A stretch of 64,000 nt of DNA, taken from assembly GCF_014199325.1 (NCBI RefSeq), contig NZ_JACIJJ010000003.1:124001-188000 (forward strand), read 5' to 3'. This document shows, piece by piece, positions 1 to 64,000 of this stretch (position 1 is its first letter; the number at the start of each line of letters is the position of its first letter). The notes below the pieces were generated by a model. That model had not been told where the DNA came from. It did not search any database and worked only from the letters and a program-made list of their open reading frames with translations. Origin of the DNA: Sphingomonas yantingensis. GTDB taxonomy: Bacteria; Pseudomonadota; Alphaproteobacteria; Sphingomonadales; Sphingomonadaceae. Position numbers and translations under genes: made by a program.

Positions 1-66
1 AAGTCGACCGCCTACCGCGCCATCGCCAAGGCGCGCCGCGTGGTGGGGATCGACAAGGCGGGCTGA
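1..66 (+). CDS. 3' end of an unidentified gene (partial)
   Basis: The window opens inside a reading frame that ends with TGA at 64-66. The visible 21 residues are basic and Ala-rich (ending RRVVGIDKAG). No motif is recognisable and the function is unknown. It converges on the following cystathionine beta-lyase gene, whose stop begins at 69, so the two 3' ends almost touch. It could also be chance readthrough of GC-rich DNA, but the tight convergent spacing favours a real gene. Confidence 0.45.
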   Translation, partial: KSTAYRAIAKARRVVGIDKAG

Positions 67-68
67 GA

Positions 69-1271
69 TCAGCCGGCCGCCGTGAACCGCGCGAGGCCCG
101 CCTCCAGATCGGCGATCAGGTTGTTCGTATCCTCCAGCCCGATCTGGAGCCGGATCATCGGCCCCTCCGCCTTCCATTGAGTGACCGTGCGATAATGCTG
201 CGGGTCGATCGGCAGCGCGAGGCTCTCATACCCGCCCCAGCTATAGCCGATGCCGAAATGCGCGAGCCCGTCGATCATCGCGACGCGGCCCGCATCGCTG
301 CCGCCTCTTAGCACCACGCTGAACAACCCCGCCGGCCCGGCGAAGTCCCGCGCGAACACCTCATGCCCCGGACAGTCGGGCATTGCGGGGTGCAACACCC
401 GCGCCACTTCCGGCCGTCTCTTGAGCCATTCGGCGATGGCGAGCGCCGACCGCCCCTGTTCGTCGAGCCGCAGCTTCATCGTACGCAGGCCGCGGCTACC
501 CAGCCACGCATCGTCGGGACTGACGCACTGGCCGAGCTGATAGGTCGCGCTCCGCAGTGCCTCGAACCGGCCCGGTCCTGCCGTAACCGACCCCAGCATC
601 ACGTCCGAATGGCCGACGACGTACTTGGTGCAGGCAAGGATCGTGTAATCCACCCCGCGCGCGATCGCCGGGAAGAGGAGCGGCGTCGCCCAGGTATTGT
701 CGAGCAGCGTTACGATGCCGCGCGCCTTCGCCGCGGCAACGATCGCCGGCACGTCCTGTACTTCGAACGTCAGGCTGCCAGGGCTTTCCATGAAGATCGC
801 GCGTGTCGCCGGGCCGATCAGGTCCGCGATCCCCGCGCCCACCAGCGGATCGTAGAAGCGCGTGGCGATCCCCATCCGCTTGAGGATGCCGTTGCCGATC
901 GAGCGTGTGGGGTCATAGGCGCTGTCCGGGATCATCACCTCGTCGCCGGGCGACAGCACCGCCAAGAGCGCGGTCGCGATCGCCGCCACGCCGGAGGGAT
1001 AGAGCAGCGTTCCCTCCGCCCCCGGCTCCAGCTCGGTCAGCGCGTCGGCAAGGCTCCACTGCGTCGGCGTGCCCCGCCGGCCGTAGAACAGCCGATGCGT
1101 CGTATCGCGCCGCGCATTGGCGCGCAGGTCGGCCACGTCGTCGTAGAGGATGGTGGAGGCACGCCAGACCGGCGGATTGACGATCCCCTGCGTCCACTCC
1201 TCCCGCCGCCCGGCCTGGACCACGCGCGTGGCGTCGGTGATCGGGGCGGCAGGGTCACGGGGCTTGGTCAT
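69..1271 (-). CDS. metC: Cystathionine beta-lyase (PLP-dependent, Cys/Met metabolism family)
   Basis: A 400-residue protein of the Cys/Met metabolism PLP-dependent family. It is predicted to cleave cystathionine to homocysteine, pyruvate and ammonia in methionine synthesis. The PLP lysine lies in the ACTKYVVGHSDVMLGS segment, preceded by the DNTWATP motif that binds the cofactor, and YGRRGTPT near the N terminus is the family's substrate-loop pattern. The frame extends to 1307, but ATG at 1271 (MTKPRDP) is preferred because the first 12 residues are low-complexity. It may be co-transcribed with the sulfurtransferase gene upstream, although a REP-like repeat lies between them. Cystathionine gamma-synthase/lyase relatives are close, so exact specificity is inferred. 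Confidence 0.88.
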   Translation of the reverse strand: MTKPRDPAAPITDATRVVQAGRREEWTQGIVNPPVWRASTILYDDVADLRANARRDTTHRLFYGRRGTPTQWSLADALTELEPGAEGTLLYPSGVAAIATALLAVLSPGDEVMIPDSAYDPTRSIGNGILKRMGIATRFYDPLVGAGIADLIGPATRAIFMESPGSLTFEVQDVPAIVAAAKARGIVTLLDNTWATPLLFPAIARGVDYTILACTKYVVGHSDVMLGSVTAGPGRFEALRSATYQLGQCVSPDDAWLGSRGLRTMKLRLDEQGRSALAIAEWLKRRPEVARVLHPAMPDCPGHEVFARDFAGPAGLFSVVLRGGSDAGRVAMIDGLAHFGIGYSWGGYESLALPIDPQHYRTVTQWKAEGPMIRLQIGLEDTNNLIADLEAGLARFTAAG

Positions 1272-1321
1272 GTGCGCGGTGGTAGCGGCGGCGGGGAGCC
1301 CGGACAATCGCTCACATTCCC

Positions 1322-1408
1322 CGTCATCCCGGCCTTGAGCCGGGATCCCGCCTCTTCTGCCTCAACGTCCAAGAAGAAGCGGGACCCCGGATCAAGTCCG
1401 GGGTGACG
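1322..1408. repeat. REP/BIME-like inverted repeat (locus 1)
   Basis: Two hairpin units in inverted orientation. The left unit has core CCCGGCCTTGAGCCGGG, the right unit CCCCGGATCAAGTCCGGGG, and the outer edges read CGTCA and TGACG. The element is 3' of the sulfurtransferase gene. The same family recurs at 8051-8140 and, degenerate, at 61319-61424. Confidence 0.8.
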
Positions 1409-1416
1409 GAAGCGCC

Positions 1417-2247
1417 TTACCCCGTCGCCTTCGGCGTATCCTTGTCGGTGCCCCATTCGGACCAGCTGCCGTCGTAGAGCGCCGCTTTCTGTCCCAGGAG
1501 GTGCAGCGCGAAGGCAAGAACCGAGGCGGTGACCCCCGAGCCGCAGGTGGTGACGATGGGCTTCTCCACATCGACCCCCGCCGCCTCGAACGCCGCGCGC
1601 AGCTCGTCCTTCGACTTGTAGGTGCCGTCGGCATTGAACAGCCGCGCGATCGGCACATTCGCCGAACCGGGGATATGGCCCGATGCGGTCCCCGCGCGCG
1701 GCTCCGGCTCCTCGCCCGAAAAGCGCGAGGCGGAGCGGGCGTCGACCACCTGCTCGGCCTTGCTGTCCAAATTCGCCTTCATGTCCGACAGGCTGCGCAC
1801 CGCGCTGCGGTCGTCCCAGACGGTGAAGTGGCGGTGACGCAGCGTCTCGCGCCCGCTTTCGGTCGGGCGCCCCTCGGCCAGCCATTTGGCGAGCCCGCCA
1901 TCAAGGATCGCGACATCGTGCGCGCCGAACGTCTTGAGCATGAACCAGCCGCGCGCCGCGGTCTTGTAGGGGGAGTTGTCGTAGAGGACGATGCGGCTGC
2001 CATCGCCGAGGCCCAGCGACTGCATCCGACTGGCGAACTTCTCCGCGGCGGGCAGCATCATCGGCAGGTCGCTCGACGTGTCGCGCACGTCCTCCAAATC
2101 GAGGAACACCGCACCCGGGATATGCGCCTTTTCGTAATCGGCGGCGGCGTCGCCCTGTCCTGCCATGAACCAGGTCGCATCGACGACGCGCAGGTCGCTC
2201 GCACCCAGTTCCCCGGCGAGCCATTCGGTCGAAACGAGCGAATCCAT
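1417..2247 (-). CDS. sseA: 3-mercaptopyruvate / thiosulfate sulfurtransferase (tandem rhodanese)
   Basis: A 276-residue two-domain rhodanese. The N-terminal inactive domain begins at about residue 5 (VSTEWLAGEL) and contains the HIPGAVFLD motif. The C-terminal catalytic domain carries the Cys loop CGSGVTA, which is the 3-mercaptopyruvate-type loop (CGSGVTA versus CRxGxx[R/T] of thiosulfate rhodaneses). The enzyme transfers sulfur from 3-mercaptopyruvate to thiol or cyanide acceptors. It lies about 30 bp downstream of the photolyase gene on the same strand and upstream of metC. A sulfur-metabolism link with metC is plausible but not shown by the sequence. Confidence 0.9.
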   Translation of the reverse strand: MDSLVSTEWLAGELGASDLRVVDATWFMAGQGDAAADYEKAHIPGAVFLDLEDVRDTSSDLPMMLPAAEKFASRMQSLGLGDGSRIVLYDNSPYKTAARGWFMLKTFGAHDVAILDGGLAKWLAEGRPTESGRETLRHRHFTVWDDRSAVRSLSDMKANLDSKAEQVVDARSASRFSGEEPEPRAGTASGHIPGSANVPIARLFNADGTYKSKDELRAAFEAAGVDVEKPIVTTCGSGVTASVLAFALHLLGQKAALYDGSWSEWGTDKDTPKATG

Positions 2248-2277
2248 GACAGTCCTCCCTTGTGCTTTGTCCTGAGC

Positions 2278-3819
2278 CTACGAAGAAGCGCGCCCCCCGC
2301 CAAGCGTCCTCAGGTAGGAGGTGGCCTGCTTTCGGACGGATTTCTGCGTCTTTTCGTCCATCCGGTCCCAATTCCGGTACGGCATGGCCAGCCGCTGGTT
2401 GTTGCCGAGCTTGGTCCGGTTTCGCGCCAGAAAGTCCCAGTAGAGCGCGTTGAAGGGGCAGGCGTCCTCGCCCTCGCGCTTCTTAACGTCGTATCGGCAT
2501 TTCCCGCAGTAATCGGACATGCGATTGATGTAGGCGCCGGACGACGCGTACGGCTTCGACGCGAGCAGCCCGCCGTCGCCGAACTGGCTCATGCCAAGCG
2601 TGTTGGGCGCCTCCACCCACTCATAGGCGTCGGCATAAACCTCCAGATACCAGCGTTGCACCTGTTCGGGGTCGGCGCCGATCAGCAGCGCGTAATTGCC
2701 CGTCACCATCAGCCGCTGGATATGGTGCGCATAGGCGTGGTCGAGCGTCCCGCCGATCGCCTCCGCCATGCAATGCATGTCGGTCTCGCCCGTCCAGTAA
2801 AAGTCGGGCAGGTCGCGCTTGGCATTGAGGAAATTGCGGCTCGTATAATCCGGCCCCTCACGCCAGTAGATGCCGCGCACGAACTCCCGCCAGCCGATGA
2901 TCTGGCGGATGAAGCCCTCGGCCGCGTTGAGCGGGGCCTTGCCAGCGCGATACGCCTTCTCCACCGCGCGGCACAGGTCGAGCGGGTCGAGCAGACCGGC
3001 GTTGAGATAGGGCGACAGGATCGCGTGCCACAGATACGGCTCGCCCGTCACCATCGCGTCCTGATAGTCGCCGAACTGCGGCAGGTGATGCTTGATGAAA
3101 TGCGCCTGCTGTTTCAGCGCATCCTCGCGCGTCACCGCAAAGCCGAAATCGTCGAGGCCGCCGACATGATTGTCGAACCGCGCCTTGACGAGCTTCAGAA
3201 CATCCTTGGTGATCTTGTCCGGCTCGAACGACAGCGGGGCGGCCGGGCGCTCCTTGGCCGGCGGTGGCTTGCGGTTCTCGGCGTCGTAGTTCCACTGCCC
3301 GCCTTCGGGCTTGGCGCCGTCCATCAAGAGGCCGGTCTTGCGCCGCATCTCGCGATAGAAGAACTCCATGCGCAGCGCCTTGCGATCGGCGGCCCACTCC
3401 TCGAACTCGGCATGAATGGCGACGAAGCGGGTGTCGGCGCGGATCTCCACTTCGCAGTCGAAGCGGTCCGCCCAGCTTTCGAGCATCGCGCGCACGCGCC
3501 ACTCGCCCGCCTCGGTCACGACGATACGGTCGGGCTTTACCCGCTCGACCGCCCGCGCGACCTCGGCGGAGAAGCTGCCCTCGTTCCCGGGGTCGTCGAG
3601 CTTGACGTAATCGACGGTCCAGCCAGCCTCGCGCAGCCGTTCGGCATGGTGGCGCATCGCCGAGAAGAGAAACGCGATCTTGCGGACGTGGTGGCGGACG
3701 TACGTCGCTTCCTCCCCCACCTCCATCATCAGGATGCGCGCCTCGGCCTTGTCGATGCCGTCCAGCGACGAGAGATTATCGGATAGCTGGTCGCCCAGCA
3801 CGGGGATCAGAACCGTCAA
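2278..3819 (-). CDS. FeS-containing cryptochrome/photolyase (FeS-BCP, (6-4) photolyase-like)
   Basis: A 513-residue protein of the deoxyribodipyrimidine photolyase-related family. It starts with the typical [13 protein letters not shown]. Four cysteines sit at residues 350, 438, 441 and 454 (motifs [14 protein letters not shown] and ACPFNALYW). These are the positions and spacing known for the [4Fe-4S] ligands of the bacterial (6-4) photolyase/cryptochrome group typified by Agrobacterium PhrB. FAD is expected in the C-terminal half, and the N-terminal alpha/beta domain should hold a ribolumazine-type antenna. It is predicted to repair UV (6-4) photoproducts; a light-sensing role is possible. 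It is divergent from queF, with 38 bp between starts. Confidence 0.9.
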
Positions 3820-3857
3820 ATCTTCCCTCCGTCGCAGGCGCGACTATATGGCGCCGC

Positions 3858-4304
3858 ATGACCCCCAAGCATCTCGGCCAGACCAGCGCCCTGCCCGCCA
3901 GCCCCGACGAAGCGGTACTGGATTATGTTCCCAATCCGCGACCCGGGTCCTTGTACTGTGTCCGCTTCGCCGCGCCCGAGTTCACCTCGCTCTGTCCGGT
4001 GACGGCGCAGCCCGATTTCGCCCACCTCGTCATCGACTATGCCCCCGCCGAAACGATCGTCGAATCCAAGTCGCTGAAGCTGTTCCTCGGGAGCTTTCGC
4101 AACCATGCGGCGTTTCATGAGGACTGCACCGTCGGGATCGGCGAGCGGTTGTTCCGCGAGATGAAGCCTGTCTGGCTGCGCATCGGCGGCTACTGGTATC
4201 CGCGCGGCGGCATCCCGATCGACGTGTTCTGGCAATCCGGACCGTCGCCCGACGGGCTGTGGGTGCCAGACCAGGGCGTTGCCGGCTATCGCGGCCGCGG
4301 CTGA
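3858..4304 (+). CDS. queF: NADPH-dependent 7-cyano-7-deazaguanine reductase (unimodular QueF)
   Basis: A 148-residue queuosine biosynthesis enzyme that reduces the nitrile preQ0 to preQ1. Catalytic Cys46 (SLCPVT) forms the thioimide, with Asp53 as the proton donor. The QueF motif ESKSLK is at 69-74, followed by FHED at 86-89. The length matches the short, unimodular YkvM type used by Bacillus and alphaproteobacteria rather than the bimodular E. coli type. It is divergent from the photolyase gene. No other queuosine genes are nearby. Confidence 0.95.
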
Positions 4305-4338
4305 ACGCGCTGAACGGCGGATGAATATCGCTTGTTGC

Positions 4339-4357
4339 GTTGCAGCAATGTTGCAAC
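4339..4357. promoter_or_regulatory. Near-perfect palindrome, candidate operator upstream of the GT4/GH130 operon
   Basis: GTTGCAGCAATGTTGCAAC matches its reverse complement at 16 of 19 positions. It lies in the 130-bp gap between queF and the glycosyltransferase, about 80 bp before the start codon. Symmetric TTGCA-rich sites are typical of LacI/GntR-type regulators, but no regulator is identified. Confidence 0.4.
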
Positions 4358-4434
4358 CATATTTCGCTTAACTCGTTTGGAGGTGGACGCTTCGGACCTG
4401 CCCGGTCCCTGTTGCACATGCGAAAGGTAAGCTC

Positions 4435-6714
4435 ATGTCGACGCTTGAGGGAGCGAAGGCGCCGCAGATCAGGCATCTGGCGCTCATCGGCAATTATCTG
4501 CCCCGCCAGTGCGGTCTTGCGACGTTCACCACGCATTGTCATCAGGCGATGGTCGCGCGCTACCCCGACCTCATGGTCGATGTGTATGCGATGGACGACC
4601 ATCCCGGCCGCTATGCCTATCCCGACGCGGTGACGGCGACGATCCCGCAGCACGACCTGTCCGCCTATCTGGCGACTGCCCGCCGGATCGAGGTGTCGGG
4701 CGCGCAGGTGCTGTGGGTCCAGCACGAATACGGCATCTTCGGCGGCTCGGCGGGCGATCACCTGCTTTCGCTGCTCGACCGCACTTCGCTGCCCGTCATC
4801 GTCACGCTGCACACGATCCTTGAGCGCCCCAGTGCCGAGGAGCGTCGGGTGATGGAGGCGTTGCTCCGCCGCGCGAGCAAGGTCATGGTCATGGCCGAGA
4901 AGGGCCGCGAGATCCTGACCCGCGTCCACGGCGCGGACGCACGCCGCATCGTCACCATCCCGCACGGCGTGCCCGACCGTGCCTTCCTCGTCCCCGACAG
5001 CATGAAGCCGCGCTTCGGGTGGGAGGGGCGCAAGGTCATCTTCACCTTCGGCCTGCTCGCCCCCAACAAGGGGATCGAGACGATGATCGCGGCGATGCCC
5101 GAGATCGTGAAGGCGGAGCCGCGCGCGCATTACGTGGTGCTGGGCGCCACCCACCCCAACCTCGTCGCGCATGAGGGCGAGGCGTATCGCGAGCGCCTGA
5201 TCGCGCAGGCCGCCGAGCTGGGCGTCGCGGATCATGTCGAACTGATCGACGGCTTCGCCGAGGAGCCCGAGCTGCTCGACTATCTGCAGGCCGCCGACAT
5301 CTATGCGACGCCCTACCACAACCCGGCGCAGATCACCTCGGGCACGCTGAGCTTCGCGGTCGGCATGGGCAAGCCGGTCGTCTCGACCCCCTATGTCCAC
5401 GCTACCGAGATCCTCGGCGACGGTCATGGCATGCTCGTCGATTTCGGCGACGTCGCCGGCTTCGCGCGGGCGATCGGCGGGTTGCTGGCCGACGACGGCG
5501 AGCGGATGGCGCTGGCGACGCGTGCCTATGCCCGCGGGCGCACGATGCTGTGGCCGTGCCTGGCCGAGGGGATCATGAAGGCGGCGGAGCAGATCGTTAC
5601 CGCCCGTCCCGCGCGCATCACCGGCAGCGCGAGCGAGACCGCACCGCTCCGCCCCGACCTCGCCGCGGTCGAGCGGATGAGCGACGCGACGGGCATGCTC
5701 CAGCATTCGATCTATTCGATCCCCGATCGTCGCCACGGCTATTGTATCGACGACAATGCCCGTGCGCTGATCCTGATGTGCCGCATCGATCCGCTCGACG
5801 ACGTGACGCGCGACAAATGGACGAGCATCTACGCTTCGTTCGTCCAGTACGCCTGGAACCCCGACAAGCGCCGCTTCCGCAACTTCATGCGCTTCGACCG
5901 CGTATGGTGCGAGGACGAGGGGTCGGAGGATTCTAACGGCCGCGCGCTCTGGGCGCTCGGCGTCACCGCGACCGAGGCGCGCGAGCAGAAGCATCGCGAC
6001 TGGGCGGCCGCGCTGTTCGACCAGACCGCCAGCCTTGCCTTCGACCTCGGCAGCCCGCGGGCGCAGGCATTCGCGATGCTGGGCGCCGCGGCGATGCGCG
6101 ACGGGTTTCCCGCCCACCCGATCGCGACGCGCATCCTTGAAAGCTTCGGCGAGCAGCTCGTCGCGCTGTGCGAGACGAACCGCCGTCCCGACTGGCAGTG
6201 GTTCGAGATCGTCCTCGCCTATGACAACGCCCGCCTGCCCGAGGCGCTGATCCGTGCGGGGCAGGCCCTCGGCCGGCAGGATTTCGTCGATTGCGGGATC
6301 GAGACGCTCGAATGGATCGTCTCGCGCCAGACCTCGCCCGCCGGCAATTTTCGAGCCGTGGGGACCGAGAGCTTTGGACGCGAATATGCCGAGCCGCTCC
6401 CGTTCGATCAGCAGCCGCTGGAAGCACAGGCGACCGTGGAGGCATGCGCCGCCGCGTTCGAGGCAACCGGGGAGAAGCGCTGGTACGAGGAAGCGATGCG
6501 GGCGTATCGTTGGTATCTCGGCGGCAACGACCTCGATTTGCCGCTGGCGACGGCGCAGGACGGCGGCTGCTTCGACGGGCTTCAGCCCACCGGGCTCAAC
6601 CGCAATCAGGGCGCGGAGTCGATTTTGGCGCTGCAATTGGCCAATTGCGCCATTTCCGGGCTTTCAAAGGCGGCGGCAAATCTGGCAGACCCGCCGCGCA
6701 TCGTCGTCGCTTAG
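4435..6714 (+). CDS. GT4-type glycosyltransferase fused to a six-hairpin-like domain
   Basis: A 759-residue two-part protein. Residues about 10-385 form a GT-B glycosyltransferase (group 1/GT4-like) with the early LIGNYLPRQCGLATFT segment, the HEYGIFGG loop, the inter-domain TFGLLAPNKGIE segment and the donor-site stretch around YHNPAQITSGTLSFAVG. Residues about 400-750 look like an alpha/alpha barrel of the glycosidase-like six-hairpin type, with repeated helices and acidic motifs (CIDDNARAL, EDSNGRALWALG). The nucleotide-sugar donor cannot be read from sequence. The GH130 gene 42 bp downstream suggests a mannose-containing glycan. The protein lacks a signal peptide and is presumably cytosolic or peripheral. 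Confidence 0.8.
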   Translation: MSTLEGAKAPQIRHLALIGNYLPRQCGLATFTTHCHQAMVARYPDLMVDVYAMDDHPGRYAYPDAVTATIPQHDLSAYLATARRIEVSGAQVLWVQHEYGIFGGSAGDHLLSLLDRTSLPVIVTLHTILERPSAEERRVMEALLRRASKVMVMAEKGREILTRVHGADARRIVTIPHGVPDRAFLVPDSMKPRFGWEGRKVIFTFGLLAPNKGIETMIAAMPEIVKAEPRAHYVVLGATHPNLVAHEGEAYRERLIAQAAELGVADHVELIDGFAEEPELLDYLQAADIYATPYHNPAQITSGTLSFAVGMGKPVVSTPYVHATEILGDGHGMLVDFGDVAGFARAIGGLLADDGERMALATRAYARGRTMLWPCLAEGIMKAAEQIVTARPARITGSASETAPLRPDLAAVERMSDATGMLQHSIYSIPDRRHGYCIDDNARALILMCRIDPLDDVTRDKWTSIYASFVQYAWNPDKRRFRNFMRFDRVWCEDEGSEDSNGRALWALGVTATEAREQKHRDWAAALFDQTASLAFDLGSPRAQAFAMLGAAAMRDGFPAHPIATRILESFGEQLVALCETNRRPDWQWFEIVLAYDNARLPEALIRAGQALGRQDFVDCGIETLEWIVSRQTSPAGNFRAVGTESFGREYAEPLPFDQQPLEAQATVEACAAAFEATGEKRWYEEAMRAYRWYLGGNDLDLPLATAQDGGCFDGLQPTGLNRNQGAESILALQLANCAISGLSKAAANLADPPRIVVA

Positions 6715-6755
6715 AACAATCGGGTCGTAGAGCGACGGCCTTACGGGGGGCTTGA

Positions 6756-8042
6756 ATGCTCGAATTGGAAACCCACGCGCTACGGCTGCATGCCGACCCT
6801 TCGCGCGTGGTCGTGCGTCCGTTTCATATCGCGTGGCAGTCGAACGGATCGGCACCCAGCCGGACGGAACGGCTGGTCCATGCCGTCCTGGAAATGTCGC
6901 CGATCGAGGCGCGTCAGCAGCTCAACACCGTGCTCAAGGATTTCGAGGCGCGGCACTGGCAGACGCGGCGCGTCTTCATGACCCGCTACGACCAGATCGA
7001 GGATCTGCTGAAGCTCGACGGCGCGGCGATCTCGGACGAGAAGCGGCAGCTTATCGGCGCCTATTTCTGCCACGAATACAGCTACGCCGCCGCCGCGCTG
7101 ATGAACCCCAGCGCGGTGCCGCATTTCGACCAGTCGGGGATGCCGCCGGGCAGCCTGCGCATCCTCATGTCGCTCCGCGCCGTGGGCGAAGGGCATATCA
7201 GTTCGGTCGCGTTCCGAGAGGGGATCATCACCGACCATAACGAGCTGATTCTTGCGCCCGAGCCCCCCTTCGCCACCGCCGTCGATCGTGAGGGCGCGGA
7301 TGAGCACGGTATCCCCGAGGGCGAGGTGACGGTTCACCGCCACCGCGATTCGACGCTGTCGGGCACGGTCATCTTCCCGATCACCCGCGCGCAGTCGAAC
7401 GGGCTGGAGGACATGCGCCTCGTCCATTTCACGCACGACGACGGCAGCACCGAATGGCTCGGCACCTACACCGCCTATAACGGCTCGGTCATCCAGTCGG
7501 AGATGCTGCGCACGCGCGATTTCCGCGCGTTCGACCTCGTGCCGATGACCGGCTCGGCCGCGCGGAACAAGGGCATGGGCCTGTTCCCGCGCAAGATCGG
7601 CGGCAAGTACATGATGATCGGCCGTCAGGACGGCGAGAACCTGTTCCTGATCCAGTCCGACACGTTAACCCACTGGGACGAGGGCGAGCTGCTGCTCAAG
7701 CCCCATTACCCATGGGAGCTGGTCCAAATCGGCAATTGTGGCCCGCCGATCGAGATCGACGAGGGCTGGCTGCTGCTCACCCACGGCGTCGGCGCGATGC
7801 GTAAATATTCAATTGGCGCGGTGCTGCTCGACAAGGAGGATCCGTCGAGAGTAATCGGCCGCACGCGCGAGCCGTTGCTGGCCGCGGCGGATCAGGACCG
7901 GGAGGGCTATGTCCCCAACGTCGTCTATTCATGCGGCGCGATCCGACACGGCGACCGGCTGTTCATCCCCTATGGCGTCGCCGACAGCTCGGTCGCGTTC
8001 GCGTTCGTGACGATCAGCTCGATGCTGAAGGTGATGGAGTAA
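6756..8042 (+). CDS. GH130 family glycoside phosphorylase/hydrolase (beta-mannoside type)
   Basis: A 428-residue predicted five-bladed beta-propeller of family GH130. Members phosphorolyse or hydrolyse beta-mannosides. The family's catalytic-Asp block appears as SNGLEDMRLV (usual form GxEDPR), and other blade motifs include GTYTAYNG, RNKGMGLFPRKI, GNCGPPIEI and GWLLLTHGVG. The N-terminal 100 residues are an additional helical segment. It is probably co-transcribed with the glycosyltransferase. The pair suggests synthesis and remobilisation of a beta-mannosyl glycan, with the true linkage unknown. Whether it is a phosphorylase or a hydrolase depends on phosphate-binding Arg/His residues that need an alignment. 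Confidence 0.82.
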   Translation: MLELETHALRLHADPSRVVVRPFHIAWQSNGSAPSRTERLVHAVLEMSPIEARQQLNTVLKDFEARHWQTRRVFMTRYDQIEDLLKLDGAAISDEKRQLIGAYFCHEYSYAAAALMNPSAVPHFDQSGMPPGSLRILMSLRAVGEGHISSVAFREGIITDHNELILAPEPPFATAVDREGADEHGIPEGEVTVHRHRDSTLSGTVIFPITRAQSNGLEDMRLVHFTHDDGSTEWLGTYTAYNGSVIQSEMLRTRDFRAFDLVPMTGSAARNKGMGLFPRKIGGKYMMIGRQDGENLFLIQSDTLTHWDEGELLLKPHYPWELVQIGNCGPPIEIDEGWLLLTHGVGAMRKYSIGAVLLDKEDPSRVIGRTREPLLAAADQDREGYVPNVVYSCGAIRHGDRLFIPYGVADSSVAFAFVTISSMLKVME

Positions 8043-8050
8043 GAAGGTAG

Positions 8051-8140
8051 CGGGATCCCGGGTCAAGCCCGGGATGACGGTAATGGTAAGGGATGTGCAC
8101 TCCCCGCAATCGTCACCCCGGACTTGATCCGGGGTCCCGC
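8051..8140. repeat. REP/BIME-like inverted repeat (locus 2)
   Basis: A pair of units with cores CCCGGGTCAAGCCCGGG and CCCCGGACTTGATCCGGGG. The pair order is reversed relative to locus 1, so the TGACG/CGTCA ends face inward. It fills the convergent gap between the GH130 gene and the small membrane protein, and could terminate transcription from both sides. Confidence 0.8.
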
Positions 8141-8156
8141 TTCTTCTTCTAAGCCG

Positions 8157-8351
8157 TCAAAACGGCAGGACCTCCGGCCCGCCGGGAAAGATGAGGTCCT
8201 CGGTCCAGTCGGCCCCGACCAGCATCGTCAGCACGACGAACGCGATCAGCGACAGGTCGAACAGCGCGACTCCTGCCCAGGCGACGAAGGGATGGAACGG
8301 CCCCACGCGGTCGTAACCGTCACGGGTGGTGCGGGCGCGGCGGTGCTGCAT
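8157..8351 (-). CDS. Small single-pass membrane protein, unknown function
   Basis: A 64-residue protein from ATG at 8351; a GTG at 8354 would add one residue. It has a basic N-terminal segment (QHRRARTTRDGYDR), one strongly hydrophobic helix at about residues 22-46 (FVAWAGVALFDLSLIAF followed by VVLTMLVG), and an acidic tail. Its start overlaps the ppdK stop (TGATG arrangement), so translational coupling is likely, which supports it being real. I do not recognise the family. Confidence 0.6.
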   Translation of the reverse strand: MQHRRARTTRDGYDRVGPFHPFVAWAGVALFDLSLIAFVVLTMLVGADWTEDLIFPGGPEVLPF

Positions 8352-11029
8352 CACTTGGCGAGCGCCGCCTGCGCCGCCGCCAGCCGGGCGATCGGCACGC
8401 GGTACGGGCTCGCCGACACGTAATCGAGCCCGACCTTCTCACAGAACGCGATCGAGGCGGGATCGCCGCCATGCTCGCCGCAGATGCCAAGCTTGATGTC
8501 GGGCCGTGTCTTGCGCCCGCGCTCGGCGGCCAGTTCGACCAGCTCGCCGACGCCCTCGACATCGATGCTGACGAACGGATCGCGGGCGTAGATGCCCTTC
8601 TCGACATAGACGCCGAGGAACCGCGCCGCGTCGTCGCGGCTGACGCCCAGCGTCGTCTGGGTGAGGTCGTTGGTCCCGAAGCTGAAGAACTCGCCCACTT
8701 CGGCGATCTCGCCCGCGCGCAGCGCCGCGCGCGGCAGCTCGATCATCGTGCCGACCAGATACTCGATCCGCCGCCCCTTGTCAGCGAACACCGCCTCCGC
8801 CGCCTTGTCGACAACGGCCTTCATCAGTTCCAGCTCCTTGGCCGTGGCGACCAGCGGGATCATCACCTCGGGCACCGGCGCCGCGCCCGACTGCTCCGCG
8901 ACTTCGACCGCCGCCTCGAAGATCGCCCGCGCCTGCATCTCATAGATTTCGGGATAGGTGACGCCCAAGCGGCAGCCGCGATGGCCGAGCATCGGATTAA
9001 ACTCGTGCAGCTCGCCCGCCCGCCGCTTCAGCGCCTCGACCTCCATGCCGGTGGCCTTGGCGACTTCCTCGAACTCGGCATCTTCGTGGGGCAGGAACTC
9101 GTGGAGCGGCGGGTCGAGCAGGCGGATCGTCACCGGCAGGCCCGCCATCACCGCAAAGATCTCGGCGAAGTCGGCGCGCTGTTCGGGCAGCAGCTTTTCG
9201 AGCGCGGCGCGCCGTCCCGCCTCGTCCGACGCCAGGATCATCTGGCGGACCGAGGTAATGCGGCCGGCGTCGAAGAACATGTGCTCGGTGCGGCAAAGGC
9301 CGATGCCCTCCGCCCCGAACTCGCGCGCGGTGCGGCAGTCGGCGGGGGTTTCGGCGTTGGTGCGCACCTTCAGCCGGCGGACCTTGTCGGCCCAGGCCAT
9401 CAGCGTGCCGAAATCGCCGGCCAGCTCGGGTTGCACGGTCGGCACCGCACCAAGCATCACCTCGCCGGTCGAGCCGTCGATCGTCAGCACTTCGCCCGCC
9501 TTCACCTCGCGGTCGCCGACGCGCATCACCCCGTCCTTGCCCTTGATCGAGAGACTCCCCGCGCCGGAGACGCAGGGGCGACCCATGCCGCGCGCGACCA
9601 CCGCCGCGTGGCTGGTCATGCCGCCGCGCGCGGTCAGGATGCCCTTGGCCGCGTGCATGCCGTGAATGTCCTCGGGGCTCGTCTCGACGCGAACGAGGAT
9701 CACGTCCTCGCCCGCCGCCGCCATCTTCTCGGCGGTGTCGGCGTCGAACACGACCTTGCCCGAGGCGGCCCCCGGCGACGCGGGCAACCCCTTGGTCAGG
9801 ACATCGCGCGGCGCATCGGGGTCGAGCGTCGGGTGAAGCAGCTGGTCGAGTGCGGCGGGATCGACGCGGGCCACCGCCTGCTCCTCGGTAATCAGGCCTT
9901 CGCTCGCCATGTCGACCGCGATCTTCAGTGCCGCCTTCGCCGTCCGCTTGCCGCTTCGCGTCTGGAGCATCCACAGCTTGGCGCGCTCGACGGTGAACTC
10001 GATGTCCTGCATGTCGCGGTAATGGCGCTCGAGCGTGTCGAACACGCCCGCCAGTTCGCCGTACACCTCGGGCATCGCCTCTTCCATCGACAGCGGCTTG
10101 GCCCCCGCCGCTTCCCGCGCCGCGCGGGTCAGGTATTGCGGCGTGCGGATGCCCGCGACCACGTCCTCGCCCTGCGCATTGATGAGGAACTCGCCATAAT
10201 AGCCGTTCTCGCCGGTCGAGGGATCGCGGGTGAAGGCGACGCCCGTGGCCGAGGTGTCGCCCATGTTGCCGAACACCATCGCCTGCACGTTGACCGCGGT
10301 GCCCCAATCGCCCGGAATGTCGTTCAGGCGGCGATAGACCTTCGCCCGCTCCGACTGCCACGACCCGAATACCGCGCCGACCGCGCCCCAGAGCTGGTCG
10401 TGCACGTCCTGCGGGAAGGGCTTGTCCCAAAGCTCCTCGACCAGGCCCTTATATTCGGTGACCAGCGCCTTCAGGTCGTCGGCGGTCAGGTCGGTGTCGA
10501 GGAAATAGCCGCGATCCTCCTTGGCAATCTCCAGCGCTTCCTCGAACCGGTCGTGGTCGAGGCCGAGGACCACGTCGGCATACATCTGAATGAAACGGCG
10601 ATAACTGTCCCAGGCGAAGCGCGGATCGTCGGACACGCGCGCCAGCCCCTCTACCGTCTGGTCGTTCAGGCCGAGGTTCAGGACCGTGTCCATCATGCCC
10701 GGCATCGACACGCGCGCGCCCGAGCGGACCGAGACGAGCAGCGGGTTGGCGGGGTCGCCGAACGCCTTGCCCGTCACCTGCTCGATATGCACGATTCCGT
10801 CCGCGACCTCGGCGCGCACGCTGTCGGGAAAGGTCTGGCCCTCCTCGGAATAGCGCGTGCACATCGCGGTCGAGATGGTGAAGCCCGGCGGCACCGGCAG
10901 GCCGATCGAGGCCATTTCGGCGAGGTTCGCGCCCTTGCCGCCCAGCAGGAACTTGTCCCCCTTGCCGCCATCCGACACGCCGCCGCCGAAGCGATAGACA
11001 TATTGCGGTTCGGTGCCCTGGTTCGCCAT
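8351..11029 (-). CDS. ppdK: Pyruvate, phosphate dikinase
   Basis: An 892-residue PPDK, the usual length, interconverting pyruvate+ATP+Pi and PEP+AMP+PPi. The N-terminal ATP-grasp domain starts at about residue 5 (YVYRFGGGVSDG, then LLGGKGANLAEM). The phosphohistidine domain contains GGMTSHAAVVARGMG with the swivelling catalytic His. The C-terminal TIM barrel holds GLCRTEHMFF and ends at GICGEHGGDPASI, which carries the catalytic Cys. ATG at 11029 is chosen over the frame's 11098 start because MANQGTEPQYVYRFGG matches the family N terminus. A perfect palindrome lies 37-51 bp upstream. The role is likely gluconeogenic or anaplerotic. Confidence 0.96.
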   Translation of the reverse strand: MANQGTEPQYVYRFGGGVSDGGKGDKFLLGGKGANLAEMASIGLPVPPGFTISTAMCTRYSEEGQTFPDSVRAEVADGIVHIEQVTGKAFGDPANPLLVSVRSGARVSMPGMMDTVLNLGLNDQTVEGLARVSDDPRFAWDSYRRFIQMYADVVLGLDHDRFEEALEIAKEDRGYFLDTDLTADDLKALVTEYKGLVEELWDKPFPQDVHDQLWGAVGAVFGSWQSERAKVYRRLNDIPGDWGTAVNVQAMVFGNMGDTSATGVAFTRDPSTGENGYYGEFLINAQGEDVVAGIRTPQYLTRAAREAAGAKPLSMEEAMPEVYGELAGVFDTLERHYRDMQDIEFTVERAKLWMLQTRSGKRTAKAALKIAVDMASEGLITEEQAVARVDPAALDQLLHPTLDPDAPRDVLTKGLPASPGAASGKVVFDADTAEKMAAAGEDVILVRVETSPEDIHGMHAAKGILTARGGMTSHAAVVARGMGRPCVSGAGSLSIKGKDGVMRVGDREVKAGEVLTIDGSTGEVMLGAVPTVQPELAGDFGTLMAWADKVRRLKVRTNAETPADCRTAREFGAEGIGLCRTEHMFFDAGRITSVRQMILASDEAGRRAALEKLLPEQRADFAEIFAVMAGLPVTIRLLDPPLHEFLPHEDAEFEEVAKATGMEVEALKRRAGELHEFNPMLGHRGCRLGVTYPEIYEMQARAIFEAAVEVAEQSGAAPVPEVMIPLVATAKELELMKAVVDKAAEAVFADKGRRIEYLVGTMIELPRAALRAGEIAEVGEFFSFGTNDLTQTTLGVSRDDAARFLGVYVEKGIYARDPFVSIDVEGVGELVELAAERGRKTRPDIKLGICGEHGGDPASIAFCEKVGLDYVSASPYRVPIARLAAAQAALAK

Positions 11030-11065
11030 CACGTATCCCCGCCTTCCGGTCTTTGCATAGGTATG

Positions 11066-11080
11066 CGCTGCATTGCAGCG
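11066..11080. promoter_or_regulatory. Perfect 7-1-7 palindrome upstream of ppdK, candidate operator
   Basis: CGCTGCATTGCAGCG is an exact 7-bp inverted repeat around a single T. It lies in the 84-bp gap between ppdK and glyS. It shares the TTGCA/TGCAA character of the palindrome at 4339-4357, which hints at one carbon-metabolism regulator acting on both. No regulator is assigned. Confidence 0.4.
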
Positions 11081-11113
11081 ACTGTGGCCGAAGTCCACTC
11101 CGACTAAAGTTGC

Positions 11114-13507
11114 CTAGCCCTCAATCTTCGAGAAATCGGCCACCCGATGCACCGCCGCCCGCATCCGCGCCAGCAGCGCCAGCCGCGCCTGTCGCTTGGC
11201 CGGATCGGCATCGTTGACGGTCACCTGCTCGAAGAAGGCGTCGATCGGCGCACGCAGCGTCGCGAGCGCCGCCATCGCGCCCTCGAAATCCTCTGCCTCG
11301 ATCGCCGCCGCCGCCCGCGGCTCCGCCTCGTCGAGCGCCGCGATCAGCGCGGCTTCAGCGGGTTCGTGGGCGGGGGCGCCGGCGGGCGCGGATGCTTCGG
11401 CCAGCGGATCCTCCTCGCCGGTTTGCGGGATATGGCCGTTGGCCAGGTCCACCTCGATCACCCGCCGCTCCTCCGGAAGCCGCGATGGTTCCTCGCCAAA
11501 GGGCGCGGAATGGTCGGCCATCTCGCGCATCGTCGGCGTCGGCGCGGGCGCGGCGGCGTCCCGCCACCCCTCCTTCTTGAGGATATTCGCCGCCCGCTTG
11601 TAACCCGCGAGCAGGTTCGCCCCCTCGCCCGTCGTCACGAACGCCTGCAGCGCATGCACGCGCGCCAGCAACCGGACGAGATCGTCCTCCCCGCCCAGCG
11701 CAAAAACCGCGTCGATCAGGTCGTGGCGAACGCCAGCCTCGCGCTGCTGGACCTTGAGGCGGTCGGCGAAAAAATCGACCACCTTGGTCAACTCGTCACC
11801 AATGTACATTCGCTGATAGGACAGCACGGTGTCAGCAAGAGGAAGGCTATCTACAGGTGCGCCATCCACTCCATAACGAGCTTTCAGATCCCGGAATACC
11901 GTATCGTCTTGTTTTGCCTGCGCTGAGGAACGAACATGCAGTTCAAGCCAGAAAGGATATTCGATCAACTTCAACAGATTCAAACGGTAGCCCCACCGCG
12001 ATGCTTGATCAAGGACTTGGCTGATCGACACGGTGAGTGAAGAACCAAAAATAAGTTGAATAACACCGTTTACGGCGCGCCGGATGGCGAACGGATCCTT
12101 CGATCCAGTTGGCTTCTCGTCTATCGCGAAGAACGACGCGATCGTATCCAGCTTGTCCGCCAGCGACACCGCCACCGTCACCGGTGCGGTGGGCACTTCG
12201 TCCCCCTGCCCGACCGGCTTGTAGTGGTCGCGGACCGCTTCCCACACCTCGGTCGGTTCGCCTTGCGCCTTGGCGTAATAGCCGCCCATCAGGCCCTGCA
12301 ATTCGGGGAACTCGCCAACCATGCCGGTGACGAGATCGGCCTTGGCCAGCCGCGCGGCGCGTTCGGCGTGGGCGGGGTCGGCGCCCTTGACGATGCCCTC
12401 CTCGACCAGCCAGCGAGCGAGCTTCGCCATGCGCTCGACCTTGTCGGCGACGGTGCCCAGCTTTTCGTGGAAGACGATCTTCTCGAGCTTCTTGGCTTGC
12501 TCCTCAAGCGGCACCTTGAGATCCGTCTCGTAGAAGAAGCGCGCATCGCTCAACCGCGCGGCAAGCACCTTCTGGTTGCCCGCGATGATCTTCGCGCCGC
12601 CGTCCTTCGCCTCGATATTGGCGACGCAGACGAACGCGTTGGCCAGCCCGCCGTCCGGCTGCTCGCAGACGAAATATTTCTGGTTCACCCGCGCGGTAAG
12701 CTGGATCACCTCCGCCGGCACGTCGAGGAAGCCTTCGTCGAACCGGCCGAGCAGCGGCACCGGCCATTCGGTGAGGCCCGCATTCTCCGCGACCAGCCCC
12801 TCGTCCTCGATCAGCGTGAGGCCCGCTTCGGCCGCCAGCGCGCCCGCCCGGTCGCGGATGATCGCGCGCCGCTCGTCCTGATCGACGATGACATGGGCGA
12901 GCCGCAGCTTCTCGGCATAGTCGTGCGCGCCGCCGATCGTGATCGCGTGCGGGCTGTGGAAGCGGTGGCCGACGGTGGCGAAGCCGCTCTCAATCCCGGC
13001 CACTTCGCAGGAAACCAAGTCCTGTCCGAAAATCGCAACGATGCCCTGCAACGGCCGGACCCAGCGCAGGCTCTCGCTTGAAAGCGACGCATCGCCCCAG
13101 CGCATCGACTTGGGCCAGGGGAAGGCGCGGACGATTGCCGGGATCGCCGCGGCCAGCACCTCGGCGGTCGCGCGGCCCGGCTTTTCGGTGACGGCGAACC
13201 AGACGCCGTTCTGATCGGTGAGCTGTTCCCTGGTCAGCCCGGTCTTGCGCAGGAAGCCTTCAAGCGCCTGTTCGGGCGCCGAGGTGCGCGGCCCCTTCAC
13301 TTCCTCGCGCACCGCTTCGGTCGCCTCCGGCAACCCGCGCGCGATCAGCGCAAGGCGGCGGGGCGTCGTATAGGTGACGATCTCGCCCGCCGCGATACCC
13401 GCCTTGGCGAGCTCGGCGACCAACAGCTTTTCTAGGTCGGCGCGCGCCCGATCCTGCATCCGCGCGGGGATTTCCTCCGACCGGAGTTCGAGCAAGAAGT
13501 CGGTCAC
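11114..13507 (-). CDS. glyS: Glycyl-tRNA synthetase beta subunit
   Basis: A 797-residue GlyRS beta subunit, longer than the usual ~690. The start is GTG at 13507, overlapping the glyQ stop by 4 bp (GTGA); the protein then begins [17 protein letters not shown], the family N terminus. The core has the expected HFHSPH-type and EHK-like tRNA-binding segments ([20 protein letters not shown]) and the SLADKLDT motif of the HD-like region. Two oddities: residues about 480-565 (11821-12060) are encoded by DNA of only about 49% G+C, and a ~70-residue Pro/Ala/Glu-rich insertion (about 11340-11575) precedes the C-terminal anticodon-binding helices ending RRVIEVDL...FFEQV. It acts with GlyQ as an alpha2beta2 enzyme. 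Confidence 0.94.
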
Positions 13508-14385
13508 AGGCTCCACTCCGGGAAGTTCGCGCGCCATTGGGGCGTCATCTTGTCGATCTGCGCCCTGCACGCGCCCTTCGCCAAATCCCGGACGCGGCCG
13601 ATATAGGCCTGCCGCTCGGCGACCGAGATAACGCCGCGCGCTTGAAGCAGGTTGAAGACGTGGCTCGCCTTGATCGCCTGTTCATAGGCGGCGATCGGCA
13701 GGGCGGCGTTCAGCGAATTCTCGCACTCCGCCACATGCTTCCTGAACGCGTCGAACAGGCTGTCGGTATTCGCGACCTCGAAGTTCCAGGTCGACATCTG
13801 GACCTCGTTCTCGTGATACACGTCGCCGTACGTCACGCCGGCATCGTTGAAGGCGAGGTCGTACACGCTGTCCACATTCTGGATATACATCGCCAGCCGC
13901 TCGAGCCCGTAGGTGAGCTCGCCAGCGACGGGCTTGCAGTCGAAGCCGCCCATCTGCTGGAAATAGGTGAATTGCGTCACCTCCATCCCATCGCACCACA
14001 CTTCCCAGCCAAGGCCCCAGGCGCCGAGCGTCGGGCTCTCCCAATCGTCCTCGACGAAGCGGATGTCGTGGGTGGCCATGTCGACGCCGATCGCCGCCAG
14101 CGAGCCGAGATACAGCTCTTGCAAGTCCGGCGGGCTGGGCTTCAGGATCACCTGATACTGGTAATAGTGCTGGAGCCGGTTAGGGTTCTCGCCATAGCGG
14201 CCGTCGGTGGGCCGGCGGCACGGCTGGACGAAGGCGGCGTTCCACGGCTCCGGCCCCAGCGCGCGCAGCGTCGTCGCGGGGTGAAAGGTGCCCGCCCCCA
14301 TCTCCATGTCATAGGGCTGCAGGATGACGCAGCCGCGCTCGCTCCAATAATCGTGGAGCGTCAGGATCATGCGCTGGAAGCTCAT
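13504..14385 (-). CDS. glyQ: Glycyl-tRNA synthetase alpha subunit
   Basis: A 293-residue class II synthetase catalytic subunit. It starts [14 protein letters not shown] at 14385; the frame extends 29 residues further upstream without family similarity. Diagnostic segments are [21 protein letters not shown], cut here as [17 protein letters not shown], then [17 protein letters not shown] and FTYFQQMGG. It forms the glycine-activating half of the heterotetramer with GlyS, whose GTG start overlaps its stop. Confidence 0.97.
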
Positions 14386-14516
14386 CGGCGCATCGGGTCG
14401 GGACAAGGCGCACCTTCGTGTAACGGCGGGAAATGCCGATCCCTTGGCGAACCCCCGCCGCCCGGTCAACAAGCCAGCGGCGACAAGGCCGCGCCGATGC
14501 GTTAGCCAGCTTGCCG

Positions 14517-15716
14517 ATGGGGAGCGATCGGGCGATTCGGGCGGGCATTGCGCTGGCGCTCGCGGTGGCGAGCGGCGCGGCGGCGCTGCTGATCGGCGGC
14601 GACGTGTCGGCGACCCTCGTCGCGATCGTCGGTGCGATCGCCGCGGTGCTGGTCGCGCTCGGCACCGAAAGCGACGAGCGCCCCGTTGCCGCGCCGACGC
14701 CCGCCCCCGCCCCCGACGCGCTGGTCAGCGACGTGATCGAGGCGGTGGTGGAGCCGGTCCTCGTCGTGGCGGACCGCCGCGTGGTGCGCGCCAACACGGC
14801 GGCCCGCGCGCTGCTCGGCCAGCATATCCTCGGCGAGGACGTGCGCCTCGCCATCCGCCACCCCGCCGCGGCGGAGCGGCTGATCGCGCCGCTGCCCGAG
14901 GATGAGGCGCCGATCGACTTGGTGGGCGTCGGCACGCGCGAGCAGCGATGGGAAATGCACGTCCGCGCCGCCGGGCCGTCCCTGCGTGTCGTCCACCTGA
15001 TCGACCGCACCGGCAGCTATGCCGCGGACAAGATCCGCATCGATTTCGTCGCCAATGCCAGCCACGAGCTGCGCACCCCGCTCGCCTCGATCCTCGGCTT
15101 CATTGAAACGCTGCGCGAGGGGGCGGGCGACGACCCGGACACCCGCGACCGCTTCCTCAAGATCATGTTCGGCGAGGCGACGCGGATGCGCCGGCTGGTC
15201 GACGACCTGATGAGCCTGTCGCGGATCGAGGCGGAGAAATATCGCGAGCCCGATCAGATCGTCCGCCTGGGCGAGCTGGTCGAGGAAGTCCGCGCCGAAG
15301 TGACGAGCATCGCCGACGCGCGCGCCGCCGACCTCGTCACCGCCATCGCCGATGCGCCCCCGATCAAGGGCGACCGCGCACAGTTGAGCCAGGTGCTCCA
15401 CAACCTCGTCGGCAACGCGATGAAGTATGGCCGCCCGGGCACGCCGGTCACGGTCGAGCTGCGCCACGACGGCGGCGCGATGCTGCGCCTCTCCGTCCGC
15501 GACGAGGGCGACGGGATCGCGGCGGAACATCTGCCGCGCCTGACCGAACGTTTCTACCGCGTCGATTCGGGCCGCAGCCGACAGGCGGGCGGGACGGGCC
15601 TCGGCCTGTCGATCGTCAAGCACATCGTCGAGCGGCATCGCGGCCGGCTCGACATCGCCAGCGCACCGGGGAGGGGCACGACGGTAACGGTGCTGCTGCC
15701 GGTGGTGGCGGCATGA
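14517..15716 (+). CDS. phoR: Phosphate regulon sensor histidine kinase
   Basis: A 399-residue sensor kinase. Two N-terminal transmembrane helices (about residues 7-27 and 32-50) are followed by a short PAS-like region (about 70-165). Next comes a HisKA domain with phosphoacceptor His183 ([16 protein letters not shown]) and a HATPase domain with [19 protein letters not shown] and [12 protein letters not shown]. Start ATG at 14517 follows the family N terminus, and the frame upstream is GC-rich non-coding. It is divergent from glyQ. It probably phosphorylates PhoB at the far end of the same cluster and is held inactive through PstSCAB/PhoU when phosphate is ample. Confidence 0.93.
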
Positions 15717-15720
15717 CACG

Positions 15721-16008
15721 GTGAGCAGCGCGGCGGCAAAACGTTCGGCCTGCGCGATTGCAGCGACGATCGTTGCGCCGATCGCCATCGTCTTCTTTGC
15801 CACTTATTTCGATGCTATGCGAGGGCCATTGATCCCTTACGGCATTCTCGCCGCGGCTTGGCTTGCCGGGATTGCGGGGATACTTTCAGCGCGCTGGCCG
15901 CGCCACGTGGCGGCGGCGGTCGTTCTTGTTTTTACCCTAGGGTACATCCCCGGTTCCATCGTCATAGCGGCCGCGGCCGCGTGTTTCCTTCATGGCGATT
16001 GCCTCTGA
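15721..16008 (+). CDS. Small membrane protein between phoR and pstS, unknown
   Basis: A 95-residue frame starting with GTG 4 bp after the phoR stop. It shows about three hydrophobic helices (residues about 10-28, 38-55, 63-88) and one Arg-rich loop (ARWPRH). I do not recognise it. Its spacing suggests co-transcription with phoR. Real coding status is uncertain, because GC-rich DNA often gives hydrophobic open frames. Confidence 0.5.
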   Translation: MSSAAAKRSACAIAATIVAPIAIVFFATYFDAMRGPLIPYGILAAAWLAGIAGILSARWPRHVAAAVVLVFTLGYIPGSIVIAAAAACFLHGDCL

Positions 16009-16045
16009 TCCGTCGTAGAGCGGCCGGATCGCAGAACCCCCCACC

Positions 16046-16078
16046 CTGTCATCAAACCGCAACGTCGGTGTCACAAAG
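16046..16078 (+). promoter_or_regulatory. Candidate PHO box upstream of pstS
   Basis: Three 11-bp units in register start at 16046 (CTGTCATCAAA), 16057 (CCGCAACGTCG) and 16068 (GTGTCACAAAG). Units 1 and 3 match the CTGTCAT-N4 PhoB repeat; unit 2 is degenerate. A possible -10 (TGCTAG) is at 16093-16098, about 50 bp before the pstS start. The site fits phosphate-starvation activation by the PhoB encoded in the same cluster. Confidence 0.5.
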
Positions 16079-16144
16079 GGGCGTCGATCGGGTGCTAGCG
16101 GCCTTCATGGAACCGCCTGTCCAGGCGTCCGGGGGACCGTTTCG

Positions 16145-17179
16145 ATGCTTCGCTCTCTTGCCCTTGGCGGCTTCGTCGCCCTTGCACTCGCCGCGTGCGA
16201 CGAGGGCGGGGTCGCGCGCGACGAGATCCGGATCGTTGGTTCCTCCACCGTATACCCCTTCACGACCGCCGTTGCCGAAGCCTTCCGCAACAAGCGCCCC
16301 GATCGCAAGGCCCCGGTGATTGAGGCGACGGGGACCGGCGCGGGCGTCAAGCAGTTCTGCGCCGGCATCGGCCCGCTTCATCCCGACATCCTCAACGCCT
16401 CGCGCCGGTTGCGCCGGTCCGAATATGATGCCTGCGCGGCGAACGGCGTCGACGAGATCATCGAGGTGCAGGTCGGGCTCGACGGCGTCGCCTTGGCCGA
16501 ATCGAACCGCGGCCCGCGGCTGAAGCTCGGCCGGACGGACCTCTATCGCGCGCTGGCGGCGTTTCCCGGCGGCAAGGCGAACACCGCGCGCCTCTGGTCC
16601 GACGTCAATCCCGGCCTGCCCGCGATCCCGATCCAGGTGCTCGGCCCGCCCGCCACCAGCGGGACGCGCGACGCGCTTGCCGAACTGATCCTTGCGCCTG
16701 CATGCGAGGCGCTGATCCCCGGCGCTGCCGTCATGAAGGAGCGCGACCATGACGGCTTCGCGCGGCTGTGCACCCGCGTCCGCGACGACGCCGCCTATGT
16801 CGATTCGGGCGAGAACGACAATCTGATCGTCCAGAAGCTCGACGCCAATCCGAACGCGATCGGCATCTTCGGCTTCAGCTATCTCGAGGAGAACACCGAC
16901 CGGCTGCACGGCGTGCCCGTCGACGGGGTGGAGCCGACCTACGAGACGATCTCGACCGGCCGCTATCCGGGCGCCCGCCCGCTCTACATCTATGTGAAGA
17001 AGCGGCACCTGAAGCCCGTGCCCGGCCTCACCGACTTCCTCGCCGACTATGCCGCTTCCTGGGGACCAAACGGCCCGCTGGTGCGCAAGGGAATGATCGC
17101 CGCGCCCAGCGCCGTGCGCGCCGCCTCCGCCGCGATCATCGCGCAAGGCAAGTCGCTCGACCCGGCGGAGCTGCAATAG
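16145..17179 (+). CDS. pstS: Phosphate ABC transporter substrate-binding lipoprotein
   Basis: A 344-residue PstS-like periplasmic binding protein. The signal peptide ends in lipobox LAAC with Cys18. The mature protein begins with IRIVGSSTVYPF, the conserved phosphate-contact strand, followed by EATGTGAGVKQFC and SGTRDALAELI. It delivers phosphate to PstCA. It is the first gene after the PHO-box-like site and is 5 bp from pstC. Confidence 0.93.
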   Translation: MLRSLALGGFVALALAACDEGGVARDEIRIVGSSTVYPFTTAVAEAFRNKRPDRKAPVIEATGTGAGVKQFCAGIGPLHPDILNASRRLRRSEYDACAANGVDEIIEVQVGLDGVALAESNRGPRLKLGRTDLYRALAAFPGGKANTARLWSDVNPGLPAIPIQVLGPPATSGTRDALAELILAPACEALIPGAAVMKERDHDGFARLCTRVRDDAAYVDSGENDNLIVQKLDANPNAIGIFGFSYLEENTDRLHGVPVDGVEPTYETISTGRYPGARPLYIYVKKRHLKPVPGLTDFLADYAASWGPNGPLVRKGMIAAPSAVRAASAAIIAQGKSLDPAELQ

Positions 17180-17184
17180 CCGCG

Positions 17185-18555
17185 ATGTCGGGGTCCGCGC
17201 TCTTCTTCCTCGTCCTCGGCCTCGCCCTGATCGGCTGGCTGACCGCCCGTGCGCGCGCCGTTCGGCTGGGCGGCGCCACGCGTCTGCATTCGCTGCCAGG
17301 CCAGCATGGCTGGTACGTCGCGATGTGGGTGGCGATCCCCGCGTTCGTGTTCCTCGCCGCCTGGGGCTGGATCAGCCCGCAATTGGTGCGAGAGGGCGTC
17401 CTGGCGAGCCCGCAGGCGGCATCCCTCCCTGCCTTCGCATTCGAGCGATCGGCGATTTTGGCGGAGGCGCGGGCGATCGCACGCAATCCCGACCTCGGCG
17501 CGTTCAACCCGCAGGCCGAGGTGCTGGCGCCGATCTATCGCACCTATCTCACCCGCTATGCCTGGATCGGCACGGGGATCGCGCTGATCCTCGCGCTGGC
17601 GGGCGGACTCTATGCCTTCAGCCGCATCGCCGCGCCTTTCCGCGCGCGCGGGCATGTCGAGCGCGGGGTGATGCTGATCCTGCTCGTCGCCAGCCTGATT
17701 GCGATCCTGACGACGCTTGGCATCTTCGGATCGCTTCTCGTTGAAAGCGCGCGCTTCTTCTCGATCGTGCCCGTCGCCGACTTCCTCCTCGGCACGCACT
17801 GGAGTCCGCAGGGTGTCGGCGTGGCCCATCCCGGCCGGGACCTCGGCGCCGTGCCGCTATTCTGGGGCACCTTCTTCATCGGCGCGGTGATCGCGATGGC
17901 CGTGGCGATCCCGTTCGGCCTGATGAGCGCGGTCTACCTCACCCAATACGCCGCCCCTGCCGTCCGCCGCTGGGTCAAGCCAATGCTGGAAATTCTCGCC
18001 GGCGTGCCCACCGTCGTCTACGGCTATTTCGCCGCGCTGACCGTCGGTCCCGCAATCCGCCAATTCGCCGTGGCGCTGGGGATGCCCTATGCCAGTTCGG
18101 AAAGCGCGCTGGCCGCGGGCCTCGTCATGGGCGTCATGATTATCCCCTTCGTCAGTTCGATGGCCGACGATGCGCTGGCCGCCGTCCCCGCCGCGATGCG
18201 CGACGGCAGCCTGGCGATGGGGGCGACCAAGTCGGAGACGATCGCCCGAGTCCTGATGCCCGCCGCACTGCCGGGGGTGGTCGCCGGTATCCTCCTCGCC
18301 GTCAGCCGCGCGATCGGCGAGACGATGATCGTCGTCATGGCCGCCAGCGGCGCGGCGACGATCAGCCTCAACCCGTTCGACAGCGCGACCACCGTCACCA
18401 AGCAGATCGTCGACCTCCTGACCGGCGAAGCGGCGTTCGACAGCCCCAAGACGCTGGCTGCCTTTGCGCTTGGCCTGACGTTGTTCGTCATCACCTTTCT
18501 CCTCAACATCGTCGCGCTGCGCGTCGTGAAGAAGTATCGCGAAGCCTATGAATAA
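17185..18555 (+). CDS. pstC: Phosphate ABC transporter permease PstC
   Basis: A 456-residue permease. A long N-terminal extension with at least two additional transmembrane helices (residues about 1-22 and 47-70) precedes the BPD transport domain (about 235-450), whose EAA-type loop is in DGSLAMGATKSETIARVLMP. The frame is open far upstream, but ATG at 17185 directly after pstS is the sensible start. The extended form is common in alphaproteobacteria. It pairs with PstA. Confidence 0.93.
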   Translation: MSGSALFFLVLGLALIGWLTARARAVRLGGATRLHSLPGQHGWYVAMWVAIPAFVFLAAWGWISPQLVREGVLASPQAASLPAFAFERSAILAEARAIARNPDLGAFNPQAEVLAPIYRTYLTRYAWIGTGIALILALAGGLYAFSRIAAPFRARGHVERGVMLILLVASLIAILTTLGIFGSLLVESARFFSIVPVADFLLGTHWSPQGVGVAHPGRDLGAVPLFWGTFFIGAVIAMAVAIPFGLMSAVYLTQYAAPAVRRWVKPMLEILAGVPTVVYGYFAALTVGPAIRQFAVALGMPYASSESALAAGLVMGVMIIPFVSSMADDALAAVPAAMRDGSLAMGATKSETIARVLMPAALPGVVAGILLAVSRAIGETMIVVMAASGAATISLNPFDSATTVTKQIVDLLTGEAAFDSPKTLAAFALGLTLFVITFLLNIVALRVVKKYREAYE

Positions 18556-19816
18556 GCGTGCTTCCCTCGACCGCGCGCCCACCGACTGGCGCTCGCCCGC
18601 GATGCAGCGGCGCATCCGCCGCCGCTACGCCGGCGAGCGGCGCTTCCGCTGGCTGGGGCTGGCCGCGGTGTCGCTGTCGGGCGCGTTCCTCGCGGTCCTG
18701 CTGGTGACGATTCTGTGGAGCGGGCTTGGCGGCTTTTCTAGGACAGAGGTGCGGCTACCGCTCGATTTCCCGACGATGGCACTCGATGTGCGGCCCGAGC
18801 AACTGAACCGCGCCGGCGCCGACCTCGCATTGGCGGGCGCGGGCCTTCAGAACGCGGTCGGCGTCGCCGCCGTGCAGTCGTTCGGGCCGGACGGCGAGCG
18901 CGTGATCTCCGACAGCGCTTGGGTGACGGTGCGCGAGGCGATCAAGGCGGACCCCGCGCTGCTCTCGCGCCGCACGGTGGTCGCCGTTCCCGCCGCGCCC
19001 GGCATCCACGAGGCCGCGACCGGCACCGCCAAGCGCGAGGACGAAGCCGCCGCCGCCCGCCTGAAGGCGGCGAACGCGCTGACGAGCGGCTTCAACTGGA
19101 CCTTCCTGACCGGCGCGGATTCGACCGATCCGACCGCGGCGGGCATCTGGGGGGCGCTCAAGGGCTCGCTGCTGACGATGCTCGTCACGCTCGGCCTCGC
19201 CTTCCCCGTGGGCGTGCTGTCGGCGATCTATCTTGAGGAATACGCCCCCCGGAACCGCTGGACCGACCTCATCGAGGTGTCGATCAACAATCTCGCTGCC
19301 GTGCCCTCGATCATCTTCGGCCTCCTCGGCCTCGCCGTCTTCCTCGGCACGTTCAACATGCCGCGATCTGCGCCGATCGTCGGCGGGCTGACGCTGGCGC
19401 TGATGATCATGCCCGTCATCGTCATCGCCGGGCGCAATGCGATCAAGGCGGTGCCCCCCTCCATCCGCGACGCGGCGCTGGCGGTGGGGGCCAGCCGCGT
19501 GCAGGTCGTGTTCCACCACGTCCTGCCGCTGGCGCTGCCCGGCATCCTGACCGGCACGATCATCGGCATGGCGCGCGCGCTGGGCGAGACCGCGCCGCTC
19601 CTGATGATCGGCATGCGCGCCTTCATCGCCACGCCGCCGGACAAGCTGACCGACGCCGCCACCGTGCTGCCCGTCCAGATCTTCCTCTGGTCCGATCAGG
19701 TTAGCCGCGGCTTCGTCGAGAAGACGTCGGCGGCGATCATCGTCCTGCTGGTCTTCCTCCTCGCGATGAACGCTTTGGCGATCTATCTTCGCAACCGTTT
19801 CGAGACCCGCTGGTGA
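18548..19816 (+). CDS. pstA: Phosphate ABC transporter permease PstA
   Basis: A 422-residue permease overlapping pstC by 8 bp. The N-terminal 185 residues include one transmembrane helix (about 38-60) and a DUF3333-like periplasmic region. The transport domain follows, with the EAA loop [21 protein letters not shown]. It forms the membrane channel with PstC. Confidence 0.93.
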
Positions 19817-20595
19817 TGCACGCCCCCGCCCCTACTGCCGCGCCGAAGATCTCGGCCCGTCACGTCAGCGTCCATTATGGCCGCAAGCAGGCGATCGACG
19901 ACGTGTCGATCGACGTGGACATGGAGAATGTCACCGCCTTCATCGGCCCGTCGGGCTGCGGCAAGTCGACGTTCCTGCGCACGCTCAACCGCATGAACGA
20001 CACTATCCCGACTGCGCGCGTGGCCGGCGACATCCGCCTGGATGGCGAGGATATCTACGCCGCCGACATGGACGTGGTGCAGCTTCGCGCGCGCGTCGGC
20101 ATGGTGTTCCAGAAGCCCAATCCCTTCCCCAAGTCGATCTACGAGAATGTCGCCTATGGCCCCCGCATCCACGGGCTGGCGGCGAACAAGGCCGAGCTCG
20201 ACCATATCGTCGAACGCTCGCTGACCCGCGCCGGCCTGTGGGGCGAGGTGAAGGACCGGCTCTCGGACTCCGGCACCGCGCTGTCGGGCGGCCAGCAGCA
20301 GCGCCTCTGCATCGCCCGCGCGATCGCCGTCGATCCCGAGGTCATCCTGATGGACGAGCCGTGCAGCGCGCTCGACCCGATCGCGACGGCCAAGATCGAA
20401 GAGCTGGTCCACGAGCTGCGCGGCAAGTACGCGATCGTCATCGTCACCCACAATATGCAGCAGGCCGCGCGCGTTTCGCAGCGGACCGCCTTCTTCCACC
20501 TCGGCACGCTCGTCGAATACGGCGTCACCTCGCAGATCTTCACCAATCCGCGCCAGGAGCGCACCAAGGATTACATCACCGGCCGCTACGGCTGA
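19813..20595 (+). CDS. pstB: Phosphate ABC transporter ATP-binding protein
   Basis: A 260-residue ABC ATPase. Walker [10 protein letters not shown] is at 45-53, the Q-loop [11 protein letters not shown] at 96-106, signature LSGGQ at 157-161 and Walker B VILMDEP at 177-183. It starts with GTG at 19813 or ATG at 19816, overlapping the pstA stop. The [10 protein letters not shown] segment is diagnostic for PstB. Confidence 0.96.
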
Positions 20596-20612
20596 GCCGG
20601 TCAGGAACCGCA

Positions 20613-21287
20613 ATGAACGAACATACGGTCAAGGTTTTCGACAATGAACTCGGGCAGCTGCGCGGCCTCGTCGCGCAGATGGGCGGGCTCGCCGAACAGG
20701 CGATCGAGCAGGCAGTGGCAGCACTAGTGCGCGGCGACCTCACCGCCGCCGCGCGCGTGGTCGAGGGCGATCGCCGCATCGATGTGCTGGAGGAGGAGGT
20801 CGAGGGCCTCGCCGTCCAGCTCATCGCGCTGCGCGCACCGATGGCCGACGACCTTCGCGAGGTGCTGACCGGCATGAAGTTCGCCAACACGCTCGAGCGC
20901 GTCGCCGACCATGCCAAGAACATCGCCAAGCGCGTGAGCGAGATCGACACCAGCGTCCGCATCGAACCCATGTCGGTGCTGCCTGCGATGGCCAGCGTCG
21001 CGGGCGAGATGCTGCACGACGTGCTCGACGCGTTCGCCGCCCGCGATGTGGAGGCGGCGCGGCGCGTGTGCGAGCGCGACCGCGCGGTCGACGACCTCTA
21101 CAATTCGATCTTCCGGGCGCTCGTCACCTTCATGATGGAAAATCCCAAGTCCATCAGCCAGGCCGCGCACCTGCTCTTCATCGCCAAAAACCTCGAGCGC
21201 ATCGGCGACCAGGCGACCAACCTGGCCGAGATGGTCCATTACGCCGCCACGGGCGAGCGGATGGTCGAACGCGAACGAGCAAGCTGA
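20613..21287 (+). CDS. phoU: Phosphate signalling protein PhoU
   Basis: A 224-residue protein of two PhoU three-helix bundles (about 10-105 and 115-210). The second-domain metal-binding-type motif is NLERIGDQATNLAEM, and the first-domain equivalent is NTLERVADHAKNIAK. It represses PhoR signalling when phosphate is plentiful. The frame is open much further upstream, but ATG at 20613 gives the family N terminus NEHTVKVFDNELGQL. It lies 17 bp after pstB and 14 bp before phoB. Confidence 0.95.
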   Translation: MNEHTVKVFDNELGQLRGLVAQMGGLAEQAIEQAVAALVRGDLTAAARVVEGDRRIDVLEEEVEGLAVQLIALRAPMADDLREVLTGMKFANTLERVADHAKNIAKRVSEIDTSVRIEPMSVLPAMASVAGEMLHDVLDAFAARDVEAARRVCERDRAVDDLYNSIFRALVTFMMENPKSISQAAHLLFIAKNLERIGDQATNLAEMVHYAATGERMVERERAS

Positions 21288-21301
21288 AAGGGACGACGAC
21301 G

Positions 21302-21994
21302 ATGGCACGGGTAAAGATGCTGCTGGTCGAGGACGACGCTGCGCTCGCCGAACTGCTCGCCTGGCATTTCAAGCGCGAGGATTTCGAGGTCAAGCAGACC
21401 CCCGACGGCGAGGAGGCACTGCTGCTGGCGAAGGAAGCGACGCCCGATATCGTCCTGCTCGACTGGATGGTCGAAGGGCTGTCGGGGATCGAGGTCTGCC
21501 GCCGCCTGCGCCGGATGCCGGAGACGGCGAACGTGCCGATCATCATGCTGACCGCGCGCGGCGAGGAGGAAGACCGCGTCCGCGGGCTGGAGACCGGCGC
21601 CGACGATTACGTGACCAAGCCGTTCAGCCCACGCGAACTCGTCGCGCGCGTCGGCGCGGTGCTGCGCCGCGTGCGCCCCGCGCTGGCAGGCGAGCAGCTC
21701 ACCTATTCGGATATCGAGATGGATACGGTCGGCCACAAGGTGCGCCGGGGCGGCGAGGTCGTGCCGCTCGGCCCGACCGAGTTCCGGCTGCTCAAGCATT
21801 TCCTGGAGCATCCGGGTTGGGTGTTCTCGCGCGAGCGGCTGCTCGACGCAGTATGGGGCCATGACAGCGATATCGAGAGCCGGACCGTTGACGTGCATAT
21901 CCGCCGCCTGCGCAAGGCGATCAACGTCGGCGACAAGCCCGATATCATCCGCACCGTCCGCTCGGCGGGCTATGCGCTCGATTCGGGGAATTGA
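21302..21994 (+). CDS. phoB: Phosphate regulon response regulator PhoB
   Basis: A 230-residue OmpR-family regulator. The receiver domain (about 4-120) has Asp54 (IVLLDWMV) as phosphoacceptor and YVTKPFSPRELVAR near its end. The winged-helix domain (about 130-228) holds LGPTEFRLLKHFLEHPG and SRTVDVHIRRLRKAI. It is the last gene of the phosphate cluster and would act on the PHO box upstream of pstS. Confidence 0.96.
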   Translation: MARVKMLLVEDDAALAELLAWHFKREDFEVKQTPDGEEALLLAKEATPDIVLLDWMVEGLSGIEVCRRLRRMPETANVPIIMLTARGEEEDRVRGLETGADDYVTKPFSPRELVARVGAVLRRVRPALAGEQLTYSDIEMDTVGHKVRRGGEVVPLGPTEFRLLKHFLEHPGWVFSRERLLDAVWGHDSDIESRTVDVHIRRLRKAINVGDKPDIIRTVRSAGYALDSGN

Positions 21995-22110
21995 TCGGTA
22001 TCAAACCGGGCGAAAGCTGAATCGGCATCGAAACAAAGGAAACCTTCCTCGCGCCGGGCGTTCATCGGCCCGACGCGCGCGACCAGCGCGTTTGGTACGA
22101 GGAGAGTTTT

Positions 22111-22590
22111 ATGAAGCTCATCGCAATGACCGCGGCGCTGGCGATCGCCACCGCCACCGCTGCCTATGCGCAGGAAACCCCGCAGACGGCGCAGCCGGGC
22201 ATGACCCAGCCGGGCACGATGCAGCCCGACGCGAACACACCGCCGAGCGACCCGAACGCCCCCGCCGCGACCGCGCCCGCGACCGACCAGCCGATGCAGG
22301 ATCCGGCTGCTCCCGCCGCCCCGGCTGCGGACCCGGCCATGCAGCAGCAGGCGCCAATGGCGGGCCAGCCGATGCAGCAGGCCCCGATGGGCGCCACCGG
22401 TGGCACCGAGACCAAGGGCGGCTACATGCCGTCGACCCCGCCGCTGGCGGGCCCCGTCCAGCCGGGCGCGACCGTCCGCGTTCAGCCGTCGATGTCGCCG
22501 AGCCAGGCCTTCCCGCCGCCGGCGCCCAAGGCTGAATATCCGATCTGCAAGAAGGGCCAGACCGACGGCTGCCGCCAGCGCGGCGGCTGA
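22111..22590 (+). CDS. Secreted Pro/Ala/Gln/Met-rich protein, unknown
   Basis: A 159-residue protein with a clear signal peptide (cleavage near residue 20, AAYAQE). Next is a disordered region of short imperfect repeats (QPGM, QPGT, QQAPMAGQ, PMQQAPMG; residues about 22-105). A short ordered tail ends with YPICKKGQTDGCRQRGG and contains two Cys that could pair. A good ribosome binding site (GAGGAGAG) is 6 bp upstream. It is probably periplasmic or outer-envelope. A hairpin terminator follows. No function can be assigned. Confidence 0.7.
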   Translation: MKLIAMTAALAIATATAAYAQETPQTAQPGMTQPGTMQPDANTPPSDPNAPAATAPATDQPMQDPAAPAAPAADPAMQQQAPMAGQPMQQAPMGATGGTETKGGYMPSTPPLAGPVQPGATVRVQPSMSPSQAFPPPAPKAEYPICKKGQTDGCRQRGG

Positions 22591-22613
22591 TCGGCTCCCG
22601 ATCCACTGACGAT

Positions 22614-22642
22614 GGGGCCTCGGCATTCGCCGGGGCCCTTTT
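22614..22642 (+). terminator. Rho-independent terminator after the secreted repeat protein
   Basis: A 10-bp stem (GGGCCTCGGC with GCCGGGGCCC, one G-T pair) with a 4-base loop, followed by TTTTC. It ends the transcript coming from 22111-22590. Confidence 0.7.
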
Positions 22643-22693
22643 CGTTTGCCCTTCACGGCCCCGCCGCCCCTGCTCCAGACCGCCCCGCCATCG

Positions 22694-22775
22694 CGTCATC
22701 CCAGCGAAGGCTGGGATCGCTTGCGGCTGAGGCGCGCAATCCAAGCGGGCGATCCCAGGTTTCGCTGGGATGACG
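22694..22775. repeat. REP-like inverted repeat (locus 3, AGCGAAGGCTGG type)
   Basis: The left hairpin CCCAGCGAAGGCTGGG and the right hairpin CCCAGGTTTCGCTGGG lie within CGTCAT...ATGACG edges. It sits between the terminator and the SDR gene. The layout is that of loci 1 and 2 but the stem sequence differs. Confidence 0.75.
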
Positions 22776-22857
22776 AGCAGGGCCGCGACCTTCTCCCTTG
22801 CAACGCCCGTCCGCTCGCGACACCGTGCAGCCCGAAACCGTAACAAGGGAAACTGCT

Positions 22858-23754
22858 ATGACCATCCGCTTCGACGGACGCACCGCGATCGTCACCGGGG
22901 CCGGCGGCGGGCTCGGCCGCGCCTATGCGCTCGAGCTCGCGCGGCGGGGCGCGAACGTCGTCGTCAACGACCTGGGCGCCGCGCGCGACGGATTGGGCGC
23001 CTCCGCCGCAGCCGAGGCCGTGGTCGAGGAGATCCGCAGCGCCGGCGGCACCGCCATCGCCGATGGCGGCGACGTCACCGACTTCGACGCGATGACGCGG
23101 ATGGTCGAGGGTGCGCGCGACCAGTTCGGCAGCGTCGATATCCTCATCAACAATGCCGGCGTCCTACGCGACAAGAGCTTCGTCAACATGTCGCCCGCCG
23201 ATTTCGAGTTCGTGCTGCGCGTGCACCTGCTCGGTTCGGCGATCGTGACCAAGGCGGTGTGGGAGACGATGCGCTTCCAGCGGTACGGCCGCATCCTGAT
23301 GACAGCCTCGTCGAGCGGGCTCTACGGCAATTTCGGCCAGGCGAATTACGGGGCCGCCAAACTCGGCATCGTCGGCCTTGCCCGCACGCTCCATCTGGAG
23401 GGGGCGAAATACGGCATCCACGTCAACACGATCGCCCCCACCGCCGGCACCCGCATGACCGAGGATATCTTCCCCGCAGAGGCGTTCGCCCGCTTCACCC
23501 CCGAAAGCGTCGCCCCCGCCGCGCTGTATCTGGTGAGCAAGGATGCTCCCTCGAACATGATCGTCGGTGCGGGCGCCGGCGTCTTCCAGGCTGCCTATGT
23601 CACCCTGACCGAAGGGGTCGCACTGCACGGCGACGACCTCTCGCCAGAAGGGGTGGCAGCCAACTGGGCCGCGATTACCGACCGCTCGCGCGAGCGGGTG
23701 CCCCAATCGGGGATGGAGCAAGCCCAAGCAATTCTACGCCTGCTGACGGCTTGA
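22858..23754 (+). CDS. SDR family oxidoreductase, (3R)-hydroxyacyl-CoA dehydrogenase-like
   Basis: A 298-residue short-chain dehydrogenase. The NAD(P) motif TGAGGGLG is at 13-20 and NNAGV follows the fourth strand. The active-site Tyr164-x3-Lys168 lies in NFGQANYGAAKLG. The VVNDLGAARDG segment is typical of the multifunctional beta-oxidation enzyme type 2 (HSD17B4-like) SDR branch, which suggests an acyl-CoA substrate. ATG at 22858 is preferred over the upstream frame start at 22798. The substrate is inferred from family only. Confidence 0.85.
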   Translation: MTIRFDGRTAIVTGAGGGLGRAYALELARRGANVVVNDLGAARDGLGASAAAEAVVEEIRSAGGTAIADGGDVTDFDAMTRMVEGARDQFGSVDILINNAGVLRDKSFVNMSPADFEFVLRVHLLGSAIVTKAVWETMRFQRYGRILMTASSSGLYGNFGQANYGAAKLGIVGLARTLHLEGAKYGIHVNTIAPTAGTRMTEDIFPAEAFARFTPESVAPAALYLVSKDAPSNMIVGAGAGVFQAAYVTLTEGVALHGDDLSPEGVAANWAAITDRSRERVPQSGMEQAQAILRLLTA

Positions 23755-23785
23755 TCGGCGCAGGTGACGGGTTAGCCTGTCGCCC

Positions 23786-24478
23786 ATGAAGCGTGCGCTC
23801 GTCATCCGGCACACTCCCTATGAGGGGATCGCCGGCTTCCGCCAGCCCGTCGAGGACGCGGGCTATGTCATTGACCGCGTCGACGTGACCGATCCATCGT
23901 TCGGCGCGACCGACTTCCTGTCGCCCGACCTCGTGGTGCTGATGGGTGGCCCGATGGGCGTCTACGAGCGCGAGGCGCACCCCTGGATCGACCGCGAGGT
24001 GGCGGCGCTGGCAGGGCGGCTCGATCGCCACCTGCCCGTTCTCGGGGTCTGTCTGGGCGCGCAGATGATCGCCGCGGCGCTTGGCTCGCGCGTCTATCCG
24101 GGGCCGGTCAAGGAAGTCGGCTTCGCACCGATCGCGATCAATCCGGCGGGGCAGCAGTCGCCCGTTCGCCATCTCGCCGACGTGCCTGTCCTCCACTGGC
24201 ACGGCGACACGTTCGACCTGCCGGACGGCGTCGAATTGCTCGCCTCCAGCGACCATTACGCGCATCAGGCGTACCGGCGCGGCGCCGAACTCCTCGCGCT
24301 CCAATGCCATCCGGAGATGGGCGAGGATGCCCGGTTCGAGGAATGGCTGGAGGACGAGGCCTATCTGGCGCTCGCCGGCACGCATCCCGCGGCGATGCGC
24401 GAGGCGCACGACGCACACGGCCCGCGCGCGGTGGCGGCGGGCCGGGCGGTCGTCGGCGAGTGGCTGGCGGGGCTTTAG
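23786..24478 (+). CDS. Class I glutamine amidotransferase-like protein
   Basis: A 230-residue stand-alone GATase1 domain. Nucleophile Cys89 lies in LGVCLGAQMIAAALG, with His175 and Glu177 in QCHPEMGED completing the triad. It resembles the GuaA-type amidotransferases annotated as putative GMP synthase-like or gamma-glutamyl hydrolase-like proteins, and no synthetase partner is encoded here. Its stop overlaps the convergent next gene by 4 bp. Confidence 0.85.
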   Translation: MKRALVIRHTPYEGIAGFRQPVEDAGYVIDRVDVTDPSFGATDFLSPDLVVLMGGPMGVYEREAHPWIDREVAALAGRLDRHLPVLGVCLGAQMIAAALGSRVYPGPVKEVGFAPIAINPAGQQSPVRHLADVPVLHWHGDTFDLPDGVELLASSDHYAHQAYRRGAELLALQCHPEMGEDARFEEWLEDEAYLALAGTHPAAMREAHDAHGPRAVAAGRAVVGEWLAGL

Positions 24479-26403
24479 TTCGGGGTCATGAAGACGAAGT
24501 TCTGCGCATTGGCGGCACAGGCGACGCCCTGCCCCGGCCGATAGCTCGGCGCGTAGCGGGTCGCCGCAATCATCCGCTTGGCGGCATCGCCGAACAGGAA
24601 GGGGGGATAGGACAGGATCGTGCGTTGCCCGGCGGTCCGCCCGTCTGCGGCGATGTCGAACTCGACCCGCGTCCACCCGCCGAACCCCAGGCGCACCAGT
24701 TCCATCGGATAGAGGTCCGACGACGCGCCGCTTCGACGCATGTCAGGCTTCGCTCCCACCAGCGCGCATTGTTGCTCGTCGAGCCCGGTGCGGGCGAATG
24801 CCTTTTGCGCGGCATCATAATCCCCTCGTGCCGCCGCGGCATTGGCCAGGTCGAGCAGTGCCCGTGCCCTGATCGGGTGACCTTCGGGCAGCGCCTTCGT
24901 GTCGGCAACGGCCGCGAACATCGCATCGATCGCCGGATCGGCGCCCTGCTTCCCGGCGAGCTTCCGGCGGAGTTCGGCGGCGCGCAATTGAACGGTCGCG
25001 TGGCTCAGCGCGTCGGCGGCAACGCCGGGATCGACCGACAGGCGTTCCAGCGCCCCGACCTGCTCGCGATAGCCGGTCCGGTCCGGCCACCGCACCGCTT
25101 CCGCACGCAGCATCGACGCATAGGTCCGCAGCGCTTGCGGCGCGGTCAGGCTGGTGGCCAGGGCGACGGCCCGGTCGGCCGACGCCTCGCGCTCGCCGTC
25201 GCCAATCAATGGCGACCGCGCGAGGACGATCGCGGCGCGCAATGCAGCGGGATCGTTCGCCGTCACCGCCTGGCGCAGGCGCGGCAGGCCGGCGGCCGCC
25301 GTCTCGGCGGGGAAGCTCTGCACACCCTTCGTCTCGAACCAGGCATCGGCGGCAAGTGCCAGCGGCTGCGTCAGGTCGACCGCCTCGCCCCCGCGCGAGC
25401 AGCGGACCTCGACGCGGGTCAGCGCCCGGTAGAAGGCGGGGATCTTCGCCGCATCCTCGGGCGCCCACGACCATTCGCGCACCGCGCGGGCATAGGCGAG
25501 CGCCACCTCGCGATTGCCCTGGACGAAGATCGGCTGCGCGCTCACGACCGCGCCGCCATCGTTCAGCGAGAACTCGACCACCGCATAGCTGTCCGGCGTC
25601 AGGCCCGGCACCGTCCCGCAGGTCGGTGCCTCGATCGATCGGGCGCTGGCGAAGGGGGTTTCGCTGATCCGCCCGGCGCCGGTGTAGACCAGATACTCGC
25701 GCGCGGCGTCCATCTGCTTCTGCATCAACGCGACCTGCGCCAGGTCGTAGCGGGCGGCGATATCCGTCAGGCTCGACTTCAGCGTCAGGCCGCCATTGTT
25801 GACAAGCGCCTTGCGAAGCAGCGCGCCCCCCTCGGCCACGCGGCCCGCGGCGACATAGGCGCGGCCGGCAAAGGTCTGGGCGTTGGCGAGGTCGGATTTG
25901 GACGCATCGGCGGGCAGCATCGCCAGCGCCTCGTCCGCATCGCGGATCGCGGCACCGTCGCCGTCGAACCGCCGCAGCCGGGAGCGCATCTGCAGCGGGA
26001 CGATCCGCTCCTTGCCCTCCGACAGCGCCAGCGCTTTCTCGACATCGCCAAGCGCCTGATCGTAGTTGAGGGCCGCGGTGCCGATCTGCGAGAGCGCGAG
26101 ATAGGCGTCGCGCGCCTCGCCGCGAAAGCTGCCCGGCATCCCCTCCAGCACCCCGACTCCGGCGCGCAGCGACCGCTCGGCCTCCTCCTCGCGGTCCAGC
26201 GCGCGCAGGCACTGGCCCCGGCGAACGGCGATGGCGGCGGCGACGGTCTTGTTCCGCCCCGCCGGGCCGGCCGCGATTCGGTCGAACGCGGCGATCGCCT
26301 CCTCGCATCGGCCCGCTTCCGCCGCCTTGGTCGCCGCGTCGAAGGCGGCCTGCGCCGATTGCGGCGCAACTATTGCCGCGCCGACGATCACCACGCTAAA
26401 CAT
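24475..26403 (-). CDS. Exported TPR-like protein with two TonB-C-like domains
   Basis: A 642-residue protein from ATG at 26403, which gives a signal peptide (cleavage near QSAQAAF). Helical TPR-like repeats follow (about 20-250). Then comes a TonB C-terminal-like beta domain (about 290-360; YAVVEFSLNDGGAV then AVREWSWAP). A second helical stretch (about 365-560) leads to a second TonB-C-like domain at the C terminus (VEFDIAADGRTAGQR, AATRYAPSYRPG). There is no transmembrane anchor after cleavage, so it is not a conventional TonB. It is divergent from the thioredoxin-like gene. Function unknown, possibly periplasmic. Confidence 0.75.
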   Translation of the reverse strand: MFSVVIVGAAIVAPQSAQAAFDAATKAAEAGRCEEAIAAFDRIAAGPAGRNKTVAAAIAVRRGQCLRALDREEEAERSLRAGVGVLEGMPGSFRGEARDAYLALSQIGTAALNYDQALGDVEKALALSEGKERIVPLQMRSRLRRFDGDGAAIRDADEALAMLPADASKSDLANAQTFAGRAYVAAGRVAEGGALLRKALVNNGGLTLKSSLTDIAARYDLAQVALMQKQMDAAREYLVYTGAGRISETPFASARSIEAPTCGTVPGLTPDSYAVVEFSLNDGGAVVSAQPIFVQGNREVALAYARAVREWSWAPEDAAKIPAFYRALTRVEVRCSRGGEAVDLTQPLALAADAWFETKGVQSFPAETAAAGLPRLRQAVTANDPAALRAAIVLARSPLIGDGEREASADRAVALATSLTAPQALRTYASMLRAEAVRWPDRTGYREQVGALERLSVDPGVAADALSHATVQLRAAELRRKLAGKQGADPAIDAMFAAVADTKALPEGHPIRARALLDLANAAAARGDYDAAQKAFARTGLDEQQCALVGAKPDMRRSGASSDLYPMELVRLGFGGWTRVEFDIAADGRTAGQRTILSYPPFLFGDAAKRMIAATRYAPSYRPGQGVACAANAQNFVFMTPN

Positions 26404-26450
26404 TACTAGAACTCCCCACGCCTCTCCCGCGGGCAAGAGATCAAAGCGTC

Positions 26451-26867
26451 ATGCGAATGTCCATGCTTTCCCGCCGGTTGGCCCCGCTTTTCGCCGCACC
26501 GCTGGCGACCGCGCCGGTGGCGGCCGCCGGACCGCTGCCGCCGGACAGTATCCTCCTACTCGTTGCGTCCTGGTGCGTGCCCTGCCACGGCGAGGTGGCT
26601 CGACTGGACGAACTACAGGCGGCTGCGGGGCATGTCGTCGTCCGGGTCGTTCCCTATGACGGGCGCCCCGCCACCAAGCGGATGCTTGCGCGAGTCGATC
26701 CGGCGCGTGTCACGGCGTCGAGCGCGATCGTCGCGGCACTGGCCAGCCGCACGCCGGCGCTGCCCTATAGCGTGATGACCGATGCGAACGGCCGCATCTG
26801 CGCCGACCATGCCCGCGCGCTGGATGTGGAGGCGGTGCGGACGATGCGCCGCCGCTGCGCGGGTTAG
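26451..26867 (+). CDS. Small exported thioredoxin-like protein
   Basis: A 138-residue protein with an N-terminal signal-like segment (to about residue 26) and a thioredoxin-type redox motif WCVPCH (Cys42 and Cys45). It is short for the fold and lacks an obvious cis-Pro TP segment apart from TPALPYSVM at about 104-112. It is probably a periplasmic thiol-disulfide protein. The 4-bp convergent overlap with the dehydrogenase gene indicates compact but independent transcription. Confidence 0.72.
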   Translation: MRMSMLSRRLAPLFAAPLATAPVAAAGPLPPDSILLLVASWCVPCHGEVARLDELQAAAGHVVVRVVPYDGRPATKRMLARVDPARVTASSAIVAALASRTPALPYSVMTDANGRICADHARALDVEAVRTMRRRCAG

Positions 26868-27871
26868 CGCAAGCCGTCGAGCACCTGGTCGGGCGGGCGG
26901 TGCCCGTCGGACCAGACTCGGATGTTGGCGATCACCTTTTCGCCCGAAGCGACGCGCCCCTCCATCGTCGCCGATCCCATGTGCGGCGTCATGACGACAT
27001 TGGGCAGCGCCAGCAGCCGCGGGTCGATCGCCGGCTCGAACTGCCACACGTCGAGGCCGGCGCCGGCGAGCCGCCCGCCCTCCAGCGCCTCGACCAGCGC
27101 CTCCTCGTCGACGATCCCCCCGCGCGAGGCGTTGATGAGATAGACGTGAGGCCCGAGCAACCCGATCCGCCGCCGGTCGATCAGCCCCTCACTATCGGCA
27201 TTGCGCGGCGTGTGAATTGTCAGGATGTCGATCGCCGTCAGCATCGCGTCCAGCTCGGCATGCCAAGTCGCGCCCAGCTGCGCCTCCAGCACCGCGGGCA
27301 GGCGGTTGCGATTGTGATAATGGATGGTCAGCCCGAACGCCCGCGCCCGCGCCGCCACCGCCTGGCCGATGCGGCCCATGCCGACGATGCCCAGTGCCTT
27401 GCCGCCGATCCGGTGGCCCAGCATCGCGCACGGGCTCCACCCCGTCCACTGGCCCGACCGGACGAGCTTTTCGCCTTCGGCCAGGCGACGCGGCACCGAC
27501 AGGATCAGCGCCATCGTCATGTCGGCGGTATCCTCGGTCAGGACGCCCGGCGTGTTGGTGACGACGATGCCGCAGGCGCGCGCCGCTTTCAGGTCGATAT
27601 GGTTCACCCCCGCCCCGTAATTGGCGATCAGGCGCAACCGCTCCCCCGACCCCGCGATCAGATCGGCATCCACGTGGTCGGTGACGGTCGGGACCAGCAC
27701 GTCGCAATCCGCCATCGCGGTGGCGAGTTCGTCGCGGGTGAAGGCATGATCGTCCAGGTTCGGAACAAGCTCGAACAGCTCGCCCATCCGCTCGATCACC
27801 GGATCAGGCAGCCGCCGCGTGACGATCACGCGGGGGCGACGGGGGCGCGGCGGGCGAGCGGGATCGGCCAT
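26864..27871 (-). CDS. D-isomer 2-hydroxyacid dehydrogenase (glyoxylate/hydroxypyruvate reductase-like)
   Basis: A 335-residue NAD(P)-dependent dehydrogenase. The nucleotide motif GIVGMGRIGQ lies in the central domain. Active-site Arg is in INASRGGIVDEEAL, Glu in WQFEPAIDP and His in TPHMGSAT. The NYGAGVNHID substrate-loop segment is typical of the glyoxylate reductase branch. The first ~15 residues are Pro/Arg-rich and may not be native; no better start is evident. Substrate is inferred. Confidence 0.87.
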   Translation of the reverse strand: MADPARPPRPRRPRVIVTRRLPDPVIERMGELFELVPNLDDHAFTRDELATAMADCDVLVPTVTDHVDADLIAGSGERLRLIANYGAGVNHIDLKAARACGIVVTNTPGVLTEDTADMTMALILSVPRRLAEGEKLVRSGQWTGWSPCAMLGHRIGGKALGIVGMGRIGQAVAARARAFGLTIHYHNRNRLPAVLEAQLGATWHAELDAMLTAIDILTIHTPRNADSEGLIDRRRIGLLGPHVYLINASRGGIVDEEALVEALEGGRLAGAGLDVWQFEPAIDPRLLALPNVVMTPHMGSATMEGRVASGEKVIANIRVWSDGHRPPDQVLDGLR

Positions 27872-27967
27872 TCGCCGGGCTTGGCGCGGCCCGCCGGGTC
27901 CGTCAACGCCATTGATGCGGGGGCCGGCTTCGCGTTAGGGCATCCGAAAGGGCAACAGGACAAGTCG

Positions 27968-28459
27968 ATGCAGCGCGTACCCCGTTTGACCGCCGGCATA
28001 GCCGCCGTGGCAATCGCCGCCGTCGGCATGACCGCGCTCGAGGCGCAGACGCGCAAGCCGCCCTATTTCGCCTCGATCGCCGCGGCAAAGGCGCGGATGC
28101 GCACGGGGCCGGGGCGCAACTATCCGGCAAGCTGGCTCTATGTGCGCCCCGACCTGCCGATCAAGGTCGTCGACATCTATCGCGACTGGCGAAAGGTCGA
28201 GGACCCGGGCGGCACACAGGGCTGGATGCAGGTCGGCCTGCTCAGCGACACGCGCACCGCCTTCGTCCAGAACGGCGTCGCGCCGTTGCGCGACAGCCCC
28301 TCCGCCTCAGCCCGCGTGGTGTGGCGGGCGGCGCCTGGCGTCGTTGGGCGCGTCAGCCGCTGCGCGCGCGGCTGGTGCTATATCGACGTGAAGGGTCGCG
28401 GCGGCTTCGTCGAGGCGGCGAGCCTGTGGGGCGTCGCCCCGGACGAGGATCTCGACTGA
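27968..28459 (+). CDS. Exported SH3-domain protein
   Basis: A 163-residue protein with a signal peptide (residues 1 to about 26, ending LEAQT) and a bacterial SH3-type domain. Motifs are RMRTGPGRNYPASW, DWRKVEDPGGTQGWM and, in a second half-repeat, APLRDSPSASARVVW with GWCYIDVKGRGGFVEA. Such SH3 proteins often bind peptidoglycan peptides. The start at 27968 is preferred over the long upstream frame, which overlaps the dehydrogenase on the other strand. Confidence 0.85.
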   Translation: MQRVPRLTAGIAAVAIAAVGMTALEAQTRKPPYFASIAAAKARMRTGPGRNYPASWLYVRPDLPIKVVDIYRDWRKVEDPGGTQGWMQVGLLSDTRTAFVQNGVAPLRDSPSASARVVWRAAPGVVGRVSRCARGWCYIDVKGRGGFVEAASLWGVAPDEDLD

Positions 28460-28501
28460 ACGCCGTTGCCGCCGAACCGCCCGCCGCCTAAGCGAGTGGC
28501 C

Positions 28502-29344
28502 ATGTTCACGCTCGACCATTTCGACCTCGCCGCCTTCGTCGCGGCGACCCTTGCCGAGGATCTGGGGCCGGGCGGCGACGTCACTTCCGCCGCCGTGATC
28601 CCCGCCGAGGCGCGCTTCGACGGGGTGATGGACAGCCGCGACGCGATCGTCGTCGCCGGCCTGCCGCTGGCCGAGGCGTTCTTCCGCCATCTCGACCCCG
28701 ATGTCCGCATCGAGACACTCGTCGCGGAGGGTGCGGTCGTGCCCGCGGGCACCGACCTGATGCGCTTGTCGGGCAAGGCGCGCGCGCTGCTCACGGCGGA
28801 GCGGTCGGCGCTCAACACCGTCCAGCACCTGTCGGGCATTGCGACGATGACGCGGCAATATGTCGATGCGATCGCCGGCACCGGCGCGACGCTGCTCGAC
28901 ACGCGAAAGACGCTGCCGGGGCTTCGCGTGATCGAGAAATATGCGACGCGAATGGGCGGCGCGACCAACCACCGCATGGGCCTGTGGGATGCCGCCATGA
29001 TAAAGGACAATCACGTCGCCGTGGCGGGATCGGTCGAGGCGGCGACCGCGCGCGCCGTCGCTGCCGGAATCCCGCGCATCATCGTCGAGGTCGACCGCGT
29101 CGACCAGATCGAGCCGGCGATCGGCGCGGGCGCGACGCACCTGCTCCTCGACAACATGGCGCCGCCGATTCTGCGCGAGGCCGTGGCGCTCGTCGCCGGC
29201 CGCGCCGCGACCGAGGCGTCGGGCGGCGTCCGCCTCGACACCATCCGCGCGATTGCCGAAACGGGCGTCGATTTCATCAGCGTCGGGCGGCTGACCCAGT
29301 CGGCGCCCGCCGCCGACATCGGCCTCGACCTCGCGCCAGCCTGA
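28502..29344 (+). CDS. nadC: Nicotinate-nucleotide pyrophosphorylase (carboxylating)
   Basis: A 280-residue quinolinate phosphoribosyltransferase of de novo NAD synthesis. Motifs are LAEDLGPGGDVTS, the HLSGIAT segment with LDTRKTLPGLR, GGATNHRMGL and KDNHV. It ends in the phosphate-binding barrel strands (LLLDNMAP, ISVGRLTQS). nadA and nadB are not adjacent. ATG at 28502 gives the family N terminus FTLDHFDLAAFV. Confidence 0.95.
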   Translation: MFTLDHFDLAAFVAATLAEDLGPGGDVTSAAVIPAEARFDGVMDSRDAIVVAGLPLAEAFFRHLDPDVRIETLVAEGAVVPAGTDLMRLSGKARALLTAERSALNTVQHLSGIATMTRQYVDAIAGTGATLLDTRKTLPGLRVIEKYATRMGGATNHRMGLWDAAMIKDNHVAVAGSVEAATARAVAAGIPRIIVEVDRVDQIEPAIGAGATHLLLDNMAPPILREAVALVAGRAATEASGGVRLDTIRAIAETGVDFISVGRLTQSAPAADIGLDLAPA

Positions 29345-29402
29345 GCTTTCGCGGGGCCGGCCGGGCGGCTATCGTTTCCGAAACGAAGGGGGATTCGGGA
29401 CC

Positions 29403-29816
29403 ATGCGCCCACAATCGATCATCATGTTCGAACGCCTGTTCCTGGCGTCCATCGTCGTCGGACTCGTCAACTCCGTCCTGTTGTTCGGCAGCCTGACCAC
29501 CGGGCAGGCGATCTCGCCGGCCTTTCTCATCGGATCGATCGCGGTTGGGATCGGCCTGAACCTCGCGCTCTGGTGGTTCACCGCGCGCCGGGCGAGCAAC
29601 GCCGCGCGGATCATCCTGACGATCCTGTTCGTCCTCGGCATCGCCTCGCTCGTCTTCTCGGTCGCGACGGGGTCGTATCCGCCGGGGGTCGCCGGCCTGC
29701 TCGGCGCGGTGAACTGGCTGCTCCAGACCGTCTCGATCGTCTTCCTCTATCGCCCCGACGCCAGCGCGTGGTTCCGCGGCTCGCGCATCGACGATCTGGG
29801 CGAGACGTTCGAATGA
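29403..29816 (+). CDS. Integral membrane protein, unknown
   Basis: A 137-residue protein with four predicted transmembrane helices (about 9-28, 39-58, 68-86, 93-115) and a short acidic C-terminal tail. The start is ATG at 29403. Its stop overlaps the RNase T2 start (ATGA), so the two are probably co-translated. No family recognised. Confidence 0.72.
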   Translation: MRPQSIIMFERLFLASIVVGLVNSVLLFGSLTTGQAISPAFLIGSIAVGIGLNLALWWFTARRASNAARIILTILFVLGIASLVFSVATGSYPPGVAGLLGAVNWLLQTVSIVFLYRPDASAWFRGSRIDDLGETFE

Positions 29817-30523
29817 AGCTGGCGCTCACGCTCGCCGCCGTCGTCGGGGCGCTGCCCGCCGCCGCCTCGGCCCAGGCCTATCGCTGCGCGATCCCGCAAT
29901 CGCTGCCCGACCCGCGGGTCGAGGGGCCGACGGTGCGCGAGCCGCGGCGCATTCTGCCAATCGGCAGCTACACGCTGGCGATCAGCTGGAGCCCGCAATT
30001 TTGCAAGACCGCGGGCGACCGGCCCAATTCGCAGCTTCAGTGCGGCGGCGGCAACGGGTTCGGCTTCACGCTGCACGGCCTGTGGCCCGACGGGCGGGGC
30101 AAGGAATGGCCACAATATTGCCGTCCCGCCCCCGCACTTTCGCGCGAGGTGATCCGCGCCAACCTGTGTTCGACACCGTCGGTACAGCTGCTCCAGCACG
30201 AATATGCCAAGCACGGCACCTGCATGGGCATCGCGCCCGCGGCCTATTTCGGACAGTCGACGCGCCTCTACGGCAAGCTGCGCTATCCCGACATGGACGC
30301 GTTGTCGCGCCGCCGCGGGCTGACCGTGGGGCAGTTCGCGCAGGCGTTCGCGCGCGCCAATCCGGGCCTGTCGCCCTCGGGGCTGCGTGTCACCGCTGAC
30401 CGTCAGGGCTGGCTGGACGAGGTGTGGATCTGCCTCGACACCCGCTTCGGCTATACGCGCTGCCCCGCGCATCAGGGCGGACGTCGGACCAGCGAGCGGC
30501 TGCGTATCTGGCGCGGGCGATAG
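29813..30523 (+). CDS. Secreted ribonuclease T2
   Basis: A 236-residue RNase T2 with signal peptide (cleavage near AASAQA). Active-site segment CAS I is FTLHGLWP with His88. CAS II is HEYAKHGTC (129-137) with Glu130 and His134. Several Cys are present for disulfides. It is expected in the periplasm as a broad-specificity endoribonuclease. The start is ATG at 29813, overlapping the membrane protein stop. Confidence 0.93.
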   Translation: MKLALTLAAVVGALPAAASAQAYRCAIPQSLPDPRVEGPTVREPRRILPIGSYTLAISWSPQFCKTAGDRPNSQLQCGGGNGFGFTLHGLWPDGRGKEWPQYCRPAPALSREVIRANLCSTPSVQLLQHEYAKHGTCMGIAPAAYFGQSTRLYGKLRYPDMDALSRRRGLTVGQFAQAFARANPGLSPSGLRVTADRQGWLDEVWICLDTRFGYTRCPAHQGGRRTSERLRIWRGR

Positions 30524-30625
30524 TTTCGCAAGCGTTTGTTATCGTTCGTTTCTGGCGCGCGTCGCCCGGAACGAGCCCCTCGCCGAATGCGTATCTCCGT
30601 TGATCTACATCAACAGGAGAATCCC

Positions 30626-30820
30626 ATGCGCAAGCTTCTTGCCACCACTTTGATCGTCGCCGCGGCCGGCAGCCTCGGCGCGTGCTCGACGCTGCGCGGC
30701 GCAGCGATCGGCGGCGCGGGCGGCGCCGGAATTGCCGCAGCCAGCGGCGGCGATGTCGAAAAGGGTGCGGCCGTGGGCGGCGTCGGCGGCGCGGTCGTCG
30801 GCACCGTCGCCGACGACTGA
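30626..30820 (+). CDS. Small glycine-zipper lipoprotein
   Basis: A 64-residue protein with lipobox LGAC (Cys20) after a short signal peptide, then a Gly/Ala-rich glycine-zipper stretch (AIGGAGGAGIAAASGG, AVGGVGGAVVG). A strong ribosome binding site (AGGAGA) is 7 bp upstream. Similar small lipoproteins are common in sphingomonads; their job is unclear. A convergent flavin oxidoreductase gene ends 45 bp away. Confidence 0.8.
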   Translation: MRKLLATTLIVAAAGSLGACSTLRGAAIGGAGGAGIAAASGGDVEKGAAVGGVGGAVVGTVADD

Positions 30821-30864
30821 GCGATGGGTGCGGGGCGAGCCGCGACGGCCCGCCCCGCGCCCGA

Positions 30865-32268
30865 TCAGTCGCCCGTCAGGATACGGTCGACGAGCTGCTT
30901 CACGCTCGGCACGAACCCGTTCGAATAAAAGGGGTCCTGCTTGAACTTGTACGCTGCGTGGCCGGCGAACATCAGGTTCTGGTCCACCGGCCCGCCATGG
31001 GCGATGTCCTGAAGCGTCTTCTGGATGCAGAAGCTGCGCGGATCGGCGAGGCGCCCGGTCGAGTTGGTCTCGGTATCCGCCCAGCTCGAGAAGGCGCATT
31101 GCGACAGGCAGCCCATGCAGTCGGCCTGATCCTTGCGAATTTCCTGCTTCTCGGGCGGCGTCACGAAGACGAGCGTGTTGTCCGGCGTCTTAAGCGCGTC
31201 GGTATAGCCGAGCCCGAACCACTCGCGCGCGCGCAGCAGGTCGCCGCGCGTCACCCAGAAATTCTTTCCCTTCACGCCTACGTCGAGCTGGAAGACGTGG
31301 TCGCCCGCTTCCTGCGTCGAGAACGGAATCTGCCGCTCTGAACGCGCCTCGAGCGCACGCAGGAACGGGTTGCGCACCGCCGACGAATAGAAGCCGGTAG
31401 GCGAGAAACGGTGGAGCAGCACGTCGCCGGGCTCCAGCTCCATCAGCCTTGCCTTCCACTCATGCGGGATCGGGCTTTCCTGCGTCAGCAGTGGCCGCGT
31501 GCCGAACTGGAAGGCGATCGCTCCGAGTTCGGGATTGTCGATCCAGTCGTTCCAGTCGCGCAAGTGCCAGACGCCGCCCGCCATCACGATCGGCACCTCG
31601 TCCGAAATGCCGCCCTCGCGCATCACGTCGCGCAACGCCTTGACGCGCGGATAGGGGTCCTGCGGCGCCAGCGGGTCCTCCGCATTGGACAGGCCGTTAT
31701 GCCCGCCCGCGAGCCACGGATCCTCATAGACGACCGCCGCCAGCCACTCGCTGGCCTTCGAATAGGCGCGCTTCCACAGCGCGCGGAACGCCCGGCCCGA
31801 ACTCACGATCGGCAGGTAATGCACGCCATAGGAGGCGGCGATCTCGGACAGCTTGTAGGGCATGCCCGCACCGCAGGTGACGCCCGCCACCATGCCGCGC
31901 GTCCGCTCGAGCACGCCGTGCAGGATCCGCTGCGCGCCCCCCATTTCCCACAGGACGTTGATGTTGATCGCGCCCTTGCCGCCGGCGATCTCGTACGCGC
32001 GCTTGACCTGCTGGACCGCGCCCTCGATCGCATAGTCGATCAGCTCCTCGTGCCGCTGGCGGCGCGTCAGGGCATGATAAATCTGGGGAATGATCTTGCC
32101 TTCGGCATCGTAGCTGTCGGCATTGACCGCGCTCACGGTACCGATGCCGCCCGCCGCGGCCCAGGCGCCGGCCGACGCGTGGTTGGTGGCGGCGACACCC
32201 TTACCCCCCTCGATCAGCGGCCAGACTTCCTGGCCGTTGTAGCGAATGGGTGACAGACCCTTGAACAA
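30865..32268 (-). CDS. Nitronate monooxygenase-like NAD(P)H/flavin oxidoreductase with Cys cluster
   Basis: A 467-residue FMN-dependent protein of the nitronate monooxygenase/enoyl reductase-like family. Motifs are HASAGAWAAAGGIGTVSAV, GVTCGAGMP and PIVMAGGVW, the last being the FMN phosphate site. A C-terminal extension carries four Cys (384, 387, 391 and 414; CMGCLSQC then FC), a plausible iron-sulfur site. The frame runs to 32376, but TTG at 32268 is chosen: a strong GGAGG lies 5 bp upstream, and LFKGLSPIRYNG fits the family start. This also removes an overlap with the GT gene. Substrate unknown. Confidence 0.82.
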   Translation of the reverse strand: MFKGLSPIRYNGQEVWPLIEGGKGVAATNHASAGAWAAAGGIGTVSAVNADSYDAEGKIIPQIYHALTRRQRHEELIDYAIEGAVQQVKRAYEIAGGKGAININVLWEMGGAQRILHGVLERTRGMVAGVTCGAGMPYKLSEIAASYGVHYLPIVSSGRAFRALWKRAYSKASEWLAAVVYEDPWLAGGHNGLSNAEDPLAPQDPYPRVKALRDVMREGGISDEVPIVMAGGVWHLRDWNDWIDNPELGAIAFQFGTRPLLTQESPIPHEWKARLMELEPGDVLLHRFSPTGFYSSAVRNPFLRALEARSERQIPFSTQEAGDHVFQLDVGVKGKNFWVTRGDLLRAREWFGLGYTDALKTPDNTLVFVTPPEKQEIRKDQADCMGCLSQCAFSSWADTETNSTGRLADPRSFCIQKTLQDIAHGGPVDQNLMFAGHAAYKFKQDPFYSNGFVPSVKQLVDRILTGD

Positions 32269-32335
32269 GCTTTCCTCCGGATAGGATTTGATGCGCCTCG
32301 CGCTAGCGTCATTCGTCGATGCGCGCGAGCAATGA

Positions 32336-33466
32336 TTAAGGCTGTAACACACCCGGCCGTCGCATCGCACCTTCATAAAGGCGCGCGTATGCCGCGATCA
32401 TCGCATCCTCGTCGAACATTGCAGCGGCCCGCGCGCGGTTCGCGGCCCCGACCGAAGCGCGCAGCGCCGGGTCCGCGATTAGCGGTACCAGCCGGTCGCG
32501 AAGCTCCACCTCGGTCCGCCGGTCGGCGAGGAAAGGCAGATTCTCTGGCGCGACCATCGACGCAATATCGCCGACGCGCGGTGCGACGACGGGCAGCCCC
32601 GCCGCCATCGCCTCCATCACCGAAATCGGTTGCTGCTCGCTGAGGCTGGTCAGCATGAACACGTCGAAAAGGCCGATATAGCGGTTCGGATCGGCGAGGA
32701 AGCCGGGCAGGTGCACGCGATCGCCCATGAACATCGCCGCCGCCTGGTTCTCGATCGACTGCCGCTCCGGCCCCTCGCCGACGATGACGAGCCGGACGTT
32801 CTGCGGCACGCCGCCGACGCTGCGCACCATCAGCGGCAGGTCCTTGACCGCGCGCAGTCCCGCCAGCGTGCCGACGACGGGCTCCTTCCCCTTTGCGAAG
32901 CCCGGGATCGCCTTCGGATCGGGCCGCCCGGCGTAGAGCCGCGTCGGAATGCCGTTCGAGATGCGATGCACCCGCCCCGCCGGCTGCTTCCACGCGGTCA
33001 GCGCGATCTGCTCCAGCCGCTCGGACGGTACGACCAGCCCGTGCGCCGCGCCCAGCGCCAGCCGGCGGTAGTAATTGCGCGTCCGCTTCAGCCCGTCCGC
33101 CTCGTCGGCGTTGAACCCGTCCTCATGATGCACGATCGGCGGCGCGCCCTTGGCGAACACGCGCGCCGCCATCACCCCGTCGACCGCCCCCCAGTTATAG
33201 GTGAGGACGAGGTCGAACCTCTGCATGTAGCGCGCGATCGCCTCGTACCGCGCGACCGACGGCTTGCCGGTCAGCGGCGGCGGGTCCTGCGCGATCTCGT
33301 ACGCGATGCCTTTGGCGATCGCGGCGCGTGCGCCGTATGCGCCCTCGACGCCCGAGACGATGGTATGCCGCGCCCGCTTGCCAAAGGCGTTCATCAGCCG
33401 GACCGCGCGCGCTTCCTTGCCGCCAAGGTCGAAGCTCGAGTGGAGGTGGAGGATGTTGACGGTCAC
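32336..33466 (-). CDS. Glycosyltransferase family 4
   Basis: A 376-residue GT-B enzyme. The N-terminal acceptor domain begins ILHLHSSFDLGGKE. The C-terminal donor domain has GTLAGLRAVKDLP, LVIVGEGPER, FLADPNRYIGLFDVFMLTSLSE and QQPISVMEAMAAGLPVVAP, the EX7E-type region. It starts with GTG at 33466, overlapping the hydrolase stop (GTGA). Donor and acceptor are unknown; glycolipid or polysaccharide synthesis is possible. Confidence 0.85.
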   Translation of the reverse strand: MTVNILHLHSSFDLGGKEARAVRLMNAFGKRARHTIVSGVEGAYGARAAIAKGIAYEIAQDPPPLTGKPSVARYEAIARYMQRFDLVLTYNWGAVDGVMAARVFAKGAPPIVHHEDGFNADEADGLKRTRNYYRRLALGAAHGLVVPSERLEQIALTAWKQPAGRVHRISNGIPTRLYAGRPDPKAIPGFAKGKEPVVGTLAGLRAVKDLPLMVRSVGGVPQNVRLVIVGEGPERQSIENQAAAMFMGDRVHLPGFLADPNRYIGLFDVFMLTSLSEQQPISVMEAMAAGLPVVAPRVGDIASMVAPENLPFLADRRTEVELRDRLVPLIADPALRASVGAANRARAAAMFDEDAMIAAYARLYEGAMRRPGVLQP

Positions 33467-34341
33467 GCGGTCACGCGCGAGAGCAGCCGGTCGATCGCCG
33501 CCTCCACCGCCGCCTCGTCCAGCGTCGGGGCATGGCCGGTATTCGCCACCGTCACCAGTTCCGCGCCCGCGATCCGCGCGGCCATGCGGTCCGCCACGTC
33601 GGCGGCGAGAATATCCGAACGATCACCGCGCACGATCAGCGTCGGCGTCGCCGCCAGCGCGTCGAATGCGCCCCACATGTCGACGCCTGCCTCGTTCCCC
33701 GGCACGCGGAACGGCTCGGCGATCTTCATGTCGTAGTCGAGGACGATCCGCCCTGCCGAGGTCAGCCGGTGCAGCCGCTTGGCCATGCCCAGCCAGTCCT
33801 CGATCCCATAGCCCGGATAGACCTCGCCATTCGCCTCGGCCATCGCACGCGCGGCGTGCATCCAGGTCGGATATTGCGCGGGCTTGCCGACATAGCCGCG
33901 GATGCGCGCCAGCCCCGCCGCCTCCAGCTCCGGCCCCACGTCGTTAAGGAGCGCGGCGGCAAGCGGCGGGCGCCCGGTGCCCGCCAGCAGCATCGTCAGG
34001 ATGCCGCCCAGCGACGTGCCGAACGCGACGATCCGGTCGAGCTTCAGCTCGTCGACCAGCCGCTCCACATCCTGCAGATAGGTGAGCGGCACATAGGTCA
34101 TCGGGTCCTTGGCGTACCCGCTCTCGCCGCGTCCGCGCAGGTCGACCGCGATCACCCGCCAGGCGGGGGAGAGGCGCGCCGCGACCGCCTCGAAGTCGCG
34201 TGCGTTGCGGGTCAGGCCGGGCAGGCACAGGATCGGCGGCCGGTCCGTCGGCCCCGGATAGTCGCGATAGTGAAGGCGGACGCCGTCCCCCGACCACCAA
34301 TAGCCGTCGGAAAAGGCGGTCGGGTTGCGGGTCACGGCCAT
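33463..34341 (-). CDS. Alpha/beta hydrolase
   Basis: A 292-residue alpha/beta hydrolase. The nucleophile elbow GTSLGG carries the Ser, the oxyanion segment is CLPGLTRNARDFE, VDLRGRGES follows, and the His is in NTGHAPTLDE. The start at 34341 (MAVTRNPTAFSDGYWW) leaves 18 bp to the divergent selO start; the frame continues upstream only as antisense of selO. Substrate unknown. Confidence 0.88.
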   Translation of the reverse strand: MAVTRNPTAFSDGYWWSGDGVRLHYRDYPGPTDRPPILCLPGLTRNARDFEAVAARLSPAWRVIAVDLRGRGESGYAKDPMTYVPLTYLQDVERLVDELKLDRIVAFGTSLGGILTMLLAGTGRPPLAAALLNDVGPELEAAGLARIRGYVGKPAQYPTWMHAARAMAEANGEVYPGYGIEDWLGMAKRLHRLTSAGRIVLDYDMKIAEPFRVPGNEAGVDMWGAFDALAATPTLIVRGDRSDILAADVADRMAARIAGAELVTVANTGHAPTLDEAAVEAAIDRLLSRVTA

Positions 34342-34359
34342 TGGCACCCATATCGCCGC

Positions 34360-35730
34360 ATGGCCGATTTCCCGCAAGCGTCGATCCTGCCCCGCCCCGA
34401 ACGCGCGATCGAGGCGCTGGGCGACGCCTTTTACGATCGCGTGGAGCCCGCGCGTTTTCCGCAGTCGATCCTGCGCTGGCGCAACGACCGCGCGGCGGCG
34501 GAGGTCGGGCTGGACACGCTCGCCGATGACGAATGGCTCACCCGCTTCGCCCGGTTCGAGGCACTGCCCGGCAGCCTCTCCCAGCCGCTGGCACTGCGCT
34601 ATCACGGCCATCAGTTCCGCCAGTACAATCCCGAGATCGGCGACGGCCGCGGCTTCCTGTACGCCCAGCTCCGCGACGGGGACGGCCGGTTGATGGACCT
34701 CGGCACCAAGGGATCGGGCCGGACGCCGTGGAGCCGCTTCGGCGATGGCCGCCTGACGCTGAAAGGGGCGGTGCGTGAACTGCTTGCGACCGAGATGCTT
34801 CAAGCGCTCGGCGTCCCTACCAGCCGCACCTTTTCGATCGTCGAGACGGGCGAGGCACTGGAGCGAAACGACGAACCTTCCCCCACCCGCGGCGCGGTGC
34901 TGACGCGGCTCAGCCACGGGCATATCCGCATCGGCACGTTCCAGCGCCTCGCCTATCTGCGCGAGGCGGAGAATATGGCTGCGCTGACCGACTACTGCCT
35001 CCACCATTTTTACGGCGAGAATGCCGGTCCCGACGCGCCCGCCCGGCTGCTCGCCCATGTCGTCGAGCGGACGGCGACGCTGGCCGCATCGTACATGGCG
35101 GCCGGGTTCGTCCACGGCGTGCTCAACACCGACAACATCAACATCTCGGGCGAGAGCTTCGACTATGGCCCGTGGCGGTTCGCGCCAACCTGGGATTCGG
35201 GCTTCACCGCCGCCTATTTCGACCATGCCGGCCTCTACGCCTTCGCCCGCCAGCCCGAGGCGATTCACTGGAACGTCATGCAACTCGCCGTCTCGCTGCG
35301 CGCGATTTCGGACGCCCCGCCGCTGATCGAGGCGCTTGAGCGGTTTCCCGACGCCTATCAGGCGGCAGTCGCGCGTGCGATGCTATGGCGGCTTGGCGTC
35401 ACGCCGCGCGGCGCGGACGACCAGCCGTTGATCGAGGCGATCGAGCGCGGCCTGCGCGAGGAGAACGTGGGCATCGACGCCCTTTTCCACGACAGCTTCG
35501 GCGGCGCGATCCCCGCGTCCTATGGCGACGCCTTCGCCGAGGCACGCCAGCACCTGTCCGCCTACGCCCCCCGCAAGGACCGCGACGATCCGCACTGGGC
35601 CGGCCCGGCCGTGTCGATGCTGATCGACGAGGTCGAGACGCTCTGGTCCGCGATCGACCAGCGCGATGAGTGGCAGCCGCTGTATAACAAAGTCGCGGCC
35701 GTCCGCGCGATGGGACAGGCGCTCACCTGA
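34360..35730 (+). CDS. selO: SelO/YdiU family protein adenylyltransferase
   Basis: A 456-residue pseudokinase-fold AMPylator that transfers AMP from ATP to Ser/Thr/Tyr. Motifs are YHGHQFRQYNPEIGDGRG (80-97), DLGTKGSGRTPWSRFGDGR with Lys117, ATEMLQALGVPTSR, and GVLNTDNINISG followed by DYGP, which together bind metal and ATP. Bacterial SelO links redox stress to AMPylation. It lacks the C-terminal selenocysteine/Cys extension of mitochondrial forms. It is divergent from the hydrolase gene. Confidence 0.92.
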   Translation: MADFPQASILPRPERAIEALGDAFYDRVEPARFPQSILRWRNDRAAAEVGLDTLADDEWLTRFARFEALPGSLSQPLALRYHGHQFRQYNPEIGDGRGFLYAQLRDGDGRLMDLGTKGSGRTPWSRFGDGRLTLKGAVRELLATEMLQALGVPTSRTFSIVETGEALERNDEPSPTRGAVLTRLSHGHIRIGTFQRLAYLREAENMAALTDYCLHHFYGENAGPDAPARLLAHVVERTATLAASYMAAGFVHGVLNTDNINISGESFDYGPWRFAPTWDSGFTAAYFDHAGLYAFARQPEAIHWNVMQLAVSLRAISDAPPLIEALERFPDAYQAAVARAMLWRLGVTPRGADDQPLIEAIERGLREENVGIDALFHDSFGGAIPASYGDAFAEARQHLSAYAPRKDRDDPHWAGPAVSMLIDEVETLWSAIDQRDEWQPLYNKVAAVRAMGQALT

Positions 35731-35802
35731 GGACGGGTGGCAATTGCAACCGCTTTGATGCAGAACGCGCCACCTTGAGGGGAGCCAGCCGGAAAGCGCA
35801 TT

Positions 35803-37218
35803 GTGTCAGCCAGCGAATTGATCTCGTTCGAGCCCGCGACGGGCGCCGTCCTGTGGCAGGGAACGGCGGGTGACGCCGATGCGGAAGTCGCAGCGGCACG
35901 GTGCGGCTGGAGCCAGTGGGCCGCGCGACCGCTTGCGTATCGGGTCGAGACGATGCGCCGCTTCGCCAACGTCGTGCGCGCCAAATACGACGCCTTCGCC
36001 GACCTGCTCGCGCGGGAGACGGGCAAGCCCCTCTGGGAAGCGCGCACCGAAATCGACACCGTGATCGCCAAGGTCGACATCTCGATCACCGCCTTTCAGG
36101 AGCGGACCGGCCAGCGCCGGATCGACGCGGCGATGGGCAGCCGCCTGGCGCTCCGGCACAAGCCGCACGGCGTGCTTGCGGTCCTCGGCCCCTATAACTT
36201 CCCCGCGCACCTGCCCAACGGGCACATCGTCCCCGCGCTGATCGCGGGCAACGCGGTGGTCTTCAAGCCGTCGGAAAAGACGCCCGCGACCGGCGCGTTC
36301 CTCGTCGACTGCTATCGCGCGGCGGGGGTGCCGGAGGATTGCATCCGCGTGCTGCTGGGCGGCCCGGATGCCGGCCGTGCACTCGCGACGCATCCGGGGA
36401 TCGACGGCCTGCTCTTTACCGGCTCGGCGCGCACGGGCCTCGCGCTCAACCGCCAGTTCGCCGAGACGCCGGAAAAGATCCTCGCGCTCGAAATGGGCGG
36501 CAACAACCCGATCATCGTCTGGGGCACCCCGGACCTCTATTCGGCCGCCGTGCTCGTCATCCAGTCGGCCTTCACCAGCGCGGGCCAGCGTTGCACCGCG
36601 GCGCGCCGCCTGATCGTCGAGGATCGCCTGTTCGATCCGCTGGTCGAGGAAGTGGTGAAGCTTGCTGGCCGCCTCATCATCGGCGATCCCCATGCCGACC
36701 CCGCCCCCTTCATGGGGCCGGTGATCGACAACGACACCGCCGACATGCTGACCGAAAGCTTCCTGTCGTTGATGAGCGTCGGGGGGCGCCCGATCCGGTA
36801 CATGGAGCGGACGGTCGAGGGTCGCCCCTTTCTGTCGCCGGGGATCGTCGACATGACCAATGCGCGCGAGAAGCCCGATGTCGAGCTGTTCGGCCCCGTG
36901 CTCCAGGTCATCCGCGTCGCGACGTTCGAGGATGCGATCGTCGAGGCGAACAACACCCGCTACGGCCTGTCCGCCAGCCTCGTCAGCCAGGACCCACGCC
37001 TCTACGACCAGTTCTGGGCCGGCATCCGCGCGGGGATCGTCAACTGGAACAAGCCCACCAACGGCGCGAGTTCCTCGGCCCCGTTCGGCGGCGTAGGCTG
37101 GTCGGGCAATCACCGTCCCAGCGCCTATTACGCCGCCGATTACTGCGCCTTCCCCGTCGTTTCGAGCGAGGCGGAACAGGCGCGAGCCTCGATCGGCATC
37201 GGCCTTCGCGAGCATTGA
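35803..37218 (+). CDS. astD: Succinylglutamate-semialdehyde dehydrogenase
   Basis: A 471-residue aldehyde dehydrogenase of the AstD branch. The cofactor and active-site segments are LGPYNFPAHLPNGH (typical of AstD), EKTPATG, Glu230 (LEMGGNNP) and Cys264 (AGQRCTAARR). It begins with GTG at 35803. The remaining arginine succinyltransferase pathway genes (astA, astB, astC, astE) are not in the window, so it may act on a related semialdehyde or depend on genes elsewhere. Confidence 0.86.
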   Translation: MSASELISFEPATGAVLWQGTAGDADAEVAAARCGWSQWAARPLAYRVETMRRFANVVRAKYDAFADLLARETGKPLWEARTEIDTVIAKVDISITAFQERTGQRRIDAAMGSRLALRHKPHGVLAVLGPYNFPAHLPNGHIVPALIAGNAVVFKPSEKTPATGAFLVDCYRAAGVPEDCIRVLLGGPDAGRALATHPGIDGLLFTGSARTGLALNRQFAETPEKILALEMGGNNPIIVWGTPDLYSAAVLVIQSAFTSAGQRCTAARRLIVEDRLFDPLVEEVVKLAGRLIIGDPHADPAPFMGPVIDNDTADMLTESFLSLMSVGGRPIRYMERTVEGRPFLSPGIVDMTNAREKPDVELFGPVLQVIRVATFEDAIVEANNTRYGLSASLVSQDPRLYDQFWAGIRAGIVNWNKPTNGASSSAPFGGVGWSGNHRPSAYYAADYCAFPVVSSEAEQARASIGIGLREH

Positions 37219-37302
37219 GCCGGGAGCGGCAAAAGCTCTTCTAGCCGTGCCCCAAGCATCCGTCGGTTGTGACGCCGCCCCCTGCGGCCCACATCGGCGA
37301 TC

Positions 37303-38094
37303 ATGGCAAGTCTTCTCGATCCCGAGGCGCGCGGGCGCGTCATTCTGGTGGGGGCCGGTCCCGGCGACCCCGGCCTGCTCACCGTTCGCGCGGTCGAGGC
37401 GTTGCGAGGAGCCGACGTCGTCGTGCATGACGGCCTGATCGACCCGCGCGTCCTCGATCTCGCGCCGCCGCACGCGCAGCGTATCTCGGTCGCCAAGAAG
37501 CGCGCGCGGCATACGGTGCCGCAGGAGGGGATCAACGCCCTGATCGTCGCGCATGTGAAGGCCGGCTCGATCGTCGTTCGGCTGAAGGGCGGCGACCCCT
37601 TCATTTTCGGACGCGGCGGCGAGGAGGTCGAGGCGGTGCGCGCCGCAGGCCTGGCGGTCGAGGTGATTCCCGGCGTCTCCGCTGCGCTCGGCTGCGCGGC
37701 CGAAGCGATGCTGCCGCTCACCCACCGCGATCATTCGAGCGCGGTCAGCTTCGTCGCGGGTCAGTGCAAGGGCCTGTCGGACCAGGACTGGTCGGGCCTG
37801 GCCGGCGTCGGCCGCACGCTCGTCATCTACATGGGCGTCGCCACGGCGAGCGCGATCGCCGACAAGCTGATCGCCGACGGCGTCGCCCCCGACATGCCCG
37901 TCGCGGTGCTCGAAAAGGGCACCTGTCCCGGACACCGCGCGCTGAGAACGTTGCTCGCCGACCTCGGCGCGATGGTCGAGCGCGAGGGCGTCGAGAGCCC
38001 CGCGATCATCGTCGTCGGCGACGTGGTCGAACTCTCGGATGCCGAGGACAAGCTCGCCCGCTGGGCACGCGTCGCGGAAGGAATGGCGGCATGA
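37303..38094 (+). CDS. cobA: Uroporphyrinogen-III C-methyltransferase (siroheme branch)
   Basis: A 263-residue SUMT. It has the SAM-binding LVGAGPGDPGLLT, VRLKGGDPFIFGRGGEE, PGVSAALG and YMGV motifs of the SAM-uroporphyrinogen methyltransferase family. It makes precorrin-2, the siroheme precursor. Being first in the operon with cysI, it probably supplies siroheme for sulfite reductase. The CysG dehydrogenase/ferrochelatase domain is absent. Confidence 0.92.
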   Translation: MASLLDPEARGRVILVGAGPGDPGLLTVRAVEALRGADVVVHDGLIDPRVLDLAPPHAQRISVAKKRARHTVPQEGINALIVAHVKAGSIVVRLKGGDPFIFGRGGEEVEAVRAAGLAVEVIPGVSAALGCAAEAMLPLTHRDHSSAVSFVAGQCKGLSDQDWSGLAGVGRTLVIYMGVATASAIADKLIADGVAPDMPVAVLEKGTCPGHRALRTLLADLGAMVEREGVESPAIIVVGDVVELSDAEDKLARWARVAEGMAA

Positions 38095-38387
38095 AGATCC
38101 TGACGGGCAACGATCTCGCCACCGGCGACGTCGTCTGGTGGACGGGCAGCGACTGGTCCCGCCATGTCGAGGATGCCGCCGACGTCGGCGAAGCGGGCGA
38201 GCGCATCGGACGCGAAGAAGAGGCCGCGCGCCGCGTCAACGTTCCCTACGTCATCGACGCGGCGGGAACGCCCGAGGGCCCCCGCCCCGCGCACATCAAG
38301 GACCGCATCCGCGCGCTCGGCCCCACCGTGCGCACCGACCTCACGCTCAAGCCCTCCGACCCTGCCGCCGGCAACTGGGTGATCTGA
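38091..38387 (+). CDS. DUF2849 domain protein
   Basis: A 98-residue protein beginning MKILTGNDLATGDVVWWTG and overlapping cobA (ATGA). The DUF2849 family is found almost only next to sulfite reductase genes in alphaproteobacteria, and the same neighbourhood is seen here. The biochemical role is unknown; it may assist siroheme or FeS handling. Confidence 0.85.
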   Translation: MKILTGNDLATGDVVWWTGSDWSRHVEDAADVGEAGERIGREEEAARRVNVPYVIDAAGTPEGPRPAHIKDRIRALGPTVRTDLTLKPSDPAAGNWVI

Positions 38388-38388
38388 C

Positions 38389-40026
38389 ATGTACCGCTAC
38401 GACCAATATGACCAGGCCATCGTCGACGCCCGCGTCGAGGAGTTCCGCGACCAAGTGGCGCGCCGCCTGTCGGGCGAACTGAGCGAGGATCAGTTCAAGC
38501 CGCTGCGGCTGATGAACGGCCTCTACCTACAGCTTCATGCCTACATGCTGCGCGTCGCCATCCCCTATGGCACGCTCAATTCGGGCCAGCTTCGCGTGCT
38601 CGCCGATATCGCCCGCCGCTACGACCGCGGCTATGGGCACTTCACCACGCGTCAGAACCTCCAGTACAACTGGATCAAGCTGGCCGACGCGCCGGATATC
38701 CTCGCCGAGCTGGCGAAGGTCGAGATGCATGCCATCCAGACCAGCGGCAATTGCATCCGTAACATCAGTTCGGACCAGTACGCCGGCGCCGCCGCGGACG
38801 AAGTGACCGACCCGCGCCCCTGGGCCGAGCTGCTGCGGCAGTGGAGCACCTTCCACCCCGAGTTCAGCTACCTGCCGCGCAAGTTCAAGATCGCCGTCAT
38901 CGCCGCGGCGGAGGATCGCGCGGCGATGCGCCTCCACGATATCGGCATCGAAATCATAGAGCGGGACGGCGAGCAGGGCGCGCGCATCTTCGTCGGCGGC
39001 GGCATGGGCCGCACGCCGATGATCGCGCACGAGGTTCGCGACTTCGTCGGCATCGACGACCTCTTGAGCTATCTGGAAGCGTGCCTGCGCGTCTACAATC
39101 GCTACGGCCGGCGCGACAACATCTACAAGGCGCGGATCAAGATCCTGCTGCACGAGATCGGCGTCGACGAATATCGCCGTCAGGTCGAGGAGGAGTTCCT
39201 CGCGGTCAAGCAACTCGGCCTCGACCCGCCTAAGGCCGAGTTCGACCGCATCGCCGCCTTCTTCGCCGATCCGCCGTTCGACGGCGACGCACCCGACGCG
39301 GTGGACCGCAGCGACCCCGGCTTCGCGCTCTGGCTCGACCAGAACGTCGCCGCGCACAAGGCGCCGGGCTATGCGATCGCGACGATCAGCCTGAAGCCCG
39401 CGGGCGGCATCCCCGGCGACGCCACCGCCGAGCAGATGGACCTGATCGCCGACTTGGCCGAGCGCTACAGCTTCGACGAGCTGCGCGTCACCCACGCCCA
39501 GAACCTCGTCCTGCCGCACGTACGCAAGGCGGACCTGTACGCGGTGTGGCAGGCGCTGGACGGCGCGGGACTGGCCGAGGCCAATCTCGACCTGATCGGC
39601 GACATCATCGCCTGCCCCGGCCTCGATTATTGCAGCCTCGCCAACGCGCGCTCGATCCCGCTGGCGCAGAAGATCAGCAACCGCTTCGCCGATCCCGAGC
39701 GGCAGCGCGACCTTGGCGAGCTCAAGCTCAAGATCAGCGGCTGCATCAACGCCTGTGGCCACCATCATGCCGGCCACATCGGTATCCTCGGCGTCGATCG
39801 AAAGGGGACGGAGAACTACCAGCTCCTCCTCGGCGGGTCGGGGGCGGAGGACGTGAGCCTCGGCCGGATCACCGGCCCAGGCTTCGACGAGGACGGCGTG
39901 GTCGACGCGATCGAGCGGGTGACCGACCTCTACAAGGCGCGTCGCGAACCCGGCGAACGCTTCGTCGACACCTATCGCCGGATCGGCATGGAGCCGTTCA
40001 AGGAGGTCATCTATGCCCAGTCGTGA
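38389..40026 (+). CDS. cysI: Sulfite (or nitrite/sulfite) reductase hemoprotein
   Basis: A 545-residue siroheme-[4Fe-4S] reductase. The cluster ligands are Cys409 and Cys415 (CPGLDYC) with Cys452 and Cys456 (SGCINACGHHH), the Cx5C...Cx3C pattern. Substrate-side basic segments include TTRQNLQYNWIK and TSGNCIRNI. No CysJ flavoprotein is encoded, so electrons probably come from ferredoxin. The operon context with cysH points to sulfite rather than nitrite. It lies 1 bp after DUF2849. Confidence 0.93.
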   Translation: MYRYDQYDQAIVDARVEEFRDQVARRLSGELSEDQFKPLRLMNGLYLQLHAYMLRVAIPYGTLNSGQLRVLADIARRYDRGYGHFTTRQNLQYNWIKLADAPDILAELAKVEMHAIQTSGNCIRNISSDQYAGAAADEVTDPRPWAELLRQWSTFHPEFSYLPRKFKIAVIAAAEDRAAMRLHDIGIEIIERDGEQGARIFVGGGMGRTPMIAHEVRDFVGIDDLLSYLEACLRVYNRYGRRDNIYKARIKILLHEIGVDEYRRQVEEEFLAVKQLGLDPPKAEFDRIAAFFADPPFDGDAPDAVDRSDPGFALWLDQNVAAHKAPGYAIATISLKPAGGIPGDATAEQMDLIADLAERYSFDELRVTHAQNLVLPHVRKADLYAVWQALDGAGLAEANLDLIGDIIACPGLDYCSLANARSIPLAQKISNRFADPERQRDLGELKLKISGCINACGHHHAGHIGILGVDRKGTENYQLLLGGSGAEDVSLGRITGPGFDEDGVVDAIERVTDLYKARREPGERFVDTYRRIGMEPFKEVIYAQS

Positions 40027-40414
40027 CGCGATCTGGCCCGCCGAGCCGCACGCGCTCTATACGGCGCACGGCTATTCGCCCGCGGTCCGCGCCGGCGACC
40101 TTCTGTTCGTCTCCGGCCAGGTCGGCGCGCGCGCCGACGGCACCCCGCCCGCCGATCTGGGCGAGGAAGTGTCGCTCGCCTTCGACAACCTCTCGGCGAT
40201 CCTCGACGCCGCGGGTGCCGGCTTCGACGATGTGGTCGACGTGACGATGTTCGCGATCGACCCCGACGCCGTGCTGCCGGTCGCGTTGCCCGAATTCGCC
40301 GCGCGCTTCGGCGACGGCCCGCGCCCCGCCGTGACCGTACCCGGCACCACCTGGCTTGCCGGGTTCCGGTTCGAGATCAAGGCGATCGCCCATCTGCCGA
40401 CAGGTGCCGCATGA
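40013..40414 (+). CDS. RidA family enamine/imine deaminase-like protein
   Basis: A 133-residue RidA/YjgF protein. Motifs are GDLLFVSGQVGARADGT, NLSAILDAAGAGFDDVV, and PRPAVTVPG, where the usual Arg (RxAV) binds carboxylates. It starts 14 bp before the end of cysI, an extensive overlap that implies co-translation. RidA proteins hydrolyse reactive enamines from PLP enzymes. Its place inside a sulfate reduction operon is unusual. Confidence 0.85.
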   Translation: MPSRDAIWPAEPHALYTAHGYSPAVRAGDLLFVSGQVGARADGTPPADLGEEVSLAFDNLSAILDAAGAGFDDVVDVTMFAIDPDAVLPVALPEFAARFGDGPRPAVTVPGTTWLAGFRFEIKAIAHLPTGAA

Positions 40415-40839
40415 CCGACACGCCCCTCCGCTTCCGCGACGAGCCCGAGCATGACGAGCCCGCCGTCACGCTCGACGCCTTCCTCGGCCAGTCCAACGCC
40501 ACCGCCGTCCGGATCGAGGCGGGCGAGGATGCGCGCGCGCTCCTCCCGCACCTCGGTCGCCTCGCGCTGGTCGAGGTGAGCTTCCCGAGCTTCCGCGACG
40601 GGCGCGGTTATTCGGCGGGCTCGATCCTGCGCGAGGCGGGCTATGCCGGGGAGCTGCGCGCCGAGGGCGACGTGCTGGTCGACCAGATCCCGCTGATGCG
40701 CCGCTGCGGCTTCGACAGCTTCGCGCCCGCCAAGCCCGTGGATCGCGCGGCGCTGACCCGTGCACTCGAGCGGCACGAGCATGTCTATCAGGGCGCGGCG
40801 GATGGCCGCACGCCCGTCTGGAGGCTTCGCCATGGCTGA
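40411..40839 (+). CDS. DUF934 domain protein (cys operon)
   Basis: A 142-residue DUF934 protein with the SFPSFRDGRGYSAGSILRE and GDVLVDQIPLMRRCGFDSF motifs. The family is consistently linked to cysI and cysH. It overlaps ridA (ATGA) and cysH (8 bp). A role in sulfite reductase assembly or electron transfer is suggested by context only. Confidence 0.85.
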   Translation: MTDTPLRFRDEPEHDEPAVTLDAFLGQSNATAVRIEAGEDARALLPHLGRLALVEVSFPSFRDGRGYSAGSILREAGYAGELRAEGDVLVDQIPLMRRCGFDSFAPAKPVDRAALTRALERHEHVYQGAADGRTPVWRLRHG

Positions 40840-41599
40840 CGCCGCCGTCCGCCGCATCGACCGCATCGACGTCGCCCCGCGCTTCACCGCCGCCGATGCG
40901 CTGCGCCTCAACAACCTGTTCCGCGGCCGCGACACGGCGGAAATGCTGCGCGTCGTGCTCGGTGAGCAGATGGTGGGCGAGGTTGCCGTCGTGTCGTCGT
41001 TCGGCGCGGAATCGGCTGTCCTGCTGCATCTGGTCGCGCAGGCCGACCGCTCGACGCCGGTGCTGTTCCTCGACACCGGCAAACACTTCCCCGATACGCT
41101 CGCCTATCGCGACGCACTGGTCGCGCGCCTCGGCCTAACCGACCTACGCATCCTGACGCCGGATGCCGACGCGCTGGAAAAGCGCGACGCGACCGGCCTT
41201 CGCTGGTCATACGATCCCGACGGCTGCTGCGAGATCCGCAAGGTCGCACCGCTCGAAAGGGCGATGGCCGGCTTCGACGCGAGCATCACCGGGCGCAAGG
41301 CGTTCCAGGCGGCGACGCGCGCCAACCTGCCGCGGTTCGAGCTCGACGGTGACCGGCTCAAGATCAACCCGCTCATCACCTGGAGCCGGGAAGATCTGGA
41401 GGGTTACTTTACCCATCACGACCTGCCCCAACATCCGCTGGTGGCGCAGGGCTATCCCTCGATCGGCTGCGCCCCCTGCACCAGCAAGGTCGCGCCGGGC
41501 GAAGACCCGCGCTCGGGCCGGTGGAAGGGTTGGGACAAGACCGAATGCGGCATCCACGTCCAGCCCGGCGACGGCGACCCCGACCAGCCGAGCTTCTGA
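40832..41599 (+). CDS. cysH: Assimilatory APS/PAPS reductase, iron-sulfur type
   Basis: A 255-residue reductase of the CysH family. The P-loop-like segment is VVSSFGAESAVLLH, followed by FLDTGKHFPDT. Cys132-Cys133 and Cys213-x2-Cys216 make the CC...CxxC pattern of the [4Fe-4S]-dependent adenylylsulfate (APS) reductases; the catalytic Cys239 is in ECGIH. It therefore probably reduces APS rather than PAPS. It is the last gene of the operon. Confidence 0.92.
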   Translation: MADAAVRRIDRIDVAPRFTAADALRLNNLFRGRDTAEMLRVVLGEQMVGEVAVVSSFGAESAVLLHLVAQADRSTPVLFLDTGKHFPDTLAYRDALVARLGLTDLRILTPDADALEKRDATGLRWSYDPDGCCEIRKVAPLERAMAGFDASITGRKAFQAATRANLPRFELDGDRLKINPLITWSREDLEGYFTHHDLPQHPLVAQGYPSIGCAPCTSKVAPGEDPRSGRWKGWDKTECGIHVQPGDGDPDQPSF

Positions 41600-41602
41600 G
41601 GG

Positions 41603-43186
41603 TCAGGCCGCGACGGCCACCGGTTCGTCGCGCAGGTGACAGACGAACCGTTCCGCCGATCCGCGCAGGTCGTATGCGCTGACCGACAGCGCCCGCGTGC
41701 TGCCGCGTAGGTCGGCGGCCAGCGTGCCCGCCGCCTCGACCCGCTGCGCCAGCGCCTCGATCCGCTGCTCGATCAGGTCGGCATTGCTTGCCGCCCGCGT
41801 CGCGCTCGTTTCGATCGCACTGGCGAGCGCGCGCTGATCCGCCGCCTCCGCGGCGATCCCGGCGGCAGCATCCGACACCTCGCCCACCGCATCGCAGACC
41901 ATCTGCGCGTCGATGCTCGACGCCTCCGCCGATCCGCGCACGTCGTTGAGGATATCGACGATCCGCCCGCTCGCACGCTCGGTCTCCGCCGCCAGCCCCT
42001 TCACCTCGCCCGCGACCACGGCGAAGCCGCGACCGGCGTCACCCGCGCGCGCCGCTTCGATCGTCGCGTTGAGCGCGAGGAGGTTGGTCTTCGCCGCGAT
42101 GCCGCGGATTTCCTCTATGAAGGTGCCGATCTGCTCGGCACGCTGGGATAGTGCGGCAATCGTCGCGCTGCTCTGCTCGCTCTTGGCGCGACCGATCCCG
42201 GTCAGTTCGCGCTGCTGCTCGGCCGCCGCGGCAATCGAACCGATCGAATGGCCGAGCGTCGAGATCGCGCCCGCGACGCGCCGGATCTCCCCCGTCGCGT
42301 CGGCGGCGTTGGCCGCGACCATCCCGGCCTCGCGCCCCGCCGCGCCGAACATCGCGTCGAGCGTGGTCGCCGACGCCTCCAGCCCCTGCGCCGCATCCTC
42401 GATCGCCACCGCGATGCCCGCGACCGATGCCTCGAAATCCCCTGCCAGCGCCAGCAGTTCGCGTCGCCGCTCGGCCGCGTGGTTGCGCTCGGCATCGCGC
42501 CGCTCGGCCCGCGCGGTCTCGGCCAGCGCATCGGCGCGCCGCACCTGCGCCAGCGCATCCTCGGCGCGCGCCGCCTCGCGCTCGGCCCGCTCGCGCTCGG
42601 CCTCCGCCGCGGTGACCAGGCGGGTACTCTCCGCCACCGCCCGATCCTGCGCCGCGACCAGCTTGGCGAGATGCGTGGTCACATACCCCAGCACGCCGAA
42701 TTGCAGCACCACCGCCAGCGCGTGGAACACCACCCGCCCCAGATTGCCGTTGCCGTTGAACACCCAGTCGGGCGCCAGCCACTCCAGCGCCAGATGGTGA
42801 ACCGCGATCAGGCCAGACGCGAGCAGGATCGGCCGCCAGTCGCACAGCACCGTCAAGAGCGCGAGCGCGACGAAGAAATACATGTGCGCGTCCATCTGCC
42901 ACTCATGGCCGGCCAGCGCATAGACGAGCAGCGCGGGCATCACCGCCGCCAGCGTCCCCGCGATCAGCCGCGCGGTCGCATCGGACCGCCGCCGCACCGC
43001 CGCGACCGTCGGCAACAGGCACGCGGCACCGCCGAGCAGCGCGATCGGCAAGACCGGCCGCTCCGTCCCCAACGCGACGAGCAGGATCGCGATGAGGCTC
43101 GCCCAGCCCGCCCCCGCCACCAGCATCACGCCCCGCCGACGCAGCGCCGTCAGCCCGCAGTCCGCATCGCTCGCGATCGTGTTCAT
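41603..43186 (-). CDS. Methyl-accepting chemotaxis protein with integral-membrane sensor
   Basis: A 527-residue chemoreceptor. The N-terminal ~195 residues hold about six transmembrane helices with buried-type His/Asp motifs ([24 protein letters not shown]) and no periplasmic domain. A coiled coil follows (about 200-260), then the signalling domain with hairpin tip [21 protein letters not shown] and [14 protein letters not shown]. There is no HAMP domain. ATG at 43186 overlaps the upstream hypothetical gene stop (ATGA). Ligand unknown; redox or membrane-energy sensing is possible. Confidence 0.88.
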
Positions 43187-43494
43187 GCCGTCCTCCCCGC
43201 CTGTCCGCACAGCGCCGGCCGCGCCGCGACCACCACGCCGCCTGCGCGCAGCACCACCGCCAGCACCGCGTCGCGCCGCCCCTCGACGACCAGGCTGCCG
43301 GGCAGCGTGCCTTCGCCGACCAGTCGCGCGCCGGCTCCAATCGCGGCGTTGAGCGCGCCGACCCCGCTGCCCGCGACGGGCACGATCAGCAGCGCCCCCT
43401 CCGCCGGCGGCGCCAGCAGCAGCGCCCCGATCCCGCCGATGACGAGCAAGCATTGGGCGGCAACGGCGACCGACCCCGGAAACAGCTTAATCAT
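43183..43494 (-). CDS. Hypothetical protein upstream of the chemoreceptor
   Basis: A 103-residue protein with two N-terminal hydrophobic stretches (about 8-30 and 35-55), then a Val/Ala-rich segment with [15 protein letters not shown]. Its stop overlaps the chemoreceptor start, so the two are likely co-expressed. No family recognised. Confidence 0.6.
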
Positions 43495-43587
43495 GGGTTA
43501 CGCCTAGGGCCAAATTGGTGAAGACCGCGTTAGGATCGCGCTACCAACTTCGGACCGATGCGACGCGCGCGCCACCGCAATAAGCCC

Positions 43588-43686
43588 GTACCCCGGCGAA
43601 GGCCGGGGTCCAGTTGCGGAACGTGTGCGGTTCTACCGTCAGCCATTGAACGGTACCCGACTGGACCCCGGTCTTCGCCGGGGTAC
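43588..43686. repeat. REP-like inverted repeat (locus 4, GCGAAGGC type)
   Basis: Left unit CCCCGGCGAAGGCCGGGG and right unit CCCCGGTCTTCGCCGGGG lie between GTACC...GGTAC edges, 3' of dnaB. The same subtype recurs at 56255-56358. Confidence 0.8.
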
Positions 43687-43716
43687 GGCGTCGCTTTTAG
43701 GGAAAGCCCCCTCGCC

Positions 43717-45222
43717 TCAGTCCAGCGGCCCCTGATATTGCGGACCGGCATAGTCGCTGAACCGCGTGATCTCCGGCTCGAACTTCAGCGTCACCTTGCC
43801 CGTGGCGCCGTGGCGCTGCTTGGCGATGATGAGCTCGGCGAGGCCGAAGACGCGCTCCATGTCCATGTGCCACTTCTGGTGGTCCTCGAACACCTTGGGG
43901 TCGTCGCCCTCGACCGGGCGCTTGGGCTCCTTGGCGGCGACGTAATAGTCCTCGCGGTACACGAACCAGACCATGTCGGCGTCCTGCTCGATCGAGCCGG
44001 ATTCGCGAAGGTCGGAGAGCTGCGGGCGCTTGTCCTCGCGGCTTTCGACCTGACGGCTGAGCTGCGACAGTGCCATGACCGAGACGTTGAGGTCCTTGGC
44101 CAGCGTCTTCAACCCGCGGCTGATCTCCGAGATTTCCTGCACGCGATTGTCGCTCTTGCCGCCCGATCCTGACAGGAGCTGAAGATAGTCGACGACGATG
44201 AACTTCAGGTCGTCGCCCAGCGTCCGCTTCAACCGCCGCACGCGCGTATGCAGCGCGCTGATCGAAATGCCCGCGGTATCGTCGATATAGAGCGGCAGGT
44301 TCTGAAGGTCGGTGGCCGCATCGGCGAGCTGGCGGAACTCCTGTTTGCTGATCCGGCCCATGCGCAGCGCCTCCGAACTGATGCGCGACTGTTCGGCGAG
44401 GATACGGGTGGCGAGCTGGTCGGCGGACATTTCGAGGCTGAAGAACGCGACCTTGGCACCCACCGTCTCCTTGGGGCTGAGGCCGAGCGCCATGTCGTCG
44501 TTCCAGCGCCGCGCGGTGTTGAACGCGATGTTGGTGGCGAGCGAGGTCTTGCCCATGCCCGGACGCCCGGCAAGGATGATGAGGTCGGAGTGATGCAGAC
44601 CGCCGATCCGCTGGTTGATGCTCTCGAACCCCGTGGTCGAACCCGACAGGCCGCCGCCGGCGTTCAGCGCCTTCGCCGCCATGTCGACCGCGGCCGCCGT
44701 CGCCTGGGCAAAGGTCTTGATCGACTTGGTCGTGGTGCCGCCCGCCGCAACCGCGAACAGCCGCTCCTCCGCCGCTTCGATCTGAGCCGAAGGATCGATC
44801 TTCTCCGAGGTGTCCATCGCCCGGTCGACCAGTTCGCGGCCCACCTCCACCAGCGTGCGAAGCTGGGCGAGGTCGTAGATCTGCTTGGCAAACTGCCGCG
44901 CACCGATCAGGCCGGCGCCCGATCCGGTGAGCTGCGCGAGGTACGCCGGTCCACCGAGCGCCGCCATCCCCGTATCCGCCTCGAACATCGGCCGCAGCGT
45001 CAGCGGGTTGGCGAGCAGGTCGTCGCCGCGCAGCTTGGCGATCGCGCCGAAGATGCGGGCATGGACGGGCTCGTGGAAATGCTCGGTCTTCAGCATGTCG
45101 ACGATGTCGTCGGCCAGCCGGTTGTCGATCATCATCGCGCCGAGAAGCGCAGCCTCCGCCTCGACATTCTGGGGCAGGCGGATGGGTTCGGCGGGCGCCG
45201 TCGGAATCAGTTGGGTGGCCAT
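43717..45222 (-). CDS. dnaB: Replicative DNA helicase
   Basis: A 501-residue DnaB. The N-terminal domain starts at RLPQNVEAEAALLGAMMID. The RecA-like C-terminal domain has Walker A GRPGMGKTS, the DLKFIVVDYLQLL Walker B segment, and SQLSRQVESREDKRPQLSDL with the arginine-finger region. It unwinds DNA at the replication fork as a hexamer. The frame is open upstream to 45819, but ATG at 45222 gives the family start. No intein is present. Confidence 0.96.
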   Translation of the reverse strand: MATQLIPTAPAEPIRLPQNVEAEAALLGAMMIDNRLADDIVDMLKTEHFHEPVHARIFGAIAKLRGDDLLANPLTLRPMFEADTGMAALGGPAYLAQLTGSGAGLIGARQFAKQIYDLAQLRTLVEVGRELVDRAMDTSEKIDPSAQIEAAEERLFAVAAGGTTTKSIKTFAQATAAAVDMAAKALNAGGGLSGSTTGFESINQRIGGLHHSDLIILAGRPGMGKTSLATNIAFNTARRWNDDMALGLSPKETVGAKVAFFSLEMSADQLATRILAEQSRISSEALRMGRISKQEFRQLADAATDLQNLPLYIDDTAGISISALHTRVRRLKRTLGDDLKFIVVDYLQLLSGSGGKSDNRVQEISEISRGLKTLAKDLNVSVMALSQLSRQVESREDKRPQLSDLRESGSIEQDADMVWFVYREDYYVAAKEPKRPVEGDDPKVFEDHQKWHMDMERVFGLAELIIAKQRHGATGKVTLKFEPEITRFSDYAGPQYQGPLD

Positions 45223-45324
45223 GCCCCCTCTTGGGCGCATCCCCGCCCCACGTGCAACCCGATCGGCCTGTGAAAGCTGTGGGCCGTTGTAATCGCGATC
45301 CGAACGCGGCAAGCGGGACACAGC

Positions 45325-45807
45325 ATGGCCGACCCCCGCATCATCGACGTGACGCTCGACGAGCGGACGATCCTGTGGCGGTCGGCCGATGTCGAGCAGG
45401 AACGCCGCATCGCGATCTTCGACCTGCTCGAGGGCAATCACTTCCGCCCCTTGCGCGAGCATCCCGACGGCTATGCCGGCCCCTATCGCCTCGCGCTCAG
45501 CGTCGAGGAAGGACGCTTGGCGCTGGCGATCGCGCGAGAGGATGGGACGCCGCTGGAGACGCTGGTCCTGGCGCTCGGGCGGTTCCGCCGGCCGATCAAG
45601 GACTATTTCGCGATCTGCGACAGCTATTACCAGGCGATCCGCAGCGCCACCGCCGCGCAGATCGAAACCGTCGACATGGCCAGGCGGGGCATCCACAACG
45701 AGGCGGCCGAGCTGCTTCGCGAGCGGCTGGACGGCAAGATCGAGATCGACTTCGACACCGCGCGGCGGCTGTTCACGCTCATCTGCGTTTTGCACATCAA
45801 GGGCTGA
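45325..45807 (+). CDS. UPF0262 family protein
   Basis: A 160-residue alphaproteobacterial UPF0262 protein. Motifs are RRIAIFDLLEGNHFRP, PLREHPDGYAGPYRLALS, RPIKDYFAICDSYYQAI and FDTARRLFTLICVLH. The function is uncharacterised. It is divergent from dnaB and lies 11 bp before the GH25-like gene. Confidence 0.9.
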   Translation: MADPRIIDVTLDERTILWRSADVEQERRIAIFDLLEGNHFRPLREHPDGYAGPYRLALSVEEGRLALAIAREDGTPLETLVLALGRFRRPIKDYFAICDSYYQAIRSATAAQIETVDMARRGIHNEAAELLRERLDGKIEIDFDTARRLFTLICVLHIKG

Positions 45808-45818
45808 GGGGGGCCGCA

Positions 45819-46493
45819 ATGTGGGGTTTGGGGCGCTGGATCGGCGCCGTCGTGTTCGTCGTGATTCTGGGAATCGCCGGCTGGTGGTTCGCCGCGCACT
45901 GGCGCCCTGCGGTCAAGAACTTCCCGATCCAGGGCGTCGACGTCAGCGCCGCGACCGGCGCGGTCGACTGGGGTACGGCCAAGGCCGAGGGCGCGGACTT
46001 CGCCTATGTGCTCGCCACCATGGGCGACCGGGGCCGCGATCCCACGTTCGGGGGGCATTGGGCGGCGCTGGCGGACAGCGGTATCCGGCGCGGGGCGATG
46101 CACGCTTATTCGCTCTGCCGCCTCGCCGCCGATCAGGCCGACCATTTCAACGCGGTCGTCCCCCGGATGCCCGATGCCCTCCCCGCGGTGGTCGCGTTCG
46201 ACTTCGCCGCCGACTGTACCGACCGCCCGACGCGCGAGGTGCTGCTGCGCGAGGTCGCGACCTTCCTCGAGCGCGTCGAGCGCCATACCGGCGAGCGCGT
46301 GCTGATCCGCGTCAGCCCCGATTTCGAGAAGCAGTACCGGCTGAGCGACGGCCTGCCGCGCACCTTCTGGGCAACGGGCAACTGGTTCCCGCCCGACTAT
46401 CTGGCGCGGCCGTGGCGGATGTGGCAGGCGAACGGCGCGCGCCGCGTCGAAGGGTTCGAGGCGCCGGTCGCCTGGGATGTCGTTGCACCATGA
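45819..46493 (+). CDS. GH25 lysozyme-like protein, catalytic Glu apparently absent
   Basis: A 224-residue protein with an N-terminal membrane anchor (about 7-27) and a GH25 muramidase fold (about 38-222). Asp41 lies in the GVDVS strand-1 motif and Asp128 in VAFDFAADC. The usual D-x-E pair reads D128-F-A130, so the catalytic Glu is replaced by Ala. The final strand (WQANGARRVEGFEAPVAWD) is recognisable. It may be inactive or use another acid. It overlaps cdd (ATGA). Confidence 0.75.
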   Translation: MWGLGRWIGAVVFVVILGIAGWWFAAHWRPAVKNFPIQGVDVSAATGAVDWGTAKAEGADFAYVLATMGDRGRDPTFGGHWAALADSGIRRGAMHAYSLCRLAADQADHFNAVVPRMPDALPAVVAFDFAADCTDRPTREVLLREVATFLERVERHTGERVLIRVSPDFEKQYRLSDGLPRTFWATGNWFPPDYLARPWRMWQANGARRVEGFEAPVAWDVVAP

Positions 46494-46942
46494 TCGAGAT
46501 TGACGAAACCGCACTGGTCGCCGCCGCCCGCACCGCGGCGCTCAACGCCCACGCCCCCTATTCACGCTTTGGCGTCGGCGCGGCGCTGCTGCTGACCGAC
46601 GGCAGCGTGATGACCGGCGCCAATTTCGAGAATGCGAGCTACGGCCTGTCGCTCTGCGCCGAAACCGTCGCCACCGCGTCGGCCAGCGCCGCCGGGCGCC
46701 TCCGCGATATCGTCGCCGTCGCGGTGATCGGCGGGATGATCGAGGGTGGCCGCCCCACCGGCGACACCCCCGTCCGCCCGTGCGGCCGCTGCCGCCAGGT
46801 GCTGAACGAGGCTGCCGGCATGTCGGGCCGCGACCTCACAATCCTGTGCGCGGGTGCGGAGGGTCAGCGCGTCGAGCGCCACCGCCTGTCCGACCTTCTC
46901 CCCCATGCCTTCGGCCCCGCCGATTTGGGGATTGATCGTTAA
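46490..46942 (+). CDS. cdd: Cytidine deaminase
   Basis: A 150-residue short homotetrameric-type cytidine deaminase of pyrimidine salvage. The zinc ligands are Cys56 (with catalytic Glu58 in LCAETVA), Cys98 and Cys101 (RPCGRCRQVL). YSRFGVGAAL near residue 24 binds the ribose. The start at 46490 overlaps the GH25-like stop. Confidence 0.95.
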   Translation: MIEIDETALVAAARTAALNAHAPYSRFGVGAALLLTDGSVMTGANFENASYGLSLCAETVATASASAAGRLRDIVAVAVIGGMIEGGRPTGDTPVRPCGRCRQVLNEAAGMSGRDLTILCAGAEGQRVERHRLSDLLPHAFGPADLGIDR

Positions 46943-46977
46943 GACGTGACCGCTAACATCCCCCACAAAACAGGGGG

Positions 46978-47928
46978 ATGAGGATGTTCGAAACGGACCG
47001 CGTGAGACCACGCGCGATCGTCGGCCATGTCGGCCGCAAGGGAATGCGCCTCGCGCTCGTCGGACCCGCGGGCGGGATCGACCCCGGCACCACGCGCTTT
47101 CACGATGCCGCCGCGATCACCAGCCTGTCGGGCACGATCAGCGCGTTCCAGCGCGAGATGGCGCTGCCCCCCGGCCCGGTCCGCTCCGCCTTCGCGGTCG
47201 CAGGCCTCGTCCGCGGCGACGCGATCTCGGTCACGCGCACGCGCTGGTTCCTGTCGCGATCGGGGCTCGCCGGCATGCTCGGCCACGCCCCCGTCATCCT
47301 CAACGATTTCGAGGCGGAGGCCTGGGCGCTTGCCGCGCGCGAGCGGCCCGCCGGCCACCCCACCACGCACGTCGTCGCCGGCGCCACCTCCGGCCTCGGC
47401 GTCGCGGTCCTGCGCCGCGATCCCGTCCGCGGGGTGAGCGTCCTTGCGACCGAGGCGGGCCACGCCGCTTTCGCCGCCCCCGACGCCCCCCTCGCCGCGC
47501 TGGTCGCCGAGCTCTTCCCCGGCCGGAGAATCGTCGGCGCGGAGGAGCTCATCTGCGCCTCCGGCCTGGTCACCGTCTATCAGGCGATGGCGCGCGCCAG
47601 GGGCGCCGCCCCCCGCTTCGCCAGCCCCGAGGCGATCACCGCCGCCGCCACCCGCGATCCCATTGCAGAGGCCGCGTGCGAGACGCTCGCCACCGCCTTT
47701 GCCGCGCATCTCGGCAATCTCGTGCTCTGCTATGGCGCGTGGGACGGGGTGATCGTGGCGGGCGGGCTCGGCACCGCGCTGTCGCCGATGTTCCACCGCC
47801 CGCGCGTCGCCGCCGCCTTTGCCGGCATCAGCCGCCACGCGCGGCAGGTGGCACAGGTCCCGATCCGCTTCGAGACGATGGCCGAGGGCGAACTCCACGG
47901 CGCGGCGGAGGCGCTGCGCGCGGCGTGA
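46978..47928 (+). CDS. Glucokinase-like protein with degenerate phosphate-binding loop
   Basis: A 316-residue protein aligning to the Glk family. It keeps Asp110 (VILNDFEAEAWAL), the second phosphate segment ATSGLGVAVL (136-145), Glu159 and His162 (TEAGHAAFA), and EELICASGLVTVYQA. At the N terminus the expected GDxGGTxxR reads GHVGRKGMR (16-24), so Asp, Gly and Thr of phosphate-1 are lost. It could be a weak or non-catalytic sugar sensor rather than a kinase. It starts ATG at 46978 (MRMFETDRVRPRA), with MFETD as an alternative. Confidence 0.7.
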   Translation: MRMFETDRVRPRAIVGHVGRKGMRLALVGPAGGIDPGTTRFHDAAAITSLSGTISAFQREMALPPGPVRSAFAVAGLVRGDAISVTRTRWFLSRSGLAGMLGHAPVILNDFEAEAWALAARERPAGHPTTHVVAGATSGLGVAVLRRDPVRGVSVLATEAGHAAFAAPDAPLAALVAELFPGRRIVGAEELICASGLVTVYQAMARARGAAPRFASPEAITAAATRDPIAEAACETLATAFAAHLGNLVLCYGAWDGVIVAGGLGTALSPMFHRPRVAAAFAGISRHARQVAQVPIRFETMAEGELHGAAEALRAA

Positions 47929-47971
47929 TTCCGCTCGCGGCGCCGCCTACGCGCGTGAGCCCGTCAAAACA

Positions 47972-48889
47972 TCAATGCGCCTTCTTCCCCGGCAACAGCT
48001 TGATGAGCCCCACCACGACGAAGCCGACCACCAGCCCGAGGATGCCCGACCCCAGCGCCGTCACCCCCCACTCGATCGCGCCCACGCCGCCGCCGACCGC
48101 GACCGCGGCGTCGTGGATCACATGCTCCGGCCCGGCGATGCCGAAGCCCGCGAGGCCATGGACGATGATCCCGCCGCCGACCCACAGCATCGCCGCGGTC
48201 CCGATCCAGGCGAGCAGCTTGAGCAGCACCGGCATCCCCGCGAGCAGCCCGCGGCCCAGCCCCACCGCGCGCCCCGTCTTGACCAGGTGCAGCCCCACAT
48301 CGTCCATCTTCACGATGAGCGCCACCGCGCCATAGACCGCGATCGTGATCGCGATGCCGACGATCGCCAGCACCACGCCCTGCATCCACAGGCTCTGCTG
48401 CGGCAGCTCGGCGAGCGCGATCGCCATGATCTCCGCCGACAGGATCAGGTCGGTGCGGATCGCCCCCGACACCTGCCGCGCCTCCAGCTCCGCCGGATCG
48501 GCGATCGCCGCCGCATCGTCGGTATGCGTATCGCCGGTCAGCTTGTGCAGCAGCTTCTCGGCCCCCTCGTAACAGAGGAACGCGCCGCCCAGCATCAGGA
48601 TCGGCGTGATCGCCCATGGCGCGAACGCCGACAGCAGCAGCGCCGCGGGCAACAGGATGATGAGCTTGTTGCGAAGCGAGCCCACCGCGATCTTGGCGAT
48701 GATCGGCAACTCGCGCGCGGGGGCGAGGCCGACGACATAGCCCGGCGTCACCGCCGCATCGTCGATGACCACCCCCGCGGCCTTGGTCCCCGCCCGAGCC
48801 GCCGCGACGCCCACGTCATCGACCGAAGCCGCCGCCAGCTTGGCGATCGCCGCCACGTCATCGAGTAGTGCGATTAGGCCGCCGGCCAT
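47972..48889 (-). CDS. DUF808 family integral membrane protein
   Basis: A 305-residue YedI-like protein. The N terminus GGLIALLDDVAAIAK with GVVIDDAAVTPGYV is the family hallmark. About six transmembrane helices span residues about 80-300. Function unknown. It converges with the glucokinase-like gene, and its start (48889) marks the edge of the low-GC region. Confidence 0.88.
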   Translation of the reverse strand: MAGGLIALLDDVAAIAKLAAASVDDVGVAAARAGTKAAGVVIDDAAVTPGYVVGLAPARELPIIAKIAVGSLRNKLIILLPAALLLSAFAPWAITPILMLGGAFLCYEGAEKLLHKLTGDTHTDDAAAIADPAELEARQVSGAIRTDLILSAEIMAIALAELPQQSLWMQGVVLAIVGIAITIAVYGAVALIVKMDDVGLHLVKTGRAVGLGRGLLAGMPVLLKLLAWIGTAAMLWVGGGIIVHGLAGFGIAGPEHVIHDAAVAVGGGVGAIEWGVTALGSGILGLVVGFVVVGLIKLLPGKKAH

Positions 48890-48918
48890 GCGGGATTCCT
48901 TTTCCTGAAATTACTAGT

Positions 48919-49641
48919 CTAAACGTTTGCCAGTTTTCGCATACTGCTTCGAAAGACTACACAATTTCGAGAAATACGGCCAGCACCCTTGCTGTGCTTT
49001 TTACAAAAACGCTCTCGACGGGTCGCTGACTTGTCAACATTCTCATAGGCGTGCTTTGGAGACTTCCCTTCCGACGCCTCAAGAGCAGACATGAAGGCAT
49101 CCCTCAAAGCATTACCATTTAGATAATTGGCCTTAATCGGCTTTCCCGAAAAAGCCGAAACGCACCAAGCTTCTGTCGACTCGATAGCTGGAAAAAAAAC
49201 ATGACGCTTACGATCTGATGATGAGAGAATAGACATCTCGGCGGCGCCAGCGAGAACCTTTTCGACTTCCTGCGCCCTTGCTCTTGGATTACTTGCAGTA
49301 ACGATCGATACACCATATTCTTTCAAAACAAACTTTTTGAAAGAGACGTCCTCTAAAACGTCACTATCTAAATGCACCAAAATTGCATCTAAATGATCCT
49401 CGCCTAAATCGCCACCAAACAAACCGCCGTTGAAGTATTTTTGGATTCGCGTCTGAGCCGTGTAACGTTTGAACCGAGTGAGAACTGATGCCCACCCGCC
49501 AGTAGGCCTAGTCCGATCCATTTCGGGATGTAGCGATCTGAACGTTGCCGATATACCAAGATCTGCCAACGCCACCCCTACAAAATGTTCAATCGCTGGA
49601 TAATCACTGGGCCCTTCGCAAACGACGCCAATCCTCATCAC
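48919..49641 (-). CDS. TOPRIM-like (DUF4276-like) protein, second gene of the low-GC module
   Basis: A 240-residue protein starting with a beta strand and CEGPSDY (Glu9), matching the first TOPRIM acidic motif. It continues with AILVHLDSDV (Asp92, Asp94), the DxD motif. FFPAIESTEAWC (Glu154, Glu157) resembles the acidic motif of DUF4276-type proteins. The C terminus is Lys/Arg-rich. It is probably a metal-dependent nuclease or nucleotide-processing effector. It starts GTG at 49641, overlapping the ATPase stop (GTGA; ATG at 49638 also possible), so the two are coupled. Local G+C is far below the neighbours. The exact family is uncertain. Confidence 0.65.
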   Translation of the reverse strand: MMRIGVVCEGPSDYPAIEHFVGVALADLGISATFRSLHPEMDRTRPTGGWASVLTRFKRYTAQTRIQKYFNGGLFGGDLGEDHLDAILVHLDSDVLEDVSFKKFVLKEYGVSIVTASNPRARAQEVEKVLAGAAEMSILSSSDRKRHVFFPAIESTEAWCVSAFSGKPIKANYLNGNALRDAFMSALEASEGKSPKHAYENVDKSATRRERFCKKHSKGAGRISRNCVVFRSSMRKLANV

Positions 49642-50912
49642 ATTACCCCCAAAGCGCCGGGAATGTCGCCATCAAGCCAAAGCTGGGATAGGTTTCGCCC
49701 TCCCTTAACCGCTTCCCACCTCTCACGAGACATACCCTTCGGCACTTTCAGTCGTGTAGCAGTTGTAAAACCTTTCTCTCCCCGCTTTACAACAAAAACC
49801 CTATTATCATTGTCAAATAGATCAAATGCATCAAGGGCAGTCGGATTATGGCTAGTGAGAAATACCTGCTTAGCCCCTAGCCAGGTCTGATTTTCGCTAG
49901 ATGTCTTACATACTTTGATAATTTGCTCGACGAGGCTTCTCGTTAGTTTTGGGTTAAGGGCATTGTCGACGTTGTCGAATGCAAATACCTTCGGTGCACC
50001 TGGATGGGATAACAATATAGCAGCAAATAAAAGGAAAAGAGTACCTTCGCTGCTATCATAAACTGACAACTGATTTCTTCGAGCGTGCATAAAGCAATCA
50101 ACAAAATATACAATTTCAGTACGATCCGCCATGTCGCGAGAAGTTAACAGAGGCGCCGGCCTATGCGTACCGAACTCAGACGCCCATCCGGGCAATCCAA
50201 CAAGTTGCACGCAATCGTCTATAATCTTTTTGTTGTGCTTATCCAAAAAATGCTCACCGCCTCTTCGGAAACTTCTCCAAGCGCTTAGAAGGCCAGACGC
50301 TGCTTCGGGGAGCCCTTCGCCATGAAGACCTATGGGTGGATTATCAACACGACCAGCTTGACGGCCTCTTAGAAAATCAGGTTGTGGCGTATAAATCGAA
50401 AATCGGCTAAATTCGGAAAACTCAGCAGCAGCTGACTCATCAATATCATACGTAGCCTTGATTTGATCCCAAATACCTCTGTGCTGCTCCAGCCGATGAG
50501 CATGTGAGACACCGGTCGCGCTCGCGCCGCGATTGCTACGCCCAAAGACCTTCTTTCCCCTGATCGACGCTGACTCAGAGAAGAATCTCAGCAGGGGATC
50601 GCCTTCTCGGCTCTGCAAAGTAGCCTTGTAAGTGATCCGGCTACTGAACTTTGCTTCAAGCATGAGCGTTTTAGGCAAGTCCTCGTTTTTGAAGGACGAC
50701 TTCATCAATTCGGGTGGTGTAATTCGCAAGCCTCTCTGGCCGATATCCGAATCCCCCAAGCCTCGGCCTAGGCAAGCAGAGGCCAGACCGATAGCTTCAA
50801 GTAAATTGGACTTTCCGGTTCCATTTCCACCGATAAAAAGATTTACGCGGCCAAACTGCAGCGTTTCTTCACGTACAGTTTTGAATCGCTCAATCGTTAA
50901 TTCAGACAACAT
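49638..50912 (-). CDS. AAA15/OLD-like ABC-type ATPase, first gene of the low-GC module
   Basis: A 424-residue SMC/ABC-like ATPase. Walker A GGNGTGKS is at 28-35, the signature-like DSSEGTLFLL at 286-295, Walker B VFAFD ends at Asp313, and the H-switch is His355 (FLTSH). The residue after the Walker B Asp is Asn314, and the following stretch reads NVDNALNP where the family usually has EPENGLHP. The C-terminal NLSQLWLDGDIPGAL is typical of these ATPases. It precedes a TOPRIM-like gene, as in several anti-phage two-gene systems. It has no transmembrane segments. Confidence 0.8.
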   Translation of the reverse strand: MLSELTIERFKTVREETLQFGRVNLFIGGNGTGKSNLLEAIGLASACLGRGLGDSDIGQRGLRITPPELMKSSFKNEDLPKTLMLEAKFSSRITYKATLQSREGDPLLRFFSESASIRGKKVFGRSNRGASATGVSHAHRLEQHRGIWDQIKATYDIDESAAAEFSEFSRFSIYTPQPDFLRGRQAGRVDNPPIGLHGEGLPEAASGLLSAWRSFRRGGEHFLDKHNKKIIDDCVQLVGLPGWASEFGTHRPAPLLTSRDMADRTEIVYFVDCFMHARRNQLSVYDSSEGTLFLLFAAILLSHPGAPKVFAFDNVDNALNPKLTRSLVEQIIKVCKTSSENQTWLGAKQVFLTSHNPTALDAFDLFDNDNRVFVVKRGEKGFTTATRLKVPKGMSRERWEAVKGGRNLSQLWLDGDIPGALGVM

Positions 50913-51031
50913 TCAGTGTAGAACCTCAGAGAAGAACGAACCGAGAACCTGCGACCTTAGAAAGTATGCGCACAGGTAGCCATGGGATCATCCAAGCCGC
51001 GCATTGCGGTAACATCACACTCTTAACGAAG

Positions 51032-51949
51032 CTACCCCCGCTTCCCCGCCTTCTCCCACTCCGCCACCATATCCAGCGGCGCGATCGGCGGCCCTGCCCC
51101 CTCGGGCCGCCCGTTCAACTTGTCGAGCGCCACGCCAAGCTTCCATTCGACATGCGCGCGCAGGATCGCGTCGGCCTGACGCGCGCGGTCTTCCATATAT
51201 TGCGCGGCGCGGACTTCGGCGGGCTTGTTGGCGCGGCTGTAGCGGCCGAGGCTGTCGACCTTGATCGCCAGCGGATCGGGATCGCGGATGCGCTTGTCGT
51301 GGTGATAGAGGAGCGCCATCGCCTGATAGGTGGTCATCGCCGGGATCGGCAGCGGCTCGTTGTCGCGCCAGCCGTCATGCTCGTGGCTCCAGGGATTGAA
51401 CCCCTCGATCAGCGCCGCCTCCAGCCGCTTATATCCCATCTTCAGCGCCTCGTCCCATTCGCGGGCGAAGCCGGGGTCGCGGCGGCGGCGGCGATAGAAG
51501 GCGGCTTCCGCCGCGCCCGCCGCCGCCGCCGACAGCCGCACGTTGCACGTGGCGGCCAGCGCCATCAGGAACGCCTGCTCGGCCGCGCGCGTCAGCTTGC
51601 CGGGCTGCGCGGCACGCAGCTGGAGCCGGCCGTTCCTGAGCGGCAGGATCACCGGCTCGCCGCCCGCGGTGCGAAGCTCGGGCGCGGCGCGTTTCGCCCG
51701 TGCGCCCGGTTGCCGCGCCTCGGGCCGGGCCGCGCCCTTTCGCGCCAGCCGCGCCTGTGCCGCGACGACCGCCGCGTCCCACTTGGTCGCGAACACCGGG
51801 TGCTGTTTTCGCCGGTGCTGCATCGTGCCGTAAGCCTTGCCGATGACCCGCGCCGACAGTCGGGCATTGCCCGTGCGCGCGAGTTCGGTCAGGAAGCGGC
51901 GGTTCTCTTCTGCCTGTTCGGCGGTGAACAATCGGGCCATGTTCGCCAT
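51032..51949 (-). CDS. Terminase-small-subunit-like protein with two similar helical repeats
   Basis: A 305-residue basic protein from ATG at 51949 (ATG at 51940 also possible). Two related segments, about residues 7-55 (ENRRFLTELARTGNARLSA...KWDAA) and about 120-170 (EQAFLMALAATCNVRLSA...EWDEA), share the pattern F-L-x2-L-A-x-T-x-N-x-R-L-S-A and a basic patch before an F-A-x-x-W-D ending. These resemble the DNA-binding helices of phage terminase small subunits. No large terminase or other phage gene is nearby. The GC content is normal for the window. Confidence 0.65.
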   Translation of the reverse strand: MANMARLFTAEQAEENRRFLTELARTGNARLSARVIGKAYGTMQHRRKQHPVFATKWDAAVVAAQARLARKGAARPEARQPGARAKRAAPELRTAGGEPVILPLRNGRLQLRAAQPGKLTRAAEQAFLMALAATCNVRLSAAAAGAAEAAFYRRRRRDPGFAREWDEALKMGYKRLEAALIEGFNPWSHEHDGWRDNEPLPIPAMTTYQAMALLYHHDKRIRDPDPLAIKVDSLGRYSRANKPAEVRAAQYMEDRARQADAILRAHVEWKLGVALDKLNGRPEGAGPPIAPLDMVAEWEKAGKRG

Positions 51950-52113
51950 CTGTTCACATGAAATCCTACATTGCAAGTGGGCGGGCTTTGCGCTAGGCGC
52001 GCGGCTTCCATCGAGACATCGACGGGATTTGCGGGAGGCGGGGTTTCGGCCCGGCCGCTTCAACCGCTCAACTTGATCCGCGGCGCTTGCGCCTCGGCAA
52101 CAGAGTGAGACAC

Positions 52114-52545
52114 ATGGCAAAGAAGATCACCGGCTATATCAAGCTGCAGGTGCCGGCCGGCAAGGCCAACCCGTCGCCGCCGATCGGCCCGGCGCTGGGT
52201 CAGCGCGGCGTCAACATCATGGAATTCTGCAAGGCGTTCAACGCCTCGACCGGCGACCAGGAGGTCGGCACCCCGCTGCCCACCGTCATCACCGTCTATG
52301 CGGACCGTTCCTTCTCGTTCGAGACCAAGACGCCGCCGGCGACCTATCTCATCAAGAAGGCCGCGGGTTTGAAGTCGGGCTCGAAGGAGCCGGGCAAGGT
52401 GACCGCGGGCAAGATCAAGCGCTCGGCGCTGTCGGAAATCGCGCAGGCCAAGATGAAGGACCTGAACGCCAACGACATCGATGCCGCGACGAAGATCATC
52501 GAAGGTTCGGCCCGCGCGATGGGCCTCGAAGTGGTGGAGGGCTGA
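52114..52545 (+). CDS. rplK: 50S ribosomal protein L11
   Basis: A 143-residue L11. [39 protein letters not shown] and the C-terminal RNA-binding domain ending AMGLEVVEG are all present. It starts ATG at 52114 and is 4 bp ahead of rplA. secE and nusG, which often precede rplK, are not adjacent here. Confidence 0.98.
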
Positions 52546-52549
52546 AATC

Positions 52550-53248
52550 ATGGCCAAGCTGACCAAGAAGGCCAAGGCACTGGCCACCGCCGTCGACCGC
52601 GAGAAGCTGTACAATGTGGACGAGGCGATCGCCCTCGCCCGCACCAACGCGACCTCGAAGTTCGACGAGACGATCGAAGTCGCCCTCAACCTCGGCGTCG
52701 ACCCCCGCCACGCCGACCAGATGGTCCGCGGCGTCGTCCTCCTCCCCAAGGGCACCGGCAAGACCGTCCGCGTCGGCGTGTTCGCCAAGGGCGCGAAGGC
52801 GGATGAGGCTCGTGAGGCTGGCGCCGACGTCGTCGGGGCCGAGGACCTGATGGAGATCGTTCAGGGCGGCAAGATCGACTTCGATCGCTGCATCGCCACG
52901 CCCGACATGATGGGCGTCGTCGGTCGCCTCGGCAAGATCCTGGGTCCCAAGGGCCTGATGCCGAACCCCAAGCTCGGCACCGTGACGATGAACGTGGCGG
53001 CAGCCGTCCAGGCGGCCAAGAGCGGCCAGGTCGAGTACCGTGTCGAAAAGGCCGGCATCATCCACTCGGGCATCGGCAAGGCGTCGTTCCCGGCCGAGGA
53101 CCTGCGCGCGAACTTCGACGCGCTGGTCGATGCGGTGGTCAAGGCCAAGCCGTCGGGCGCCAAGGGCAAGTATCTGCGCAAGATCGCGGTCAGCTCCTCG
53201 ATGGGCCCGGGCATCAAGGTCGATGTCGCGGACGTCTCGGCCGTTTAA
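52550..53248 (+). CDS. rplA: 50S ribosomal protein L1
   Basis: A 232-residue L1. Motifs include [20 protein letters not shown], the [12 protein letters not shown] segment, [20 protein letters not shown] and the [14 protein letters not shown] strand. L1 also commonly represses its own operon mRNA. A strong terminator follows. Confidence 0.98.
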
Positions 53249-53272
53249 GCACGGCTGACCGACTGTAGGACA

Positions 53273-53306
53273 GGGCCGGGAGGGCGACTTCCCGGCCCTT
53301 TTCTTT
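53273..53306 (+). terminator. Rho-independent terminator of rplK-rplA
   Basis: A perfect 9-bp stem (GGGCCGGGA with TCCCGGCCC), 8-base loop and TTTTCTTT tail, 25 bp after the rplA stop. Confidence 0.92.
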
Positions 53307-53307
53307 A

Positions 53308-53640
53308 TGTGCGACGTTCAAGAGCGTGGACTGCAAGACGGGCAATACCGTGCTGACCAACCTGGGGGCTTTGGCTCAAATCGCGGCCATGCCCCTATTC
53401 GCGTTTCTTGCGCTGATCGCGGGGTTCGCCGCATCGCTGCTGATCTTCGTCATGCTGCTCCGGTTCAAGTTCGGATCACCGTGGTTCGCGGTCTGAAGTG
53501 CCGCTGCGCTGGTCGTGGCGATCGCGAACACCCTCGGCGCAGTCCGCGGGATCGACTAACCCTCGCTGGCGGCACTGGGCCGTTACGGCTTGCTCTCGGC
53601 GCTCGTCCTTGCCGGGTTTGCGTTCGTCTGGCCTGGCTAA
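53308..53640 (+). pseudogene. Decayed small membrane-protein gene with two in-frame stops
   Basis: One frame reads through CATFKSVDCKTGNTVLTN, then MPLFAFLALIAGFAASLL, then IFVMLLRFKFGSPWFAV to a TGA at 53494-53496. It continues SAAALVVAIANTLGAVRGID to a TAA at 53557-53559, and then SLAALGRYGLLSALVLAGF to a TAA at 53638-53640. All three pieces are in the same frame and all look like membrane helices, so this is probably a ~100-residue protein interrupted by point mutations. Alternatively only the first piece is translated. Family unknown. Confidence 0.5.
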
Positions 53641-54221
53641 GTATTCAGCCGCGCGCTGTCCGCCACCGCGCGGAACGCCGCCAGATCACGCTCGAAATAA
53701 TGGATCGCCGGCGCCTCGTACGTCAGCAGGTACAGCCGTCCGCCGACGACCACCCCCCGCGCCTCGCCCCGCCGCGCCACGTCGTCGCCGGGTAGCGTGT
53801 AGCGATAGCGCATGACGAACCCCGCCTGCCCCGCCAGCGGCATCGGGGCCAATGCATCTAGCGCAAACAGCGTCGTCCCCGTCGCGACGCGATAGCTGCG
53901 TTCCAGCAACTCGGCGATCTCCGGTGCGCTCATGCCCGCGGCAAACCTCGGCAGCGGCGCCTCGCGCTTGTCGACCTCGCGGAACAGCGTCTCGCCGTCG
54001 GCGATCCCGCCGTAGAAGGTGAGATCGTTCAGCATCGCCCCGTCGCGCGTCCAGCTCTCCGCCCGCTTGCCCGGCCCCAGGCCCCCGTTGCGGTTCCAGG
54101 CGCGATCGGGTGTCACCGTCATCGCCGCCTTCGCGACGCCGACCGCTCGCCCCGGCGGCACGAGCACATAGTCGCCGCACCCCGTCAGCAGCAGCGCGAG
54201 GATCGGCACAGCCGCCCTCAC
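53637..54221 (-). CDS. Lipoprotein, unknown
   Basis: A 194-residue protein with signal peptide and lipobox LTGC (Cys15). The mature part contains LVPPGRAVGVAKAAM, DLTFYGGIADGETLF and YRYTLPGDDVARRG. It is encoded directly after the M48 protease (4-bp overlap). Probably an envelope-exposed partner of the protease. No recognised domain. Confidence 0.72.
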   Translation of the reverse strand: MRAAVPILALLLTGCGDYVLVPPGRAVGVAKAAMTVTPDRAWNRNGGLGPGKRAESWTRDGAMLNDLTFYGGIADGETLFREVDKREAPLPRFAAGMSAPEIAELLERSYRVATGTTLFALDALAPMPLAGQAGFVMRYRYTLPGDDVARRGEARGVVVGGRLYLLTYEAPAIHYFERDLAAFRAVADSARLNT

Positions 54222-55291
54222 GGCGTCACCATGCTGCGCAGCATTTCCGCGTCGGGCGCGTCGGGCCGCGCCGTCAGATAGCGGTCGATCGCCGCCTGGG
54301 CCCCCGCCCTGTCCCCCATATGCGGCAGAGTCAGTGCCAGCCCCCGCTCAGCCTCGGGCAGCGGCGCGGCCCGGCGATAGGCCGAAACCGCATCTTCGAG
54401 CCGCCCCGCCCCCCGCGCCAATTCGCCGCGCGCATAGGCGATCCAGTCAGGCGGTCCGCCGCGCGCCTCGATCCGATCGAGCAGCCAAGCCGTCCCGCCC
54501 GGATCGTTCAGCCGCAACTGGTCCTCGATCAGCCAGCGCCAGTGCGGCGCCATCGCCGCTGCATAGATGTCAGCACCGTCGCGCCCGCGTTCACCCCCCG
54601 CGAGCGCCGTCAAGGTCGCTTCGCGCTCGGCACTCGGCGGATGGCTGGCGAACAGCCCGCCCTCCCCGCGTGGCTTGCGCCCCCGCGCGGTTGCGGCGGC
54701 AAGCCGCTCGGCGCGCACGCCGGACCAGATCGCGGCGGCGGCATGCGGATCATACCCGCCCGCCCGCACCAGCGCGATCGACGCGGCGTCGGCTTCCCGC
54801 TCCATCTCGCGCGAATAGGCCGACAGCGACGCCGCAAGCCCCACCTGCACCGCCGAATAGCCCAGATTGCCCGCGACCAGCCCAACCGGCAGGCCCAGCA
54901 GCGCCCAACCATCCGCCTTTCGCCGATGATCGCGAAACGCGCGGAGCGAATGGCGCGCGCGGTAGTGCGCGATCTCGTGGCCCAGCACCGCCGCCAGTTC
55001 GGCCTCGTTCGCGGTACGAAGGAACAGGCCGCTCCACACGATCATCGCACCGTTCGGCGCCATCGAAGCGTTGAGGTAAGGCGTGCGGACGATGTGCACC
55101 CGGATCGCTGCACAGTCCGGCCCCGCCAAGCGACAGACCAGCCCGCCGACATAGGCGTTGAGCGCAGGGTCGGCGACGACGAACGGCGAGGTGCGAAGCT
55201 GCCGCTCCGCCTCGTCCATCTGCATCCTAAGGCCCGCTTCGTCGCCGGGCATCGCCTGTGCGAGCGCCAGCGCCGTGGCGAGCGCCTTCAC
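54218..55291 (-). CDS. M48-family metalloprotease with TPR-like tail
   Basis: A 357-residue protein starting with GTG at 55291, overlapping the upstream lipoprotein stop (GTGA). Zinc motif HEIAH (105-109) and the downstream Glu in SREMEREADAAS are those of M48 peptidases. Hydrophobic residues about 1-14 may serve as a signal or anchor. The last ~110 residues are helical, TPR-like (ARGELARGAGRLEDAVSAYR). It is likely a periplasmic quality-control protease of the BepA/LoiP type. Longer upstream frames are not supported. Confidence 0.86.
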   Translation of the reverse strand: MKALATALALAQAMPGDEAGLRMQMDEAERQLRTSPFVVADPALNAYVGGLVCRLAGPDCAAIRVHIVRTPYLNASMAPNGAMIVWSGLFLRTANEAELAAVLGHEIAHYRARHSLRAFRDHRRKADGWALLGLPVGLVAGNLGYSAVQVGLAASLSAYSREMEREADAASIALVRAGGYDPHAAAAIWSGVRAERLAAATARGRKPRGEGGLFASHPPSAEREATLTALAGGERGRDGADIYAAAMAPHWRWLIEDQLRLNDPGGTAWLLDRIEARGGPPDWIAYARGELARGAGRLEDAVSAYRRAAPLPEAERGLALTLPHMGDRAGAQAAIDRYLTARPDAPDAEMLRSMVTP

Positions 55292-55962
55292 TTCGCACCC
55301 CGCATCGTACCGAGCAGCTTGGCGACCAGCGCCTCGGCCCCCGCCGGCGTGGCAGGATCGCCGACACCGCCCGTCATGACGTTGAACCAGACGATGTCGC
55401 CGCTCTTCAGATCGACGAGCGAGGCATAGGCGATATGCTCGCCCCCGCCCGGCAGCAGGCAGAGGCCGACGACGCACCCGATCGCGCCCGCCACCGCCAT
55501 TGCCTTTCGCCCGTCGTCGGACTCGTAGCTGCGCACCGTCAGGAACAGCGCGTGATCGCCCGCGCCGATCACAGAGCGCACTCCCGGCCCGAGCGTCCAG
55601 TCGAAGCGGCCGTGCTTCGTCGGCAGCGGGACCTCGCCATATTTGTGGAGTGCGATTGCGGTGGCGACGGTGCGATGCAAGGCTTCATACTCGGCCAGTC
55701 GTGGCGTGTCCGGCGCAGCCGATACGCGATCATGCCGCAGATAGACCGACACTGCGCGGGCGATCTCGGCACGGGCGCGCGCGGTTCGCTCGGCATCCGC
55801 CTGCGCCACGCCACCGATGCTGATGCGCCCTACCTCGACATCGGCGCGAGGCAGCGCGATCGCGACCGAGGGCGGCAGCCGATAGCCCGGCGCCGTCATC
55901 TCGCGCGTCGAGGTACATCCCCCGAGGGCAGCCGCCGCCAGAACCCATGCCATCATCCGCAT
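55288..55962 (-). CDS. Lipoprotein, unknown, first of the M48 cluster
   Basis: A 224-residue protein with lipobox LGGC (Cys16). The mature part begins TSTREMTAPGYRLPPS and ends near FNVMTGGVGDPATPAGAEAL, resembling the GNA1162/LPP-like lipoproteins that report on a domain with VDLKSGDIVWFN. It probably forms an operon with the M48 protease and the lipoprotein at 53637-54221. Confidence 0.75.
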   Translation of the reverse strand: MRMMAWVLAAAALGGCTSTREMTAPGYRLPPSVAIALPRADVEVGRISIGGVAQADAERTARARAEIARAVSVYLRHDRVSAAPDTPRLAEYEALHRTVATAIALHKYGEVPLPTKHGRFDWTLGPGVRSVIGAGDHALFLTVRSYESDDGRKAMAVAGAIGCVVGLCLLPGGGEHIAYASLVDLKSGDIVWFNVMTGGVGDPATPAGAEALVAKLLGTMRGAK

Positions 55963-56043
55963 GGGCCAGCCTATGCCGCAAAAAGCTTAAGGCGAAGCGA
56001 CCCGATCGCGCCGCGGTGCGTTGAGGGTACGAAAGGAACCGCT

Positions 56044-56247
56044 ATGACCGATACCGACCGCAATCCCGACAGCCCGCCCGCCGACCGCCCGAGCGATATC
56101 GAACGCGCCGTGAACGAGGATCGCGGCGGCACCGACGTCGAGCGCGCCGAGGACAAGGGCCGCACGCCGCTCGAGCCCACGGTTTCGCCCGACACCGCCG
56201 GCGGCGCGGGCGGCACGGTCCGCAATCAGGACGACGACGCGCAGTAA
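56044..56247 (+). CDS. Small disordered acidic protein
   Basis: A 67-residue protein, rich in Asp, Glu, Pro, Arg and Gly, with no hydrophobic segment. A good ribosome binding site (AAAGGAA) is 8 bp upstream. It lies 3' to 5' against gatB across a REP repeat. Similar short disordered proteins are common in sphingomonads. Function unknown. Confidence 0.65.
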   Translation: MTDTDRNPDSPPADRPSDIERAVNEDRGGTDVERAEDKGRTPLEPTVSPDTAGGAGGTVRNQDDDAQ

Positions 56248-56254
56248 TCATTCC

Positions 56255-56358
56255 GTACCCCGGCGGAGGCCGGGGTCCAGTTGGTGAGGCGCCGGAAAGC
56301 GAGCGCAATGCCTCTCTTTATCGCCTCACCAGCTGGACCCCGGCCTTCGCCGGGATAC
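56255..56358. repeat. REP-like inverted repeat (locus 5, GCGAAGGC type)
   Basis: Left unit CCCCGGCGGAGGCCGGGG, right unit CCCCGGCCTTCGCCGGG. The spacer itself pairs (GGTGAGGC with GCCTCACC), giving a nearly full-length palindrome of about 104 bp in the convergent gap before gatB. Confidence 0.85.
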
Positions 56359-56362
56359 AATA

Positions 56363-57844
56363 TTATTGGTCCAGCGCCTTCTTCAGCAGGTCGTTGACGA
56401 CGCCCGGATTGGCCTTGCCCGCCATCGCCTTCATCGTCTGGCCGACGAAGAAGCCGAACAGCTTGTCCTTGCCCCCGCGATAGTCGGCGACCTTGTCGGC
56501 GTTCGCCGCCAGCACCTTGGCGATCTCCGCCTCGATCGCGCCGGTATCGCTGGTCTGCTTCAAACCGCGCGCCTCGACGATTGCCTCGGCGCCCTCGCCC
56601 GTCTCCAGCATAATCTCGAACACCTGCTTGCCCAGCGTGTTCGAGATCGTCCCGTCGGCGATCAGGCGCAGCAGTTCGCCGCCCTGCGCGGGCGTGACCG
56701 GCGACGCCTCGATATCCTTGCCGATCCGGTTGAGCGCGCCGAACAGGTCGGAAATGACCCAGTTTGCCGCTGCCTTGGCCGTAACGGTCGATCCGGCCGC
56801 GTCCAGCAGCGCCTCGAACCAGCGCGCCGTCTCCCCCTCCGCCGTCAGCACCGCGGCGTTGTAGGGCGACAGGCCAAGCTCACCCTCGTACCGCGCGCGC
56901 TTGGCGTCGGGCAGTTCGGGGAGGCTCGCACGGCATTCCTCGAGAAACGCGTCGTCGAGTTCCAGCGGCAGCAGGTCGGGGTCCGGGAAATAGCGGTAGT
57001 CGTGCGCGTCCTCTTTCGACCGCATCGAGCGGGTCACGCCCTTATCGGGGTCGAACAGCCGCGTTTCCTGCACGATCGTGCCGCCGCTCTCGAGCACGTC
57101 GACCTGCCGCTGCGCCTCGTACTCGATCGTCTGCATGACGAAGCGGACGGAATTGACGTTCTTCGTCTCGGTCCGCGTGCCGAACGCGTCGCCCGGCTTG
57201 CGCACGCTGACATTGACGTCGGCGCGCATCGAGCCTTCTTCCATGTTGCCGTCGCACGAGCCCACGTAACGCAGGATCGTGCGCAGCTTCCGGACATAGG
57301 CCCCCGCCTCCGCTGGCGAGCGCATGTCGGGCTTCGATACGATCTCCATCAGCGCGACACCCGAGCGGTTGAGGTCGACGTACGAGCGAGTCGGATGCTG
57401 GTCGTGCATCAGCTTGCCCGCGTCCTGCTCGACATGGATGCGCTCGACGCCGATCGCCTTCGTGCCCGCATCGGGGTTCTTGTCGTCCAGCGCGATCTCG
57501 ATCCGCCCCTCACCCACCAGCGGGTGATAGAGCTGGCTGATCTGATATCCCTGCGGCAGGTCGGCGTAGAAATAATTCTTGCGGTCGAAGCGCGACCATT
57601 TGTTGATCGCCGCGTCGATCGCCATGCCGGTGCGCACCGCCTGACGAATGCACTCGCGGTTCGGCACCGGCAGCATCCCCGGCATCGCCGCGTCGACTAG
57701 GCTGACCTGCGTGTTCGGCTCCGCCCCGAACGCCGTCGCCGCGCCAGAGAAGAGCTTGGCCTTCGACGTGACCTGCGCGTGGACCTCGAGCCCGATAACG
57801 ACTTCCCAGTCGCCGGTTGCGCCGTGAATGCGATATTCGCTCAT
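56363..57844 (-). CDS. gatB: Asp/Glu-tRNA(Asn/Gln) amidotransferase subunit B
   Basis: A 493-residue GatB. Motifs are [40 protein letters not shown] and [15 protein letters not shown], with the YqeY-like tail ending [14 protein letters not shown]. It kinases the misacylated tRNA and receives ammonia from GatA. It starts ATG at 57844, directly after gatA. Confidence 0.97.
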
Positions 57845-57845
57845 C

Positions 57846-59330
57846 TTACCACCACTTTTCCGCGCGCGCACTGAAGCCCGCGCGCTGTTCGATCGCGAGG
57901 CCGGCGTTCAGCACGCCCTGCTCGTCGAGCGGCCTGCCGATCACCTGCAACCCCAGCGGCAGCCCGGCGCCGTCCAGACCGCCCGGCACGCTCATCGCGG
58001 GCAGGCCGGCGAGCGAGGCGGGCACGGTGAAAACGTCGTTCAAGTACATCGCCAGCGGATCGGCCTGCTTCTCGCCCAGCGCGAACGCCGCCGAGGGCGC
58101 GGTGGGCGTCAGCAGCAGGTCGCAGACTGCCCAGGCCTTCTCGAAATCCTGCGCGATCAGCGTGCGGACCTTCTGTGCCTGCGTATAGTACGCATCGTAG
58201 AAGCCCGCCGACAGCACATAGGTGCCGATCAGGATGCGGCGCTTCACCTCGTCGCCAAAGCCCGCCGCGCGGGTGGCGGCGTACATGTCCTGAAGGTTCG
58301 CGCCCTCGGGCAGTTCGCGCTGACCGAACCGCACGCCGTCATAACGCGCGAGGTTCGACGACGCCTCCGCCGGCGCGACGATGTAATAGGCAGGCAGCGC
58401 GTACTTGGTATGCGGCAGCGAGACCTCGACGATCTCCGCCCCGGCGTCGCGCATCCACTCGATGCCCTGCTGCCAAAGCGCCTCGATCTCCGCCGGCATC
58501 CCGTCGACGCGGTATTCCTTCGGGATACCGATCCGCTTGCCCGTCATGTCGGGCGACAGCCCTGCTTCCCACGCCGGCACGGGCAGGTCGAGCGAGGTCG
58601 CGTCCTTCGGATCGAAGCCCGACATCGCCTCAAGCATGATCGCGCAGTCGGTGACGTCGCGCGCCATCGGCCCCGCCTGGTCGAGCGAGGAGGCGAAGGC
58701 GACCGTGCCCCAGCGCGAGCAGCGGCCATAGGTGGGCTTGATCCCCGAGATGCCGACGAACGCCGCGGGCTGGCGGATCGAGCCGCCGGTGTCGGTGCCC
58801 GTCGCCGCCGGGCACAATCGCGCCGCGATCGCCGAGGCGCTGCCGCCCGACGATCCGCCCGGCGTCAGCGCGGCATTGCCGCCATCCTTGCGCCGCCAGG
58901 GGCTGATGACGTTGCCGAAGAAGCTCGTCTCGTTCGACGATCCCATCGCGAACTGGTCGAGGTTGAGCTTGCCCAGCATCCCCGCGCCCGCGTCCCACAA
59001 TTTCTGCGAGACGGTGGATTCGTAGGTAGGCGTAAACCCCTCGAGGATGTGGCTGGCCGCGGTCGTCTGCACGCCCTTCGTCGCGAACAGATCCTTCATG
59101 CCGATCGGCACGCCCGCCAGCGGCTTGGGCGCCTCACCCGCCGCGCGCGCAGCATCGGCCGCATCGGCGGCGGCGAGCGCGTGCTCGGGCGTCTCGACGA
59201 TGAACGCGTTGAGCGCCTTGGCGCCCGCAACGGCAGTATTGAACGCCTCCGCCGCCTCTCGCGCAGTGAAGTCGCCGGCGCGGAAACCGTCGCGCAGGCC
59301 GGCGACGGTCAGGTCGGTCAGGTCGGTCAT
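57846..59330 (-). CDS. gatA: Asp/Glu-tRNA(Asn/Gln) amidotransferase subunit A
   Basis: A 494-residue amidase-signature enzyme. The catalytic triad segments are [12 protein letters not shown] (Lys), [13 protein letters not shown] (Ser) and [14 protein letters not shown] (cis-Ser). It supplies ammonia from glutamine to GatB. The window has gatC-gatA-gatB in one operon, which indicates indirect Gln-tRNA and/or Asn-tRNA formation. Confidence 0.97.
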
Positions 59331-59614
59331 TCGATCACCTTGGGAACCGCGAAGAAGCCGTGCTCGGCCTGCGGGGCATTGGCCAGCACCGCCTCGCGCA
59401 CGCCGCCGTCGGTGACGACATCGTCGCGCAGGCGCAGCATGTTGGGGATGACGGCGGTCATCGGCGCGACGGCAGAGGTGTCGACCTCGCCCAGTTGCTC
59501 GATCCAGCCCATGATGTTGTCGAGCTCGGGCGCGATACGCCCGGCCTCCTCATCGGTGATGGCGATGCGGGCGAGCCCCGCGATGCGCTTTACGGTTGCA
59601 GTGTCGACGGCCAT
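59327..59614 (-). CDS. gatC: Asp/Glu-tRNA(Asn/Gln) amidotransferase subunit C
   Basis: A 95-residue Gat[40 protein letters not shown] and [13 protein letters not shown] are the family pattern. ATG at 59614 is preferred over the longer frame. It bridges GatA and GatB, and overlaps gatA by 4 bp. Confidence 0.95.
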
Positions 59615-59743
59615 GCGGGTGCGGCTAGCATCCGCATCCAGCCCCATCAAGCGCCCCCGCGGTTGCAGATCGCGCAAACAAGCGGCATCGAAACCGAATT
59701 GCCGGTCGCCGGTTTATGCTGCATCGCACAATGGAGGCCCAAG

Positions 59744-60844
59744 CTGGCCCGCAAGTTCCTCTATCTGGTCGCCATCCTGATCGTGCTCGCCATCGCCGCC
59801 ATGTTCGCCTACCGCCTGTTCGGCGTGCGGCTGCTCCGCCAGACGATGGTGCCAACCGCGCAGTTCCAGGCGCTGCCAGCAACGCCTGCTGACGCCTATG
59901 CAAAAGCCGATATGTGGATCGCGCGGCCCGACAGGCCGAACAATCCCGCGATGTGGACGCCGCCGGGGGTCGAGGCGAGCAGGAACCCGACCGCCGCGGT
60001 CTTCTTCATCCACCCGACCTCGTACCTCGACCGCGCCGCATGGAACGCGCCGCTCGACAACCGCGACGCCAACGACCGCGCGGCGCTGTTCCTGCGCGGA
60101 CAGGCATCGGCGTTCAACGGTGTCGGCGCGATCTGGGCGCCGCGCTATCGCCAGGCGACGTTCGGCGCCTTCCTGACCAATGTGCAGGCGGCGACGCAGG
60201 CGCTCGACCTCGCTTATGGCGACGTGCTCGCCGCCTTCGACCGGTTCTTGAGCGAAGCGGGCGACCGTCCGATCATTCTCGCCGGGCACAGCCAGGGCGC
60301 GCTTCACCTGTCGCGTCTCCTTAAGGATCGCGTCGCAGGACAGCCGATCGCTAAGCGAATCGTCGCGGCATACGTGGTCGGGTGGCCGATCTCGCGCACC
60401 GCGGACCTGCCTGAAATGGGCCTGCCCGAGTGCCAGCGCGCCGATCAGGTCGGCTGCATCCTGTCGTGGCAGAGCTTCGGCGAGCCCGCCGATCCGTCGC
60501 TGATCCTCGACACGTTCGATGCGACCACCGGGTTCAACGGCACCCGCCGCGCGGGGACGCCGATGGTCTGCACCAACCCGATCACCGGCAACATGGGCGA
60601 TGCCGCCCCGGCGCAGGCCAATCTCGGCACGCTGTTCCCGTCGGCCGACCTCACTTCGGCGACGCTTGAGAAGGGTCGCGTCCCCGCACGGTGCGAGGGC
60701 CGGGGGCTGCTGATGATCGGTGAGGGTCCCGATCTCGGCAACTATGTCCTGCCGGGCAATAACTATCATGTGTTCGACTATAGCCTGTTCTGGGGCAACG
60801 TCCGCGCCGATGCGGAGCGGCGGCTGACGGCGTTCGGCGCGTGA
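59744..60844 (+). CDS. DUF3089 alpha/beta-hydrolase-like membrane protein
   Basis: A 366-residue protein with an N-terminal transmembrane helix (about 5-24) and the DUF3089 domain. Motifs are [40 protein letters not shown] and nucleophile elbow GHSQGAL. No ATG is in frame; CTG at 59744 with GGAGG 6 bp upstream is the best start (an ATG at 59731 is out of frame). It overlaps the ruvX start (GTGA). Probably a lipid or ester hydrolase, specificity unknown. Confidence 0.82.
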
Positions 60845-61311
60845 TCGCCACGCTCGCCGCCGACTTCGCCGCCGCGCTGCCCGATGGCGGGCGGCTGATC
60901 GGCCTCGACGTGGGGACTAAGACGATCGGCACTGCGCTCTGCGACGCCGGCTGGAGCTTCGCCAGCGCCGCGCCGCTGATCCGCCGGACCAAGTTCACCG
61001 CCGACAAGGCCGCGCTCGCCGACCTGATCGTGAAGCAGTCGGTGAAAGGCATCGTCATCGGCCTGCCGCTCAACATGGACGGCACCGACAGCCCGCGCAC
61101 CCAGTCGACGCGGGCGTTCGCGCGTAACCTCATCGACATGGGCCTGCCGATCCTGCTCTGGGACGAGCGCTGGTCCACCGTCGCGGTCGAGCGCTTGATG
61201 ATCGAGCAGGACCTCAGCCGTGCCAAGCGCGCTGAGCGCGTGGACTCGCTGGCGGCAGCGCATATCCTCCAAGCCGCGATCGATGCGCTGGCGAACGTGC
61301 CTCAAGCCTGA
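60841..61311 (+). CDS. ruvX: Putative pre-16S rRNA nuclease / Holliday junction resolvase-like (YqgF)
   Basis: A 156-residue RNase H-fold protein. [15 protein letters not shown] carries the metal Asp, with [15 protein letters not shown] and [13 protein letters not shown] completing the YqgF core. It is known to process the 16S rRNA 5' end. It starts with GTG, coupled to the DUF3089 stop. Confidence 0.95.
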
Positions 61312-61318
61312 CGTTACA

Positions 61319-61424
61319 CGTCACCCCAGACCTATTCCGGGGTCCAGTTAGCCACGAACGCCGCCATTCCGTCTTGAGCGCCCTGCCTGCCGCCCGGTGG
61401 CCCCCGGAACAAGTCCGGGTTGAC
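61319..61424. repeat. Degenerate REP-like inverted repeat (locus 6)
   Basis: Left unit CACCCCAGACCTATTCCGGG and right unit CCCCCGGAACAAGTCCGGG, less symmetric than loci 1 and 2 but of the same CGTCA-edged family. It occupies the convergent gap between ruvX and the hydrolase gene. Confidence 0.6.
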
Positions 61425-61427
61425 TGT

Positions 61428-62120
61428 TCAGGTCGCCAGCGCCACCGCCACCGCGCGCAGGACGTCGGGGTTGAACTGCACCCAGACGTGGCTCGACCGC
61501 ACCTCGACCGCGGCGCAATCCTCACCTCGGCAGATTGCGCCGCCGACCAGCCCGTCGCTCGCGCTCCAGATTGCGGTCGTTGGCACCGACAGGGGGCGCC
61601 CGGCCTCCCCGACCAGCGCGCGCACCTCGGGGTCGTCGATCCGTGCGCCCGACAGCGCCTGATAGGCGCGCCAGACGCGCGTCGCATCGGGCGGCCCGGC
61701 GAAGGGCGAGCTGATCGTCACCACCTGCGCGACATGTCCCGGCATCCGATGCGCCGCGATCCGCGCCATCAGTCCGCCCAGGCTGATCCCCACCAGCGAT
61801 ATCGGCGCACCATACCGCTCGGCCATCGCATCGATCCGCGCGAACAGCCGCTCGCCGTCCTGCCCGATCGCCCGCTGCCCGAGATTGCGGCCGAGGCCCC
61901 AGCCCTCCACCCGATAGCCCATCCGCGTCAGGTGACGGCGCAGCGCCACGTTCGAGCGATCCGAATTAAACAGCCCCGGCAGCACCATCACCGGCTCGCC
62001 CCGCCCGCGCGGCCCCGTCGCCATCGCGCGCCATTTGCCGGCTAGGCGAAGCACCCCCGCCGCCCCGCGCGGCACTTCGGTCAGGGTGTGGCGCCACGCG
62101 GGCGGGGTTAGAGCCACCAC
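61428..62120 (-). CDS. Alpha/beta hydrolase
   Basis: A 230-residue hydrolase. The oxyanion segment is VMVLPGLFNSDRSNV, the nucleophile elbow LVGISLGGLMARIAA and the terminal His lies in RSSHVWVQFNPDVL. A start at GTG 62120 (or 62117) overlaps the upstream gene by 10-13 bp. The family resembles PGAP1/triacylglycerol-lipase-like proteins. Substrate unknown. Confidence 0.82.
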   Translation of the reverse strand: MVALTPPAWRHTLTEVPRGAAGVLRLAGKWRAMATGPRGRGEPVMVLPGLFNSDRSNVALRRHLTRMGYRVEGWGLGRNLGQRAIGQDGERLFARIDAMAERYGAPISLVGISLGGLMARIAAHRMPGHVAQVVTISSPFAGPPDATRVWRAYQALSGARIDDPEVRALVGEAGRPLSVPTTAIWSASDGLVGGAICRGEDCAAVEVRSSHVWVQFNPDVLRAVAVALAT

Positions 62121-62785
62121 ATCACCGTCCCCGAAAACGGCGTCCACCGCCCCATCGGTACCCCGGCCGCCATCAGCGCTTCCCCCGTCCACGCGTTGCA
62201 AGTTCGGACCGCGCTGTAATGACCTCGCGCCGGATAGAAGGCATCCCAGGCGTCATAACCGCGGTCGGCAGGCCCCTCACCCAGGCTCGCGTCGATGAAC
62301 CCGACCAGCCGCCGCGCCTGATCGGGCCGCAGCAATACCCGCTTCACCGACCCGCCCGCGATTGGGGGCGGCACATGCTCGACATGCAGGACCGTCGCAT
62401 CGCTCCCGACGGCAGCCGCGGCGACCGTCGACAGGCTCAGGTCGCGCCACGTCGGCGTATCGAGGTAGAAGGCGCGGTCGCCCCACCCGACCGCCACCCA
62501 ATCGTGCCGCGCGTATCGAGGATCGCGAAGGTCCGCCGCGACGAACCGCCCGGCCAGCCGCGGCGTGAGCAGCGCCTTTGACACGACGATGCCGGTGTGA
62601 ATGCCGTTATCCTCGACATAAACCGCGATGCCGCTCGCGGCCCGCGCCTCGGCACCGGCGGCCTCCAAAGCCGCGCCGATCCATCCGGCGATCCAGTAAC
62701 CCTGCGCGACGACCGCGACCAGCAGCAGCAGCGCGACCAGTGTCCCGAGCGCCGAACCTTTCAACCTGTTCAGTTTCGCGTGCAA
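62108..62785 (-). CDS. DUF2459 (TIGR02117-like) membrane-anchored protein
   Basis: A roughly 225-residue protein with one N-terminal transmembrane helix (ALGTLVALLLLVAVVAQ) and a DUF2459 domain: YVEDNGIHTGIVVSK, VAVGWGDRAFYLDTPTW, YDAWDAFYPARGHYSAVRTC and NAWTGEALMAAGVPMG. The start is uncertain: TTG at 62785 or TTG at 62764, both with poor ribosome binding sites. It is divergent from phhA. The conserved His and Cys suggest a hydrolase-type fold. Function unknown. Confidence 0.72.
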   Translation of the reverse strand: MHAKLNRLKGSALGTLVALLLLVAVVAQGYWIAGWIGAALEAAGAEARAASGIAVYVEDNGIHTGIVVSKALLTPRLAGRFVAADLRDPRYARHDWVAVGWGDRAFYLDTPTWRDLSLSTVAAAAVGSDATVLHVEHVPPPIAGGSVKRVLLRPDQARRLVGFIDASLGEGPADRGYDAWDAFYPARGHYSAVRTCNAWTGEALMAAGVPMGRWTPFSGTVMWWL

Positions 62786-62802
62786 CTGCCTATATTCCGC
62801 CC

Positions 62803-63675
62803 ATGACCGCTGACCTGCACATCCACGCTGCGCCGCCCGAGGGCGCCGCCACCGACTGGACCATCCCACAGAATTGGGACGCGTTCACGCGCGAAGAGCA
62901 CGCCGTCTGGGATACGCTATTCGAACGGCAGGCGAAATTGCTGCCCGGCCGTGCGTCGAAGGCGTTTCTGCGCGGGCTCGAGGCGCTGCGCCTCTCCGAA
63001 TCGGGCATCCCCAATTTCGACGACCTGTCGGAACGGCTGATGAAGCTCACCGGCTGGCAGGTGGTCGCCGTTCCCGGTCTCGTCCCCGACGACGTGTTCT
63101 TCGAGCATATGGCGAACCGCCGCTTCGTCTCGGGCAATTTCATCCGCCGCGCCGACCAGCTCGACTATCTGCAGGAGCCCGACGTCTTCCACGACGTGTT
63201 CGGGCATGTGCCGATGCTCGCCGATCCGGTGTTTGCCGACTATCTTGCCGCCTATGGCCGCGGCGGCCTGCGCGCGCTTGAACTCGGCGCACTGCCGCAA
63301 CTGGCGCGGCTCTACTGGTACACGGTGGAGTTTGGACTGGTCGAGGAGGACGAGGGGTTGCGCATCTTCGGCGCGGGCATCGTCTCGTCCTCGGCCGAGA
63401 GCGTCTTCGCGCTCGACGACCCCAGCCCGCATCGCATCGGCTTCGACCTTGAGCGGGTGATGCGGACCGAATACCGGATCGACGACTTTCAGCAGAATTA
63501 CTTTGTGATCCCGAGCTTCGAGGAACTGCTCCGCGTCACCGTCGAGACCGATTTCGCGCCGCTATACGAGCGGATCCTGCCGCTTCCCTCGATCCCGGTC
63601 GCCAAGCTGATCGACAGCGACCGCGTCCTCCATCGCGGTACGCAAGCCTATGCGGCGGCACGCGTGCCGGCCTGA
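62803..63675 (+). CDS. phhA: Phenylalanine 4-monooxygenase
   Basis: A 290-residue aromatic amino acid hydroxylase converting Phe to Tyr with tetrahydropterin. The iron ligands are His130 and His135 (DVFHDVFGHVPML) and Glu176 (YWYTVEFGL). The length matches bacterial PhhA. The start is ATG at 62803. A pterin carbinolamine dehydratase gene is not adjacent. Confidence 0.95.
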   Translation: MTADLHIHAAPPEGAATDWTIPQNWDAFTREEHAVWDTLFERQAKLLPGRASKAFLRGLEALRLSESGIPNFDDLSERLMKLTGWQVVAVPGLVPDDVFFEHMANRRFVSGNFIRRADQLDYLQEPDVFHDVFGHVPMLADPVFADYLAAYGRGGLRALELGALPQLARLYWYTVEFGLVEEDEGLRIFGAGIVSSSAESVFALDDPSPHRIGFDLERVMRTEYRIDDFQQNYFVIPSFEELLRVTVETDFAPLYERILPLPSIPVAKLIDSDRVLHRGTQAYAAARVPA

Positions 63676-64000
63676 TCCGCCCCGTCCTTGCGCAGCGTCA
63701 GCCGCGCGCGGGCGCCCCGGGCGGGGCCGTCGCTCTCCAGCGTCAACGTGCCGCCCATCGCGTTGGCGGCATTGGCGCACCAGTGCAGGCCGAGCCCCCC
63801 GGCCTTGTCCGACCGCGTTGAAAAGCCGCGCTGAAACAGCTGCCCGCTGCGCGCGGCATCGAACCCTTCGCCGTCATCGGCGATGGTCAGCACCAGCCGA
63901 TCGCCCGCATGCTCGATCGTCGCGTCGATCCGCCCGCTGCGCCCGGTCGCGGCGATCGCCTCCACTGCATTGGCGAGGAGATTGCCGACGATCTGGCTCA
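63648..64000 (-). CDS. Sensor histidine kinase, C-terminal part (runs off the window)
   Basis: The visible 117 C-terminal residues form a HATPase domain: N-box QIVGNLLANAVEA, G1 DDGEGFD, F-box FQRGFSTRSDKAGGLGLHWC and a C-terminal strand ESDGPARGARARLTL. It overlaps phhA by 28 bp in convergent orientation. The rest, including the His-box, lies beyond 64000. Confidence 0.85.
   Translation of the reverse strand, partial: SQIVGNLLANAVEAIAATGRSGRIDATIEHAGDRLVLTIADDGEGFDAARSGQLFQRGFSTRSDKAGGLGLHWCANAANAMGGTLTLESDGPARGARARLTLRKDGADQAGTRAAA

Follow-up and report, generated by a model that had tools for sequence, protein, structure and literature searches.

In Sphingomonas yantingensis, a gene for a GT4-like fusion protein is followed by a GH130 gene, and a palindrome overlapping a PhaR-type box lies upstream of both. 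The pairing and the palindrome together exceed chance, because the two genes stood side by side and in the same order in every one of the 80 relatives compared (the best 80 of 386) and the promoter element was conserved. Judged from their sequences, both enzymes are atypical: the GH130 protein carries Gln324, and the GT4 domain lacks the EX7E motif. We hypothesized that the pair is a mannosyl-glycan module of the cytoplasm with a tie to PHB storage. Here, the window means the whole stretch of 64,000 nucleotides that was analysed, in which the following features were located.

4336..4347, + strand: PhaR-type box TGCGTTGCAGCA, which exactly matches the consensus TGCRNYGCASMA published for Bradyrhizobium (PMC6201568), located 99 nt 5' of the GT4 start codon
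4339..4357, no strand assigned: near-perfect palindrome with 9-nt arms, 8/9 paired (89%), and a 1-nt spacer; overlaps the PhaR-type box
4435..6714, + strand: GT4-type glycosyltransferase and (alpha/alpha)6 fusion, 759 aa (ORF, Pfam, structure model; no signal peptide seen by eye)
4468..5607, + strand: GT-B (GT4-like) domain, residues 12-391, with Leu207, Lys212 and Gln299...Phe307 (fold search, alignment)
5647..6681, + strand: (alpha/alpha)6 domain, residues 405-749, with conserved DDNAR, WFE, YDN and DG...NxNQGAES; 7tem is a remote homologue
6756..8042, + strand: long-form GH130 protein, 428 aa; E218-D219, K272, R290, Q324 and H343 invariant in 18/18 sequences (ORF, profile, alignment)
6843..7100, + strand: helical insertion in the N-terminal part of the GH130 protein, about residues 30-115, with low-confidence stretches in the structure model

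The gene pair and its promoter element

A preliminary description of this DNA had paired a GT4-six-hairpin fusion with a GH130 enzyme, and the ORFs, Pfam profiles and fold matches agree with it for two adjoining genes on the same strand; the gap, given there as 42 bp, measured 41 nt. The two genes probably form a single transcription unit, because their adjacency is kept and start and stop codons of the paired genes overlap in relatives. A match to the GT4 fusion was present in 99 of the 101 Sphingomonas genomes sampled. The distances of the two proteins were correlated (r=0.974 over 12 loci, a value that still includes shared phylogeny). Split or stop-bearing copies of the fusion occurred in a few genomes of the genus, e.g. 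G444, G461 and G483.

PhaR is a PHB-sensing regulator. The palindrome had been read as a hint of regulation, and the PhaR-type box that it overlaps strengthens this reading. Among 77 upstream regions of relatives, which come from kin genomes and so give counts that are not independent, the box was exact in 48 and had at most one mismatch in 75, compared with 8 and 42 of 633 control upstream regions. Its position was also kept, between -84 and -109 in 75/77. Phasin upstream regions of the genus, used as a positive control, carried it exactly in 29/30 and with at most one mismatch in 30/30. Thus, a consensus box at a conserved position, as expected of a PhaR regulon member, was found for the pair. 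The genome of S. yantingensis itself has a PhaR gene, and its phaC adjoins a phasin gene. Its own phasin boxes were one-mismatch rather than exact; no exact box was found at its second phasin-family gene, and none with up to one mismatch upstream of phaR. Since this box is common to the pair and the phasin genes, it is a candidate PhaR site that would tie the pair to PHB storage. The suggestion of a storage or stress glycan is accordingly backed in its storage half; to its stress half correspond only the stress genes near some plasmid homologues.

PhaR control of the pair would be a feature of the Sphingomonadaceae at most, because just one of the 19 non-empty upstream regions taken from distant loci had the box (L114; the twentieth locus, L124, lies at a contig edge). 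In our upstream scan the box was absent from the second GH130 locus of the genome and from PPDK. A manA-like gene was not accepted into the conserved regulon, because the box was missing from most genus members scanned: among 30 loci from 61 genomes with a match, it was exact in 1 and within one mismatch in 2 (controls: 5 and 32 of 564). The manA-like gene of S. yantingensis does have an exact box 39 nt upstream, and the one other gene with a box, a one-mismatch copy, was that of its nearest relative. A sigma-70 promoter scan gave 0 hits (0.6 in shuffles), and the pattern GTTGCANNNNNTGCAAC had no match anywhere in the window.

Control by PhaR would also suit an envelope or exopolysaccharide function: a mannosyl precursor for some surface polysaccharide would be made or recycled by the pair, which would be co-regulated with PHB as rhizobial exopolysaccharide genes are. 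In rhizobia, PhaR sites and control are described for the exo genes of S. meliloti and for an operon of B. diazoefficiens that contains exoZ. However, no flippase, polymerase or export gene was seen among the annotated neighbours in the window, where part of the genes are annotated, and we regard this function as unlikely.

Two atypical enzymes

In the fusion protein, Pfam profiles Glycos_transf_1/Glyco_trans_1_4 covered residues ~196-366 (E ~4e-18), with PF00534 and PF13692 above their cut-offs. The closest folds of its GT-B domain were sucrose-phosphate synthase (Z 35.9), MshA (Z 35.0) and PimA (Z 33.9). EX7E is the donor motif of retaining GT4 enzymes. In all 20 GT4 domains aligned, it was replaced by QX7(Y/F), and the Arg of GRxxxxKG by Leu (Leu207); Lys212, His126 and the GT-B fold were retained. 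Because of these replacements we call the protein GT4-like, a label that stops short of a proven GT4 transferase. Its C-terminal half gave zero matches in the Pfam search and was modelled as an all-helical (alpha/alpha)6-type domain, for which 7tem alone appeared among the matches listed in the full-length fold search (Z 29.2, rmsd 3.8, 323 residues aligned; profile match E 6e-15).

The Glyco_hydro_130 profile matched residues 205-428 of the second protein (E 2e-32; 112.8 bits against a cut-off of 26). Its model, with a mean pLDDT of only 67.6, had the five-bladed propeller fold of GH130, and the top 21 fold matches were all GH130 entries (Z 27.4-22.3), the closest being beta-1,2-mannobiose phosphorylase (Z 27.4). 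Membership of GT108 was rejected, as 6q4y came at rank 40 with Z 18.0 and 13% identity. The conserved E218-D219 is of the GH130_NC type, in which the catalytic Asp stands next to Glu (PMC4264767, PMC4599007). K272 aligned with the NK of Teth514_1788, Teth514_1789, Lin0857 and UhgbMS (NR in TM1225), and it may be the equivalent of the specificity residue Lys199 of BT3780, found in beta-1,2-mannoside enzymes. We take three basic residues to bind phosphate in GH130 phosphorylases and assume that R290, Q324 and H343 stand at their positions. The first and the third are kept, and the remaining one, Gln in 18/18 sequences, is Lys or Arg in 9fj8, 7fip, 5b0p, 9eqq, 9erg and 1vkd (six chains, five enzymes).

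It had been proposed that the glycosyltransferase makes, and the GH130 enzyme recovers, one and the same beta-mannosyl glycan. GH130 enzymes act on beta-mannosides. GT4 enzymes, as well as GT4 phosphorylases, are retaining, and from GDP-alpha-mannose as donor GT4 enzymes form alpha linkages; the normal GT4 product would therefore be alpha, not beta. This mismatch, together with the replaced EX7E motif and Gln324 in place of Lys/Arg, leaves the proposal unsupported in that form. The same replacements would favour another arrangement, in which the GH130 protein is a synthase dependent on mannose 1-phosphate or GDP-mannose, like Leishmania GT108, and the GT4 domain, having ceased to be an ordinary nucleotide-sugar transferase, serves as a processing or scaffold unit. 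UhgbMS, a 'mannoside synthase', was also among the top fold matches of the GH130 protein (Z 26.9). On the other hand, the GT108 structure ranked far beneath the GH130 enzymes, and the GT4 domain kept its Lys, His and fold. We give this arrangement a low probability.

Mannose context and the proposed module

That the chemistry concerns mannose is supported by some related operons, which include manC, manA and phosphomannomutase genes, and on this genomic ground the pair appears to belong to mannose metabolism. Three plasmids carried closely similar manC-manA-GT4-GH130-pmm operons, and three further plasmids the arrangement manC-GT4-GH130; in 5 of the 14 plasmid records examined, a long-form GH130 gene had no adjoining GT4 fusion. 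A fusion of GT4 with a mannose-P-isomerase cupin was also seen beside GH130 genes, and manA-like neighbours occurred in L114, L116, L117 and L119, every match being below the curated cut-off. S. yantingensis itself encodes ManC and a weak ManA-like gene. For the short paralogue of GT4 in L121, the idea of a HAD-IIB partner was dropped, because the gene beside it is Bax1-I.

The plasmid homologues lay near GroEL (manC-manA-GT4-GH130-pmm) or DnaK/GrpE (manC-GT4-GH130), some of the latter also near Hsp20, a universal stress protein, Dps and a HAD-IIB hydrolase. These neighbours would fit a compatible solute, that is, a small mannosyl disaccharide made and phosphorolysed by the pair for stress tolerance, but among the genes annotated around the chromosomal pair there are no stress genes, and the promoter box of the pair is of the phasin type, so that we consider a solute distinctly unlikely. 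The annotated neighbours in the window were a Cys/Met PLP enzyme, a rhodanese, a photolyase-related gene, queF, PPDK, glyS, a histidine kinase, and a phosphate-type binding protein and permease.

Thirteen gene families, 11 of them annotated, were called in at least 20 of the 80 loci (the best 80 of 386). Those recurring downstream included an OPT transporter (52/80 loci, convergent), HerA-like, HtrA-like and Band_7 genes. The OPT gene, whose family identity was scanned in two of the 52 loci, could be taken to favour plain salvage, in which GH130 breaks down imported beta-mannosides. Such salvage was proposed for Thermoanaerobacter, whose cluster Teth514_1786-1789 comprises a GT4, a mannose-1-phosphate guanylyltransferase and two GH130 beta-1,2-mannoside phosphorylases, with an ABC transporter and a GH5 enzyme present. 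However, peptides are the annotated substrate of OPT carriers, and the gene, being convergent, lies outside the transcript of the pair; in the window PPDK occupies its place, and the annotated neighbours included neither a sugar transporter nor a TonB receptor nor a mannanase. Moreover, the GH130 gene adjoins the GT fusion throughout the 80 relatives. Plain salvage is thus improbable.

The reading we prefer, although tentatively, is that the two genes form a mannosyl-glycan module of the cytoplasm, with a shared transcript from a PhaR-controlled promoter and a tie to PHB storage. The pair probably builds and takes back an intracellular glycan that contains mannose. Under carbon excess, PHB would form and titrate PhaR off the box, and the pair would be expressed. 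With GDP-mannose and/or mannose 1-phosphate as the input, the GT4-(alpha/alpha)6 protein would initiate or extend a mannosyl chain, which its helical domain might bind or trim. The GH130 protein would reversibly add and remove beta-mannosyl ends, most likely beta-1,2, releasing mannose 1-phosphate that phosphomannomutase and mannose-6-phosphate isomerase could return to metabolism. The resulting glycan would be to mannose what glycogen is to glucose, resembling Leishmania mannogen, and would be run alongside PHB. As the promoter of the pair has the same control site as PHB genes, the two stores may run together. A bolder version, which we find doubtful, is that Sphingomonas has a bacterial mannogen, a beta-mannan, as its second carbon store; a long-form GH130 would make and recover it together with a GT4-(alpha/alpha)6 fusion whose mechanism is new, and the PHB granule itself would switch it on via PhaR.

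If PhaR controls the pair, PHB content would set mannose-glycan synthesis and link two carbon stores in a common genus of soil and plants. The altered active sites point to enzymes with donor and product still to be defined. The fusion is nearly universal in the genus as sampled, yet no paper with the pair as its subject was found among the titles listed from the open-licence literature.

Comparison with known systems

Clusters combining GT4, GH130 and GDP-mannose genes are already known from Thermoanaerobacter, and it is the enzyme subtypes and the PhaR-type promoter that look new. In that cluster, GT4 and GH130 genes likewise stand alongside GDP-mannose synthesis, and the GH130 enzymes share the GH130_NC-type Glu-Asp and the NK Lys. 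In Sphingomonas, by contrast, the GT4 is fused to an (alpha/alpha)6 domain, the GH130 is long and carries Gln324, the promoter is PhaR-type, and no sugar transporter was seen in the annotated neighbourhood. The C-terminal helical domain resembles YPO2471 (PDB 7tem), a putative exported protein of Yersinia pestis, which differs in standing alone and in having Asn aligned with Glu591 of the Sphingomonas WFE motif. With Leishmania mannogen and GT108, our proposal shares the idea of a beta-mannan carbon reserve, turnover by phosphorylase and a GH130-like fold, but both sequence and fold place the Sphingomonas protein in GH130 (Z 27, against Z 18 to GT108), and the mannan is here hypothetical. As for the rhizobial PhaR/AniA regulon, the main texts of PMC6201568 and PMC12542648 do not contain 'glycosidase', nor the former 'glycosyl', nor the latter 'GH130' or 'glycoside hydrolase'; the glycosyltransferases mentioned, in the parts available, are wge genes. 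The Sphingomonas pair resembles this regulon in its exact TGCRNYGCASMA box, which the phasin upstream regions of the genus carry as well.

Gene pair, predicted folds and conservation

The GT4-(alpha/alpha)6 fusion (protein 1) and the long-form GH130 protein (protein 2) lie between queF and a PPDK gene.

4435-6714, + strand: protein 1, GT4 fusion, 759 aa (ORF call)
6756-8042, + strand: protein 2, GH130, 428 aa (ORF call)
3858-4304, + strand: queF, upstream flank of the pair (annotation)
8351-11098, - strand: PPDK gene, downstream flank, convergent (annotation)

The genes had been described as adjacent, on the same strand and 42 bp apart; adjacency and strand hold, and the gap measured 41 nt. 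Pfam gave GT4-type matches on protein 1 and a GH130 match beginning at residue 205 of protein 2. AlphaFold models were built from alignments of 35 (protein 1) and 34 (protein 2) relatives, out of 80 fetched. In the model of protein 1 (mean pLDDT 79.3, pTM 0.52), residues 12-391 matched GT-B folds (sucrose-phosphate synthase, Z 35.9; MshA, 35.0; PimA, 33.9), and residues 405-749, wholly helical, matched YPO2471 of Yersinia pestis (7tem; Z 29.2, 323 aligned). The model of protein 2 (mean pLDDT 67.6) resembled full-length GH130 enzymes, with Listeria beta-1,2-mannobiose phosphorylase at the top (Z 27.4, rmsd 3.0, 281 aligned) and additional helices at about residues 36-113. Because both proteins have such Pfam and fold matches, the labels "GT4-six-hairpin" and "GH130" of the preliminary description are correct. 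Just 3' of the GH130 gene (8048-8142), two similar GC-rich inverted repeats with 15-nt arms resemble a repeated extragenic element, and one is terminator-like.

We found the two genes side by side, in the same order, in all 80 loci compared, the best 80 of 386 relatives from a genome-contig scan. The fusion was matched in 99 of 101 genus genomes, a few copies being split or carrying stops, and GH130 at E<=1e-20 in 31 of 398 genomes of a phylum sample, many of these matches spanning the shared propeller only. Among 16 distant or second loci (L113-L128), the fusion directly adjoined a long GH130 in nine (L114-L119, L124, L125 and L128; in L115 it was matched as two pieces) and was convergent to it in L120. 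L121 has a GT4 homologue that is shorter and lies about 6 kb away, and the fusion was not found within the stretches L113, L122, L123, L126 and L127, of which L126 ends at a contig end. Over 12 loci, the distances of one protein correlated with those of the other (r=0.974, shared descent left in). One record named Bacillus sp. 2B10 (L012) has a GH130 86% identical, like Sphingomonas records, and is probably mislabelled or contaminated.

Upstream of the pair in the window are genes for a Cys/Met PLP enzyme, a rhodanese, a photolyase-related protein and queF; downstream are PPDK, glyS, a histidine kinase, and a phosphate-type binding protein with permease. queF is present in 77 of the 80 relatives and PPDK in two; a convergent OPT-family transporter gene lies 3' of the pair in 52 (two of the 52 were scanned, L019:3224-5203 and L064:9333-11360), a position occupied by PPDK in the window. 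No sugar export or import gene was seen among those neighbours whose families were annotated. Elsewhere in the window (about 68% GC), a stretch of 47.9% GC at 48890-51031 holds what looks like an acquired defence-type pair.

49638-50912, - strand: AAA_21 ATPase ORF
48919-49641, - strand: overlapping 240-aa partner ORF, without a Pfam match

A PhaR-type box in the promoter

The palindrome previously noticed upstream of the fusion, and taken to suggest regulation, was found at 4339-4357. It overlaps a conserved PhaR-type box at 4336-4347, whose sequence, TGCGTTGCAGCA, fits without mismatch the consensus TGCRNYGCASMA of the PHB-sensing regulator PhaR, reported for Bradyrhizobium diazoefficiens from footprints and a promoter alignment (PMC6201568); a Sinorhizobium PhaR motif is reported with the same shape (PMC12542648). 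In 160-nt upstream regions of 77 pairs (three of the 80 were dropped at contig ends), the box was exact in 48 and within one mismatch in 75, at -84 to -109; the exceptions, L023 and L053, had two and three mismatches. Among 633 upstreams of other called genes from the same loci, 8 were exact and 42 within one mismatch. As a positive control, the 286-1045 nt upstream of phasin genes at 30 loci, drawn from 41 genomes, had an exact box in 29 and one within one mismatch in all 30, often paired about 43-52 nt apart, against 0 and 23 of 96 control stretches of the same length; the own phasin was the sole non-exact one.

The own genome encodes PhaR (PF07879, E 4.7e-31), and its phaC adjoins phasin. 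A 15-nt form taken from the pair promoter, and so exact there by construction, had three exact sites in this genome: the pair promoter, upstream of phasin, and upstream of a DUF1800 gene. At one mismatch the count was 41 strand-sites (palindromes counted twice) versus 7 for the reversed pattern. The third exact site (contig C1, 907555-907569), about 130 nt 5' of the DUF1800 gene, may mark a further PhaR target. The only other exact consensus match in the window, 59717-59731, is inside an ORF with a DUF3089 domain (59360-60844). No box was found upstream of the own phaR gene, and upstream of manA it was seen in the own genome and a single relative only. The box occurred in just 1 of 19 distant loci. 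These three results, and the inexact box of the own phasin, count against PhaR control.

Active sites and links to mannose metabolism

The GT4 domain has Leu207, Gln299 and Tyr/Phe307 in 20 of 20 aligned sequences where the usual donor site has Arg and two Glu, and Lys212 is retained; we take GRxxxxKG (Arg, Lys) and EX7E (two Glu) to be the usual GT4 donor-site motifs. Both appeared intact by eye in the short GT4 of the second locus. In GH130, E218, D219, K272, R290, Q324 and H343 were invariant among 18 aligned long forms. Glu-Asp is reported as the mark of the GH130_NC group and a Lys as a beta-1,2 determinant in BT3780 (PMC4599007, PMC4264767). K272 falls on the NK of four enzymes associated with beta-1,2-mannosides (TM1225 has NR) and may correspond to Lys199 of BT3780. 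The position of Q324 is Lys or Arg in all six solved chains compared (five enzymes).

Fourteen plasmid records, out of 53 with a match, were inspected. Three have the order manC - manA - GT4 fusion - GH130 - phosphomannomutase, with near-identical neighbours common to all, and may be one event. manC precedes the pair on three further plasmids, an AGE-family epimerase lies 3' of it on one, one pair has no adjoining mannose gene, and in five records a long GH130 occurs with no fusion alongside. In sphingomonad plasmids, such lone long paralogues lie near copper-resistance genes (L134, L172 and L135). On chromosomes, a manA-like gene scoring under the curated cut-off lies upstream in L116, L117 and L119 and downstream in L114. 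The module of Ilyobacter and of L124/L125 includes a second, short GH130, that of Ilyobacter and L125 also a short GT4, and in L125 and L126 a short GT4 carries a fused mannose-phosphate-isomerase cupin. The own genome has ManC above cut-off, a weakly matching ManA-like gene and, on contig C1, a comparable set (L113:8096-11783) of short GH130, GH13 and short canonical GT4, in this order. This GH130 has the NK motif and the Arg/His positions by eye, and in L117 the GH13-GT4 pair is again present, close to the fusion and its GH130.

Proposed function and known systems

Retaining GT4 enzymes acting on GDP-alpha-mannose form alpha links. GH130 phosphorylases are reported as inverting, converting beta-mannosides to alpha-mannose 1-phosphate (PMC8950772). 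The suggestion that one enzyme makes and the other recovers a beta-mannosyl glycan therefore fails, unless GH130 elongates or the GT4 unit is unusual. We favour a cytoplasmic mannosyl-glycan store under PhaR control, in which the fusion would prime or build the glycan and GH130 would reversibly add or remove beta-mannosyl ends. Regulation via PhaR is the best-supported step and is probable; that the product is a mannose glycan comes next and is reasonably likely, while a beta-1,2 linkage is weaker and only tentatively proposed.

Among the open-licence papers listed in literature searches, none has a title on this fusion, on a GH130 subtype with Gln324 or on such a pair with a PhaR-type promoter. 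Clusters of GT4, GH130 and GDP-mannose genes have already been published for Thermoanaerobacter, and these genes stand together there as they do here in some relatives. A beta-1,2-mannan store is reported for Leishmania (PMC8950772), and the store proposed here would be a counterpart.
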